Of a stretch of 34,105 nucleotides of DNA, positions 1 through 34,105 are shown in pieces. Under the pieces are notes generated by a model. That model was not told the origin of the DNA and did not search any database. It saw only the letters and a program-made list of their open reading frames with translations. The translations under genes were made by a program, and so were the position numbers. Numbering within the stretch: the first letter of the stretch is position 1; each line of letters starts with the position of its first letter. Source of the DNA: a virus; the IMG/VR virus record IMGVR_UViG_3300042465_003850, positions 1-34,105 of that record, one strand, 5' to 3'.

Positions 1-127
1 ATAACGTTCCGCAACTACACGTCTGTTGCGTAAAAGTACAAAACTAGCTTTCAGTTTAACACGGAATTGAAAGACACAAAACAACCATTAAATTAATCAC
101 AAATGTAGCAATAGCGTGTAATTGCTG
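1..127. repeat. Terminal direct repeat (circularisation overlap), left copy
   Basis: Bases 1-127 are identical to 33979-34105. An exact 127-bp end overlap is what a de Bruijn assembler using k=127 leaves on a closed circle, so the simplest reading is a circular or circularly permuted genome of 33,978 bp. The repeat covers almost exactly one cassette junction (site S3, 1-131). That raises the alternative that the contig was broken at a multi-copy site. Confidence 0.95.
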
Positions 128-131
128 TTAT
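1..131 (+). repeat. attC-like cassette junction S3 (between genes at 33573 and 146)
   Basis: ATAAC (1-5) is complementary to GTTAT (127-131). A 5-nt spacer (6-10) and a 1-nt spacer (126) then set off the arms GCAACTACACG (11-21) and CGTGTAATTGC (115-125), with one mismatch. Pairing continues inward between CTGTTGC (23-29) and GCAATAG (108-114), with an unpaired T and G bulged out as extrahelical bases. The central core at 64-83 (GAATTGAAAGACACAAAACA) is shared with site S2. The architecture resembles an integron attC site, but the identification is an inference. Confidence 0.65.
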
Positions 132-145
132 AACTCGTTTTAATT

Positions 146-358
146 ATGGAATGTCCAAATTGTAAAAAGGAATTAAAAATACCAAATGTTGTTTATAGAA
201 ATTTAGAAACTTATTCCGTTGGAGGCTCAAAATTAATAGCTTCTGAATGTTGTGGAACTGGTTTCATTGTAAAAATGAAAGTTAGTTATCAAATTACAGA
301 ATATACAGGCGAATTAAAAGAGGATGATTGGGGCAACGAAATCGTTTCTAAAAAATGA
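146..358 (+). CDS. Small zinc-ribbon-like cassette protein, unknown function
   Basis: A 70-residue protein. The N-terminal CPNC (residues 3-6) and a later CC pair suggest a small metal-binding treble-clef or rubredoxin-like knuckle, with an acidic C-terminus. No family is recognised. The gene sits alone between attC-like site S3, whose right arm ends 15 bases upstream of the ATG, and a half-site beginning 4 bases after the stop. It is therefore the last unit of the cassette array. Its function is unknown and it is probably an acquired accessory gene. Confidence 0.75.
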   Translation: MECPNCKKELKIPNVVYRNLETYSVGGSKLIASECCGTGFIVKMKVSYQITEYTGELKEDDWGNEIVSKK

Positions 359-361
359 GTT

Positions 362-380
362 ATAACTATTCGCTAACCGC
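362..380 (+). repeat. Left half-site of a cassette junction (array boundary)
   Basis: ATAAC (362-366), a 5-nt spacer (367-371) and GCTAACCGC (372-380) follow the pattern of the left arms of sites S1-S3 and start 4 bases after a stop codon. The matching right arm plus GTTAT is absent before the next gene at 399, so this looks like the eroded end of the cassette array where it meets core phage genes. Confidence 0.45.
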
Positions 381-398
381 TATAAATGTATTACAATT

Positions 399-581
399 AT
401 GAAATTGCTTACTAAAACCAAAGTGATACGTATTTCTGAAAATCAACTTTTGACGCTTCAAAAAATGAAATCTTATAACGTTGATGTTGGCAACTTCATC
501 CGTGAGGCAATAGCCGAAAAAATTAAAAGAGAATATAAAGAATTAATATTAAAACCTAAAAAATCGGAATGTCCTTTTTAA
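399..581 (+). CDS. Putative ribbon-helix-helix-like DNA-binding protein
   Basis: A 60-residue basic protein. The opening segment (KTKVIRISENQLLTLQKMKSY) reads as a beta strand followed by two helices, and the next part (VDVGNFIREAIAEKIKREY) resembles helix B of ribbon-helix-helix repressors or mobilisation proteins. It is followed 10 bases later by a second likely DNA-binding protein. It may be a small transcriptional regulator, but no operator can be assigned and the fold call is by eye. Confidence 0.6.
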   Translation: MKLLTKTKVIRISENQLLTLQKMKSYNVDVGNFIREAIAEKIKREYKELILKPKKSECPF

Positions 582-591
582 AAATAAAGCA

Positions 592-813
592 ATGAAATTA
601 TATACAGCAAAAGAAATGTGTAAAATTTTAGAAATAAAATTAACAACTTTTTATAAAATACGATTTGAAAAGAATATAAAGCCAGTAAAAACAGTTAGGA
701 ATTTCAATTACTTTTACAAAGAGCAATTTGAAGATGACGTTCCAAGATATTATCCTATTAAAACACACGAGGTTTATTATATTTACGAATCTAAAATTAA
801 TACAAATAATTAA
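592..813 (+). CDS. Small excisionase/MerR-like helix-turn-helix protein
   Basis: A 73-residue protein. Its start (LYTAKEMCKILEIKLTTFYK) is the classic opening of winged-helix excisionase/MerR-like domains: a strand, a helix, then the HTH with Leu and Thr at the turn. The wing would be the aromatic segment NFNYFYKEQFEDD. It is followed 3 bases later by the methyltransferase gene, so the two are probably co-transcribed. A regulator role is inferred from the fold only. Confidence 0.65.
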   Translation: MKLYTAKEMCKILEIKLTTFYKIRFEKNIKPVKTVRNFNYFYKEQFEDDVPRYYPIKTHEVYYIYESKINTNN

Positions 814-816
814 ATT

Positions 817-1656
817 ATGAAAAAAGCACAAATTTTTAACAATCATTTCCAGAATTTCAAAACATACGCTATCCCAAAAGCACAACTTATAATAGCGGAT
901 ATTCCATATAATTTAGGCAACAACGCATATGCAAGTAATCCAGCTTGGTATAAAGATGGAGACAATACAAATGGAGAAAGTGCTTTAGCGGGGAAAAGTT
1001 TCTTTGATACCGATGAGGATTTTAGACCTGCGGAATTTATGCACTTTTGCAGTACAATGTTAAAGCCTGAAAAGAAAAATATAAAAGTTGAGGGCGAAGC
1101 AAGACAAAAAGGAGATGCACCTTGTATGATTGTTTTTTGTGCTTTTGACCAGCAAATGGATTTAATAATGTTAGCTAAAAGATACGGTTTAAATAACTAC
1201 ATTAATTTAGTATTTCGTAAAAATTTCAGTGCGCAAGTTTTAAAAGCAAATATGAAAGTTGTGGGGAATTGTGAATATGGGTTAATATTTTATAGAGACA
1301 AACTGCCTAAATTTAGAAACAAAGGTAAAATGATATTCAATTGCTTTGATTGGGAAAGAGACGATGCAACAGTAGAAAAATTACACCCAACTCAAAAGCC
1401 TTTAAAACTATTAAAAAAGCTAATTGAAACGTTTACAGATGAGGGCGATGTTATTATTGATCCTTGCGCTGGTTCAGGTTCAACTTTAATAGCAGCTCAA
1501 GAATTAAAACGAACCGCTTTTGGATTTGAGATTAAAAAACCATTTCATAAAGCTGCTGAAAATTGGATTAATGAAGAACATCAAAAATTATCAGATATAG
1601 AAGAATTTGGATTTGCAAAAACTTTAATACAAAAAACAGAATCAACATTATTTTAA
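817..1656 (+). CDS. Beta-class site-specific DNA methyltransferase (N6-adenine or N4-cytosine)
   Basis: A 279-residue amino-methyltransferase. The catalytic motif IV appears as DIPY (residues 28-31), a variant of DPPY, near the N-terminus. HPTQKP (190-195) and the SAM-binding motif I DPCAGSGST (215-223) lie near the C-terminus. The order IV, target region, I defines the beta class. It transfers a methyl group from SAM to an adenine N6 or cytosine N4. No cognate endonuclease is nearby, so self-protection against host restriction is the likely role. DIPY instead of DPPY or NPPY is slightly unusual but tolerated in related phage enzymes. Confidence 0.93.
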   Translation: MKKAQIFNNHFQNFKTYAIPKAQLIIADIPYNLGNNAYASNPAWYKDGDNTNGESALAGKSFFDTDEDFRPAEFMHFCSTMLKPEKKNIKVEGEARQKGDAPCMIVFCAFDQQMDLIMLAKRYGLNNYINLVFRKNFSAQVLKANMKVVGNCEYGLIFYRDKLPKFRNKGKMIFNCFDWERDDATVEKLHPTQKPLKLLKKLIETFTDEGDVIIDPCAGSGSTLIAAQELKRTAFGFEIKKPFHKAAENWINEEHQKLSDIEEFGFAKTLIQKTESTLF

Positions 1657-1691
1657 AACATCACAAATAAGCAACTATAAAATAAAAGTTG

Positions 1692-1699
1692 TACATTTG
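1692..1699 (+). promoter_or_regulatory. Candidate -7 box TACATTTG in front of the sigma gene
   Basis: TACATTTG matches the Bacteroidota -7 consensus TAnnTTTG and ends only 3 bases before the ATG at 1703, so transcripts would be leaderless or nearly so. I see no TTG at the -33 position, which weakens the call. Confidence 0.4.
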
Positions 1700-1702
1700 T
1701 AT

Positions 1703-2134
1703 ATGATATTAAAAGAATTATCTAAAAGTGATGTTAAATGGCGTGAAATGGCTTATAATATTTGTCGTGATAAAACGTTAGCAGATGAATTGGTTCAAGA
1801 TATGTATATTAAGTTGCACAACATAGATAAAACCGTAACCGATGGATATATTTTCGTTACGTTACGGTCAATATTTTACGATGGAAAAAGAAAGAGCAAA
1901 AAAGAAATACTGTTTAAAGATTTTGATAGGTTTGTAATAGAAGACGAGCCGTATGTTGAAGAGCCACAACCAGACTATCAGGAACTAATAAAAAATTTAA
2001 CTTGGTACGAAAAGACTACATTTGAATTATCAACTTTAGTAGGGCAAAGAGAGTTATCGAGACAAACAGGAATACACTTACAAACTATTCACAGGGTTGC
2101 AAAAACAGTTAAAAATAAATTAAAAAACAAATAA
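1703..2134 (+). CDS. Phage RNA polymerase sigma factor (sigma-70 family, ECF-like)
   Basis: A 143-residue protein with the two-domain plan of a minimal sigma factor. Residues near 26-40 (LADELVQDMYIKLH) match region 2. A degenerate linker follows. The C-terminal segment (RELSRQTGIHLQTIHRVAKTVKNKLK) is a region-4 helix-turn-helix. It should bind host core RNA polymerase and redirect it to phage promoters, probably late ones since it sits directly before the terminase and structural genes. I start at ATG 1703 and not at the upstream TTG (1697), because the TTG is part of a -7 promoter box. Confidence 0.8.
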   Translation: MILKELSKSDVKWREMAYNICRDKTLADELVQDMYIKLHNIDKTVTDGYIFVTLRSIFYDGKRKSKKEILFKDFDRFVIEDEPYVEEPQPDYQELIKNLTWYEKTTFELSTLVGQRELSRQTGIHLQTIHRVAKTVKNKLKNK

Positions 2135-2135
2135 G

Positions 2136-2342
2136 ATGAAAACAATAACAAAATCAGTAATTAAGTTATCGGAAATTCCCGAACACTTACAAGGTAATAA
2201 AATATTTAATGGTCATAAAATACATACTTATGGCATATTTCATATTGATGACGAATGTAACGACGAATTAAGTATGTGGTTAATTGAAACCTATCCTACA
2301 ATTAAAAGAAAAATTAGTTTTTTAATTCATATTGATAAATAA
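2136..2342 (+). CDS. Hypothetical protein
   Basis: A 68-residue protein starting 1 base after the sigma gene stop and ending 1 base before the next gene, so clearly in the same operon. It contains His and acidic residues (FHIDDECNDELS) and a hydrophobic C-terminus. No family is recognised. Its position suggests a packaging- or regulation-associated accessory protein. Confidence 0.65.
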   Translation: MKTITKSVIKLSEIPEHLQGNKIFNGHKIHTYGIFHIDDECNDELSMWLIETYPTIKRKISFLIHIDK

Positions 2343-2343
2343 G

Positions 2344-2715
2344 ATGGCAAAGAGAAAAAAAGAAATACAAGGGCTTGGAGACGTAATAGAAAACATTACT
2401 TCAGCAGTAGGGATTGACCCGTGCGTAGGTTGCAATGAAAGAAAATTCACTTTAAATAGGTTTTTCAATTTCAAAAAGCCTAAAAGCGAAATGAGCCAAG
2501 ATAACAAAGATACTTTTGATAGTTTTTTAGAAACAATAGGGCACGATGTTATAAATGGAAGTAGAAGCAAGTTAGACAATGAGCAAGTAAAATTCTTGAA
2601 TGAGCTATACTTAAATTATTTCAATTTAGACTTAACAGAAACAACAACGTTTTCTAAAATTCACATTACAATAATTAAAGACTTAATTAAATTATCGAGC
2701 TATGCACCCAACTAG
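2344..2715 (+). CDS. Conserved phage protein with a Cys pair, upstream of terminase
   Basis: A 123-residue protein. An N-terminal basic stretch (MAKRKK) is followed by DPCVGCNERK (about residues 25-34), a CxxC knuckle that could bind metal or DNA. The rest is helical. I start at ATG 2344, preceded by the frequent AATAAG leader, not at an earlier ATG that would overlap the previous gene. Genes of this type are common just before terminase in flavobacterial phages. It overlaps the terminase small subunit by 14 bases. Its exact role is unknown. Confidence 0.7.
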   Translation: MAKRKKEIQGLGDVIENITSAVGIDPCVGCNERKFTLNRFFNFKKPKSEMSQDNKDTFDSFLETIGHDVINGSRSKLDNEQVKFLNELYLNYFNLDLTETTTFSKIHITIIKDLIKLSSYAPN

Positions 2716-3106
2716 AATATTTAAAGAGCCCAAAGAGCTACAACAAGCGTGGGAAGAGTACAAAGAGCACTTAAAGATAGAAGCTTGGAATTGGACTAAG
2801 ATACAATATGCAGGTAAAGACGCAGAACGTAAAGAAGATCCCTTTAAACTACCTTATACATTTGAGGGATTTGAGGTTTTCTGTTTTAATAAATACGGTA
2901 ATGTAGGTCAATATTTTGATAATAAAAAAGATTATTACACTGACTTTGTTGCCATCTGTTCGCAGGTAAAGAAAGAAATTAGAGCAAATCAAATAACAGG
3001 TGGTTTATTAGGTATTTACAATCCAAGTATAACACAAAGATTAAACAGCTTGGTTGAGAAAACCCAAACAGATGTAAGCGTTACTAAATTTGAATTTGAT
3101 GAGTAG
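2702..3106 (+). CDS. terS: Terminase small subunit
   Basis: A 134-residue protein. The features of DNA-packaging gp3-like small terminases are visible: an N-terminal helical region (FKEPKELQQAWEEYKEHL), a PYTFEGFEVFC segment, and a C-terminal ITGGLLGIYNPSITQRLNSL stretch. It would recognise phage DNA and load the large subunit. It overlaps the preceding gene by 14 bases and the large terminase by 8, which is typical of coupled packaging genes. Confidence 0.82.
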   Translation: MHPTRIFKEPKELQQAWEEYKEHLKIEAWNWTKIQYAGKDAERKEDPFKLPYTFEGFEVFCFNKYGNVGQYFDNKKDYYTDFVAICSQVKKEIRANQITGGLLGIYNPSITQRLNSLVEKTQTDVSVTKFEFDE

Positions 3107-4292
3107 TGTAAAAGGATATAAACCGCATATAAATCAAAAAGTAATACACGACAGTATAAACAACGACCCGTATAAATATTATATCTTAAACATAGGTAGG
3201 CAGTTCGGAAAAACAATGCTCGGTATTAATCAAATGTTATATTGGGTAATCAATAATAAAGGTTGTAATATAGCGTGGGTAACACCCGTATATAAGCAAG
3301 GTAAAAAAGTATTTGCGGAATTAGAAAAGGCTACTCGATTGAGTGGTCTTTTTGAGTTTAACCAAAGCGAACTTACAGTTAAAGGATTTGGATCTACTAT
3401 TTCTTTTTTTAGTGGTGAGAGACCTGATAATATCAGGGGTAATACATTTGACTATCTTATAATAGATGAGACCGCATTTACACGTGAGGAACTTTGGAGT
3501 GAAGTTTTAAGCGCAACTGTTTTAGTCAAGGGTAAAAAGGTTTTGTTTATTAGCACACCTAAAGGTAAGAATCATTTTTATAAACTATCATTACAACCTA
3601 ACTACGACAATAGATATAAGTATTTTCATTTTACAAGTTACGATACACCATTCATAAATGAATTGGATTTAGAAGAGCGTAAAAGAAGTTTACCGAATCA
3701 TATATTCAAACAGGAATATTTAGCGGAATTTTTAGACAATGCAAGTGGACTATTCTCAAACGTTCGTGAATGTATTAAAGAGCCTACAGACTCAACTAAA
3801 TATCACGGTGGATTAGATATTGGTAGAGCAGACGATTACACTGTATTGACTATTATAAATGAACATAAACAAATAGTATTTATAGAACGTTGGAGACAGG
3901 ATGAGTGGACAAGCATAATAAATAAAGTAGCAGCTAAAATAAACGAATATAATGCACGGGTATTTGTAGAGGTAAATAATCAGGGCGATGTATTTTTTGA
4001 AATGTTAAAAAAGCTATGTGGACAAAAAGTATATCCTTTTGTAACTTCAAGTAAAAGTAAACCGATAATGATTGAAGAGTTGGCAGTTTGCTTTGAGCAA
4101 AAAGATATAAGTATCTTAGATGTTAATTGGCTTATAGACGAATTAGAAGCATTTACATACATATACAACCAAAACACACGTAACGTTCAATACAGCGCAC
4201 CTACAGGCGTACACGATGATAGTGTTATTAGTTTAGCATTAAGCATACAAGCACATAAGCAATTAAGAGCAAGAGAAGTTAGAATAACATAA
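3099..4292 (+). CDS. terL: Terminase large subunit (packaging ATPase and nuclease)
   Basis: A 397-residue protein that powers DNA packaging into the prohead and cuts the concatemer. Walker A is GRQFGKT (33-39), Walker B is LIIDE (120-124), and the coupling motif STPKG is at 152-156. The RNase H-like nuclease domain shows GGLDIGRADDY (catalytic D240), VEVNNQGD (E291) and VHDDS (D373, D374). All catalytic positions are intact. ATG 3099 was chosen over an upstream TTG because it gives the usual short overlap with the small subunit. Confidence 0.96.
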   Translation: MSSVKGYKPHINQKVIHDSINNDPYKYYILNIGRQFGKTMLGINQMLYWVINNKGCNIAWVTPVYKQGKKVFAELEKATRLSGLFEFNQSELTVKGFGSTISFFSGERPDNIRGNTFDYLIIDETAFTREELWSEVLSATVLVKGKKVLFISTPKGKNHFYKLSLQPNYDNRYKYFHFTSYDTPFINELDLEERKRSLPNHIFKQEYLAEFLDNASGLFSNVRECIKEPTDSTKYHGGLDIGRADDYTVLTIINEHKQIVFIERWRQDEWTSIINKVAAKINEYNARVFVEVNNQGDVFFEMLKKLCGQKVYPFVTSSKSKPIMIEELAVCFEQKDISILDVNWLIDELEAFTYIYNQNTRNVQYSAPTGVHDDSVISLALSIQAHKQLRAREVRIT

Positions 4293-4321
4293 ACAAACAT
4301 AAAAATAAACGTTATAAGATT

Positions 4322-4546
4322 ATGGAAGCAATTAGAATAGAATTAAAAGAAGTCCACGAATTTGACAGAGCGTACAATATCGTTGAGTTAAATTCGCAAG
4401 TAAGAATGTGTATAAAAGAATTGTCAAAAGAACATAATGAGTGTAAATATTTTTTGCCTTCAAAAGAAATAGCAGTAAAATTTAACATAGATAGATTTGG
4501 CAGTCTAAATACATTATTGTCAATGTTTGAAAAATCAATAAAATGA
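4322..4546 (+). CDS. Hypothetical protein between terminase and tail chaperone
   Basis: A 74-residue, acidic-basic mixed helical protein with no recognised family. It follows a 29-base gap containing AACGTTATAAGATT and overlaps the next gene by 4 bases (ATGA), implying translational coupling to the tail chaperone. It is a real gene judged by coupling and composition. Confidence 0.65.
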   Translation: MEAIRIELKEVHEFDRAYNIVELNSQVRMCIKELSKEHNECKYFLPSKEIAVKFNIDRFGSLNTLLSMFEKSIK

Positions 4547-5235
4547 AAGTAATAATTCCAACAGAGCTAAAAGATATAAGACTATCACAGTATTTGAGAT
4601 ATGTTCAAGTGGTTAAAGACAATCCAGACGATGAAACATTTGTATGCATTCAAATGGTTGCTATCTTTTGTAACTTAACTGTAGCCGATGTAATGAAAAT
4701 ACCAGTCAATGATTTTGCTGAAATAGTAGAAAAAATTGCAAAGATGCTGGATAGTAAACCTAAATTAGTTCTTACGTTTAAACTAAATAAAGTTGAGTAT
4801 GGTTTTATACCAAACTTTGATAAAATTAGCTTAGGAGAACACGCTACAATTGATACACTACTTGGAGACACAGATAATTTAGCGTTATTAATGAGTGTAC
4901 TTTACAGACCAATAACAAAGAAAGCATTACCGTTTTATACGATTGAGCCATACGATGGAGACGAAAGTAAAGGCGAACTATTCAAAGAGGTAACAATGGA
5001 TGTTGTAAACGGTTCACTACTTTTTTTTTGGACTTTAAGCAAAGAATTATTGAGCAATATCCTATTGCATTTGGAGAGCAAAGCGAAGATGGAGGGCGTG
5101 AATTTGGAGGAGGTTTTGGAGATCGCTGGGGTTGGTATTGGGCATTTGTTCGCCTTGCGAGAGAGCTTAGAATCAATGTACGAGAAGTTGGAAAAGAGCC
5201 TTTACACGAATCACTCACGTTACTATCTTTCTTAA
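4543..5235 (+). CDS. Tail assembly chaperone, zero-frame product
   Basis: A 230-residue reading in the start frame. Residues 1-162 are a mostly helical domain (DIRLSQYLRYVQVV...FVCIQMVAIFC) of the kind found in siphophage tail assembly chaperones. After the T9 run at 5021-5029 this frame stays open for 68 more codons while a second open frame overlaps it. The continuation may be the short form (gpG-like) or a by-product of a composition-biased region. The -1 frame ends in an ATGA overlap with the next gene, which favours that frame as the real 3' coding sequence. Confidence 0.65.
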   Translation: MKVIIPTELKDIRLSQYLRYVQVVKDNPDDETFVCIQMVAIFCNLTVADVMKIPVNDFAEIVEKIAKMLDSKPKLVLTFKLNKVEYGFIPNFDKISLGEHATIDTLLGDTDNLALLMSVLYRPITKKALPFYTIEPYDGDESKGELFKEVTMDVVNGSLLFFWTLSKELLSNILLHLESKAKMEGVNLEEVLEIAGVGIGHLFALRESLESMYEKLEKSLYTNHSRYYLS

Positions 5236-5285
5236 CAGACGAAAGCAATGAAGAGCAAAAAAACATTAAAAAACATATCAAATGA
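5028..5285 (+). CDS. Tail assembly chaperone C-terminal extension (-1 frame)
   Basis: An 85-codon open frame, -1 relative to the gene starting at 4543, with no good start of its own. A slip back by one base on T TTT TTT (5022-5028) would join residues 1-162 to this frame and give a 247-residue protein. The extension contains FGDRWGWYWAFVRLAREL and HESLTLLSFLTDE, resembling the conserved C-terminal part of Bacteroidota phage tail chaperones. Its TGA lies in an ATGA overlap with the next gene. The alternatives are transcriptional slippage or a miscounted T run (10 T would make one continuous gene). Confidence 0.7.
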   Translation: MDFKQRIIEQYPIAFGEQSEDGGREFGGGFGDRWGWYWAFVRLARELRINVREVGKEPLHESLTLLSFLTDESNEEQKNIKKHIK

Positions 5286-5743
5286 AAGCATTTTATAATT
5301 CCATAGATTACATTAAAAGCACACTTGAAAAAGCACCACTTTTAAATACAATCACACACGGTACGGATATAATCGATAATACTAAAAAGAGTATTTTTCC
5401 ATTAGCACATATAAACATCTTAAGTTCAAGCATTGGATCAGGCGAAGTTAAATTCACTTTTGAGGTTGCAGTCGTAGATATAAGAAACATATCTAAAATC
5501 AAAGTAAAAGATAAATTTTTAGGCAACGATAATGAATTAGACAATTTGAATACTTGCCACGCAATATTGAATTTTATGATAACTAATATGCGACTGCAAA
5601 GAAATGATTATGATATTGAATTATTAAACGACCCGAATCTACAACCGATATTAATGGCTTTTACAAACGCATTAGATGGGTGGAAATGTGAGATTGAATT
5701 GAGTGTGCCAAATAACCAAATTGAAGTGTGTGATGGATGCTAA
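5282..5743 (+). CDS. Putative tail completion/terminator-like protein
   Basis: A 153-residue protein with a helical N-terminus followed by beta-rich segments (GEVKFTFEVAVVDIRNI, GWKCEIELSVPN). The size and the position before an HK97-gp10-like protein suggest a tail terminator or completion protein, but no diagnostic motif is visible. It is coupled to the chaperone extension by an ATGA overlap and overlaps the next gene by 11 bases. Confidence 0.55.
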   Translation: MKAFYNSIDYIKSTLEKAPLLNTITHGTDIIDNTKKSIFPLAHINILSSSIGSGEVKFTFEVAVVDIRNISKIKVKDKFLGNDNELDNLNTCHAILNFMITNMRLQRNDYDIELLNDPNLQPILMAFTNALDGWKCEIELSVPNNQIEVCDGC

Positions 5744-6257
5744 AATAACTCAACAAGCGTTAAATGAGTTTGGTGCTTATGTAATCGAAAGAGCAAGGGA
5801 AAATTTAAAGACAGGTGGAAAATACGGAACACACAATACAAGTGGCAACCTTTCAAAATCTTTAAACTTCAAATCGAAAGTAAGTAAAAATTCGATTGCT
5901 TTTGACTTCTATGCTGAAGACTATTGGAAAGAATTAGACTTCGGTACAAAGGGAAGTAAAAAGAGTACAAAAGCACCTAACAGCCCTTACAAAGCACACG
6001 CTGAAAGAGGTAAAATTGATAAATGGGTAGTTCGTAAAGGATTGCAAGGCGTAAGAAATCCTAACGGGAAGTTTACAGCACGAAAAATGATGGTTGCAAG
6101 TATTACAAAATCAATAAATGAAACAGGAACGCCTGAAACAAAATTCTTTAGAAGTGCATTTGATTTAGAATACAAGAAATTTGATGATACAATAGCAGAA
6201 AAATACGGTTTAGATTTAGAAACCTTTTTAAAATTCACACTAAAAGAAATAAAATGA
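5733..6257 (+). CDS. HK97 gp10-like tail/neck protein
   Basis: A 174-residue protein with the signature of the HK97-gp10 family: an amphipathic N-terminal helix (ALNEFGAYVIERARENLK), TSGNLSKSLNF, then a DFYAEDYWKELDFGTKGS segment and a helical C-terminus. Members join head to tail or complete the tail. ATG 5733 was preferred over an upstream TTG because it overlaps the previous gene by only 11 bases. It overlaps the next gene by 4 bases. Confidence 0.78.
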   Translation: MDAKITQQALNEFGAYVIERARENLKTGGKYGTHNTSGNLSKSLNFKSKVSKNSIAFDFYAEDYWKELDFGTKGSKKSTKAPNSPYKAHAERGKIDKWVVRKGLQGVRNPNGKFTARKMMVASITKSINETGTPETKFFRSAFDLEYKKFDDTIAEKYGLDLETFLKFTLKEIK

Positions 6258-7321
6258 ATATAGTACAAGTTAGAAGTCCGTTTAAGATAATCATAAATGA
6301 GCCTACGCAATTATTAACGCAAGTAAAATTATACATTTGGAATCAAGGCGATACAGAGCCAACAATGCCAACTTATACATTTAGTAAAGCCGTGCCAAGT
6401 ATAGCAAGTCGAGAATGTATTTTTAATATTTCAAATCAGTTACAAGAATTTATCAATCCTATTTCTGCTGTTAACTATGAAGCTGTAGTTGAAGATGAAA
6501 ACCCTAAAAGTTGGTGTTTTTTTAAAGTAGAACGGTTCAGCGGTACTTCGGACAAAGATTTTACATTATTAGATACTACAAACTATATAGGCTTAAATGG
6601 ATTTACAGACTATATGAGCGGAAATCAAGTTGCTGAAGTTGCTGATTTCAAACTATTAGATTTTCCAAATGCAACATATAATTCAGAATTTGGTTATACT
6701 GGTTATTTTAATTTATTAATAGACACAGATGTAAAAGAATTTCAATTAGAATATGATAATAGTAGTGATGATATAGCTCCAATTCCTTTATACAATATGG
6801 GCATTCTATTATTAAAAGTTCCTTATGTAAATTTTGATTTTGATAGTTCTTTACCTTTTAAAATAACATTAAGAGAAGTGGCAGATGATTTACGACTAAT
6901 TGTATTATATTCTAAAATGATCGAAGAGTGCAAATATACACCCGTAGAATGCACTTATCAAAATTCATTTGGCGGTTGGAGGTTTTTAACGTTCTACAAA
7001 GCGCAAACAAATTCTATTAACGTCAAAGGTTCGGAGTTTAATTTACTTCCCAATAAGACCGATTACAACCCTTTAAGAGGGCAATCAAAAGTATTTAATC
7101 TAAACGGGAATCAATCTGTAAAATTAAACACTGGTTGGGTTGATGAAAATTACGATGTATTAATTAGAGATTTATTGTTAAGTGAAACTGTTTTAATTGA
7201 TAATAAACCAGCAATGGTTAAGAGCAAAAGCCAAACTTATAAAACACAATTAAAAGATAAAATGATTAATTACGAGATAGAATTCGATTATGCTTTTGAC
7301 TTAATAAATAATGTGCTATGA
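6254..7321 (+). CDS. Phage structural (tail-associated) protein
   Basis: A 355-residue, beta-rich protein (many alternating hydrophobics, for example SPFKIIINEPTQLLTQVKLYIW) without signal peptide or membrane segment. It overlaps its neighbours by 4 bases on both sides, inside the tail block. It probably forms a tail-tip or baseplate component acting with the 860-residue protein downstream. The specific role is not readable from the sequence. Confidence 0.65.
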   Translation: MNIVQVRSPFKIIINEPTQLLTQVKLYIWNQGDTEPTMPTYTFSKAVPSIASRECIFNISNQLQEFINPISAVNYEAVVEDENPKSWCFFKVERFSGTSDKDFTLLDTTNYIGLNGFTDYMSGNQVAEVADFKLLDFPNATYNSEFGYTGYFNLLIDTDVKEFQLEYDNSSDDIAPIPLYNMGILLLKVPYVNFDFDSSLPFKITLREVADDLRLIVLYSKMIEECKYTPVECTYQNSFGGWRFLTFYKAQTNSINVKGSEFNLLPNKTDYNPLRGQSKVFNLNGNQSVKLNTGWVDENYDVLIRDLLLSETVLIDNKPAMVKSKSQTYKTQLKDKMINYEIEFDYAFDLINNVL

Positions 7322-9900
7322 TAAATGTAGGATTGTTTATTAAAAAAGAAAAGGTATTCGATAGTGGTATTAACGAAGTGTCATTAAATGACGAAATTAA
7401 AGATAATACTAAAAATTGGATTGATAACCAATGGATAGATTATAATATTAGAATTATTGATGGTACTGGAAAAGGTTATTTTTTCAAATGTACTTCAAAT
7501 CAATACAATGCTATAGTTTTTGACGCACTTCCATTTAATTTAGACACTACTTCCGTATTTGAAATATACACGCAAGTAAGTGAACGTGTTGAACTATTCC
7601 AAGATGAAAAAATTAGTGTAACAAGTTCAATTCAAAACTCAAATGATATAGGGAAATTGTTTACTGACTATTCTCAAAGTTTTACAGTTCCAGCATCAAA
7701 ACATAACAATGCTTTATTTTCACATTGGTATGATAGCGATGTAGATAATGGTTACGACCACCGTAAAAGATACGATGCTTATATCGAATTAGATACATTG
7801 ACTTTTAAGGTTGGTAATGTACAATTAGAAAAAGCAAATAAAAAGAATGGATTTATAGAAAGTTATAGTATTACTTTTTATGGGAATTTAACGCAATTAA
7901 AAGACAAATTTAAAGATACAAAATTAAGGGATTTGCAAACGGGTGTATTCGCTGCTTTTTTTGGAACAGATAACTTTTGGAACTTATTTAATCACGAGTA
8001 CAACTCAACGGAGGTTAGAGATAGAGTAACCGGGTATACAACTTTTGCAGTTTACTATCCTTTGATAGGTTCACAAAAGAAATATTATTATAAAAATGGA
8101 ATTGCTACTGAAGATATAAGTCTTACAACTGCACCCGTAGTATGGAATGAGTTATTTCCAGCCGTTCCAATTTCAGCAATATTTATATTAATTCAATGGT
8201 GTTTTGGAGTTACTTTTACGGGTTCTTTTTTTGAACTTGACCAATGGACAAAGTTACAGTTATATTTGAAAAATGCAGAAAGCGTTAAAAATCAAAGTCC
8301 AAAAATACCTATTAATTTTTTAACTAAGACAAGTGGATTTAATGAATTAAATTTAAGCACAGATGTACTTACAAACAATTGGTTATGGGCTACAGGATTA
8401 AACAGACCAACAATAAATATTTTTTTAACTATTGCACCACAAACAGGATTTACAACTATTCCTTATACTATTTATGTTTATAGAAACGGTCAAGAATATA
8501 GGACATTTGCGGATTTATTAGGAACTCAAACAGTGGAGTGTGAAGGTTTGAGAAAGGAAAACGATGCTACTACTTATGAATATACTTTTAAAATTAGTTC
8601 ACAAAGTTTATTGACTTTTAAGCCTACATTAAGACTACAAAAAAGCTGGTTATTTTCATTTATTTGGCAATATTCTAATTGGTATGGTTACAATACAACG
8701 GGTCAATCTACCTCTGAAAATATAGCTATACAAAACTTTGTGCCTGATATTACAGTATCGGATTTTATAACAGGAATTATTAAGGCTTTTAATTTAATGA
8801 TAATTCCGACTTCAAAAGATACATTTGAATTTGTACCATTAGAAATGTATTATAATCAAGGTAAAACTTTAGATATAACCAAATATGTTTATTCAGATGA
8901 AATGGATATTGAACGCCCGAAATTATTTAAGGCTATTAATTTTCAATATGAGCAAAGCACAAATGTTTTAAATAACGCATATAAAGGCATTTACGGCAAA
9001 GAATACGGAGATTTGATATACAATGCTACAAATGCAAACGAAAGCTCAAACTACGACATTAAACTTCCATTTGAGAATGTATTATTTGAAAAAACAGTAG
9101 GAGAAAACTTTGAAACTGCTACGATAGTTGACAAGGATTTAAAGCCATATATTCCAAAACCGATGTTAATTTATCGCAATGGCTCTCAACAAATTGATTC
9201 AAGCAATTTAATAAGAATAACTACTGAAACTGGACAGACTACTATATTAAATTATAATAGATTTTCTAATGAGTATAATAGTTTACCTACTGATGCTACA
9301 TTATCACAATTGATGACAATGAATTTTAACAACGAACAGTCGCCTTGGTACAATGTAATAGCACCTCAAGGATTGTATTATAGGCATTATTCAAATTACA
9401 TTGACAACCTTTACAATATCAAAACAAGAAACATAAAAGTTAAGGCAATTTTACCGCCTAGTTTATTATCAAAAGAATACGGAATTGCTTTAAATGATAG
9501 GCTTGTAATAAGTGGTAAAAGATATATTATTAATTTATTTACAACAGATTTAACGACTGGAGAAACAAACTTCGATTTAATTTCAGATTATAGAAATATA
9601 AATGCAGTCTCAACGGTTGGTTATAGATTTGCAAGTATGAGTAATGTTCAAACAGATAAAACAGAGCAAAAAGTAAACATAGTAATTTATAAAAATGACT
9701 ACGATAGTTTTGATATAAAAGGAGCAGAAAATTATTTAAGTTACGACACAAGTACTGACAATATAATTGATTTGAATTTAGAAATTGATATTCCCGAAAA
9801 TTTTGGAGTTGATAGAACCGATGTAATAGGAATAGATTATTATAAAAATGGAATTTTAGAAACAACCGAATACGTAACCTTTTTACAGACAGAAATATGA
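7318..9900 (+). CDS. Large tail/baseplate protein
   Basis: An 860-residue protein, the largest in the genome. The N-terminal part shows the pattern ISVTSSIQNSNDIGKLFTDY followed by FTVPASKHNNALFSHW, seen in large structural proteins of flavobacterial phages. The rest is beta-rich with many aromatic residues, as in distal tail and tail-tip proteins. It lies between a beta-rich partner and the tape measure gene and overlaps both neighbours by 4 bases. Host-contact or tail-tip assembly is inferred. Confidence 0.7.
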   Translation: MINVGLFIKKEKVFDSGINEVSLNDEIKDNTKNWIDNQWIDYNIRIIDGTGKGYFFKCTSNQYNAIVFDALPFNLDTTSVFEIYTQVSERVELFQDEKISVTSSIQNSNDIGKLFTDYSQSFTVPASKHNNALFSHWYDSDVDNGYDHRKRYDAYIELDTLTFKVGNVQLEKANKKNGFIESYSITFYGNLTQLKDKFKDTKLRDLQTGVFAAFFGTDNFWNLFNHEYNSTEVRDRVTGYTTFAVYYPLIGSQKKYYYKNGIATEDISLTTAPVVWNELFPAVPISAIFILIQWCFGVTFTGSFFELDQWTKLQLYLKNAESVKNQSPKIPINFLTKTSGFNELNLSTDVLTNNWLWATGLNRPTINIFLTIAPQTGFTTIPYTIYVYRNGQEYRTFADLLGTQTVECEGLRKENDATTYEYTFKISSQSLLTFKPTLRLQKSWLFSFIWQYSNWYGYNTTGQSTSENIAIQNFVPDITVSDFITGIIKAFNLMIIPTSKDTFEFVPLEMYYNQGKTLDITKYVYSDEMDIERPKLFKAINFQYEQSTNVLNNAYKGIYGKEYGDLIYNATNANESSNYDIKLPFENVLFEKTVGENFETATIVDKDLKPYIPKPMLIYRNGSQQIDSSNLIRITTETGQTTILNYNRFSNEYNSLPTDATLSQLMTMNFNNEQSPWYNVIAPQGLYYRHYSNYIDNLYNIKTRNIKVKAILPPSLLSKEYGIALNDRLVISGKRYIINLFTTDLTTGETNFDLISDYRNINAVSTVGYRFASMSNVQTDKTEQKVNIVIYKNDYDSFDIKGAENYLSYDTSTDNIIDLNLEIDIPENFGVDRTDVIGIDYYKNGILETTEYVTFLQTEI

Positions 9901-10043
9901 TACAGCATATAATGGAAATGCTAAAATTAGCAGAACAATACGAAAATAACGAAGTGATAGCAATTGCAAAGGGAAAATATGAGTATCCAAAATCTAACTA
10001 TCAACTTTTTAAGAAGTTATTAAAAATCAAATTAAATAAATAA
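9897..10043 (+). CDS. Small helical protein before the tape measure
   Basis: A 48-residue protein starting in an ATGA overlap with the large tail gene and ending 3 bases before the tape measure gene. It is helical and basic at the C-terminus (LFKKLLKIKLNK). A tail accessory role is suggested by position only. Confidence 0.6.
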   Translation: MIQHIMEMLKLAEQYENNEVIAIAKGKYEYPKSNYQLFKKLLKIKLNK

Positions 10044-10046
10044 GAT

Positions 10047-11915
10047 ATGGCAATTGAAAAGGTTATTGATATACAAGTTAATAGTAATTTTGATACAACA
10101 GAAACGCAATTAAAAGAATTAACTACAGCGTTAAAACAAGTTGATAAAGAAGCTACAAATTTAGATGCTACATTTGAGGAAATTTATGGCGATTTAAAAC
10201 CATTAACTGCTCGTATGGGTGAAGCAGAAGATAGACTTTATGAATTAGCAAAAGCGGGAAAACAAAGTTCGCAAGAATATAAAGACTTATTAAAATCAGT
10301 TGGTGAATATAAGAGAGTTCAACAGCAAACAGATTTAGTAGTTGATGCTGCAGCTCAAACTATGGGCAGTAAATTAACAGGTTCGTTAAATGCTGCAGCT
10401 GGTGGTTTTTCTTTAGCACAAGGTTCAATGGCTTTATTTGGCGCTGAAAGTTCTTCAGTTGAAGCTGCTATGTTAAAAGTTCAGTCTGCAATGGCTATAA
10501 GTCAAGGATTTGAAACTATAAATCAAAGTACAAAAAGCGTGAGTGCTTTAGCTACAACAGTTAAAAGTTATTCAATAGTACAAAAAATTATAACTGCTGG
10601 GCAATGGTTATGGAACGCTGCAATGACTGCAAATCCTTTAGGTGCTATTGTTCTTGCTATTACTGCTGTAATTGCTGCAGGTTATGGATTAATTAAATTC
10701 TTTGGCAATGTTGCTGTAACAAGCAAAGTAGCAATGCAAGGAATAAAAGAAAATTCTAAAGCACTTGAAGATAGTAAAAGAATTACTGAAAAGCATAATC
10801 AAGCATTAAAAGATGGTGCAGATTATAATTTAGCAATGGCAAAAGCTTCTGGTAAAAGTGCTGAAGAAATAAGAAAGTTATCTATTACGGAAGCTAATGC
10901 TGATATATCATTAAAATCATTAAATAGAACTATTGCACAAAATACATATTATAGAGAATTAAATAGTTTAGCTAATTTAAAAGCATCAGGAGCTACTGAC
11001 GAAGCTATAAAAATGCAAGATGAATTGACTAAAAAATCTTTAGAAAATTTTGTAAATGAAAATAAAGCATTATCTGAAAGTATTAGAAATAAAAAATTAT
11101 TAATTCAAAAAAATAATATAGAAATACGTCAAGAAGAAACAAACCATTCAGACAAAATAAAAGAACAAAAAAAGACAATTGCAGAAAAAAATATTGCTGA
11201 AGAAAAAGAAAATCAAAAAAAATATAATGAAGAAACAAAAACAGGTTTAACTGAATTACGTCAATTTGAATTTGATAATAATGTGCAAAAATCAACAGAA
11301 AAACGTGATTTATTAGGTGAACAAATAGCATTATTAGAAGAAGGAGTTAATGCAGTACAAGAAGCAGAAACCAAAACTACTAAATTAACAGCAGAACAAA
11401 TTGCTGCAAGAATAGCACTTACAGAACTAGAAAAGAAATCTAAATTAGAAGCTGCCGATGCAATTGGAAATACTTTGTCGGCAATGTCTGATTTATTAGG
11501 AAAAGAAACAGCAGCGGGAAAAGCGGCAGCGGTTGCAAGTGCTACTATAAACACGTTTAGTTCAGCTCAAAAGGCTTACGATGCAACTGTAGGAATACCT
11601 TATGTAGGCCCAATATTAGCGCCTATAAATGCTGGTATTGCAATTGCAGCGGGTATTAAAAATGTAAAATCTATTTTAGCAGTTAAAGTTCCAAGTGGTG
11701 GCGGTGGAGGTACAGCTCCAAGCGGTGGAGGTGCAATGGGTGGAGCAGCAACAGCACCCCAATTCAATGTAGTCGGTGCAAGTGGCACAAATCAAATAGC
11801 ACAAGCAATAGGTGGACAGCAACAACAACCCGTACAAACTTATGTAGTGGCTGGAGCAGTTACAACTGGCCAAGCCTTAAATCGTTCTATTATTAGTAAT
11901 GCTTCAATGGGCTAA
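10047..11915 (+). CDS. Tape measure protein
   Basis: A 622-residue protein with the composition of a tape measure. It has a long helical N-terminus (DTTETQLKELTTALKQVDKEA), an Ala/Gln-rich central region, and a hydrophobic segment around residues 186-216 (LWNAAMTANPLGAIVLAITA). A long charged coiled coil follows (EKNIAEEKENQKKYNEE), then a Gly/Ala-rich tail with GGGGG. It sets tail length and is released into the envelope during DNA ejection. The moderate length points to a short-to-medium siphovirus tail. Confidence 0.88.
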   Translation: MAIEKVIDIQVNSNFDTTETQLKELTTALKQVDKEATNLDATFEEIYGDLKPLTARMGEAEDRLYELAKAGKQSSQEYKDLLKSVGEYKRVQQQTDLVVDAAAQTMGSKLTGSLNAAAGGFSLAQGSMALFGAESSSVEAAMLKVQSAMAISQGFETINQSTKSVSALATTVKSYSIVQKIITAGQWLWNAAMTANPLGAIVLAITAVIAAGYGLIKFFGNVAVTSKVAMQGIKENSKALEDSKRITEKHNQALKDGADYNLAMAKASGKSAEEIRKLSITEANADISLKSLNRTIAQNTYYRELNSLANLKASGATDEAIKMQDELTKKSLENFVNENKALSESIRNKKLLIQKNNIEIRQEETNHSDKIKEQKKTIAEKNIAEEKENQKKYNEETKTGLTELRQFEFDNNVQKSTEKRDLLGEQIALLEEGVNAVQEAETKTTKLTAEQIAARIALTELEKKSKLEAADAIGNTLSAMSDLLGKETAAGKAAAVASATINTFSSAQKAYDATVGIPYVGPILAPINAGIAIAAGIKNVKSILAVKVPSGGGGGTAPSGGGAMGGAATAPQFNVVGASGTNQIAQAIGGQQQQPVQTYVVAGAVTTGQALNRSIISNASMG

Positions 11916-11936
11916 AGTTTATAACAATTAATTTAT

Positions 11937-11948
11937 AAAACGTTTAAC
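11937..11948 (+). promoter_or_regulatory. AAAACGTTTAAC element, copy 1
   Basis: A 12-bp motif with palindromic core AAACGTTT, placed exactly 4 bases before an ATG. The identical 12 bases occur at 14721-14732 with the same spacing to the next ATG. It could be a late promoter or operator element, or a translation signal. Function is inferred from repetition and position. Confidence 0.45.
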
Positions 11949-11952
11949 AATT

Positions 11953-13035
11953 ATGGAAACATACACAGTATTTTTTAACGAACAAGACAATCAGGGGGTT
12001 TATGCTATATCATTAGTAAACGACCCCGCTATTGGTGTCAATTTCATTACGTTATCAAATCAAAAGGAGCTAAAATTAGCTACTGTAAATGAAGATCAAC
12101 GTATTTTGATGGGTGCAATATTAATTCCTGATATGCCTATTTATCGTAAAGATGAAAAAACAAAAAAAGAATTTAATATCGTTTTCCCAAAAGAAACAAT
12201 ATTAAAAGTACAAAAGAATTTTGTATTAAAAGGTTATCAAAAAAATTCAACTTTAGAACATAGCGGAGAACAAATAGACGATGTTTTCTTTTATGAAAAT
12301 TGGATTAAAGAAGACGAAGTACACGACAAATCGGTTCACTATGGTTTTAACGAACCAGTAGGCACTTGGTTTGGATTAATGAAAATAAATAACGATGTTA
12401 TTTGGAATGAATATGTAAAAACAGGAAAAGTAAAAGGCTTCTCAATTGACGGAGTCTTTGATATGGAGAAAATTAATTTAAACAATGAAACTATGAGTAT
12501 AGAAAAAATCGTGAATGCGATTAAAGACGGGTTCGCTTCGGTAAAATTATCGGAACAAGTCGAACAAGTAGCAGTTATAGAACTTGCTACAATGAAGTTA
12601 AAAGACGGTGTAACTGTTTTAGAAGCAGAAGCTTTTGAAGCGGGTAAATCAGTTTTTATCGTTGCTGAAAATGGCGACAAAGTACCAGCACCAATTGGAG
12701 AACACGAACTTGAAGACGGAAGCGTTTTAATAATCGTTGAGGAAGGTAAAATTGCTGAAATCAAAACGGTTGAAAAGGAAGTAGAAAGCGAAGATGTAGC
12801 AATGACAAACGCTGACCAATTTGCTGAATTAGTTAAATCAATTGTGACTTCAATGAGTACAGAAGTAGGTAAACAATTTGAAACTTTAAGAGCTGAATTA
12901 AAAGCTGAAATTGCAGAAACAAAAACAAAAGTTGAGGTAAAAGCTTCGACAAAATCAAAACCTGAAACTTTCGTAGAAAAAAGTTATTCAGAAATGACAA
13001 ACTTAGAAAAATTAAAATTTAACAGAAACAATTAA
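11953..13035 (+). CDS. XkdF-like prohead protease fused to scaffold
   Basis: A 360-residue protein. Residues 1-170 resemble the XkdF-type phage serine protease, with a candidate catalytic His103 in TLEHSGEQ and Ser164 in KGFSIDGVF. Residues from about 180 are highly charged and coiled-coil-like (LRAELKAEIAETKTKVEVKA), as expected for a scaffolding tail. It lies 11 bases before the major capsid gene. The protease-scaffold would shape the procapsid and then be digested during maturation. Confidence 0.8.
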   Translation: METYTVFFNEQDNQGVYAISLVNDPAIGVNFITLSNQKELKLATVNEDQRILMGAILIPDMPIYRKDEKTKKEFNIVFPKETILKVQKNFVLKGYQKNSTLEHSGEQIDDVFFYENWIKEDEVHDKSVHYGFNEPVGTWFGLMKINNDVIWNEYVKTGKVKGFSIDGVFDMEKINLNNETMSIEKIVNAIKDGFASVKLSEQVEQVAVIELATMKLKDGVTVLEAEAFEAGKSVFIVAENGDKVPAPIGEHELEDGSVLIIVEEGKIAEIKTVEKEVESEDVAMTNADQFAELVKSIVTSMSTEVGKQFETLRAELKAEIAETKTKVEVKASTKSKPETFVEKSYSEMTNLEKLKFNRNN

Positions 13036-13046
13036 ACAAAAAAACA

Positions 13047-14081
13047 ATGGCAGTATCAATTACAGGTGCGAAAACCGCACAATCAGAGTACCCAGAAATT
13101 ATTCAAGAAATTTATTCAGATTCACCAACTTTTAGAGGCGAAACAATCGAACTTGTGGAGGGGCATAAATCAGGAATGGACATTTACGAAAGTTCCGCAG
13201 AGGTTACATTTTCGGCAGCTAATTACGGTCCAGTAACAGCTGACAACGTAGCGTTGAAATCACAAAAATCAACTGTTAATCTTAAGACTTTTAATGTTGA
13301 GGGTATTATTGATGAAAGTTCTTTGTTAGGTACACGCTACCAAAAATCAATGAAAGCAGGAGCATTTGAAGTTGTTTCAGATGAATTCGACCAAAAAGTA
13401 TTAATTCAAGTACAACCAGCAACGTCTGCTAAATTAGAAAGTGGAGTTTGGAATGGTGCAACTACAGCAACGAAAGCAGCTATTGCAGCGTTAACACCAA
13501 ATGCAGCACAAGGTTCAATTAGTGCAGGTGCTCAAACTTTAGTAGCAGCTATGCCAACTACTTTATTTGATTCTGTACCAGCGACTATGTTGTACAATGA
13601 TTCACAATCAAAAGCAACCCCTGGGGCAGGTTTAGGAGACTACAAAAAAGTATTGACAATTGCAGCGGTAACAAGTTTGACAATCGTTGCAGAATACGTT
13701 AAATTGTACAACGCAATCCCAGATGATATTTTAGTATTAACAGGAGACGATGCGCCAGTAATTTACGCACCAAAAGGTGATTATAAATTAATCAAAACTG
13801 TAAACAGAGTTCAAGGTGCAGCGTTGCAAGAAAACTTCGTAGGGGCTTCGTTTAACGATATGTATTTCAACGATGTTAAGATTGTATTTGTTGACTTGGT
13901 AGGTTTTAGAATTGCAGCACAAAAATACAACTTGAAATTGGTTATGGATTTACTTTCCGACAGTTCACAATTGATTATCGAGAAAGAAGCTAACGCATCT
14001 ACAAGACGTATCATTAAAATTATCACCACAATGACTACTTGGGTTGTGAAACAAAAATGGAACGTACTTTACGCAGGATAA
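13047..14081 (+). CDS. Major capsid protein
   Basis: A 344-residue protein, the expected size for an HK97-fold capsid subunit. It has no membrane segment, is Ala/Thr/Val-rich, and has an extended N-arm region (EYPEIIQEIYSDSPTFRGETI). Three features support the call: it directly follows the protease-scaffold gene, codon choice is richer in G and C than in its neighbours, and a terminator follows the stop, as is usual for very abundant structural proteins. The fold is inferred from context and size, not from a decisive motif. Confidence 0.8.
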   Translation: MAVSITGAKTAQSEYPEIIQEIYSDSPTFRGETIELVEGHKSGMDIYESSAEVTFSAANYGPVTADNVALKSQKSTVNLKTFNVEGIIDESSLLGTRYQKSMKAGAFEVVSDEFDQKVLIQVQPATSAKLESGVWNGATTATKAAIAALTPNAAQGSISAGAQTLVAAMPTTLFDSVPATMLYNDSQSKATPGAGLGDYKKVLTIAAVTSLTIVAEYVKLYNAIPDDILVLTGDDAPVIYAPKGDYKLIKTVNRVQGAALQENFVGASFNDMYFNDVKIVFVDLVGFRIAAQKYNLKLVMDLLSDSSQLIIEKEANASTRRIIKIITTMTTWVVKQKWNVLYAG

Positions 14082-14089
14082 TATTAATC

Positions 14090-14118
14090 AAAACCGCTTA
14101 TTAATTTAAGCGGTTTTT
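14090..14118 (+). terminator. Intrinsic terminator after the capsid gene
   Basis: AAAACCGCTTA (14090-14100) pairs perfectly with TAAGCGGTTTT (14107-14117) around a 6-nt loop and ends in T5. The next gene starts 16 bases later without a clear promoter, so it probably attenuates rather than fully stops transcription. Confidence 0.88.
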
Positions 14119-14133
14119 AATAAAAAATTTTTT

Positions 14134-14658
14134 ATGAGTTGTTTAATTTCGAAGGGCAAAATGCTCGGATGCCGTGACCAGCGTGGCGGAATCAAAAATA
14201 TTTTTTTTGCAAACTATCAAGACTATTCTTTTGTAATTGCAGCACACGCAGTTACAAGTTTAGGTTCTTTAGATGAGGTTTTCAAATATGAAGTGAAAGC
14301 GACCACCAATGCTTTAACTGAAACGGGTACAAGTTCCGAAGACAATGGAACTTTTTTAAATGCGCAATCTTTGGCGGTAACTTTGCCTAAATTGGGTACT
14401 GACTTACAAGCTCAAGTTCAATTGATTTGTTTGGGAAGACCTTATGTTTTTATCGAAGACTACAACGGTAACGTTTTACTTGTTGGAGCAACAAACGGTA
14501 CAATGGCTAACTGTACTAAGGCTTCGGGTGGTGTAGGCGGAGACCTTTCAGGTTATACATTGACTATTACAGCTGAAGAGGGTAATTTGTCACCGTTCTT
14601 AGATTCTACTGCTAAAACAGCGTTACAAGCGTTAGTTTCAGATGTCGTAGTTTCTTAA
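14134..14658 (+). CDS. Putative major tail tube protein
   Basis: A 174-residue, beta-rich protein (QVQLICLGRPYVFIEDYNGN, GYTLTITAEEGNLSPF), rich in Gly, Thr and Ala, with two N-terminal Cys. The size, the isolation between two strong terminators and the position after the capsid gene suggest a very abundant virion protein. A tail tube protein is most likely because of the late ITAEEG strand; a head decoration protein is the alternative. Confidence 0.6.
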   Translation: MSCLISKGKMLGCRDQRGGIKNIFFANYQDYSFVIAAHAVTSLGSLDEVFKYEVKATTNALTETGTSSEDNGTFLNAQSLAVTLPKLGTDLQAQVQLICLGRPYVFIEDYNGNVLLVGATNGTMANCTKASGGVGGDLSGYTLTITAEEGNLSPFLDSTAKTALQALVSDVVVS

Positions 14659-14677
14659 ATTACAATACATTAAAATT

Positions 14678-14704
14678 AAAAAGCTACTTCGGTGGCTTTT
14701 TTTT
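14678..14704 (+). terminator. Intrinsic terminator with UUCG tetraloop
   Basis: AAAAAGCTAC (14678-14687) pairs with GTGGCTTTTT (14692-14701) around a TTCG loop closed by C-G, followed by further T. Only 32 bases separate it from the next start codon. Confidence 0.92.
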
Positions 14705-14720
14705 GTTACAATAACTAACT

Positions 14721-14732
14721 AAAACGTTTAAC
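14721..14732 (+). promoter_or_regulatory. AAAACGTTTAAC element, copy 2
   Basis: Identical to the motif at 11937-11948 and also 4 bases before an ATG. It lies in the 32-base gap between a strong terminator and the next gene, where transcription must restart or read through. That makes a promoter role plausible. Confidence 0.5.
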
Positions 14733-14736
14733 TTTT

Positions 14737-15045
14737 ATGAACATATTTAATTTAACACAACCGCATAGACTTAATTGCATACCACGTTCGTATAACGATG
14801 GTGTTATTACATTACTTTTAAGAGACGAATTAAAGGATTTAACGCACACAATTAGCGTAGATAGTATATACTACCAAAACAGCGTTTTAATGCTTGAATT
14901 TAGCGATATAACACTAAAAGAGGGTCAAAGTTTTGAAGTAATAATCAACGAAAATGACCAACTAATATATAGAGGTAAAGCATACGCAACAGCACAAACA
15001 GATTTTGAGAATTTTGAACTAAATAAAGGGGTTTTAAAAGCCTAA
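14737..15045 (+). CDS. Hypothetical protein upstream of portal
   Basis: A 102-residue, beta-strand-rich protein (DGVITLLLRDELKDLTHTISV, GQSFEVIINENDQLIYRGKAYAT) of the kind seen as small Ig-like or connector accessory proteins in Bacteroidota phages. It lies 5 bases before the portal gene. Function is not recognised; a virion component is likely from context. Confidence 0.65.
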   Translation: MNIFNLTQPHRLNCIPRSYNDGVITLLLRDELKDLTHTISVDSIYYQNSVLMLEFSDITLKEGQSFEVIINENDQLIYRGKAYATAQTDFENFELNKGVLKA

Positions 15046-15050
15046 AAGAT

Positions 15051-16763
15051 ATGGAAAAACTACAATTATTAACACTTTCAAACTATATAAGACCAGAAAT
15101 TAAGGAAGTTTCTGGCAAAAAGTGGGTATTAAATGGTAAAAATAACGATTTTTATAAGACTATTATAGATGCTTATAACGGTTCGCCAACAAATTCAGCA
15201 ATTATAGACAGTTATAGTCAGTTCATTTACGGTAAAGGATTGACTTCTACAGACAAATTAACTAAAACTTCTGAATGGGCTACAATAGTTTCTTTATTTT
15301 CAAAAAAAGACTTAAGAAAAATTTGCAAAGACTTTGAAATGTTTGGGGAAGCTTCAATCGAAATAAATTACTTAAACAATAAAATACAAAAGTGTTTCCA
15401 CGTAGCGAAACAAAAAATTGCACCCGAAGTTGCTAATGAAGATGGCGATATATCAGGATATTATTTTAGTTACGATTTTACAAATACCAACAAATATAAA
15501 CCTGAACGCTTCGATGCTTTTGGCTTTGGTTCAGGCGGTGGCGAACGTTCTGAAATTTACGTAATTAAAGACTATCAGGTCGGTCAATTTTACTACAGCA
15601 ACCCAAGTTATGTAAGTGGTATTTCGTGGGCTAAAATGGAGGAAGAAATAAGCAACTATTCTATAAACCATATACAAAATGGTTTGTCTTTTGGGCATAT
15701 TATTAATATGAATAGCGGGGTTCAACAATCGGAAGAAACTATTATAGAAAATACAAGAGCAATTAGAGACAAACTAACAGGCTCAAGTAATGCGGGTAAA
15801 TTCTTTTTAAATTGGAATGATAACAAAGAAAGCGCAATTACAATTGAAGCTTTAGAAGTAAGCGAGGCGCACCAACAATATATTTATTTAAGTACCGAAG
15901 CAAGGCAACAACTTTGCACGTCTCATAAACTTACTTCGCCAATGTTGGTTGGAATAAAAGAAGCAAGCGGTTTTAGTTCTAATGCTGAAGAAATAAAAGT
16001 AGGTTTTGCTGAATTAATGATTAACGTAATTAAACCAAAACAAGAAATTATTTTAGATGGATTGATGGAAATTTGTGCGGTTAATGGAATTACTTTGCAA
16101 TTGGATTTTGAAAGTTTAAGAAGTGAAGAACCGATTTTACCAACTTCAGAAACGCCAACGGTTGCACCTATCACACAATTATCAACAGATATTTTAGGGG
16201 AAGAAATAGATTTGAATGAATGGGAATTGATAAGTTCTGAACCAGTTGACTATGATACTGAAACGGAGCTAGATGCTGAAATTGAACGCTTAAATAAATC
16301 GAGTGTAAGTTTAATGAAAGTGGCTTTAGCAAGTGTATCAACAGGAACAGCAAGACCAAACGCAAAAAGCGAACAAGATGGAGAATTATTTAAAAGCCGT
16401 TACCGATATTCAGGAAATGCAAATCCTGAAAGAGACTTTTGTAAAAAAATGATTTCAGCAAATAAATTATATCGGAAAGAGGATATACAAATGATGAGTA
16501 ATAAAAATGTAAATCCTGGTTTTGGAATGGCTCCAAATCCTAACCAACCGTATGATATATTTCTTTGGAAAGGTGGCGGGTTGCTAAGTGATAATTTTAA
16601 TTTTGGAACTTGTAAACATTTTTGGTTGCGTGAAACTTACCGTAAAAAAGCCGATGTAAATAGTCCAAATGCTGAAATTATAACACCAGCACAAGCAAGA
16701 AAATCAGGCGAAATTTTGCCAACTAATAACCCTAAAGTGTACACTGCACCACACGATATGTAA
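15051..16763 (+). CDS. Portal protein with C-terminal extra domain
   Basis: A 570-residue protein. Residues 1-370 fit a phage portal: PTNSAIIDSYSQFIYGKGL near the start, a SIEINYLNN strand, INMNSGVQQSEETI, and HKLTSPMLVGIKEASGFSSNAEE, the segment typical of portal stem regions. After an acidic linker a C-terminal region (about 430-570) carries FCKKMISANKLYRKEDI and TCKHFWLRETYRKK with conserved Cys and His. I have seen this extension in other Bacteroidota phage portals but cannot name its fold. The portal forms the DNA entry ring at one capsid vertex. Confidence 0.82.
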   Translation: MEKLQLLTLSNYIRPEIKEVSGKKWVLNGKNNDFYKTIIDAYNGSPTNSAIIDSYSQFIYGKGLTSTDKLTKTSEWATIVSLFSKKDLRKICKDFEMFGEASIEINYLNNKIQKCFHVAKQKIAPEVANEDGDISGYYFSYDFTNTNKYKPERFDAFGFGSGGGERSEIYVIKDYQVGQFYYSNPSYVSGISWAKMEEEISNYSINHIQNGLSFGHIINMNSGVQQSEETIIENTRAIRDKLTGSSNAGKFFLNWNDNKESAITIEALEVSEAHQQYIYLSTEARQQLCTSHKLTSPMLVGIKEASGFSSNAEEIKVGFAELMINVIKPKQEIILDGLMEICAVNGITLQLDFESLRSEEPILPTSETPTVAPITQLSTDILGEEIDLNEWELISSEPVDYDTETELDAEIERLNKSSVSLMKVALASVSTGTARPNAKSEQDGELFKSRYRYSGNANPERDFCKKMISANKLYRKEDIQMMSNKNVNPGFGMAPNPNQPYDIFLWKGGGLLSDNFNFGTCKHFWLRETYRKKADVNSPNAEIITPAQARKSGEILPTNNPKVYTAPHDM

Positions 16764-16765
16764 TT

Positions 16766-17278
16766 ATGGAAACGACTATTTTATTAAAAGAAAACGAACT
16801 TACTAAAAACACTTTGTTAGGTGGAAATATTGATATTGATTTATATATTCCTTGTATAAAAGATGCTCAAATTATAAGACTTGAGGAAATTTTAGGGGAA
16901 ACATTATACGATAAAATTTGTTTAGATTTTGAAAATGACGATTTAACGGGTTTATATTTAACTTTGCACGAAAAATACATAGTACCTTTTTTAATTGCAG
17001 CAGCAGCGGTTGAATATCTTTTAATTGGTGCTTACAAAGTTAGTAACAATGGTATCTTTAAAGCACAGCCTGAAAATAGCGTAGCAATCGAAAAAACCGA
17101 AGTAGATTATTTGGTTAATAATATGCGGTTAAAAAGTGAAATGTATAGCGATAGAATGACACGTTGGCTTTTACTAAATAATCTACCTGAATGGCAACCT
17201 AACGCTACAAATGTAGTAAATCCATTAAGTAGCAATTTAATGTTTGGGCGTTGGTTTATTGGGGAAGACAAAATTTAA
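16766..17278 (+). CDS. Head-tail connector-like protein (DUF6712-type)
   Basis: A 170-residue protein, helical through most of its length (IKDAQIIRLEEILGETLYDKI, YIVPFLIAAAAVEYLLIGAYKV), with a Trp-rich C-terminus. The pattern and place directly after the portal match the DUF6712-like adaptors of Bacteroidota phages, which sit between portal and tail. It starts 2 bases after the portal stop. The family is recalled from pattern, not from a search. Confidence 0.65.
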   Translation: METTILLKENELTKNTLLGGNIDIDLYIPCIKDAQIIRLEEILGETLYDKICLDFENDDLTGLYLTLHEKYIVPFLIAAAAVEYLLIGAYKVSNNGIFKAQPENSVAIEKTEVDYLVNNMRLKSEMYSDRMTRWLLLNNLPEWQPNATNVVNPLSSNLMFGRWFIGEDKI

Positions 17279-17283
17279 AGATT

Positions 17284-17418
17284 ATGAGAAAAACAGATAA
17301 AAGAACAATTGAAAATATTAAAAAACTTAAACAATTTATAAAAAATGGGGACATTAAACTTAACAGCCAAACGGAGCGACACATTTTTCGCAGTACCGTT
17401 TCAAATAGCAATCAATAG
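17284..17418 (+). CDS. Possible tiny basic protein
   Basis: A 44-codon ORF with ATG 5 bases after the connector gene and a lysine-rich start (MRKTDKRTIENIKKLKQF). It overlaps the next, better supported gene by 74 bases in another frame, which speaks against it. The first 20 codons fill the intergenic gap, so it is kept with low confidence. Confidence 0.3.
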   Translation: MRKTDKRTIENIKKLKQFIKNGDIKLNSQTERHIFRSTVSNSNQ

Positions 17419-17668
17419 CGTACCATTAGATTTAACTGATGCGGTTATTAATATGCAAGTTCGCAAAGATTTTGGAACACCTATTATTTTCGAGCCTACA
17501 GTCACTATTACAAATGCTTTAACGGGTATTTTTGAAATTGATGAACAGATTTTCAATGTACCAGCGTGTGTTTATAAATACGATATTCAAATTACTTTAG
17601 ATAACGGGGAAGTTCACACGTGGATTAATGGAATTTTTGAAATCACTAACGATATAACACGAGTATAA
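17345..17668 (+). CDS. Baseplate/fibre-associated protein, BppU N-terminus-like
   Basis: A 107-residue beta-sandwich-like protein (KRSDTFFAVPFQIAINSVPLDL, VINMQVRK, YKYDIQITLDNGEVHTWINGIFEIT). This arrangement resembles the N-terminal domain of BppU-type baseplate proteins that anchor fibres. Its stop overlaps the start of the tail fibre gene by 1 base, consistent with a fibre attachment role. Confidence 0.6.
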   Translation: MGTLNLTAKRSDTFFAVPFQIAINSVPLDLTDAVINMQVRKDFGTPIIFEPTVTITNALTGIFEIDEQIFNVPACVYKYDIQITLDNGEVHTWINGIFEITNDITRV

Positions 17669-19359
17669 TGAGTGAAATTATAGACATAAATATAACACAA
17701 ATAGTTGAGGAAGTTACTATAATTGCAACGCCTACAAACTACATAGTTAATATTATTAAAAATACAGGTGGTGGTTCTCAAACTTTAGCAGAAACGCTTT
17801 TACTTGGAAATTTAACAGGAACAACAAATATAAAAGTAAATAATGCAAGTGCAATTGAATTAGAAAATGCATCTTTGTTAAAAAAAGGTACTTATGATTT
17901 TGGTGCTCAAGGTGGTATTTCAAGAATTTGCGGTGTAGGTTTTGAGGATATGTGGCAAGCTGGAATACGTCACGTATTCGACGGTAATGGATTAATAAGA
18001 AATTCGACAAACTGTTTTAATATTATTCCAGATGGCTCTTTTGATAGTACTTTACGTTTTAAAGTTGGTTCGGTATGGACATTAGACGATGGTACTAACT
18101 ATATTTGTACAGATGCTACAACAGGAGCTGCAGTTTGGGAACTTTACAATGTAATACCAAGTTCAACTAATTTTGTGCCTTATACGGGTGCTACAAGCGA
18201 TGTAAATTTAGGTGAGTTTGGTTTACAAACAGGAAACATTGAGTTTGATTTAACACCTACAAATGCACCTACTAATGTCGGTTCAATGGTTTGGAATGAT
18301 ACAGCGGGAACTTTAGATTTAAAGTTAAAAGGTGGGGCGGTAACTTTACAAATCGGTCAAGAAACAGTTGCAAGAGTAGTAAACAAAACAAGTACAAATA
18401 TAACTTTATTAGAAGCAAATTATCAAGTAGTTAGAGTTACAGGAGCGCAAGGTCAAAGACCAAAAGTAGATTTAGCACAAGCGAATAACAATGCAAATAG
18501 TACAACTACTTTAGGCTTAGTAACAGAAACAATTTTAAATAATCAAGAGGGTTTTATAACTACAAGCGGTCAAGTTCAACAAATAAACACAACGGGAAGT
18601 TTACAAGGCGAAACGTGGGCTGATGGCGATGTGCTTTATTTAAGCGGAACGGTTGCGGGTAGAATTACAAACATTAAACCTATTGCACCAATTCACACTG
18701 TAATTATTGGCTTTGTTGAATACGCACACGCTATTAACGGTAAAATCTTTGTTAAAGTAGATAATGGTTCAGAATTAGAAGAGCTACACAATGTTAGTGC
18801 AATTGCACCAAACAACAACGAGGTTCTAACTTATGACACACCTACTTTATTATGGAAGCCTAAAACGGTTATTTCTGCTTTAGGTTATACACCTATAAAA
18901 TCAGTTATTAAAGATACGGCTCAAGGCTCAACTATTACAGGAGTGACTACTGAAACTTTAACTGGTACTTATTTAATACCTGCTAATACTTTTGGCTCAA
19001 ATGATATAATGAAAATAACTTCTTTTTTAGCTGAAAAAACTGGTGTAGCTGGAAGTTGTACAATGAAAATAAAAGTAGGTACAACAAATGTATTTTCAAG
19101 TGCTACAACAATTGCAATATATATTACAACCGCGACTTCATTGTGGTGTATGTTGCAAAGAATGAGCATTACTATAAGAGGGGGGGGGCTAAAAACTATT
19201 AACGTAAATTCGGGAATTCAAACTGATATTAATACAACAGTAACAGTTGTATCTTCAATTTCTTTTAATCCAGCAATTGATAACTATATTTTTACAAGTT
19301 TACAATTGGCAAATTCAGCTGATTCAGTTTTTAAATCTAATTTTATAATCACTAATTAA
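17668..19359 (+). CDS. Tail fibre / receptor-binding protein with a G9 tract
   Basis: A 563-residue protein rich in Thr, Asn, Gly and Val with short repeated strands (TSTNFVPYTGATSDVNLGEFGLQTGN). This is typical of trimeric tail fibres in which the N-terminus attaches to the tail and the C-terminus binds the host. At 19180-19188 nine G in a row encode Gly-Gly-Gly (residues 505-507). Loss or gain of one G gives a stop within five codons and removes about 56 C-terminal residues, so the tract could switch the tip of the fibre. Confidence 0.75.
   Translation: MSEIIDINITQIVEEVTIIATPTNYIVNIIKNTGGGSQTLAETLLLGNLTGTTNIKVNNASAIELENASLLKKGTYDFGAQGGISRICGVGFEDMWQAGIRHVFDGNGLIRNSTNCFNIIPDGSFDSTLRFKVGSVWTLDDGTNYICTDATTGAAVWELYNVIPSSTNFVPYTGATSDVNLGEFGLQTGNIEFDLTPTNAPTNVGSMVWNDTAGTLDLKLKGGAVTLQIGQETVARVVNKTSTNITLLEANYQVVRVTGAQGQRPKVDLAQANNNANSTTTLGLVTETILNNQEGFITTSGQVQQINTTGSLQGETWADGDVLYLSGTVAGRITNIKPIAPIHTVIIGFVEYAHAINGKIFVKVDNGSELEELHNVSAIAPNNNEVLTYDTPTLLWKPKTVISALGYTPIKSVIKDTAQGSTITGVTTETLTGTYLIPANTFGSNDIMKITSFLAEKTGVAGSCTMKIKVGTTNVFSSATTIAIYITTATSLWCMLQRMSITIRGGGLKTINVNSGIQTDINTTVTVVSSISFNPAIDNYIFTSLQLANSADSVFKSNFIITN
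19180..19188 (+). repeat. Homopolymer G9 tract inside the tail fibre gene
   Basis: Nine consecutive G in an AT-rich genome. At 8 G the frame reads GGC TAA. At 10 G it reads GCT AAA AAC TAT TAA. Either change truncates the fibre, as in phase-variable contingency tracts. Confidence 0.85.
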
Positions 19360-19360
19360 T

Positions 19361-19507
19361 ATGAAAACAATAATAAATAAAGAAACAGGGGAGGTTTTAT
19401 ATTGTGCGTTTTCAAATATTTTTTTAGCTGAAAATGAAATAATAATTAACGAAATACCAACAGGCACATTTTATAATTTTGAAACACAAACATTTTATGA
19501 TAAATAG
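19361..19507 (+). CDS. Small protein following the tail fibre
   Basis: A 48-residue protein (MKTIINKETGEVLYCAF at the start, EIPTGTFYNFETQTFYDK at the end). Short proteins of this pattern commonly follow fibre genes in flavobacterial phages and may be fibre chaperone or tip pieces. It begins 1 base after the fibre stop and overlaps the next gene by 11 bases. Function is inferred from context only. Confidence 0.65.
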   Translation: MKTIINKETGEVLYCAFSNIFLAENEIIINEIPTGTFYNFETQTFYDK

Positions 19508-19685
19508 AAATCACATTTTACCGTTTATTTTAGTTGTACTTGGAATACTTGACCAATCGACAGACCTATTTACAGACCTTTTAAGGCAATTAAATGCACC
19601 TTTGTATGTTGGTACTATATTTAAGATTTTAATCATTATTTTAGGGGCTGTTAAGATTTATTTAATTAAACCTATTGAAAAATGA
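19497..19685 (+). CDS. Small membrane protein, holin candidate
   Basis: A 62-residue protein with two hydrophobic segments (about residues 7-22, ILPFILVVLGILD, and 44-57, TIFKILIIILGAVKIYL) and a basic tail (KPIEK). Two short membrane helices, a charged end and a location directly before the lysozyme suggest a holin, which permeabilises the inner membrane at lysis. ATG 19497 is used; an earlier TTG lies deep inside the previous gene. Confidence 0.65.
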   Translation: MINRNHILPFILVVLGILDQSTDLFTDLLRQLNAPLYVGTIFKILIIILGAVKIYLIKPIEK

Positions 19686-19846
19686 AACAGACTATAATCG
19701 ATTTAAAATTAAGTTTATTAACTACTACTTATTTTGCTTTAACTTTGGCTGATACAGATTTTATTATGAAATTAGTGGTATTTTTGTTGACGGTCGGATA
19801 TACAATCAGGCGGTGGTATTTATTAGAAAAAAATAAAAAGGATTAA
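19682..19846 (+). CDS. Second small membrane protein, holin/antiholin candidate
   Basis: A 54-residue protein with two likely membrane helices (LSLLTTTYFALTLA and FIMKLVVFLLTVGYTI) and a strongly basic C-terminus (RRWYLLEKNKKD). It overlaps the previous gene by 4 bases and ends 2 bases before the endolysin. With its neighbour it may form a two-component holin, or one may be an antiholin. The sequence cannot decide which. Confidence 0.62.
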   Translation: MKQTIIDLKLSLLTTTYFALTLADTDFIMKLVVFLLTVGYTIRRWYLLEKNKKD

Positions 19847-19848
19847 TT

Positions 19849-20295
19849 ATGAAATTAAATGAAAAAGGTTATTTGATGATTTGTGAGTTTGAGGGCTTAA
19901 GTTTAAAGCCTTATTTATGCCCTGCAAAAATACCAACAATTGGTTATGGAAATTGCTATTATAACAATGGTAAAAAAGTAACGTTATTAGACAAAGCAAT
20001 TACTAAAACTCAAGCGTTTGAACTATTTAAAACAATTTCTGATAAATTTGGTTTGGCTGTTTCTAAATGTTTAAAAAAAGAAGTTAATCAAAATCAATTC
20101 AATGCTTTGGTTTCTTTTGCTTATAACGTGGGAGTGGCTAATTTTATGAACAGTACACTTTTGAAAAAAGTAAATGTAGATCCAAATGATGAGACTATAT
20201 TTGATGAGTTTTGCAGATGGAATAAGGTAGGTAAAAAAGAAGTAACAGGATTAACAAAAAGAAGAAATTATGAAGCAGTTAGTTATTTTAGTTAG
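19849..20295 (+). CDS. Endolysin, GH24 lysozyme (muramidase)
   Basis: A 148-residue protein that cleaves the glycan strands of peptidoglycan. The T4/P21 lysozyme catalytic spacing E-x8-D/C-x5-T is kept: Glu15 (FEG), Cys24 and Thr30 in the context CEFEGLSLKPYLCPAKIPTIGYG (read as two motifs, FEG and TIGYG). NQFNALVSFAYNVG (about 82-95) is the typical second motif. There is no signal peptide, so export depends on the holins. Cys in place of Asp is known in this family. It overlaps the spanin gene by 26 bases. Confidence 0.93.
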   Translation: MKLNEKGYLMICEFEGLSLKPYLCPAKIPTIGYGNCYYNNGKKVTLLDKAITKTQAFELFKTISDKFGLAVSKCLKKEVNQNQFNALVSFAYNVGVANFMNSTLLKKVNVDPNDETIFDEFCRWNKVGKKEVTGLTKRRNYEAVSYFS

Positions 20296-20752
20296 TTTAA
20301 TTTTAATCGGTTGTGGTAGCCGTAAAGTAGCTATTCAAGAAGAAAAAAAAGATAGTTTGTCACAAATAGAAACTAAAATTGTTACAGATGAAAAAAGAAA
20401 AGAAAATAAAGCAATTGAAACAAATATAAACACTATTTCAGATGCAGAAGAAACTATTTTCACGCCTATTGACAATAACAAAGAAATAATTATAAATGGT
20501 AAAAGCTATTTTAACGTAGTTTTAAAGGTTAAAAAAGTCAAAAGCAATACTTTGTATAACAATAAAGAAACTATTGCTAAAACAGCCTTAAAATTAACTA
20601 AAACAGATGCTAAAGCTAAAACTTTGGTAAAAGAAAAAAGCAAAATTAAAAATATAGACAAAAAAGAAAGTTGGTATTGGCTTTTATGGCTACTTTTGAT
20701 ACCGATTGGATATTACGTTTACAAAAAATATGCTTTCTTTAATATAATTTAA
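20270..20752 (+). CDS. Unimolecular spanin (u-spanin)
   Basis: A 160-residue protein with a lipoprotein signal (LVILVSLILIGCGS, lipidated Cys15) at the N-terminus. A long charged and coiled middle follows, and the C-terminus has a single membrane helix (about 133-155, WYWLLWLLLIPIGYYVY) with basic flank KK. This outer-membrane anchor plus inner-membrane anchor is the defining layout of u-spanins such as T1 gp11, which fuse the two membranes in the last lysis step. It overlaps the endolysin, as spanin genes often do. Confidence 0.85.
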   Translation: MKQLVILVSLILIGCGSRKVAIQEEKKDSLSQIETKIVTDEKRKENKAIETNINTISDAEETIFTPIDNNKEIIINGKSYFNVVLKVKKVKSNTLYNNKETIAKTALKLTKTDAKAKTLVKEKSKIKNIDKKESWYWLLWLLLIPIGYYVYKKYAFFNII

Positions 20753-20762
20753 AAAAATAATT

Positions 20763-21593
20763 ATGAATTTTGACTATTACAAATTAGAAGCGATTAAACA
20801 TTTTGGTAGTAACTTAAATAACACACAAATAGCAGAAAAGATAATAGTTGAAAATAGTGAAATAACTTTAGAAACATTAAGAAAAAAAATAGGTATTCTA
20901 AGGACAAAAGAAAATAAATTAAGTCCTTTTGTAAATGGTAATTTAGATAATGTTTTAATAATTGGAGATTTACACGCACCATTTACACTTCCGAAATATT
21001 TAGAATTTTGCAAAGAGCAACAAAAAAAATATAATTGTGGGCGTGTTATTTTTATCGGAGATATAATTGATAATCATTATTCAAGTTACCACGAATCAGA
21101 CCCCGACGGAATGAGCGCAGGAGATGAATTAGACAAAGCAATACAAGACATACAAGCGTATTACGATGCATTTCCAACAGCAACTGTTATAATAGGAAAC
21201 CACGATAGATTAGTGTATCGTAAAGCCTTTAGCGGTGGAGTTTCTAAACGCTGGGTTAAAGAGTACAAAGATGTTTTAAAAGTACCGAATTGGGATTTTG
21301 TCGAAAGTATTGAAATATTCAATGTTAATATCAATCACGGTGAGGGCGGAACTGCAAGAAGCAAAATGAAAAAAGATTTACAATCACAAATACAAGGACA
21401 TTTACATTCAGATTTTTACCTTGAGTATATAGTCGGTAAAAACTTTAGAATATTTGGAATGCAAGTAGGTTGTGGAGTTGACCATCATAGTTATGCAATG
21501 GCCTACGGACGCAATTTTAAAAAACCAGCTATTGGTTGTGGCGTATTATTAAATAAAGGTACTTTGCCAATAATAATACCTATGAAGTTATAA
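20763..21593 (+). CDS. Calcineurin-like metallophosphoesterase with N-terminal HTH
   Basis: A 276-residue protein. The metal-binding motifs are all present: GDLH (68-71), GDIIDNH (99-105), GNHD (145-148), NHGE (191-194) and GHLH (212-215). Residues 1-50 (NFDYYKLEAIKHFGSNLNNTQ then TLRKKIGILRTKEN) look like a helix-turn-helix of the type fused to such enzymes in phages. It may hydrolyse nucleotides or a phosphodiester in DNA or RNA; the substrate is unknown. It is the last gene before a strong terminator. Confidence 0.85.
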   Translation: MNFDYYKLEAIKHFGSNLNNTQIAEKIIVENSEITLETLRKKIGILRTKENKLSPFVNGNLDNVLIIGDLHAPFTLPKYLEFCKEQQKKYNCGRVIFIGDIIDNHYSSYHESDPDGMSAGDELDKAIQDIQAYYDAFPTATVIIGNHDRLVYRKAFSGGVSKRWVKEYKDVLKVPNWDFVESIEIFNVNINHGEGGTARSKMKKDLQSQIQGHLHSDFYLEYIVGKNFRIFGMQVGCGVDHHSYAMAYGRNFKKPAIGCGVLLNKGTLPIIIPMKL

Positions 21594-21623
21594 ATAAAAA
21601 GTGGTTTGATTTCCTATCTTTTT

Positions 21624-21649
21624 CCCACAATTACGATTGTGGGTTTTTT
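21624..21649 (+). terminator. Intrinsic terminator of the late operon
   Basis: CCCACAAT (21624-21631) pairs with ATTGTGGG (21636-21643) around TACG and is followed by T6. It closes the structural/lysis transcription unit and separates it from the non-coding region. Confidence 0.95.
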
Positions 21650-21664
21650 ATTTTAAAAAAAGTG

Positions 21665-21694
21665 TTGTTTATCTAAATAATAGTTATATATTTG
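21665..21694 (+). promoter_or_regulatory. Bacteroidota-type promoter of the non-coding RNA
   Basis: TTG (21665-21667), a 19-bp spacer and TATATTTG (21687-21694), a full match to the TTG...TAnnTTTG consensus. Transcription should start near 21700. Confidence 0.8.
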
Positions 21695-21699
21695 TAATT

Positions 21700-21803
21700 C
21701 AATTTGGCTAGATACCTATTGAAACATTTAGGTTGTCAAATTGTAAAAGCAAAAACCAACCCTTAAACAAAGTTATCTAGCCCTTTGTATTAAGGGTTTT
21801 TTG
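21700..21803 (+). ncRNA. Candidate structured small RNA ending in a terminator
   Basis: A roughly 100-nt unit with its own promoter and terminator and no start codon. CAATTTG (21700-21706) pairs with CAAATTG (21737-21743), enclosing a hairpin ACCTA/TAGGT (21714-21718 / 21729-21733). The terminator stem is AACCCTTAA plus ACAAAG (21758-21772) with CTTTGT and TTAAGGGTT (21783-21798, one bulged A), then T6. Its loop (21773-21782) contains TATCTAGCC, an exact complement of GGCTAGATA at 21706-21714, giving a 9-bp pseudoknot or kissing helix. It could be a trans-acting RNA or a leader attenuator. No known family is recognised. Confidence 0.7.
21758..21802 (+). terminator. Intrinsic terminator of the small RNA
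   Basis: A 15-bp stem with one bulge and a 10-nt loop, followed by T6. A shorter alternative hairpin CCCTT/AAGGG (21781-21796) uses the same 3' strand. Confidence 0.85.
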
Positions 21804-21956
21804 TTTCCTAAAAACAATCGTAATAAGAAATTAAGGGGAAAACTTCAACAATTTGGCTTATTATTAAAGCACTAAAATGGGTTCTAATGGTGCAACTGTA
21901 AACGAAACTACGACGGGCTAACTAAGTAAATTTCAAACAGAGGAAAAAGGTATAAA
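21804..21956 (+). other. Non-coding stretch with hairpin potential
   Basis: There is no convincing ORF. TAATAAG (21821-21827) pairs with CTTATTA (21857-21863), with inner pairs AAATT/AATTT and AAG/CTT. The 10-mer CAATTTGGCT at 21849-21858 repeats the start of the upstream small RNA (21700-21709). AAACAGAGGAA (21935-21945) pairs over 11 bp with TTCCTCTGTTT (22008-22018). No promoter is seen, so it would be reached by read-through of the upstream terminator. Confidence 0.5.
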
Positions 21957-22061
21957 ATGAAAAATATTTATATCTGGATTAACGAGAAATCAGTTTTTCC
22001 CTTAGGCTTCCTCTGTTTACTCACCAACTTTAAACTTCAAAGTAATATAATAATTAAATAA
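21957..22061 (+). CDS. Possible 34-residue hydrophobic peptide
   Basis: ATG at 21957 opens 34 codons with a hydrophobic middle (SVFPLGFLCLLTNF), ending in TAA at 22059-22061. The start region lies inside the loop of the 11-bp inverted repeat 21935-21945 / 22008-22018, so translation could be structure-controlled. There is no homology evidence; it may equally be part of a non-coding RNA. Confidence 0.3.
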   Translation: MKNIYIWINEKSVFPLGFLCLLTNFKLQSNIIIK

Positions 22062-22069
22062 ATAAGTAT

Positions 22070-22213
22070 ATGAAAAATAATAAATTAGAATTAAATTTAA
22101 TAATTGAAATCTTATATAAATTGAGTAAAGATGAATTTTACTTTAAAAGCTATGCAAAAGATATTTTGAAAAGTTATATAAAACAGGAAGTTAAAAAGTT
22201 AAATAAATGTTAA
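22070..22213 (+). CDS. Small charged protein
   Basis: A 47-residue protein with amphipathic helices (LELNLIIEILYKLSKDEFYF, YIKQEVKKLNKC) and heptad-like leucines. It follows the 34-codon ORF by 8 bases. Composition and the clean start favour a real small gene. Function is unknown. Confidence 0.5.
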   Translation: MKNNKLELNLIIEILYKLSKDEFYFKSYAKDILKSYIKQEVKKLNKC

Positions 22214-22258
22214 AAATTAATTAACTACTATTATATTAATAAAGTAGTTGTATATTTG
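22214..22258 (+). promoter_or_regulatory. Early promoter module, copy 1
   Basis: TATATTTG (22251-22258) preceded by TATATTAATAAAGTAGTTG (22232-22250), almost the same sequence as in the module before 25783 and similar to the one before 30409. The start codon of the first gene of the operon lies 33 bases downstream. The -33 TTG is not matched here. Confidence 0.7.
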
Positions 22259-22291
22259 TCCAAGCAATAAAGCTAAAGAAAAACAAATATT

Positions 22292-22576
22292 ATGACAACT
22301 ATTTTAACAAACAATTGGAACAGATTAGAAAGAGCTAAAAAATTAGAAATCATTGAAAATGCTATTGATATGGCAAATACGAATGAAGGTTTTTTAATGT
22401 TGAGACTTTATTCTAAAGATAATTCTATTTCTGCATATATTCAAACAAAATTAGATAACCATCTTTGTGCCGAGGCGGTTTCTCAAAATACTTTAATTTC
22501 TTTATTTTCAGAAAATTATGACTTTAAAGAAGAAGATGCAGAAGTTATTTTAACTTGGATGGAAAATCAAATATAA
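22292..22576 (+). CDS. Hypothetical early protein
   Basis: A 94-residue acidic protein, mostly helical (ERAKKLEIIENAIDMANTNE, DAEVILTWMENQI). It is the first gene after an early-type promoter, a position often used by host-takeover proteins, but no family is recognised. Confidence 0.7.
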   Translation: MTTILTNNWNRLERAKKLEIIENAIDMANTNEGFLMLRLYSKDNSISAYIQTKLDNHLCAEAVSQNTLISLFSENYDFKEEDAEVILTWMENQI

Positions 22577-22596
22577 ACAATTTAAAAACAAATAAG

Positions 22597-23187
22597 ATGA
22601 AAAACGTACACATATTACCAACAAGATTAGCAAGTAGGTTATATTACAATAGCCAAGAAAAAACATATCAACTATGTGATTTTCCAAAGTATCATACAGA
22701 TATTAAATCTACACATAATTTGTACATCACTTCCGCTGTTGAAGGCGTATATGATAAAGAATATTATCTATATGAAGGAAGTGTGTTTCAAGCAAGACCA
22801 AGAGATGAAAATAATTTTAAAAACAAAGTCATCCTAACAACAGACCCTCAACTTATTGCTGATGGTGTACAAGCTATTGATGATGATTTCTTAGAATGGT
22901 TTGTTAAGAATCCTACTTGTGAGGAAGTTGAAACTATTAAAGTTCCATACTTTGATGAAAGTGGTTATTCTCATTTATTAATAACTCCAAAAGAAGAGCC
23001 TAAAGAAACACTTGAAGAAGCTGAAACAATTTCAGATTTTATAAAAAGAGTATCAAAATCAGCAAATGAATCCGTAGGTATAGTTAAAGGTGCTAAATGG
23101 CAACAAGAACAAGACAAGAATAAAATAATTATTGATGAAACATTAGTTATAAAAACAATTCCTATAAAAATAAAACAATTCCTATAA
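22597..23187 (+). CDS. Conserved flavobacterial phage protein
   Basis: A 196-residue protein containing HILPTRLASRLYYN at the N-terminus and ILTTDPQLIADGVQAIDD with FLEWFVKNPTCEEVE in the centre, a pattern shared by many proteins of flavobacterial phages and prophages with unknown function. I start at ATG 22597 and not at 22555, which would overlap the previous gene. The C-terminus is altered by a perfect 20-bp tandem duplication (23152-23171 / 23172-23191) that changes frame and moves the stop upstream. Confidence 0.72.
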   Translation: MKNVHILPTRLASRLYYNSQEKTYQLCDFPKYHTDIKSTHNLYITSAVEGVYDKEYYLYEGSVFQARPRDENNFKNKVILTTDPQLIADGVQAIDDDFLEWFVKNPTCEEVETIKVPYFDESGYSHLLITPKEEPKETLEEAETISDFIKRVSKSANESVGIVKGAKWQQEQDKNKIIIDETLVIKTIPIKIKQFL

Positions 23188-23191
23188 AAAT
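23152..23191 (+). repeat. Perfect 20-bp tandem duplication
   Basis: AAAACAATTCCTATAAAAAT occurs twice in tandem across the end of the gene at 22597. Because 20 is not a multiple of 3, the second copy is read in another frame and provides the TAA at 23185-23187. With a single copy the frame would run to a TGA overlapping the ATG of the next gene. Confidence 0.9.
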
Positions 23192-23197
23192 AAAATT

Positions 23198-23440
23198 ATG
23201 AAACAGACAGCGGTAGAATGGTTAGAAGAAAAGTTAATACAAGATAATATCTTTTCAACAGAAGATTGGGAATTGTTTCAACAAGCCAAAGAAATGGAAA
23301 AGGAACAACAAGGGTATAGTAAGGAAGATATGAAAAGAGCATTTTGTAATGGCGGACAGTTAGACCATTCTACTTTGACATCTACAGAATTTGGAACTAA
23401 ACTATTAAATAAATGGTTTGAACAATTTAAAAAAAAATAA
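23198..23440 (+). CDS. Small 'VEWLEEKL' family phage protein
   Basis: An 80-residue protein with AVEWLEEKL near the start and AKEMEKEQQ at about 30-38, a pattern repeated in many flavobacterial phages. A second copy of the family occurs in the cassette array at 33043 (PVEWLEERL...AKGMEKEE). The fold is helical; function is unknown. It belongs to the early operon and is followed by its neighbour after 1 base. Confidence 0.75.
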   Translation: MKQTAVEWLEEKLIQDNIFSTEDWELFQQAKEMEKEQQGYSKEDMKRAFCNGGQLDHSTLTSTEFGTKLLNKWFEQFKKK

Positions 23441-23441
23441 G

Positions 23442-23711
23442 ATGAACCCTTACGAACCAATATTAAAAGAAATAGCAACAGGAATGTTAGAAGTTGCAGA
23501 AATTAAACCTAACTTTTCAAACGATGCTTTATTAGATGTTGTTTTGATTTTTCAATCAGTATTTATGGATAAACTTTACGATAGCTACAAAGACTATCCT
23601 TTAGAACTTCAAAAAGAAAGAGCAAAAAAAGCTGGTGAGGAATTAAGAAACTTTATCTTAAGATTCACAAGTTTAGATACAATTGAATTGACTAAAAACT
23701 ACGGAAAATAA
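23442..23711 (+). CDS. Hypothetical early protein
   Basis: An 89-residue helical protein (YEPILKEIATGMLEVAEI, DALLDVVLIFQSVFMDKLYD, RAKKAGEELRNFILRF). ATG 23442, preceded by AATAAG, is used in place of an upstream ATG that would overlap the previous gene. It is 1 base from each neighbour. Function is unknown. Confidence 0.7.
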   Translation: MNPYEPILKEIATGMLEVAEIKPNFSNDALLDVVLIFQSVFMDKLYDSYKDYPLELQKERAKKAGEELRNFILRFTSLDTIELTKNYGK

Positions 23712-23712
23712 A

Positions 23713-23964
23713 ATGAGCCCAAAAAAGAAAAACATCGAAATGACAAAACTATACTGCCTTAGTCAACTACTATTAGAATGCTTAGACGAACTTAAACCTA
23801 CAACAGCTAATATGGTTAAATATAAGGCTGATTTAACGGCTCTTTGTGAGGAATTGAATAATGTTACTGCTAACAGTGAAACAGTGCTTAAAAGTACTTA
23901 TTTCAGTTCTATATGTTCAAAAGTAGATACGATTTTGAGAAAACAATTTGAAGAAAATATGTAA
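23713..23964 (+). CDS. Hypothetical helical protein
   Basis: An 83-residue helical protein (LYCLSQLLLECLDEL, YKADLTALCEELNNV, KVDTILRKQFEEN). Proteins of this pattern recur in flavobacterial phages next to DNA-modification genes. Its stop overlaps the ATG of the C5-methyltransferase by 1 base, so the two are translationally linked. Confidence 0.7.
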   Translation: MSPKKKNIEMTKLYCLSQLLLECLDELKPTTANMVKYKADLTALCEELNNVTANSETVLKSTYFSSICSKVDTILRKQFEENM

Positions 23965-25046
23965 TGATAAATAAACACAAATTTAATTATAATTGGAATT
24001 TAAAAGATACAATTTTCACAAAAGATAAAGGAAAAGTATTTAGTTGTTTTGCGTGTGGCGGTGGTTCTACAATGGGTTATAAGCTTGCAGGATTTGATGT
24101 AATAGGTCATAATGATATTGACAAAAAAATGATTGAAGTTTATAAAGAAAATCATAAACCTAAATATTCATTTTTAGAAAGCATTACAACTTTTGCTAAA
24201 AGAAAGGATTTACCAAAAGAACTTTACGAACTTGATATTTTAGATGGTTCGCCACCTTGTAGCAGTTTTTCAATGGCTGGTAATCGTGAAAAGGACTGGG
24301 GAAAAGAAAAAATATTTAGAGAGGGTCAAGAGCTTCAAGTTTTAGATACTTTATTTTTTGACTTTATTGACTTAGCAAAAGAATTACAACCAAAAGTAGT
24401 AGTAGCTGAAAATGTAAAAGGTTTGCTATTAGGAGAAGCGAAAGAATACGTTATTAAGATTTATAAAGAGTTTGACAAAGCTGGATATTATGTACAACAC
24501 TTTTTACTTGATGCTTCAAAAATGGGAGTGCCACAACGTAGGGAAAGAGTTTTCTTTATTGCATTAAGAAAAGATATAGCACAACCATTTTTATATTATG
24601 CAGATATGTTTACAGAATTGCCAAAAATTGATATGCAATTTAACGAACCAACAATCACATTAAACGACATTAAAGACAATAGTGCTAATGATGAAAAATG
24701 CGAAATGACTGATGTTAAAAGAAACATCTGGAATAATAGAATTAATGGAGATAGTGATTTTAGCTGCACATTAGGGCGAATTGAAAACAGACCAAATTCA
24801 ATGTTTAATAATAATTATTTATATGGTAACAAGCCATTAAATACTATTACATCAAAAAAGAATGATGTGCTTTTTGATGAACCAAGACATTGTAATTTTA
24901 ACGAAAACACATCTGGGCAAACATATCCAAAAGATTATAACTTTTTAAATATGCCTTATTTGTATTTATTAGGAATGAGTGTACCTCCAATAATGACTGC
25001 ACAAATAGCAACTAATATATATGAGCAATGGCTATCAAAATTATGA
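23964..25046 (+). CDS. C5-cytosine DNA methyltransferase
   Basis: A 360-residue protein that transfers a methyl group from SAM to cytosine C5. Motif I is FACGGGSTMGYKLAGF (29-44), motif IV GSPPCSSFS has the catalytic Cys99, motif VI is ENV (149-151) and motif VIII is QRRERVF (191-197). The target-recognition region follows, with LNTITSKKND as the likely motif IX. No restriction partner is present, so protection from host restriction or epigenetic control is likely. It overlaps NinG by 4 bases. Confidence 0.94.
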   Translation: MINKHKFNYNWNLKDTIFTKDKGKVFSCFACGGGSTMGYKLAGFDVIGHNDIDKKMIEVYKENHKPKYSFLESITTFAKRKDLPKELYELDILDGSPPCSSFSMAGNREKDWGKEKIFREGQELQVLDTLFFDFIDLAKELQPKVVVAENVKGLLLGEAKEYVIKIYKEFDKAGYYVQHFLLDASKMGVPQRRERVFFIALRKDIAQPFLYYADMFTELPKIDMQFNEPTITLNDIKDNSANDEKCEMTDVKRNIWNNRINGDSDFSCTLGRIENRPNSMFNNNYLYGNKPLNTITSKKNDVLFDEPRHCNFNENTSGQTYPKDYNFLNMPYLYLLGMSVPPIMTAQIATNIYEQWLSKL

Positions 25047-25585
25047 AACCTAAAAAATGCAAAGTATGCCTAACAACTTTTGAACCTAAACAATTTGGTC
25101 AAGTAGCGTGCGGATTTCCTTGTGCAATTATTCACGCTAAAAACTTAAAAGCACAAAAAGAGCAAAGAGAATGGAGGGTAGAAAAGAAAATAATTAAAGA
25201 GAAATTAAAAACTTTGGGACAATATGAAGCAGAAGCAAAAACATCGTTTCAAAAGTGGATTAGACTTCGAGATGCTGGATTAAATTGCATTAGTTGTGAT
25301 GGTAATGATAAAGACCTTTGGGATGGAGGGCATTATAAAAAAGCTGAAATATATAGTGGAGTTATATTTGACGAAAACAATTGCCATAAACAGTGCCGAA
25401 AGTGCAATAGGTTCTTAAATGGCAACGAGTTAAATTACAGGCAAGGTTTAATAAAAAGATACGGTTTAGAATACGCTGATAAAATAGAGCAAAAAGCAAA
25501 CGAAACAAGGAATTACAAATATACAAAGGCTGAATTAATAGCAAAAAAATTAAAGTACGATATTTTGATTAAAGAAATAAAGTAG
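25043..25585 (+). CDS. ninG: NinG/Rap-like recombination nuclease
   Basis: A 180-residue protein with an N-terminal zinc finger (CKVCLTTF...CGFPC) and the NinG core: FQKWIRLRDAGLNCISC, DGGHYKKAE and a CHKQCRKCNRFLNGN zinc/HNH-like segment. In lambda, Rap (NinG) acts as a structure-specific endonuclease on recombination intermediates. ATG 25043 gives an ATGA overlap with the methyltransferase and is preferred to the ATG five codons upstream. It probably works with the ERF annealing protein and exonuclease encoded downstream. Confidence 0.88.
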   Translation: MKPKKCKVCLTTFEPKQFGQVACGFPCAIIHAKNLKAQKEQREWRVEKKIIKEKLKTLGQYEAEAKTSFQKWIRLRDAGLNCISCDGNDKDLWDGGHYKKAEIYSGVIFDENNCHKQCRKCNRFLNGNELNYRQGLIKRYGLEYADKIEQKANETRNYKYTKAELIAKKLKYDILIKEIK

Positions 25586-25593
25586 TATATTTG
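25565..25593 (+). promoter_or_regulatory. Promoter overlapping the end of ninG
   Basis: TTG (25565-25567), 18 bp, TATATTTG (25586-25593). The predicted start lies near 25599, only about 25 bases before a terminator stem. A transcript from here would be about 60 nt. Confidence 0.55.
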
Positions 25594-25623
25594 TATTTCA
25601 TAATATTTGTATTTTTAGTAATT

Positions 25624-25657
25624 AATCCGATAAGTTCCCTCACTTGTCGGATTTTTT
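25624..25657 (+). terminator. Intrinsic terminator after ninG
   Basis: AATCCGATAAG (25624-25634) pairs with CTTGTCGGATT (25643-25653) over 11 bp (one G-T) around an 8-nt loop, then T6. Confidence 0.92.
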
Positions 25658-25671
25658 ATTTATACCTACTT

Positions 25672-25732
25672 GTTAAAGTTTTGTTAAAGAATAATATAAT
25701 AGTTGTATATTAATAAAGTAGTGTTATATTTG
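25672..25732 (+). promoter_or_regulatory. Early promoter module, copy 2
   Basis: GTTAAAGTTTTGTTAAAG (25672-25689, two GTTAAAG repeats), then TTG (25703-25705), a 19-bp spacer TATATTAATAAAGTAGTGT and TATATTTG (25725-25732). It has the best match to the Bacteroidota consensus of the three modules. The first gene starts 50 bases downstream. Confidence 0.85.
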
Positions 25733-25782
25733 TCAAAGAATTAAGGAAGTGAATTACACAGCAAATTCTAAAACTAAAGATT

Positions 25783-25971
25783 ATGAACAAAGTAATTAAA
25801 ATAAACGGAACTTTTGTAAACGGATTTACAAAAAGAGATAATAAATCTGCTTATGTAATGATTAATAATTTAGGTCAATATGGTTATTTGCCAAATGAAA
25901 ATACACCTTATATGCCAGTAGGTGGAAAAAAAACTTTGTTAAGTGTTGAATCTATTTTAATATTTAAATAA
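25783..25971 (+). CDS. Small hypothetical early protein
   Basis: A 62-residue beta-rich protein (VIKINGTFVNGFTKRDNKSAYVMI) and the first gene after the strong early promoter. The end KKTLLSVESILIF suggests a compact single-domain protein. No family is recognised. Confidence 0.65.
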   Translation: MNKVIKINGTFVNGFTKRDNKSAYVMINNLGQYGYLPNENTPYMPVGGKKTLLSVESILIFK

Positions 25972-25972
25972 A

Positions 25973-26128
25973 ATGGATAATTATGCAATACAAGTATTAG
26001 AAAGGGAAATTTATTTAATTGAAAAATGTTTATCTGAATGGGAATTATTACAGTACCGTGAGGCAAGAATTGAAAGAATAAAAAGATTAGACGAATTAAA
26101 ACAAGCGGTAAGAGAATTAAACAACTAA
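25973..26128 (+). CDS. Small coiled-coil protein
   Basis: A 51-residue, fully helical protein (VLEREIYLIEKCLSEWELL, ARIERIKRLDELKQAVREL) with heptad hydrophobics. It starts 1 base after the previous stop. Function is unknown. Confidence 0.6.
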   Translation: MDNYAIQVLEREIYLIEKCLSEWELLQYREARIERIKRLDELKQAVRELNN

Positions 26129-26138
26129 AACAAACAAA

Positions 26139-26228
26139 ATGAAAAAGCAAACACAATTAAATCTAGGCTTTATAATAGCAACTTATTTTATCGGTAGAAT
26201 TTTATTAACATTAATATTTAACATTTAA
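26139..26228 (+). CDS. 29-residue membrane peptide
   Basis: A short basic start (MKKQTQ) is followed by one hydrophobic segment (LGFIIATYFIGRILLTLIFNI). Its placement in a tightly packed operon with 10- and 0-base gaps supports expression. It may be a small inner-membrane effector. Confidence 0.45.
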   Translation: MKKQTQLNLGFIIATYFIGRILLTLIFNI

Positions 26229-26375
26229 ATGAAACGAGAAAGGGCTGGTAAGCCAAACAAATTTAAAACAGGTACAGCGGTAAAAAGACTTCAAACATTA
26301 GTACCGATAGAAAAATTAGAGCAAGTAAAAAACTGCATAGAATTGATTTGTGCAGATGAATTAAACAAAAAATAA
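26229..26375 (+). CDS. Small basic protein
   Basis: A 48-residue protein starting immediately after the previous stop. It has a very basic first half (MKRERAGKPNKFKTGTAVKRL) and an amphipathic second half. Nucleic acid binding is possible from charge alone. A related family is common in flavobacterial phages, but its function is unknown. Confidence 0.55.
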   Translation: MKRERAGKPNKFKTGTAVKRLQTLVPIEKLEQVKNCIELICADELNKK

Positions 26376-26381
26376 ATTAAA

Positions 26382-26549
26382 ATGGAAACAAAAGTAACGC
26401 ACGTAATTGAGACAAAAAAAGATGGAACAGCAATTGTAAGAAACTTCTTTTTTAACGAAGACAAAACAAATTATTTAGTAAAAGCACAAAGTCATTTTAC
26501 AAAGCACGAAAAAAAAGTAGGTAAATTAAACCACAAAAACAAAAACTAA
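26382..26549 (+). CDS. Small hypothetical protein
   Basis: A 55-residue protein of strands followed by a lysine-rich tail (HFTKHEKKVGKLNHKNKN). It is one base from the next gene and lies within the early operon. No family is recognised. Confidence 0.55.
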   Translation: METKVTHVIETKKDGTAIVRNFFFNEDKTNYLVKAQSHFTKHEKKVGKLNHKNKN

Positions 26550-26550
26550 A

Positions 26551-26766
26551 ATGGGCAAACAAAACGAAAACTGGGGAAGTAAAGAATTAGTAAACTATTT
26601 AAGTCAATCAAACGAAGCATTAAGACTTGAAAACAGCCGTTTAATGGACGAAAACGAAAGATTAATAAATAGTATTGAAGTTGTAGATGCGCAGCTTGTA
26701 AGCAACGAAATGATCCACTATTATCAGTTCCTGAATAACTTTAATTATACACTAAAAAAACAATAA
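26551..26766 (+). CDS. Coiled-coil hypothetical protein
   Basis: A 71-residue protein with a strong coiled coil (ALRLENSRLMDENERLINSIE) and an aromatic C-terminus (YYQFLNNFNYTLKK). It probably forms dimers. The gene is 1 base from both neighbours. Function is unknown. Confidence 0.65.
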   Translation: MGKQNENWGSKELVNYLSQSNEALRLENSRLMDENERLINSIEVVDAQLVSNEMIHYYQFLNNFNYTLKKQ

Positions 26767-26767
26767 A

Positions 26768-27166
26768 ATGAAAGCAATAGCAATGAAATGCACTCAAGAA
26801 CAATTTGATGCAATTAAGGATAAGTTAGTAGGAATGAAAATTAACGGTATAATAGGCTTTAAAGATTGCGGATATTTAGTCACAAATTATGGAGGTGAAG
26901 AATATATAAGCAATTTACCTAAATCATTCGTTATGAATAACAACCGTGAAATACACGAAACTTGGAACGAAGAAATTTTCTTAAACGCTTGTGGAATTGA
27001 AACCGAAAGGATTTTTAAAGGAAGTGAATTGCAGTATTATAATCACGGAAAATGGTTTGATACATCAAGCGATTTTGATTATAGACTAAAACCAGCTAAT
27101 CTAATCAAAAAGCAAGAATTAGAAAGTCAAATTTTAGAATTACAAAACCAATTAAAAAACTTATAA
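26768..27166 (+). CDS. Hypothetical phage protein
   Basis: A 132-residue protein. The first 80 residues form an alpha/beta domain (MKCTQEQFDAIKDKL, GFKDCGYLVTNYGG). The second part contains GKWFDTSSDFDYRLKP, a motif frequent in small Bacteroidota phage proteins, and a terminal coiled coil. It directly precedes the ERF gene. Function is unknown. Confidence 0.65.
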   Translation: MKAIAMKCTQEQFDAIKDKLVGMKINGIIGFKDCGYLVTNYGGEEYISNLPKSFVMNNNREIHETWNEEIFLNACGIETERIFKGSELQYYNHGKWFDTSSDFDYRLKPANLIKKQELESQILELQNQLKNL

Positions 27167-27167
27167 A

Positions 27168-27788
27168 ATGGAAAATGAAAAATTAAATTTGTACCAAAAA
27201 TTATTAGTTATTCAAACTAAAATTAAGGGTTTAGGTCAAGACAAAAAGAGCAATAATTATTCCTATGTAACAGGAAGTAAGTTGTTGAAAGAAGTCAAAC
27301 CATTAATGAATGAATTAAAACTATTACTGAAACAAGAAGTTTTGAGTATTGATAATTTAAGGATGGATTATAAGACTGGAATTAATACGCAATATGAAAA
27401 AGACAAATCAGAAATATTGTCAAAAGTAATGATGCGGTTCACTTGGATTGATACAGAAAGCGGTGAGAAAGACGAAAATCTTTTCGGAGCAAACGGTCAG
27501 AATGATTGGGAAAAAGGTTTAGGAAGTGCGTTGACGTATGCAGAAAGATACTTTTTACTTAAATACTTTCACATAGCAACCGATGAGGATGACATTGATA
27601 ATGATAGTAGAAAACCTGAACCAAAAGAGCCAACAAAAGCACTACCAAAAGAAAAGCCTTATTTATTAGCAGATAGTGAGCCTTACAAAAAAGCAATTGA
27701 ATATTTAAAAACAGGTGGCAATATTCAAATAATTGAAACAAAATATATATTGACAGCTGAAGTAAAAACAGCACTAACAAATAAATAA
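27168..27788 (+). CDS. erf: ERF-family single-strand annealing protein
   Basis: A 206-residue recombinase of the ERF/Rad52-like group. The N-terminal YQKLLVIQTKIKGLGQDKKS with YSYVTGSKLLKEVKPLM matches the ERF start. GLGSALTYAERYFLLKYFHIATDEDDID is its most conserved segment (about residues 122-150). A Pro/Lys-rich linker leads to a small C-terminal domain. It anneals complementary single strands during phage recombination and concatemer formation, together with the SSB and exonuclease encoded downstream. Confidence 0.9.
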   Translation: MENEKLNLYQKLLVIQTKIKGLGQDKKSNNYSYVTGSKLLKEVKPLMNELKLLLKQEVLSIDNLRMDYKTGINTQYEKDKSEILSKVMMRFTWIDTESGEKDENLFGANGQNDWEKGLGSALTYAERYFLLKYFHIATDEDDIDNDSRKPEPKEPTKALPKEKPYLLADSEPYKKAIEYLKTGGNIQIIETKYILTAEVKTALTNK

Positions 27789-27789
27789 A

Positions 27790-28032
27790 ATGAAAAAAGT
27801 AATAATAATTTTAGCAATAGCAATGTTTGCAAGTTGCACCCAAGATGAGGTTACAGAGCAAGAAGAAATAAACTGTAATTGTTGGACTGTTGTAAGTCGT
27901 GATAGTTTTAACATAATAAACGGTCAAGGCGGAGTAACTGTCATTTATAATAATAGATTACGCAATGATTGTACATTTGAGCTAAGAACTCAAAGCACAA
28001 ATTTACCAATGTGGACAAAGGTTTGTAATTAA
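27790..28032 (+). CDS. Small secreted lipoprotein
   Basis: An 80-residue protein with a type II signal peptide (KKVIIILAIAMFASC, lipidated Cys16) and acidic residues after the Cys. It has further cysteines (CNCW and later C). It would be anchored in the host envelope. Sitting between recombination genes, an early-expressed phage lipoprotein could act in superinfection exclusion, which is an inference. Confidence 0.75.
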   Translation: MKKVIIILAIAMFASCTQDEVTEQEEINCNCWTVVSRDSFNIINGQGGVTVIYNNRLRNDCTFELRTQSTNLPMWTKVCN

Positions 28033-28049
28033 CAATTAAATAAATAAAA

Positions 28050-28409
28050 ATGAACGTACAAGGAAAGATTAAAGTTATCGGACAAACTGAAACGATAGGA
28101 GCAAAAGGATTTTTAAAAAGATTATTAGTTATTGAAACAGCCGAGCAATATCCGCAATCACTACCGATTGAATTTACACAGGACAAAACGAGTTTGTTAG
28201 ACAATTTCAGTATTGGAGACGATGCAAACGTTTCAATCAATTTACGGGGTTCTGAATGGCAAGGCAGATACTTTGCAAACATACAAGGTTGGCGAATTGA
28301 AAAAAGTGAATTGGAAAAGGAGTCGCAAAGAACGCCACCATTTGATGGAAAAGAGCCAATAAATAACGCTTTGCAACAAGAGATGGAATCAGACAACCTG
28401 CCATTCTAA
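28050..28409 (+). CDS. DUF3127-type single-stranded DNA-binding protein
   Basis: A 119-residue protein with an OB-fold-like beta pattern (VQGKIKVIGQTETIGAKGF, RLLVIETAEQYPQSLPIEFTQDK) and the acidic tail ending DNLPF, the SSB-type C-terminal peptide that recruits replication and repair proteins. This family replaces classical SSB in many Bacteroidota phages. It would cover single-stranded DNA during replication and assist ERF annealing. Confidence 0.85.
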   Translation: MNVQGKIKVIGQTETIGAKGFLKRLLVIETAEQYPQSLPIEFTQDKTSLLDNFSIGDDANVSINLRGSEWQGRYFANIQGWRIEKSELEKESQRTPPFDGKEPINNALQQEMESDNLPF

Positions 28410-28420
28410 TATTAACTATA

Positions 28421-28451
28421 AATCGGCAGTAAATCAATATTGCTGCCGATT
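28421..28451 (+). promoter_or_regulatory. Hairpin between SSB and helicase genes
   Basis: AATCGGCAG (28421-28429) pairs perfectly with CTGCCGATT (28443-28451). The loop can pair further. There is no T run, so it is not a standard terminator. It may control helicase translation or RNA stability. Confidence 0.6.
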
Positions 28452-28469
28452 ATTAAAACACAATAAATT

Positions 28470-29381
28470 ATGTTAATAGATTATAAACAACAGTTAGGCA
28501 TTATCGGTCAAATTAGAAGCGGTAAACTAAAGCAAGGGTATAGACTTGGAATAAAAGAAATAGACGATTATTTGGTATTTAAACCAACTAATTTTAATAT
28601 TATTTTAGGTCACGCAAATGTAGGTAAAACAACAGCAATACTATATCTTATGTTATGCTATACAGTAAAGCACGGTAAGAAGTGGTTAATCTGTTCAACT
28701 GAAAATGAAAGTTATAGTTTGATTAGAAAATTAGTTGAGTTTCTGGATGAAAATATGATTGAATCTGTAACCGATGCAAATTTTAAAACACATACTGAAT
28801 TTATAAACAAACATTTTAAGTTCGTAGATAATTCAAAAATGTACACTTATGTTTCTGCTATCGATATGTTTAAGCAAGTTAAAAAGGAATTTACTTACGA
28901 TGGTATATTGCTTGACCCTTATAATTCTTTAGCAAAAGAGCAGGAAATGATGAAGAATCTTGGTGGACACGAGTACGATTATCAGGCGTGTACAGAATTA
29001 AGAATATTCTGCAAAGAAAACAAAGTTTCTATATGGCTAAATACACACGCAAATACAACAGCTTTACGTATGGAGTACCCTATGAACCACCCTTTTGCAG
29101 GTTATCCTAAGCCACCAATGGCAAGTGATGTTGAAGGTGGTGGAAAGTTTGTAAATAGAGCCGATGACTTTATTGTAATTCACAGGCTTATCGGTCACTC
29201 AGGTTACAAAAAAACAACTATGATACACGTGCGTAAAGTCAAAGAAACGGAAACAGGTGGAGACACAACAATAAATGATAAACCGATTGAAATTATTTCG
29301 ATGCAGGAAAACGAGGGGTTTATGATAAACGGAAAATCAATTTTAAGAACTATAAAAGAATCACAACTAAACTATTTATAA
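28470..29381 (+). CDS. DnaB/RecA-like replicative helicase ATPase
   Basis: A 303-residue protein with a RecA-type core. Walker A is GHANVGKTT (47-55), the Walker B-like segment is GILLDPYN (145-152), and there is a sensor region WLNTHANTTA and a C-terminal arginine-containing strand (HVRKVKETETGGDT). It lacks the N-terminal primase-binding domain of full DnaB, as is common for small phage helicases. It probably unwinds DNA at the phage fork. A primase is not evident in the window. Confidence 0.85.
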   Translation: MLIDYKQQLGIIGQIRSGKLKQGYRLGIKEIDDYLVFKPTNFNIILGHANVGKTTAILYLMLCYTVKHGKKWLICSTENESYSLIRKLVEFLDENMIESVTDANFKTHTEFINKHFKFVDNSKMYTYVSAIDMFKQVKKEFTYDGILLDPYNSLAKEQEMMKNLGGHEYDYQACTELRIFCKENKVSIWLNTHANTTALRMEYPMNHPFAGYPKPPMASDVEGGGKFVNRADDFIVIHRLIGHSGYKKTTMIHVRKVKETETGGDTTINDKPIEIISMQENEGFMINGKSILRTIKESQLNYL

Positions 29382-29382
29382 A

Positions 29383-29613
29383 ATGACACTAAGAGAAAAA
29401 TTAAAGCCAATTGTAAGTATTAATACAACTGGAGAAGCGGGGAGGTTTGCGGATGAAATTGAAAAATTAGCAGATGAATTTGCTATTGGATTTGCAGAAT
29501 GGTTAACTGAAAACGCATATAAGGAAAGTGATTGGAGGATGTATGATAAAGGAGACAATTTTTTTAATACAAAAGAACTATTAGAAACCTATAAAAAAGA
29601 GCAAGGATTATGA
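29383..29613 (+). CDS. Conserved flavobacterial phage small protein
   Basis: A 76-residue protein containing FAIGFAEWLTENAYKESDW and ending in KELLETYKKEQGL, a pattern common in flavobacterial phages. It starts 1 base after the helicase and overlaps the next gene by 4 bases. Function is unknown. Confidence 0.7.
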   Translation: MTLREKLKPIVSINTTGEAGRFADEIEKLADEFAIGFAEWLTENAYKESDWRMYDKGDNFFNTKELLETYKKEQGL

Positions 29614-29801
29614 AACACAATTTATACAACCAATTTAGCCCAATAGAAAGAGCACAATTATTATTAGACAAATATCCAGAAAAATACGTTATTTCTTTTG
29701 TTACTTCAGAAATAGAAAAGGCAAGAGATGCTCACGAAATACCCGATTTGAATTATTGGGTAGAAGTTAGTTTAGAAATTAAATCAATAATTAAATTATG
29801 A
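29610..29801 (+). CDS. Small hypothetical protein
   Basis: A 63-residue helical protein (FSPIERAQLLLDKYPEKYVI, NYWVEVSLEIKSIIKL). It has ATGA overlaps with both neighbours, indicating coupled translation. No family is recognised. Confidence 0.65.
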   Translation: MKHNLYNQFSPIERAQLLLDKYPEKYVISFVTSEIEKARDAHEIPDLNYWVEVSLEIKSIIKL

Positions 29802-29905
29802 CACCAAAAGAAAAAAAAGATTTTCAGATAGTAACGTTACAATTTTTAACAGTTGCTTCAATTTCAGTAATTATAACAGCAATAATAGTAATGATTTTAT
29901 GTTAG
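29798..29905 (+). CDS. 35-residue membrane peptide
   Basis: A basic head (MTPKEKKDFQ) and one membrane helix (FLTVASISVIITAIIVMIL). It overlaps the previous gene by 4 bases and the nuclease gene by 7. Too short for family assignment. Confidence 0.5.
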   Translation: MTPKEKKDFQIVTLQFLTVASISVIITAIIVMILC

Positions 29906-30306
29906 AAAAAACCCACATTTGGGAACAGGGAATCGTCCAGCTAATGAATCTGGACGGTTGGGAATTAGAATGGTGCTGTGGTTCATTTGAGCATTACGAC
30001 GCAATAGGTAAAACCCCGAAAGGATTTGATTGTATAATTGAATTTAAGTTAAGGTCTGCTTACTATCCGACAAAGGTTTTAGAAGTTTACAAGTTTGAAA
30101 AGCTAATGAGCGAACCTAAGCAACATAAATTCTATTATGTATTTGATAGTAAAGGAAACTATTTATATCATTTAAACACGCTTAAACTACCAAACAAAGA
30201 AACATTAAAAGCAAGTTCAACTACTTATTTTGAAAACACAAATAAGATAAACAAGCCAGTATATATGCTGTCCGAAAGCCAAGCGAGTATTTTAGTTAAA
30301 TACTAA
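29899..30306 (+). CDS. PD-(D/E)XK-type nuclease
   Basis: A 135-residue protein with the restriction-endonuclease-like catalytic pattern. WEQGIVQLMNLDGWELEW precedes the active site D34 in HYDAIGKTP, and IIEFKLRS gives E48-x-K50. The aromatic helix VLEVYKFEKLM follows. It may be a Holliday junction resolvase or replication nuclease acting with the helicase, judged by size and neighbours. The substrate is not predictable. Confidence 0.7.
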   Translation: MLEKTHIWEQGIVQLMNLDGWELEWCCGSFEHYDAIGKTPKGFDCIIEFKLRSAYYPTKVLEVYKFEKLMSEPKQHKFYYVFDSKGNYLYHLNTLKLPNKETLKASSTTYFENTNKINKPVYMLSESQASILVKY

Positions 30307-30307
30307 A

Positions 30308-30371
30308 TGTTAAAGTTTTCTTAAATTATTTAATAAGATAGTATTTTATTAATATAGTTGATGTATATTTG
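30308..30371 (+). promoter_or_regulatory. Early promoter module, copy 3
   Basis: GTTAAAGTTTTCTTAAA (30309-30325) resembles the upstream element of module 2. TTTATTAATATAGTTGATG precedes TATATTTG (30364-30371). The ATG at 30409 lies 37 bases downstream. Confidence 0.7.
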
Positions 30372-30408
30372 TACCAGAAATAAAGCGAAACACTAAAAAA
30401 TAGAAATT

Positions 30409-30561
30409 ATGACAACTCAAAAATTTACATTCGAAACAGTTCAAGAATTACAAGCAAAACAAGCTGAATTAAAAACTATTCACGGAGAAGAAAACGTGGT
30501 TTTTAATTATGGAACATTTGAAAAATATAATTACAATCTTACAGTACATATTTTTAATTAA
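30409..30561 (+). CDS. Small hypothetical early protein
   Basis: A 50-residue protein (KFTFETVQELQAKQAELKTI, then FEKYNYNLTVHIFN), first in its operon after promoter module 3. It has an alpha/beta composition. No family is recognised. Confidence 0.6.
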   Translation: MTTQKFTFETVQELQAKQAELKTIHGEENVVFNYGTFEKYNYNLTVHIFN

Positions 30562-30563
30562 AA

Positions 30564-30917
30564 ATGGATATTAAACAGAAAGCAAAAGAGCTAATTGAAT
30601 TATTTCAATTAGCTCCAGACGGAGAAATATTTATGATGTCAAAAGTTCATTCTAAAAAATGTGCATTATTAGCTGTTGAAGAACTATTATCAGTTATAGA
30701 ATATCCAAGCCCTAAATATTTATTTTATTTAGAAGTAAAAAAAGAAATAGAAAATAATATGAAAACTGTAAAATTAACATCGGAACAATATTTAAAAGCG
30801 ATTAAATTAGGTTATTATGAGCCAATTAAATGTATTAGCGTATTTAAAAAAATTGTAAAGCATTATAAAGTTTGCGGAAGAACTGAAGAATTATTAATAG
30901 AAATAAAAAATAAATAA
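30564..30917 (+). CDS. Conserved flavobacterial phage protein
   Basis: A 117-residue helical protein with DIKQKAKELIELF, a KKCALLAVEELLSV segment and YLFYLEVKKEIEN, a pattern frequent in flavobacterial phages. The C-terminal half is basic. It lies 2 bases after the previous gene. Function is unknown. Confidence 0.68.
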   Translation: MDIKQKAKELIELFQLAPDGEIFMMSKVHSKKCALLAVEELLSVIEYPSPKYLFYLEVKKEIENNMKTVKLTSEQYLKAIKLGYYEPIKCISVFKKIVKHYKVCGRTEELLIEIKNK

Positions 30918-30918
30918 A

Positions 30919-31134
30919 ATGAGAACGCTATTAGAAAGATTAAAGCCAGAGTATTTAGAATTATTAGAAGCAGATGCAGAAAAATTTCCTTATTTAGTTT
31001 TAGGAATTAAAAAAGAATTACAAGAAAATAACAATCTACACACAATAACTTTCTTAACAGCGCATCAACTTTCTGTTTGTTGCAAAGTTACTTTTGGAAT
31101 TGTAGCAATTAACAATTTATTTGAAAACGAATAA
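30919..31134 (+). CDS. Small hypothetical protein
   Basis: A 71-residue protein beginning TLLERLKPEYLELLEADAEK, helical, with two Cys near the C-terminus (SVCCKVT). One base separates it from the previous gene. Function is unknown. Confidence 0.62.
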   Translation: MRTLLERLKPEYLELLEADAEKFPYLVLGIKKELQENNNLHTITFLTAHQLSVCCKVTFGIVAINNLFENE

Positions 31135-31136
31135 TT

Positions 31137-31304
31137 ATGAAAAAATTTGAAGTTGAGGGTTGGTATCGTTATAATAATGGCGATGAAAAAGATTATATTA
31201 TAAAAGAGATAGTTTGTAATACACCCGAACAAGCAATTGAAATTTTTAATATAAAATATAAACATATTGGATTTTTCAAAATACATATAAAAGAAATAAA
31301 ATGA
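31137..31304 (+). CDS. Small hypothetical protein
   Basis: A 55-residue protein (KKFEVEGWYRYNNGDEKDYI, NTPEQAIEIFN), beta then helix. It overlaps the next gene by ATGA. No family is recognised. Confidence 0.6.
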   Translation: MKKFEVEGWYRYNNGDEKDYIIKEIVCNTPEQAIEIFNIKYKHIGFFKIHIKEIK

Positions 31305-31492
31305 CTTACGAGCAATTTATAGAAATATATAACGAAATGATACGAGTATCAAATCAAGATGAAACATTAACACATATCGATGTATGTTTTCAGATTAGAA
31401 AAATTAACATAGAACCAAAAAGAGCAAGAATTAATATTAAAACATTTAAAGATGACAAAAGAGAAACGCTGGGTACTATTAGAAAATGGTGA
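31301..31492 (+). CDS. Small hypothetical protein
   Basis: A 63-residue protein (YEQFIEIYNEMIRVSNQDET) with a basic C-terminal half. Its last 41 bases overlap the next gene in another frame, a long overlap even for phages. Function is unknown. Confidence 0.58.
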   Translation: MTYEQFIEIYNEMIRVSNQDETLTHIDVCFQIRKINIEPKRARINIKTFKDDKRETLGTIRKW

Positions 31493-31658
31493 ACCACATA
31501 CGGTATTGTTAAACCACGATGACGCAATAGAATTAATGGTTAAGTGGCAAGTTATGTTTCCACGCATTAAATACGAACTATTCTACGATGAATATTACGA
31601 ATACATAGACTACTATTCAGAAGAAGAAAAAGAACAAATAAACCGTTTAATACCTTAA
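31452..31658 (+). CDS. Small acidic protein
   Basis: A 68-residue protein with basic head MTKEKRW and a strongly acidic, tyrosine-rich tail (DEYYEYIDYYSEEEKEQ). The composition resembles DNA-mimic or inhibitor proteins, but that is only a suggestion. It lies 2 bases before the exonuclease gene. Confidence 0.62.
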   Translation: MTKEKRWVLLENGEPHTVLLNHDDAIELMVKWQVMFPRIKYELFYDEYYEYIDYYSEEEKEQINRLIP

Positions 31659-31660
31659 TT

Positions 31661-32371
31661 ATGATAGTCTTAGTAGATGCAGACAGCCTAATATGGTCAA
31701 GCTGCTACAAACAAAAAGAGCAACCAGACGATAAACAATATCATTCAATTGAAAATGCTAAATTAAAGTTTGACGAGGTATTTATGAAAATTATAAATAC
31801 GATTGAAGAGACACACGAAATAGACAAGGTTCTAACTTTTGCAAATGCATTAGGTAACTTTCGTAAACAAATATCTAAAAGCTATAAAGCAAATAGAATA
31901 GGGCGTGAAATACCACCGATACTAAATGAACTTCAAGCGTATGTTAAAGAGCAATATGAAAGTATATCAGGCTATGGAGTTGAAACTGATGACGTAGTAG
32001 CCACGTACTGGACAAACTTAACAAACACGTTCGGTCGTAATGAAGTTATAATAGTTAGCATAGACAAAGACTATAAGCAGTTGCCGTGCCTGATGTACGA
32101 CTACCATATAAAGAAGCAATGTTATTATGATATATCAAAAGAGCAATCATTATACAACTTTTACGAACAAATGATTATTGGTGATCCAGCTGACAATGTT
32201 AACTTTTGCAAAGGCTACGGAGTTAAATGGGTAGACAAAGCATTTAAAGACCTTGTAAGCGAATATTCTTTAGTTAAGGTAATATTTAGTCTATTTAAAA
32301 AGATATACAAGCACAAGGCACGTGAGAAGTTTATAGAATGTAAGTTATTATTAAAATTAAAAACAGAGTAA
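31661..32371 (+). CDS. FEN-type 5'-3' exonuclease
   Basis: A 236-residue protein of the PIN/FEN nuclease group (T5 D15-like). Metal-binding acids are in LVDADSL (D6, D8), VETDDVVA (107-114), SIDKDYKQL (133-141) and GDPADN (174-179), followed by a helix-hairpin-helix-like GYGVKWVDKAF. It removes RNA primers or flaps and degrades 5' ends for recombination. Its stop codon TAA is itself the first bases of the cassette half-site at 32369. Confidence 0.88.
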   Translation: MIVLVDADSLIWSSCYKQKEQPDDKQYHSIENAKLKFDEVFMKIINTIEETHEIDKVLTFANALGNFRKQISKSYKANRIGREIPPILNELQAYVKEQYESISGYGVETDDVVATYWTNLTNTFGRNEVIIVSIDKDYKQLPCLMYDYHIKKQCYYDISKEQSLYNFYEQMIIGDPADNVNFCKGYGVKWVDKAFKDLVSEYSLVKVIFSLFKKIYKHKAREKFIECKLLLKLKTE

Positions 32372-32410
32372 CGTTAAAGCATTGTCGTCAGGTGTCGACC
32401 AAATAAAGAC
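32369..32410 (+). repeat. Left half-site of a cassette junction (array start)
   Basis: TAAC (32369-32372), a 5-nt spacer and AGCATTGTC, then a GTCG/CGAC hairpin (32385-32388 / 32396-32399) and AAATAAAGAC (32401-32410). Site S1 has the same layout, with a TGTCG/CGACA hairpin followed by AAATTAAAGAC. No right arm with GTTA is found before the next gene at 32436. Confidence 0.45.
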
Positions 32411-32435
32411 TAATTTTTAAATTTAAAACAGAACA

Positions 32436-32858
32436 ATGAAAAAAGAAACAGACAATTCAGTTAAAGACCAAAACGCCACTTGCGACAATAATATGCTACC
32501 TGTTCGGTTTTTTTCGACAATTGAAGGCTATTTATATCCTCATACATATATTGGAAAATTCAAACATAAAATGAATTTTGAACAGGTAAAAGAAAATATC
32601 GCACACGCATTTTCGCTTGGAGCTTCTAAAATTAAGCTCTATGAAAATTACAGTAAAAAGAATGATTTTCTTGAGATAAATAAAGAAGATTTTTCAAAAG
32701 AGGAAATTGAAGCTGGCTTTCAAAAAATTCAATTAAAAAACAAGATTAAATTACTCGAAGATAGAAAAAGCAATAACAACAAATCTATTATTTTTTTTCA
32801 AAAAGCAAATGACAAAATAGACAAAGAAATCCTTTCGTTAAGCACTTTTGCAAACTGA
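32436..32858 (+). CDS. Cassette gene, hypothetical protein
   Basis: A 140-residue soluble protein. It has a low-complexity start, a compact alpha/beta segment (GYLYPHTYIGKFKHKMNFEQ, IAHAFSLGASKIKLYEN) and a C-terminal coiled coil (FQKIQLKNKIKLLEDRKSNNN). Its stop is 4 bases before the left end of site S1. No family is recognised. Single gene plus junction is the cassette pattern. Confidence 0.7.
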   Translation: MKKETDNSVKDQNATCDNNMLPVRFFSTIEGYLYPHTYIGKFKHKMNFEQVKENIAHAFSLGASKIKLYENYSKKNDFLEINKEDFSKEEIEAGFQKIQLKNKIKLLEDRKSNNNKSIIFFQKANDKIDKEILSLSTFAN

Positions 32859-32862
32859 CAGG

Positions 32863-32991
32863 TAACGTTTCGCTAGTAGGCGATGGTAGGGGTGTCGTGA
32901 ATCCCGACACCCTAAATTAAAGACCAATAATAACAAGTACAAACAATTAATAAATTAAACCCAATGCCCGACTATTGCTTACTAGCTGTTA
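32863..32991 (+). repeat. attC-like cassette junction S1
   Basis: TAAC (32863-32866) pairs with GTTA (32988-32991). There is a 5-nt spacer on the left and a 1-nt spacer on the right. The arm GCTAGTAGGCGATGG (32872-32886) pairs with CTATTGCTTACTAGC (32972-32986) over 15 positions with three G-T pairs. Inside, TAGGGGTGTCG (32887-32897) pairs with CGACACCCTA (32905-32914) with one extra G. Confidence 0.68.
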
Positions 32992-33042
32992 GCGTTTGTT
33001 GCGAATAATTTAAAACAAATATTAATTAAACAAACAAAAAAA

Positions 33043-33390
33043 ATGAAAACACAAACACCAGTAGAATGGTTAGAAGAACGATTAGATATTTTATTAGAAC
33101 TATTTCCAAGTCAATGGGAGGAAGTAAATAAAGAAATTGAACAAGCTAAAGGAATGGAAAAGGAAGAATCGGATGATTTATTATTAAATTTAATAAATTT
33201 AAACAAAAAATCAATTTCTGAAAATTGGAAAATGGAAGATGTGGGCGAGGAATTTTTTAAAGTATTTGCATATTCAGATAAACCAAGTATATCAAAATGT
33301 GAACATAAAAATAAAACACAACATTTTAGTGATGTATTTGGATGTTATATTTCGTGTACTACTTGTGGAAAAACAATTTTAAACAAATAA
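33043..33390 (+). CDS. Cassette gene, 'VEWLEERL' family with zinc knuckle
   Basis: A 115-residue protein. Residues 1-45 (PVEWLEERLDILLELF, IEQAKGMEKEESDD) are paralogous to the early gene at 23198. The C-terminus has CEHKNKTQHF and CTTCGK, a four-ligand zinc-binding arrangement missing in the paralogue. Being a phage-type gene inside a cassette array, it shows that phage genes can be cassette cargo. Function is unknown. Confidence 0.72.
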   Translation: MKTQTPVEWLEERLDILLELFPSQWEEVNKEIEQAKGMEKEESDDLLLNLINLNKKSISENWKMEDVGEEFFKVFAYSDKPSISKCEHKNKTQHFSDVFGCYISCTTCGKTILNK

Positions 33391-33395
33391 GAATT

Positions 33396-33470
33396 ATGAA
33401 AACTTTTTGGAGCAATAACGTCCGAGTGCTTGGCGAAGAAGCGGATAAACAAGCCCAAACTTTCGATTAA
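33396..33470 (+). CDS. Possible 24-residue peptide overlapping site S2
   Basis: ATG 33396 opens 24 codons (MKTFWSNNVRVLGEEADKQA...) that read through the left arm of S2. It may be an accidental ORF of the recombination site. Confidence 0.25.
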   Translation: MKTFWSNNVRVLGEEADKQAQTFD

Positions 33471-33543
33471 GCCTGAATTATAAAGACACAAAACAGATTT
33501 TAAATTACTAACCGAACCCGCTTTTTTGCCAAACACTTGTTAT
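33415..33543 (+). repeat. attC-like cassette junction S2
   Basis: ATAAC (33415-33419) pairs with GTTAT (33539-33543), with a 5-nt spacer on the left and a single T on the right. The 20-position arms 33425-33444 (starting AGTGCTTGGC) and 33518-33537 (ending GCCAAACACT) pair with one mismatch and two G-T pairs. The core GAATTATAAAGACACAAAAC (33475-33494) is shared with S3. Confidence 0.7.
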
Positions 33544-33572
33544 GTGCTGGGCGGTTCATAAAACTACAAAAT

Positions 33573-33965
33573 ATGATAGCATTAACGATTTTAAACACAA
33601 TAGCAATAGCTTACTTATTATATAAAAAAGGAAAGTTTTACATTGATTGGAGAAAAGACACCACATTTATAAAGAATACTGTGGTTGCATACCATATTAC
33701 ATTATGGAAAAAAACAAGCGGATTTTCAGCTAGTAGTGTTTATACTTTGGTAATCCCAATTAAAAACAAGATAAAATTTGAAAAGGAAGAAGAAATAAAT
33801 AGAATGATTGCTACTTATAGCCACCATAATAAATTACAAACCTTGTCCGCTAAATTTTATAGGTTAAAAACTTGGAATGAAGTAAGACAGTTTGAGAAAG
33901 ATTATAGCGTAGTGGATAGAAAAATTGTTGCAAACTTGGTTACAAATTTCGTTCCGAAGCAGTAA
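33573..33965 (+). CDS. Cassette gene, membrane-anchored hypothetical protein
   Basis: A 130-residue protein with an N-terminal membrane helix (IALTILNTIAIAYLLY) and a basic soluble domain (FYRLKTWNEVRQFEKDYSVV). ATG 33573 is used; the TTG at 33537 lies inside site S2. Its TAA stop is followed within 14 bases by site S3 at 33979. No family is recognised. Confidence 0.72.
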   Translation: MIALTILNTIAIAYLLYKKGKFYIDWRKDTTFIKNTVVAYHITLWKKTSGFSASSVYTLVIPIKNKIKFEKEEEINRMIATYSHHNKLQTLSAKFYRLKTWNEVRQFEKDYSVVDRKIVANLVTNFVPKQ

Positions 33966-33978
33966 CGTAGCCTTGCAC

Positions 33979-34105
33979 ATAACGTTCCGCAACTACACGT
34001 CTGTTGCGTAAAAGTACAAAACTAGCTTTCAGTTTAACACGGAATTGAAAGACACAAAACAACCATTAAATTAATCACAAATGTAGCAATAGCGTGTAAT
34101 TGCTG
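33979..34105. repeat. Terminal direct repeat, right copy
   Basis: Exact copy of 1-127. It begins with ATAAC, the left boundary of cassette site S3, and stops at the G that starts the GTTAT of its right boundary. See the left copy for interpretation. Confidence 0.95.

Follow-up and report, generated by a model that had tools for sequence, protein, structure and literature searches.

A phage RNA with covarying pairing between its 5' region and its own terminator loop: a possible self-terminating leader in phages of Bacteroidota

The window analysed here, which is the whole 34,105-nucleotide stretch of a 34-kb virus record, carries profile matches to terminase, portal and endolysin at its left and to NinG, Erf-like, DnaB-like and exonuclease proteins at its right, all on the + strand. 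Between a metallophosphoesterase gene (20763–21593), which has its own terminator 3' of it (21624–21643), and the early-type genes lies the site of the element that we call RNA1. A search of the window with ARAGORN returned no tRNA or tmRNA genes. We infer Bacteroidota hosts because RNA1 is preceded by a TAnnTTTG promoter box, the portal is 37% identical in Nonlabens phages and the phosphoesterase is 71% identical in Flavobacterium phage 11b; the phages that carry RNA1 probably infect flavobacteria (Flavobacteriia). The features of the locus, in window coordinates, are as follows.

21665–21667, + strand: TTG, read from the sequence as a candidate −33 element for a promoter of Bacteroidota type, with a 19-base spacer to the −7 box
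21687–21694, + strand: −7 box TATATTTG (TAnnTTTG), its position kept in 29 of 29 distinct relatives
21698–21803, + strand: RNA1, predicted transcript of about 106 nt (start from promoter spacing, end from the terminator; family of 29 sequences)
21700–21708, + strand: 5' strand of helix P1, CAATTTGGC, its last three bases common to the pseudoknot strand
21706–21714, + strand: PK5, GGCTAGATA, 5' strand of the pseudoknot, from loop complementarity and covariation
21714–21718, + strand: 5' strand of helix P2, ACCTA
21729–21733, + strand: 3' strand of P2, TAGGT
21735–21743, + strand: 3' strand of P1, GTCAAATTG
21758–21798, + strand: intrinsic terminator hairpin (10-nt loop at 21773–21782; T run at 21797–21802)
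21774–21782, + strand: PK3, TATCTAGCC, 3' strand of the pseudoknot in the terminator loop, from covariation
21804–22045, + strand: RNA2 type A, a conserved structured noncoding element directly 3' of the RNA1 terminator

The core of RNA1 is the exact 9-bp complement between PK5 and PK3, the latter lying inside the 10-nt terminator loop, which a sequence-only reading of this DNA had already pointed out. The terminator is present as that reading described it, with a 15-bp stem composed of AACCCTTAA/TTAAGGGTT and ACAAAG/CTTTGT, one bulged A and then six T, and the T run is kept in the RNA1 relatives. PK3 ends directly at the 3' stem strand, leaving by eye ~1–3 unpaired loop bases on the opposite side, and pseudoknot and terminator stem could therefore coexist as a stack. 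The two helices proposed for the 5' part, CAATTTG/CAAATTG around ACCTA/TAGGT, are both there, but the outer one, P1, is longer than had been thought, with 9 pairs including one G-U. The nested fold of RNA1 has a z score of −3.4, with equal stability in none of 200 shuffles. The estimate that the loop complement, stem and helix together are unlikely by chance was borne out for the complement by dinucleotide shuffling of the 60-nt 5' part with the loop fixed, in which a 9-bp Watson-Crick match arose in none of 20,000 shuffles and an 8-bp match in eight.

The promoter turned out to be of another type than a "consensus promoter" read as sigma-70. A sigma-70 promoter was rejected, since sites found by a sigma-70 scan are no more numerous than in shuffles; what stands is a predicted promoter upstream of the RNA, in the form of the Bacteroidota-type box. 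Bacteroides promoters are reported to have a −33 motif (PMC7366714), and the TAnnTTTG box of Flavobacterium psychrophilum is reported at −12 to −5 (PMC9723704). With this spacing, the window RNA would start at ~21698–21699 and thus span 21698–21803. From the start of the box to the first conserved base there are 12 bases in 25 of the 29 sequences, 11 in two, and 13 and 14 in one each; box position and F. psychrophilum spacing together therefore suggest that the conserved RNA begins at the predicted first transcribed base. Family-wide, the predicted length is ~85–112 nt.

Complete RNA1 was found on 33 IMG/VR contigs beyond the window, and partial copies on two more (L004/L022 and L097), which makes 29 distinct complete sequences with the window included. 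A protein search with the phosphoesterase yielded nine loci, six of which extend past the gene, and RNA1 is present in five of these six (cut short in L004); L009, with a phosphoesterase 64% identical, is nevertheless without it. Further loci came from pattern scans in which the pseudoknot letters were left open and from a scan for the element that follows RNA1. One pattern scan gave 65 stretches (50 new loci), of which only the five with a model E ≤ 2.1e-4 were kept (L048, L051, L057, L068 and L072), the other 45 being dropped as unrelated DNA. The scan patterns account in part for the conservation of TCAATT, CCTATTGA and, in two scans, TTAGG, a bias that does not apply to loci from the phosphoesterase and following-element searches.

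Searches outside this set brought no additional members. DNA searches with other RNA1 family members gave no credible match, and a model scan of 395 Bacteroidia genomes gave no RNA1 among the best 10 candidates per listed genome. Two matches from a pattern scan of host genome contigs, L042 and L043 (model E 0.29 and 0.0088), were judged to be chance because neither shows a promoter box or a terminator in the stretch inspected. No RNA1 was found in Flavobacterium phage 11b or Nonlabens phage P12024S, both of which have relatives of the phosphoesterase. After this gene, phage 11b has a TATATTTG box, a short noncoding stretch and a terminator (L044:5330–5400) without the features of RNA1; this stretch is perhaps a lost or unrelated short RNA.

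Compensatory changes in related phages, which the sequence-only reading had named as a test, are present in the PK5/PK3 pairing. The 29 sequences comprise 20 distinct PK5/PK3 combinations, 19 of which keep 6–9 contiguous standard pairs despite differing letters, whereas after partner swapping (10,000 trials) a mean of only 2.3 of the 20 combinations, and at most 8, had at least 6 pairs. The exception, L013, has two pairs in the common register and seven, one of them G-U, in a register shifted by one base. Base composition alone would speak for chance complementarity in AT-rich DNA, and we regard this explanation as practically negligible given the shuffles described above and covariation across 20 distinct combinations. 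Sequence comparison establishes, as predicted features, where the promoter lies, the helices P1 and P2, the terminator and the pairing of the pseudoknot, and RNA1 is well supported as a real RNA with the structure, promoter and family predicted for it.

The two strands of the outer helix P1 also vary together, its mean score of 12.97 comparing with 10.96 after partner swapping (sd 0.51; maximum 12.3 of 300) and 9.08 after linker shuffling. Variants include AATCGG/CCGGTT in L039 versus AATTGG/CCAATT in L024, and P1 is weak or interrupted in L013 and in some long-class members. P2 shows one two-sided change (L002) and one-sided changes. An alternative pairing, P0 (ATCAAT/ATTGAT), was set aside because most of its letters had been prescribed in the scan patterns. 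In the window, the pseudoknot shares three bases with the 9-bp outer helix and one with the inner hairpin, so these helices cannot all be complete at once. The earlier proposal of a pseudoknot tying both ends together is upheld in its pairing by covariation, but P1 and pseudoknot compete for bases and there is no joint complete structure. Since 3–6 pseudoknot bases are already paired when the 5' domain adopts its most favourable fold, in 29 of 29 sequences, the RNA looks, in these models, as if it had two competing states, a P1/P2 hairpin and a pseudoknot. When no pseudoknot penalty is applied, replacing P1 by the pseudoknot lowers the modelled energy by 1.8 to 9.6 kcal/mol; the pseudoknot is favoured in 20 of the 29 at a penalty of 4 kcal/mol and in 4 at 7 kcal/mol, a dependence which suggests that the two states are close. 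The conflict between the states is a property of the modelled folds throughout the family.

Directly 3' of the terminator comes one of three highly conserved noncoding elements, types A, B and C, which are large, unlisted and accompany RNA1. RNA1 is directly upstream of type A in 14 of 16 loci (the other two are cut at the edge), of type B in 5 of 5 (one with a partial RNA1) and of type C in 6 of 6. RNA2 type A, of ~242 nt, has two-sided changes in 13 of 49 predicted pairs (14 sequences: the window, L002, L007, L013, L014, L016, L018, L024, L025, L032, L034, L035, L039 and L041) and no Rfam or tmRNA match. Type B, a structured noncoding element of ~290 nt carried by L005 (5846–6155), L021, L028, L031, L051 and L097, has such changes in 10 of 67 predicted pairs across these 6 sequences; an invariant outer helix is predicted for it, beginning directly after the RNA1 terminator. 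Type C, of ~340 nt and noncoding, is carried by L012 (12190–12537, − strand), L015, L019, L020 and L027, shows 95% mean column identity (5 sequences) and contains two CCGAAAGG motifs. L029 has something other than types A–C after RNA1. In L057 (2682–4131) and L072 (5272–7285), there is no RNA2 and an ORF starts at most 40 bases after the RNA1 terminator. The first ORF of L057 has a DUF6291 match and weak replisome-organizer profile matches and is followed by a gene with a DnaC-like helicase-loader match; the first ORF of L072 has only a sub-threshold DUF7833 match, with a weak AAA match in a gene further on. Judged from these profiles, the genes directly after RNA1 in the two loci are putative replication operons.

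Most RNA1 loci have recombination and replication genes nearby, and in L057 RNA1 stands right beside the replisome-organizer and helicase-loader matches, a setting that would suit an action in replication itself, as an RNA primer or an origin structure, instead of gene control. We consider this highly improbable, because promoter and terminator exactly bound RNA1, and because P1 contains G-U pairs in the window, L005, L007, L029 and L031, which would turn into A-C mismatches if read on the − strand and thus indicate that it is the + strand RNA that is conserved.

Our preferred, and tentative, reading, to which we assign a probability of about 0.4, is that RNA1 is a phage-encoded self-terminating leader that sets read-through into the early/replication region. 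Transcription would start at the first conserved base of RNA1 and mostly end at the intrinsic terminator of RNA1. At first, the nascent 5' end would fold as the P1/P2 hairpin; as the terminator loop emerges, 6–9 of its bases would displace part of this hairpin and pair with the 5' segment, resulting in a pseudoknot stacked on the terminator stem. The choice between the states would then set the efficiency of this large-loop terminator, and with it the amount of polymerase that continues into structured RNA2 or straight into replication genes, while the stopped product would remain as a stable, end-locked small RNA. The effect of the pseudoknot on termination, its direction and the signal that would shift the balance are what we infer here beyond the comparison.

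The placement of RNA1 argues for such read-through control, since it lies between a predicted promoter and genes or RNA with no recognizable promoter of their own, which, with the −7 box pattern as the sole criterion, is weak evidence. In the 26 of 29 sequences long enough to cover 250 bases after the terminator, these 250 bases contain no −7 box with a TTG at 17–23 bases and a bare −7 box only in L020; the window has a later −7 box at 22251–22258. This position suits the attenuator that had been suggested for the downstream sequence, but the classical antiterminator, which we looked for, was not found. Pairing of the 5' domain with the two terminator strands is not above partner-swapped controls (12.90 vs 12.87 and 11.93 vs 11.97), whereas the loop pairing stands out in the same swap test (20.1 vs 11.8; sd 0.67). 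A classical antiterminator was thus ruled out as a conserved feature, and any effect on termination must therefore be kinetic or protein-mediated. If RNA1 does control termination, an intrinsic terminator would be made conditional without an antiterminator helix. Leader-peptide attenuation was also rejected. The window RNA has no ATG, as had been claimed, but ATGs do occur in the variable part of several relatives, where they vary in place and length.

The missing antiterminator and the shuffled neighbours, on the other hand, speak for an RNA with more independence. There is no fixed link between pseudoknot type and downstream element, the GGCTAGACA pseudoknot occurring with type A (L034, L040), with type B (L051) and with neither (L072), and the GGGTTGCA pseudoknot with type C in L020 and with type B in L028. 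It is nearly as likely as the leader reading that RNA1 is a free-standing small RNA acting in trans on a protein, RNA polymerase or host messages, whose terminator is unconditional and whose pseudoknot only locks the ends into a stable compact RNA. RNA1 has a predicted promoter of its own, from which the start is fixed in 29 of 29 sequences, and a strong terminator of its own whose T run is conserved. Intergenic sRNAs of Bacteroides, such as GibS, are usually built in this way, with a TAnnTTTG promoter and an intrinsic terminator on either side of ~100–150 nt (PMC7366714). Unlike GibS, RNA1 is phage-encoded, and it has its 5' end tied up in P1 or in the pseudoknot, whereas the conserved 5' region of GibS is largely single-stranded. 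Against a small RNA acting in trans speak the lack of a recognizable promoter for the downstream sequence and the variability of the pseudoknot segment, which cannot seed one fixed host target. In the phage flanks of 24 loci, there is no recurring site that could be its fixed base-pairing target; 21 of these loci have no second exact copy of the segment there and three have scattered copies. Should RNA1 act in trans, phages of Bacteroidota would have in it a stable RNA with locked ends.

A further reading takes up how the pseudoknot letters change. When the 17 relatives of one class are compared pairwise, positions 3–7 of the pseudoknot are different in 53% of cases, versus 12% for the 3' terminator strand; the value for the 5' end in the same 17-member class (2%) is biased by the scan patterns. 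The pseudoknot segment is the fastest-changing paired part of RNA1 and is always re-matched to its own terminator loop. In plasmid copy-control RNAs, contact loops diverge and give rise to new incompatibility groups, and the varying pseudoknot letters of RNA1 resemble these diverging loops. RNA1 might be a self-specific switch, in which accumulated RNA pairs in trans with nascent RNA1 of the same type and sets its terminator on or off; this is quite unlikely in our estimate, and if true would time the early region and tell self from co-infecting relatives. Hypervariable, always re-matched letters could also be plain drift of a structural helix.

A further system that invites comparison is antitermination by put RNAs. 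The put RNA of phage HK022 suppresses downstream terminators and binds the polymerase beta' subunit at its zinc-binding domain. These RNAs, of ~70 nt with two stem-loops, are found downstream of early promoters and suppress intrinsic terminators, and RNA1 resembles them (PMC9378689) as a short structured RNA that heads an early phage transcript ahead of terminators. A put-like nascent RNA1 would bind the elongating polymerase so that downstream terminators, its own included, are ignored, which would agree with its position, where a promoter of the early region immediately precedes it, a terminator follows and no later promoter is recognizable nearby. We nonetheless think this unlikely, because the RNA1 terminator hairpin is one half of the conserved pseudoknot, a feature absent from the description of put, which has two stem-loops and no pseudoknot to a terminator loop.

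RNA1 had been called undescribed, and this agrees with Rfam 15, in which the window and six related loci have no match at gathering score and relaxed cut-offs give sub-threshold matches only; no report of RNA1 was found in the literature searched, which was that in PMC. The arrangement in which a 5' end pairs with the loop of its own terminator, covaries and conflicts with a hairpin was not found in the Rfam families or PMC literature searched. Among described leaders, the ZTP (pfl) riboswitch has a pseudoknot that joins an upstream segment to a hairpin loop and is coupled to an intrinsic terminator, which forms only once P3 and the pseudoknot break (PMC10687018). RNA1 differs in that the terminator's own loop holds the pseudoknot partner, no conserved alternative partner exists for the terminator stem, the pseudoknot letters vary freely and there is no Rfam match to it. 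The fluoride (crcB) riboswitch (PMC10687018) is likewise a small pseudoknotted leader ahead of a terminator, with an arrangement different from that of RNA1 and, again, no Rfam match.

As a minor observation on the family, the RNA1 of L013 (8555–8645) has a 5' half like that of L041 and a terminator half like that of L029/L030, with complementarity surviving in the shifted register; its sequence suggests recombination between two RNA1 types.

Follow-up and report, generated by a model that had tools for sequence, protein, structure and literature searches.

How single genes separated by foldable junctions come to stand in a row in a phage is the question raised by the window analysed here, an IMG/VR virus record of 34,105 bp, the ends of which share a 127-bp repeat. 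The window encodes a terminase, a portal protein, a tape-measure/endolysin-like protein, an exonuclease, an ERF protein and a NinG-like protein, and no tyrosine recombinase (PF00589) was detected in it or in most related phages. The reading favoured here, to which a probability of roughly 0.7 is assigned, is that of an integron-like cassette array on which a host integrase lacking the patch (I2), the additional domain specific to IntI, acts in trans. The first-pass annotation had proposed a cassette array carried without a phage integrase, with sites that might form a family other than IntI-type attC, and had considered mobilisation by a host recombinase. The former proposal is supported by covariance-model matches, by comparison of the slot among phages and by the absence of PF00589, and the latter appears probable, given that a patch-less recombinase adjoins the arrays found in hosts.

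Array layout and site geometry

All features of the array lie on the plus strand. The cassette slot is bordered on the left by a 5'-3' exonuclease gene (phrog_107; 31661-32371), the stop codon of which, TAA, is also the TAA of the TAAC (32369-32372) opening a degenerate site, S0 (32369-32498). The covariance model described below matches S0 at 32382-32488 (42.7 bits, E 4.5e-9); its outer ends were placed by eye, and its decayed 3' end reads GCTA, not GTTA. Then come the cassette 1 gene (32436-32858; 140 aa if the first ATG, located inside S0, is used), site S1 (32863-32991; 129 nt), the cassette 2 gene (33043-33390; 115 aa), site S2 (33416-33542; 127 nt) and the cassette 3 gene (33573-33965; 130 aa), with no family above cut-off for the products of cassettes 1 and 3. 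The window closes with a terminal copy of S3 (33979-34105), which is the 127-bp assembly overlap with positions 1-127, and site S3 itself (2-130; 129 nt) precedes the cassette 4 gene (146-358; 70 aa, zinc-ribbon-like by eye). Since this terminal overlap starts at S3, circular continuity across the site is inferred from the assembly only. The ends of cassette 4 are mutually complementary (GTTATAACTC at 127-136 and GAGTTATAAC at 357-366). On its right lies a conserved acceptor, TAAC-TATTCGCTAACCGCTATAAATGTATTACAATT (363-398), variable among phages to the left of TAAC and conserved to the right, followed by a gene (399-581; 60 aa) with homologues in 77 viral loci and a weak, below-cut-off match to DUF6290. 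The three junctions between single genes recognised by the first-pass annotation were placed correctly to a base or two; its picture of the array was incomplete in that the degenerate S0 and the acceptor had been missed.

Three further observations concern the window. The cassette 2 gene and the window's own gene at 23198-23440 are diverged relatives (81-88% DNA identity in pieces), and phage genes resembling each other in this way may be a sign that such genes can be captured as cassettes. In L199 and L007, as well as at window position 32436, the ORF has its first ATG within the site that precedes it, and the annotated proteins of such cassettes may have a site-derived N-terminus. Three related 73-nt repeats with TATATTTGT-like ends (22198-22270, 25672-25744 and 30311-30383) are perhaps phage promoters of the Bacteroidota type.

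S1, S2 and S3 (~127 nt) have a common geometry, TAAC-5nt-arm...arm-1nt-GTTA, and are the only stretches on the plus strand of the window to combine 5/1 spacers with eight or more of 10 paired arm positions; one weaker 5/1 match was found on the minus strand, and shuffled windows average 0.37. All three were recovered at ~80-99 bits and E 1e-17 to 1e-21 (S1: 79.6 bits, E 2.9e-17; S2: 99.3 bits, E 1.3e-21; S3: 85.5 bits, E 2.5e-17) by a covariance model whose training set, 30 sites of other phages and genomes, excluded those of the window; the model also added S0. S0-S2 were matched with filters off on positions 32000-33978; default filters on the whole window missed S1 and S2. A homologue of S1 was identified at L008:4184-4309 and homologues of S3 at L030:2535-2662 and in L253 and L256, while sites very similar to S2 occur in L004, in L005 and in Flavobacterium tegetincola DSM 22377 (L094). 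The site counts depend on the TAAC/GTTA ends, and in Polaribacter phage P12002L the 126-nt family was not seen, the best candidates being short.

The arms had been described as complementary within each site and different between sites, and geometry and covariation bear this out. The fold energies of single sequences, however, are only weakly better than those of shuffles (z -0.35 to -1.9), an outcome close to one named beforehand as refuting the cassette array, and the evidence of folding hence rests on geometry and covariation. The alignment of the 30 sites shows both partners replaced and pairing maintained in eight of nine arm pairs, a count inflated by the selection of well-paired sites, and an unguided RNAalifold run returned the same stem, extended to 24 pairs. 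A test that does not select for arm pairing was applied to 57 phage loci: when GTTA was placed by the complementarity of the cassette ends alone, the best arm partner was preceded by TAAC and five nucleotides in 28 of them, compared with 0.04 for the shuffled region. A conserved folded structure with little sequence conservation, as in attC, is therefore present in spite of the weak single-site energies. The extrahelical base of attC, on the other hand, is absent from these sites, the outer arms of which pair without a bulge and have a C-A mismatch at arm position 5.

Site arrays and recombinases of Bacteroidota

A site of the S2 type occurs in Flavobacterium tegetincola, together with the patch-less recombinase and the attI-like junction described below, and also in a 104-kb MAG-binned contig which, having baseplate proteins, is probably a large phage. 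In G001:C55 (L192-L195; 104.6 kb), a probable large phage from a small MAG, an array of ~13 sites adjoins genes that by eye are PRPP-synthetase-like, macro-domain-like and NADAR-like; tyrosine recombinases encoded elsewhere in this MAG are interrupted by in-frame TGA codons. The F. tegetincola contig with the array ends in the N-terminal part of what by eye is an apparently different tyrosine recombinase (L094, 5870-6100).

IntI exceeded the curated cut-off in 84 of 296 sampled Bacteroidota genomes, and the genomes rich in 126-nt sites are mostly not among these, G018 having both. At 1e-40, IntI was found in none of 150 sampled Flavobacterium genomes; the search controls were also blank, and the same query worked in the 296-genome sample. 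A search near the arrays of site-rich genomes led to another tyrosine recombinase, detected at 1e-40 in 93 of 292 sampled genomes (many of the whole genomes sampled are drafts) and nearly absent from IMG/VR. Of four cases of this enzyme, three exceed the NCBIfam cut-off for NF040815, and the scores stay below that for TIGR02249. The TIGR02249 profile matches it in two stretches, the part of the profile after position 180, which holds the patch, being missing and the second stretch starting from about 237; the sequence of the IntI4 structure matches in two stretches as well. The alignment shows the same: the IntI-specific additional domain, which was not found in the phage either, is absent from the recombinase beside the host arrays, the catalytic residues are kept, and many of the proteins have an extra N-terminal region of ~90 residues. 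In the tree the enzyme groups with IntI as against XerC/XerD with moderate support (91/73), and both its best curated match and its best sequence match among solved structures are of the XerA type (NF040815; PDB 5hxy). The phage of L092 has an ordinary phage integrase (L186, 6119-7342) besides its cassette array and acceptor.

Around 44 genes of the patch-less recombinase, 108 sites of at least 27 bits were found, 102 of which lie downstream and on the opposite strand despite more upstream sequence being available. Sites on the expected side are present in 32 of the 44 loci and lacking in 12, at some of which the contig ends. At IntI loci (20 genes), the same model gave seven matches of at most 30 bits, as against up to 114 bits beside the patch-less enzyme. 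In eight loci the first cassette begins (G/TTA) 91-107 bp past the recombinase stop codon, behind a TATAAAnnA/GTTA-like motif, so that in hosts an attI-like site does stand next to the recombinase gene; inverted repeats were noted by eye at several of these junctions. These data show that host sites are arrayed downstream of an IntI-related, patch-less tyrosine recombinase, with an attI-like junction ~100 bp past its stop codon. The arrangement is that of an integron in which the integrase reads towards the array, and with it the arrays beside a tyrosine recombinase that the first-pass annotation had recommended looking for have been located in Bacteroidota genomes. The phage itself has an acceptor and no integrase gene, hence no attI beside an integrase, and no similarity is evident between the phage acceptor and the host attI-like junction.

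Read in gene orientation, the spacers are 5/1 in phage sites (132/136), 1/5 in the host 126-nt sites (58 of 65 cassettes) and about 2/6, with a bulged base, in IntI-adjacent attC of Bacteroidota. A gapless 5/1 screen of IntI loci returned almost nothing because IntI-type sites carry the bulged base, and it was repeated with a bulge allowed. Since phage genes, unlike those of hosts, are inverted relative to the site, the phage sites have the same polarity on the other strand. The 5/1 asymmetry had been regarded as a hint of a distinct family; a distinction from IntI-type attC is supported, but a 4-nt asymmetry is in itself not unusual, as the 2/6 of IntI attC indicates. What sets these sites apart is that they have no extrahelical base and that the recombinase adjoining the host arrays is patch-less. 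Viewed as the reverse complement, the acceptor sits at the place of attI and gene 399 at that of intI. The inference drawn is that the sites of phage arrays are assembled in their normal polarity and that genes are retained only if inverted, as only then are they co-transcribed with the phage operon.

The alternative that survives best is that of an ordinary CALIN, in which the phage took cassettes from classical IntI integrons and IntI-type integrases move them. By layout alone (two or more attC spaced by less than 4 kb and no integrase close by), without IntegronFinder/HattCI scoring, the window fits this description. Spacer polarity is similar to that of IntI-adjacent attC, IntI does occur in the sampled Bacteroidota (84/296), and phage arrays of attC without an integrase are already known (Qi et al. 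2023, PMC9892861), five of six tested phage attC, one from a Polaribacter phage, having been recombined by IntI1 in E. coli (PMC9892861). However, the extrahelical base is missing from the sites, none of the sampled Flavobacterium genomes had IntI at 1e-40, and the scores under the site model are low at IntI loci and high beside the patch-less recombinase; this explanation is thus considered unlikely, if still to be reckoned with.

Cassette slot and exchange among related phages

For comparison of the slot, 80 relatives of the exonuclease gene were fetched. Close relatives of the window carry other cassettes, or none, between this gene and the acceptor: L007, which aligns with the window at 85-91% identity over the main stretches flanking the slot, holds a single short cassette in place of four genes, and L006 and L013 have no cassette at all. 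The acceptor is present in 66 of 74 examined related phage loci, each time after a different sequence. At TAAC its information content climbs to 2 bits per base, and it remains high through to the start codon; the bases before TAAC vary, the main exception being a T seven bases upstream, which is part of the cassette end. In a window-like phage, a long array lies between RecT/exonuclease and terminase (L184, 5400-12300).

In integrons, the two ends of a cassette form the outer stem of the cassette's own site in the excised circle. In 58 of 66 loci the ends alone suffice to define the last phage cassette, as GTTA+X...X'+TAAC, where X pairs with X' over a further 4-6 bases, which is the pattern shown by an integron cassette. 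In the window, cassettes 3 and 4 have complementary ends of their own and cassette 2 does not. Chaining gave 152 cassettes in 54 of 69 loci (median 343 bp, modal site length 126), with ORFs on the plus strand in 132 of 136 cases; the scoring behind these geometry counts carries a small preference for 5/1. In respect of usually one gene and one site per cassette with complementary ends, the arrays meet the definition of an integron.

The breakpoints are exact. L219 and L220 are 99.7% identical over 2.2 kb and then split precisely at the TAAC of a shared site, many acceptor pairs of 85-94% identity diverge at the TAAC of the acceptor or beside it, and a relative of cassette 4 in L025 has the same GAGTTATAAC end as the window, followed by a site instead of the acceptor. 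As far as phage comparison can show it in the absence of a recombination assay, cassettes are exchanged at exact TAAC/GTTA boundaries. The differing gene content and the boundaries anticipated by the first-pass annotation were thus found, and neither of two results that would have spoken against it was obtained: related phages clearly do not carry the same genes with unrelated intergenic sequence, and 5/1-spaced inverted arms are clearly not lacking in other genomes.

Another possibility is that the phage swaps cassettes with its own machinery for homologous recombination or single-strand annealing (ERF protein, NinG, exonuclease), the conserved site ends serving as short homologies. The window does encode ERF, NinG-like proteins and an exonuclease, and the breakpoints do lie at short conserved motifs; yet the motif is of 4 nt, site sequences differ widely with complementarity kept, and long chromosomal arrays of the same sites lie on a fixed side of a site-specific recombinase, which leaves this explanation decidedly improbable. 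Still less can be said for junctions produced as assembly chimeras at repeats common to several genomes. The 127-bp overlap of the window starts at S3, L213 and L216 likewise start at such a boundary (at TAAC), and L004 stops inside an S2-like site. However, real cassette variation would also break contigs at boundaries, and contig ends of this kind are, by inference, expected if cassette variants coexist in the sampled populations; moreover, the arrangement recurs in dozens of independent contigs, and the sites are also present in a cultured Flavobacterium. That the hairpins, which come after genes and can fold, are merely intergenic terminators or RNA elements is hardly tenable and had been disfavoured already, for the arms are ~100 nt apart, unlike those of an intrinsic terminator, an Rfam scan of the window had no match at gathering score, some sites extend over the starts of coding regions, and the two ends of a cassette are complementary with exact breakpoints.

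Proposed mechanism and relation to known systems

On the preferred reading, that of an integron-like array served by a host integrase, a cassette consists of one gene and a site of ~126 nt able, by geometry and covariation, to fold via its complementary arms, and cassettes occupy the slot between the exonuclease gene and the acceptor before gene 399. The patch-less host enzyme is inferred to recombine the folded sites and would insert or delete phage cassettes in trans during infection; phages may, again by inference, both take cassettes from and contribute them to a pool in which DNA methyltransferases are plentiful. Among 109 cassette proteins, 16-17 are DNA methyltransferases (family matches may overlap on one protein), for which an anti-restriction function is plausible, and most others are unknown. 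Phage and host cassette genes gave weak matches only, with no clear shared genes.

The findings suggest that a second kind of integron has been overlooked and is tapped by phages. The wider proposition, held at slightly better than even odds, is that of a second integron class widespread in Bacteroidota, including Flavobacterium, in which the integrase never had or has lost the patch and the sites have no extrahelical bases, many phages having evolved an acceptor dedicated to it, along with a cassette pool whose inverted polarity suits the way they are transcribed. The literature regards the additional domain both as a defining feature of IntI and as one it cannot do without (PMC9668308), and it is in this domain that the I2 helix docks the extrahelical bases of attC in its folded form (PMC7790495); in view of this supposed need, a patch-less enzyme acting on folded sites would be unexpected. 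Because the additional domain and the extrahelical bases fail, the system is not filed as an integron in the strict sense, although the other features are kept and it appears to work like one. In Bacteroidetes proper, IntegronFinder 2, whose targets are IntI and classical attC, recorded a single complete integron and otherwise only In0 elements (PMC9024848), and no earlier description of this site type or of a patch-less integron was found in the open-access literature, preprints excluded. Should the patch-less enzyme prove to be the integrase, a large cassette economy would have gone unnoticed so far. An IntI relative without the I2 helix, together with sites without extrahelical bases, would offer a natural test of how integrases came to folded single strands, and phages would be using the cassette system as a swappable cargo bay, DNA methyltransferases included.

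With the CALIN of Qi et al. 2023 (PMC9892861) the window shares single genes with folded sites in a phage, the lack of an integrase, methyltransferase cargo and the idea of a host integrase acting in trans. Those arrays, however, consist of classical attC recognised via IntegronFinder/HattCI, whereas the sites of the window belong to a different family. The present system further differs in the inverted polarity of its genes, in an acceptor that is conserved and occurs in many phages, and in the recombinase adjoining host arrays, which has no patch. Like sedentary chromosomal IntI integrons, it has a recombinase gene, an attI-like junction, head-to-tail one-gene cassettes, R and L arms and complementary cassette ends; unlike theirs, the recombinase lacks the patch, often has an extra N-terminal region and reads towards the array, and the place of the IntI-type extrahelical base is taken by the C-A mismatch. 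XerA-type tyrosine recombinases are the closest match in sequence, but we know of no cassette arrays beside XerA, whereas here the sites lie downstream in fixed orientation. Cassette integration outside integrons takes place at attG sites; phage cassettes are similarly inserted at a fixed target other than attI, but the phage acceptor, ~36 nt long, is strongly conserved and reused by many cassettes.
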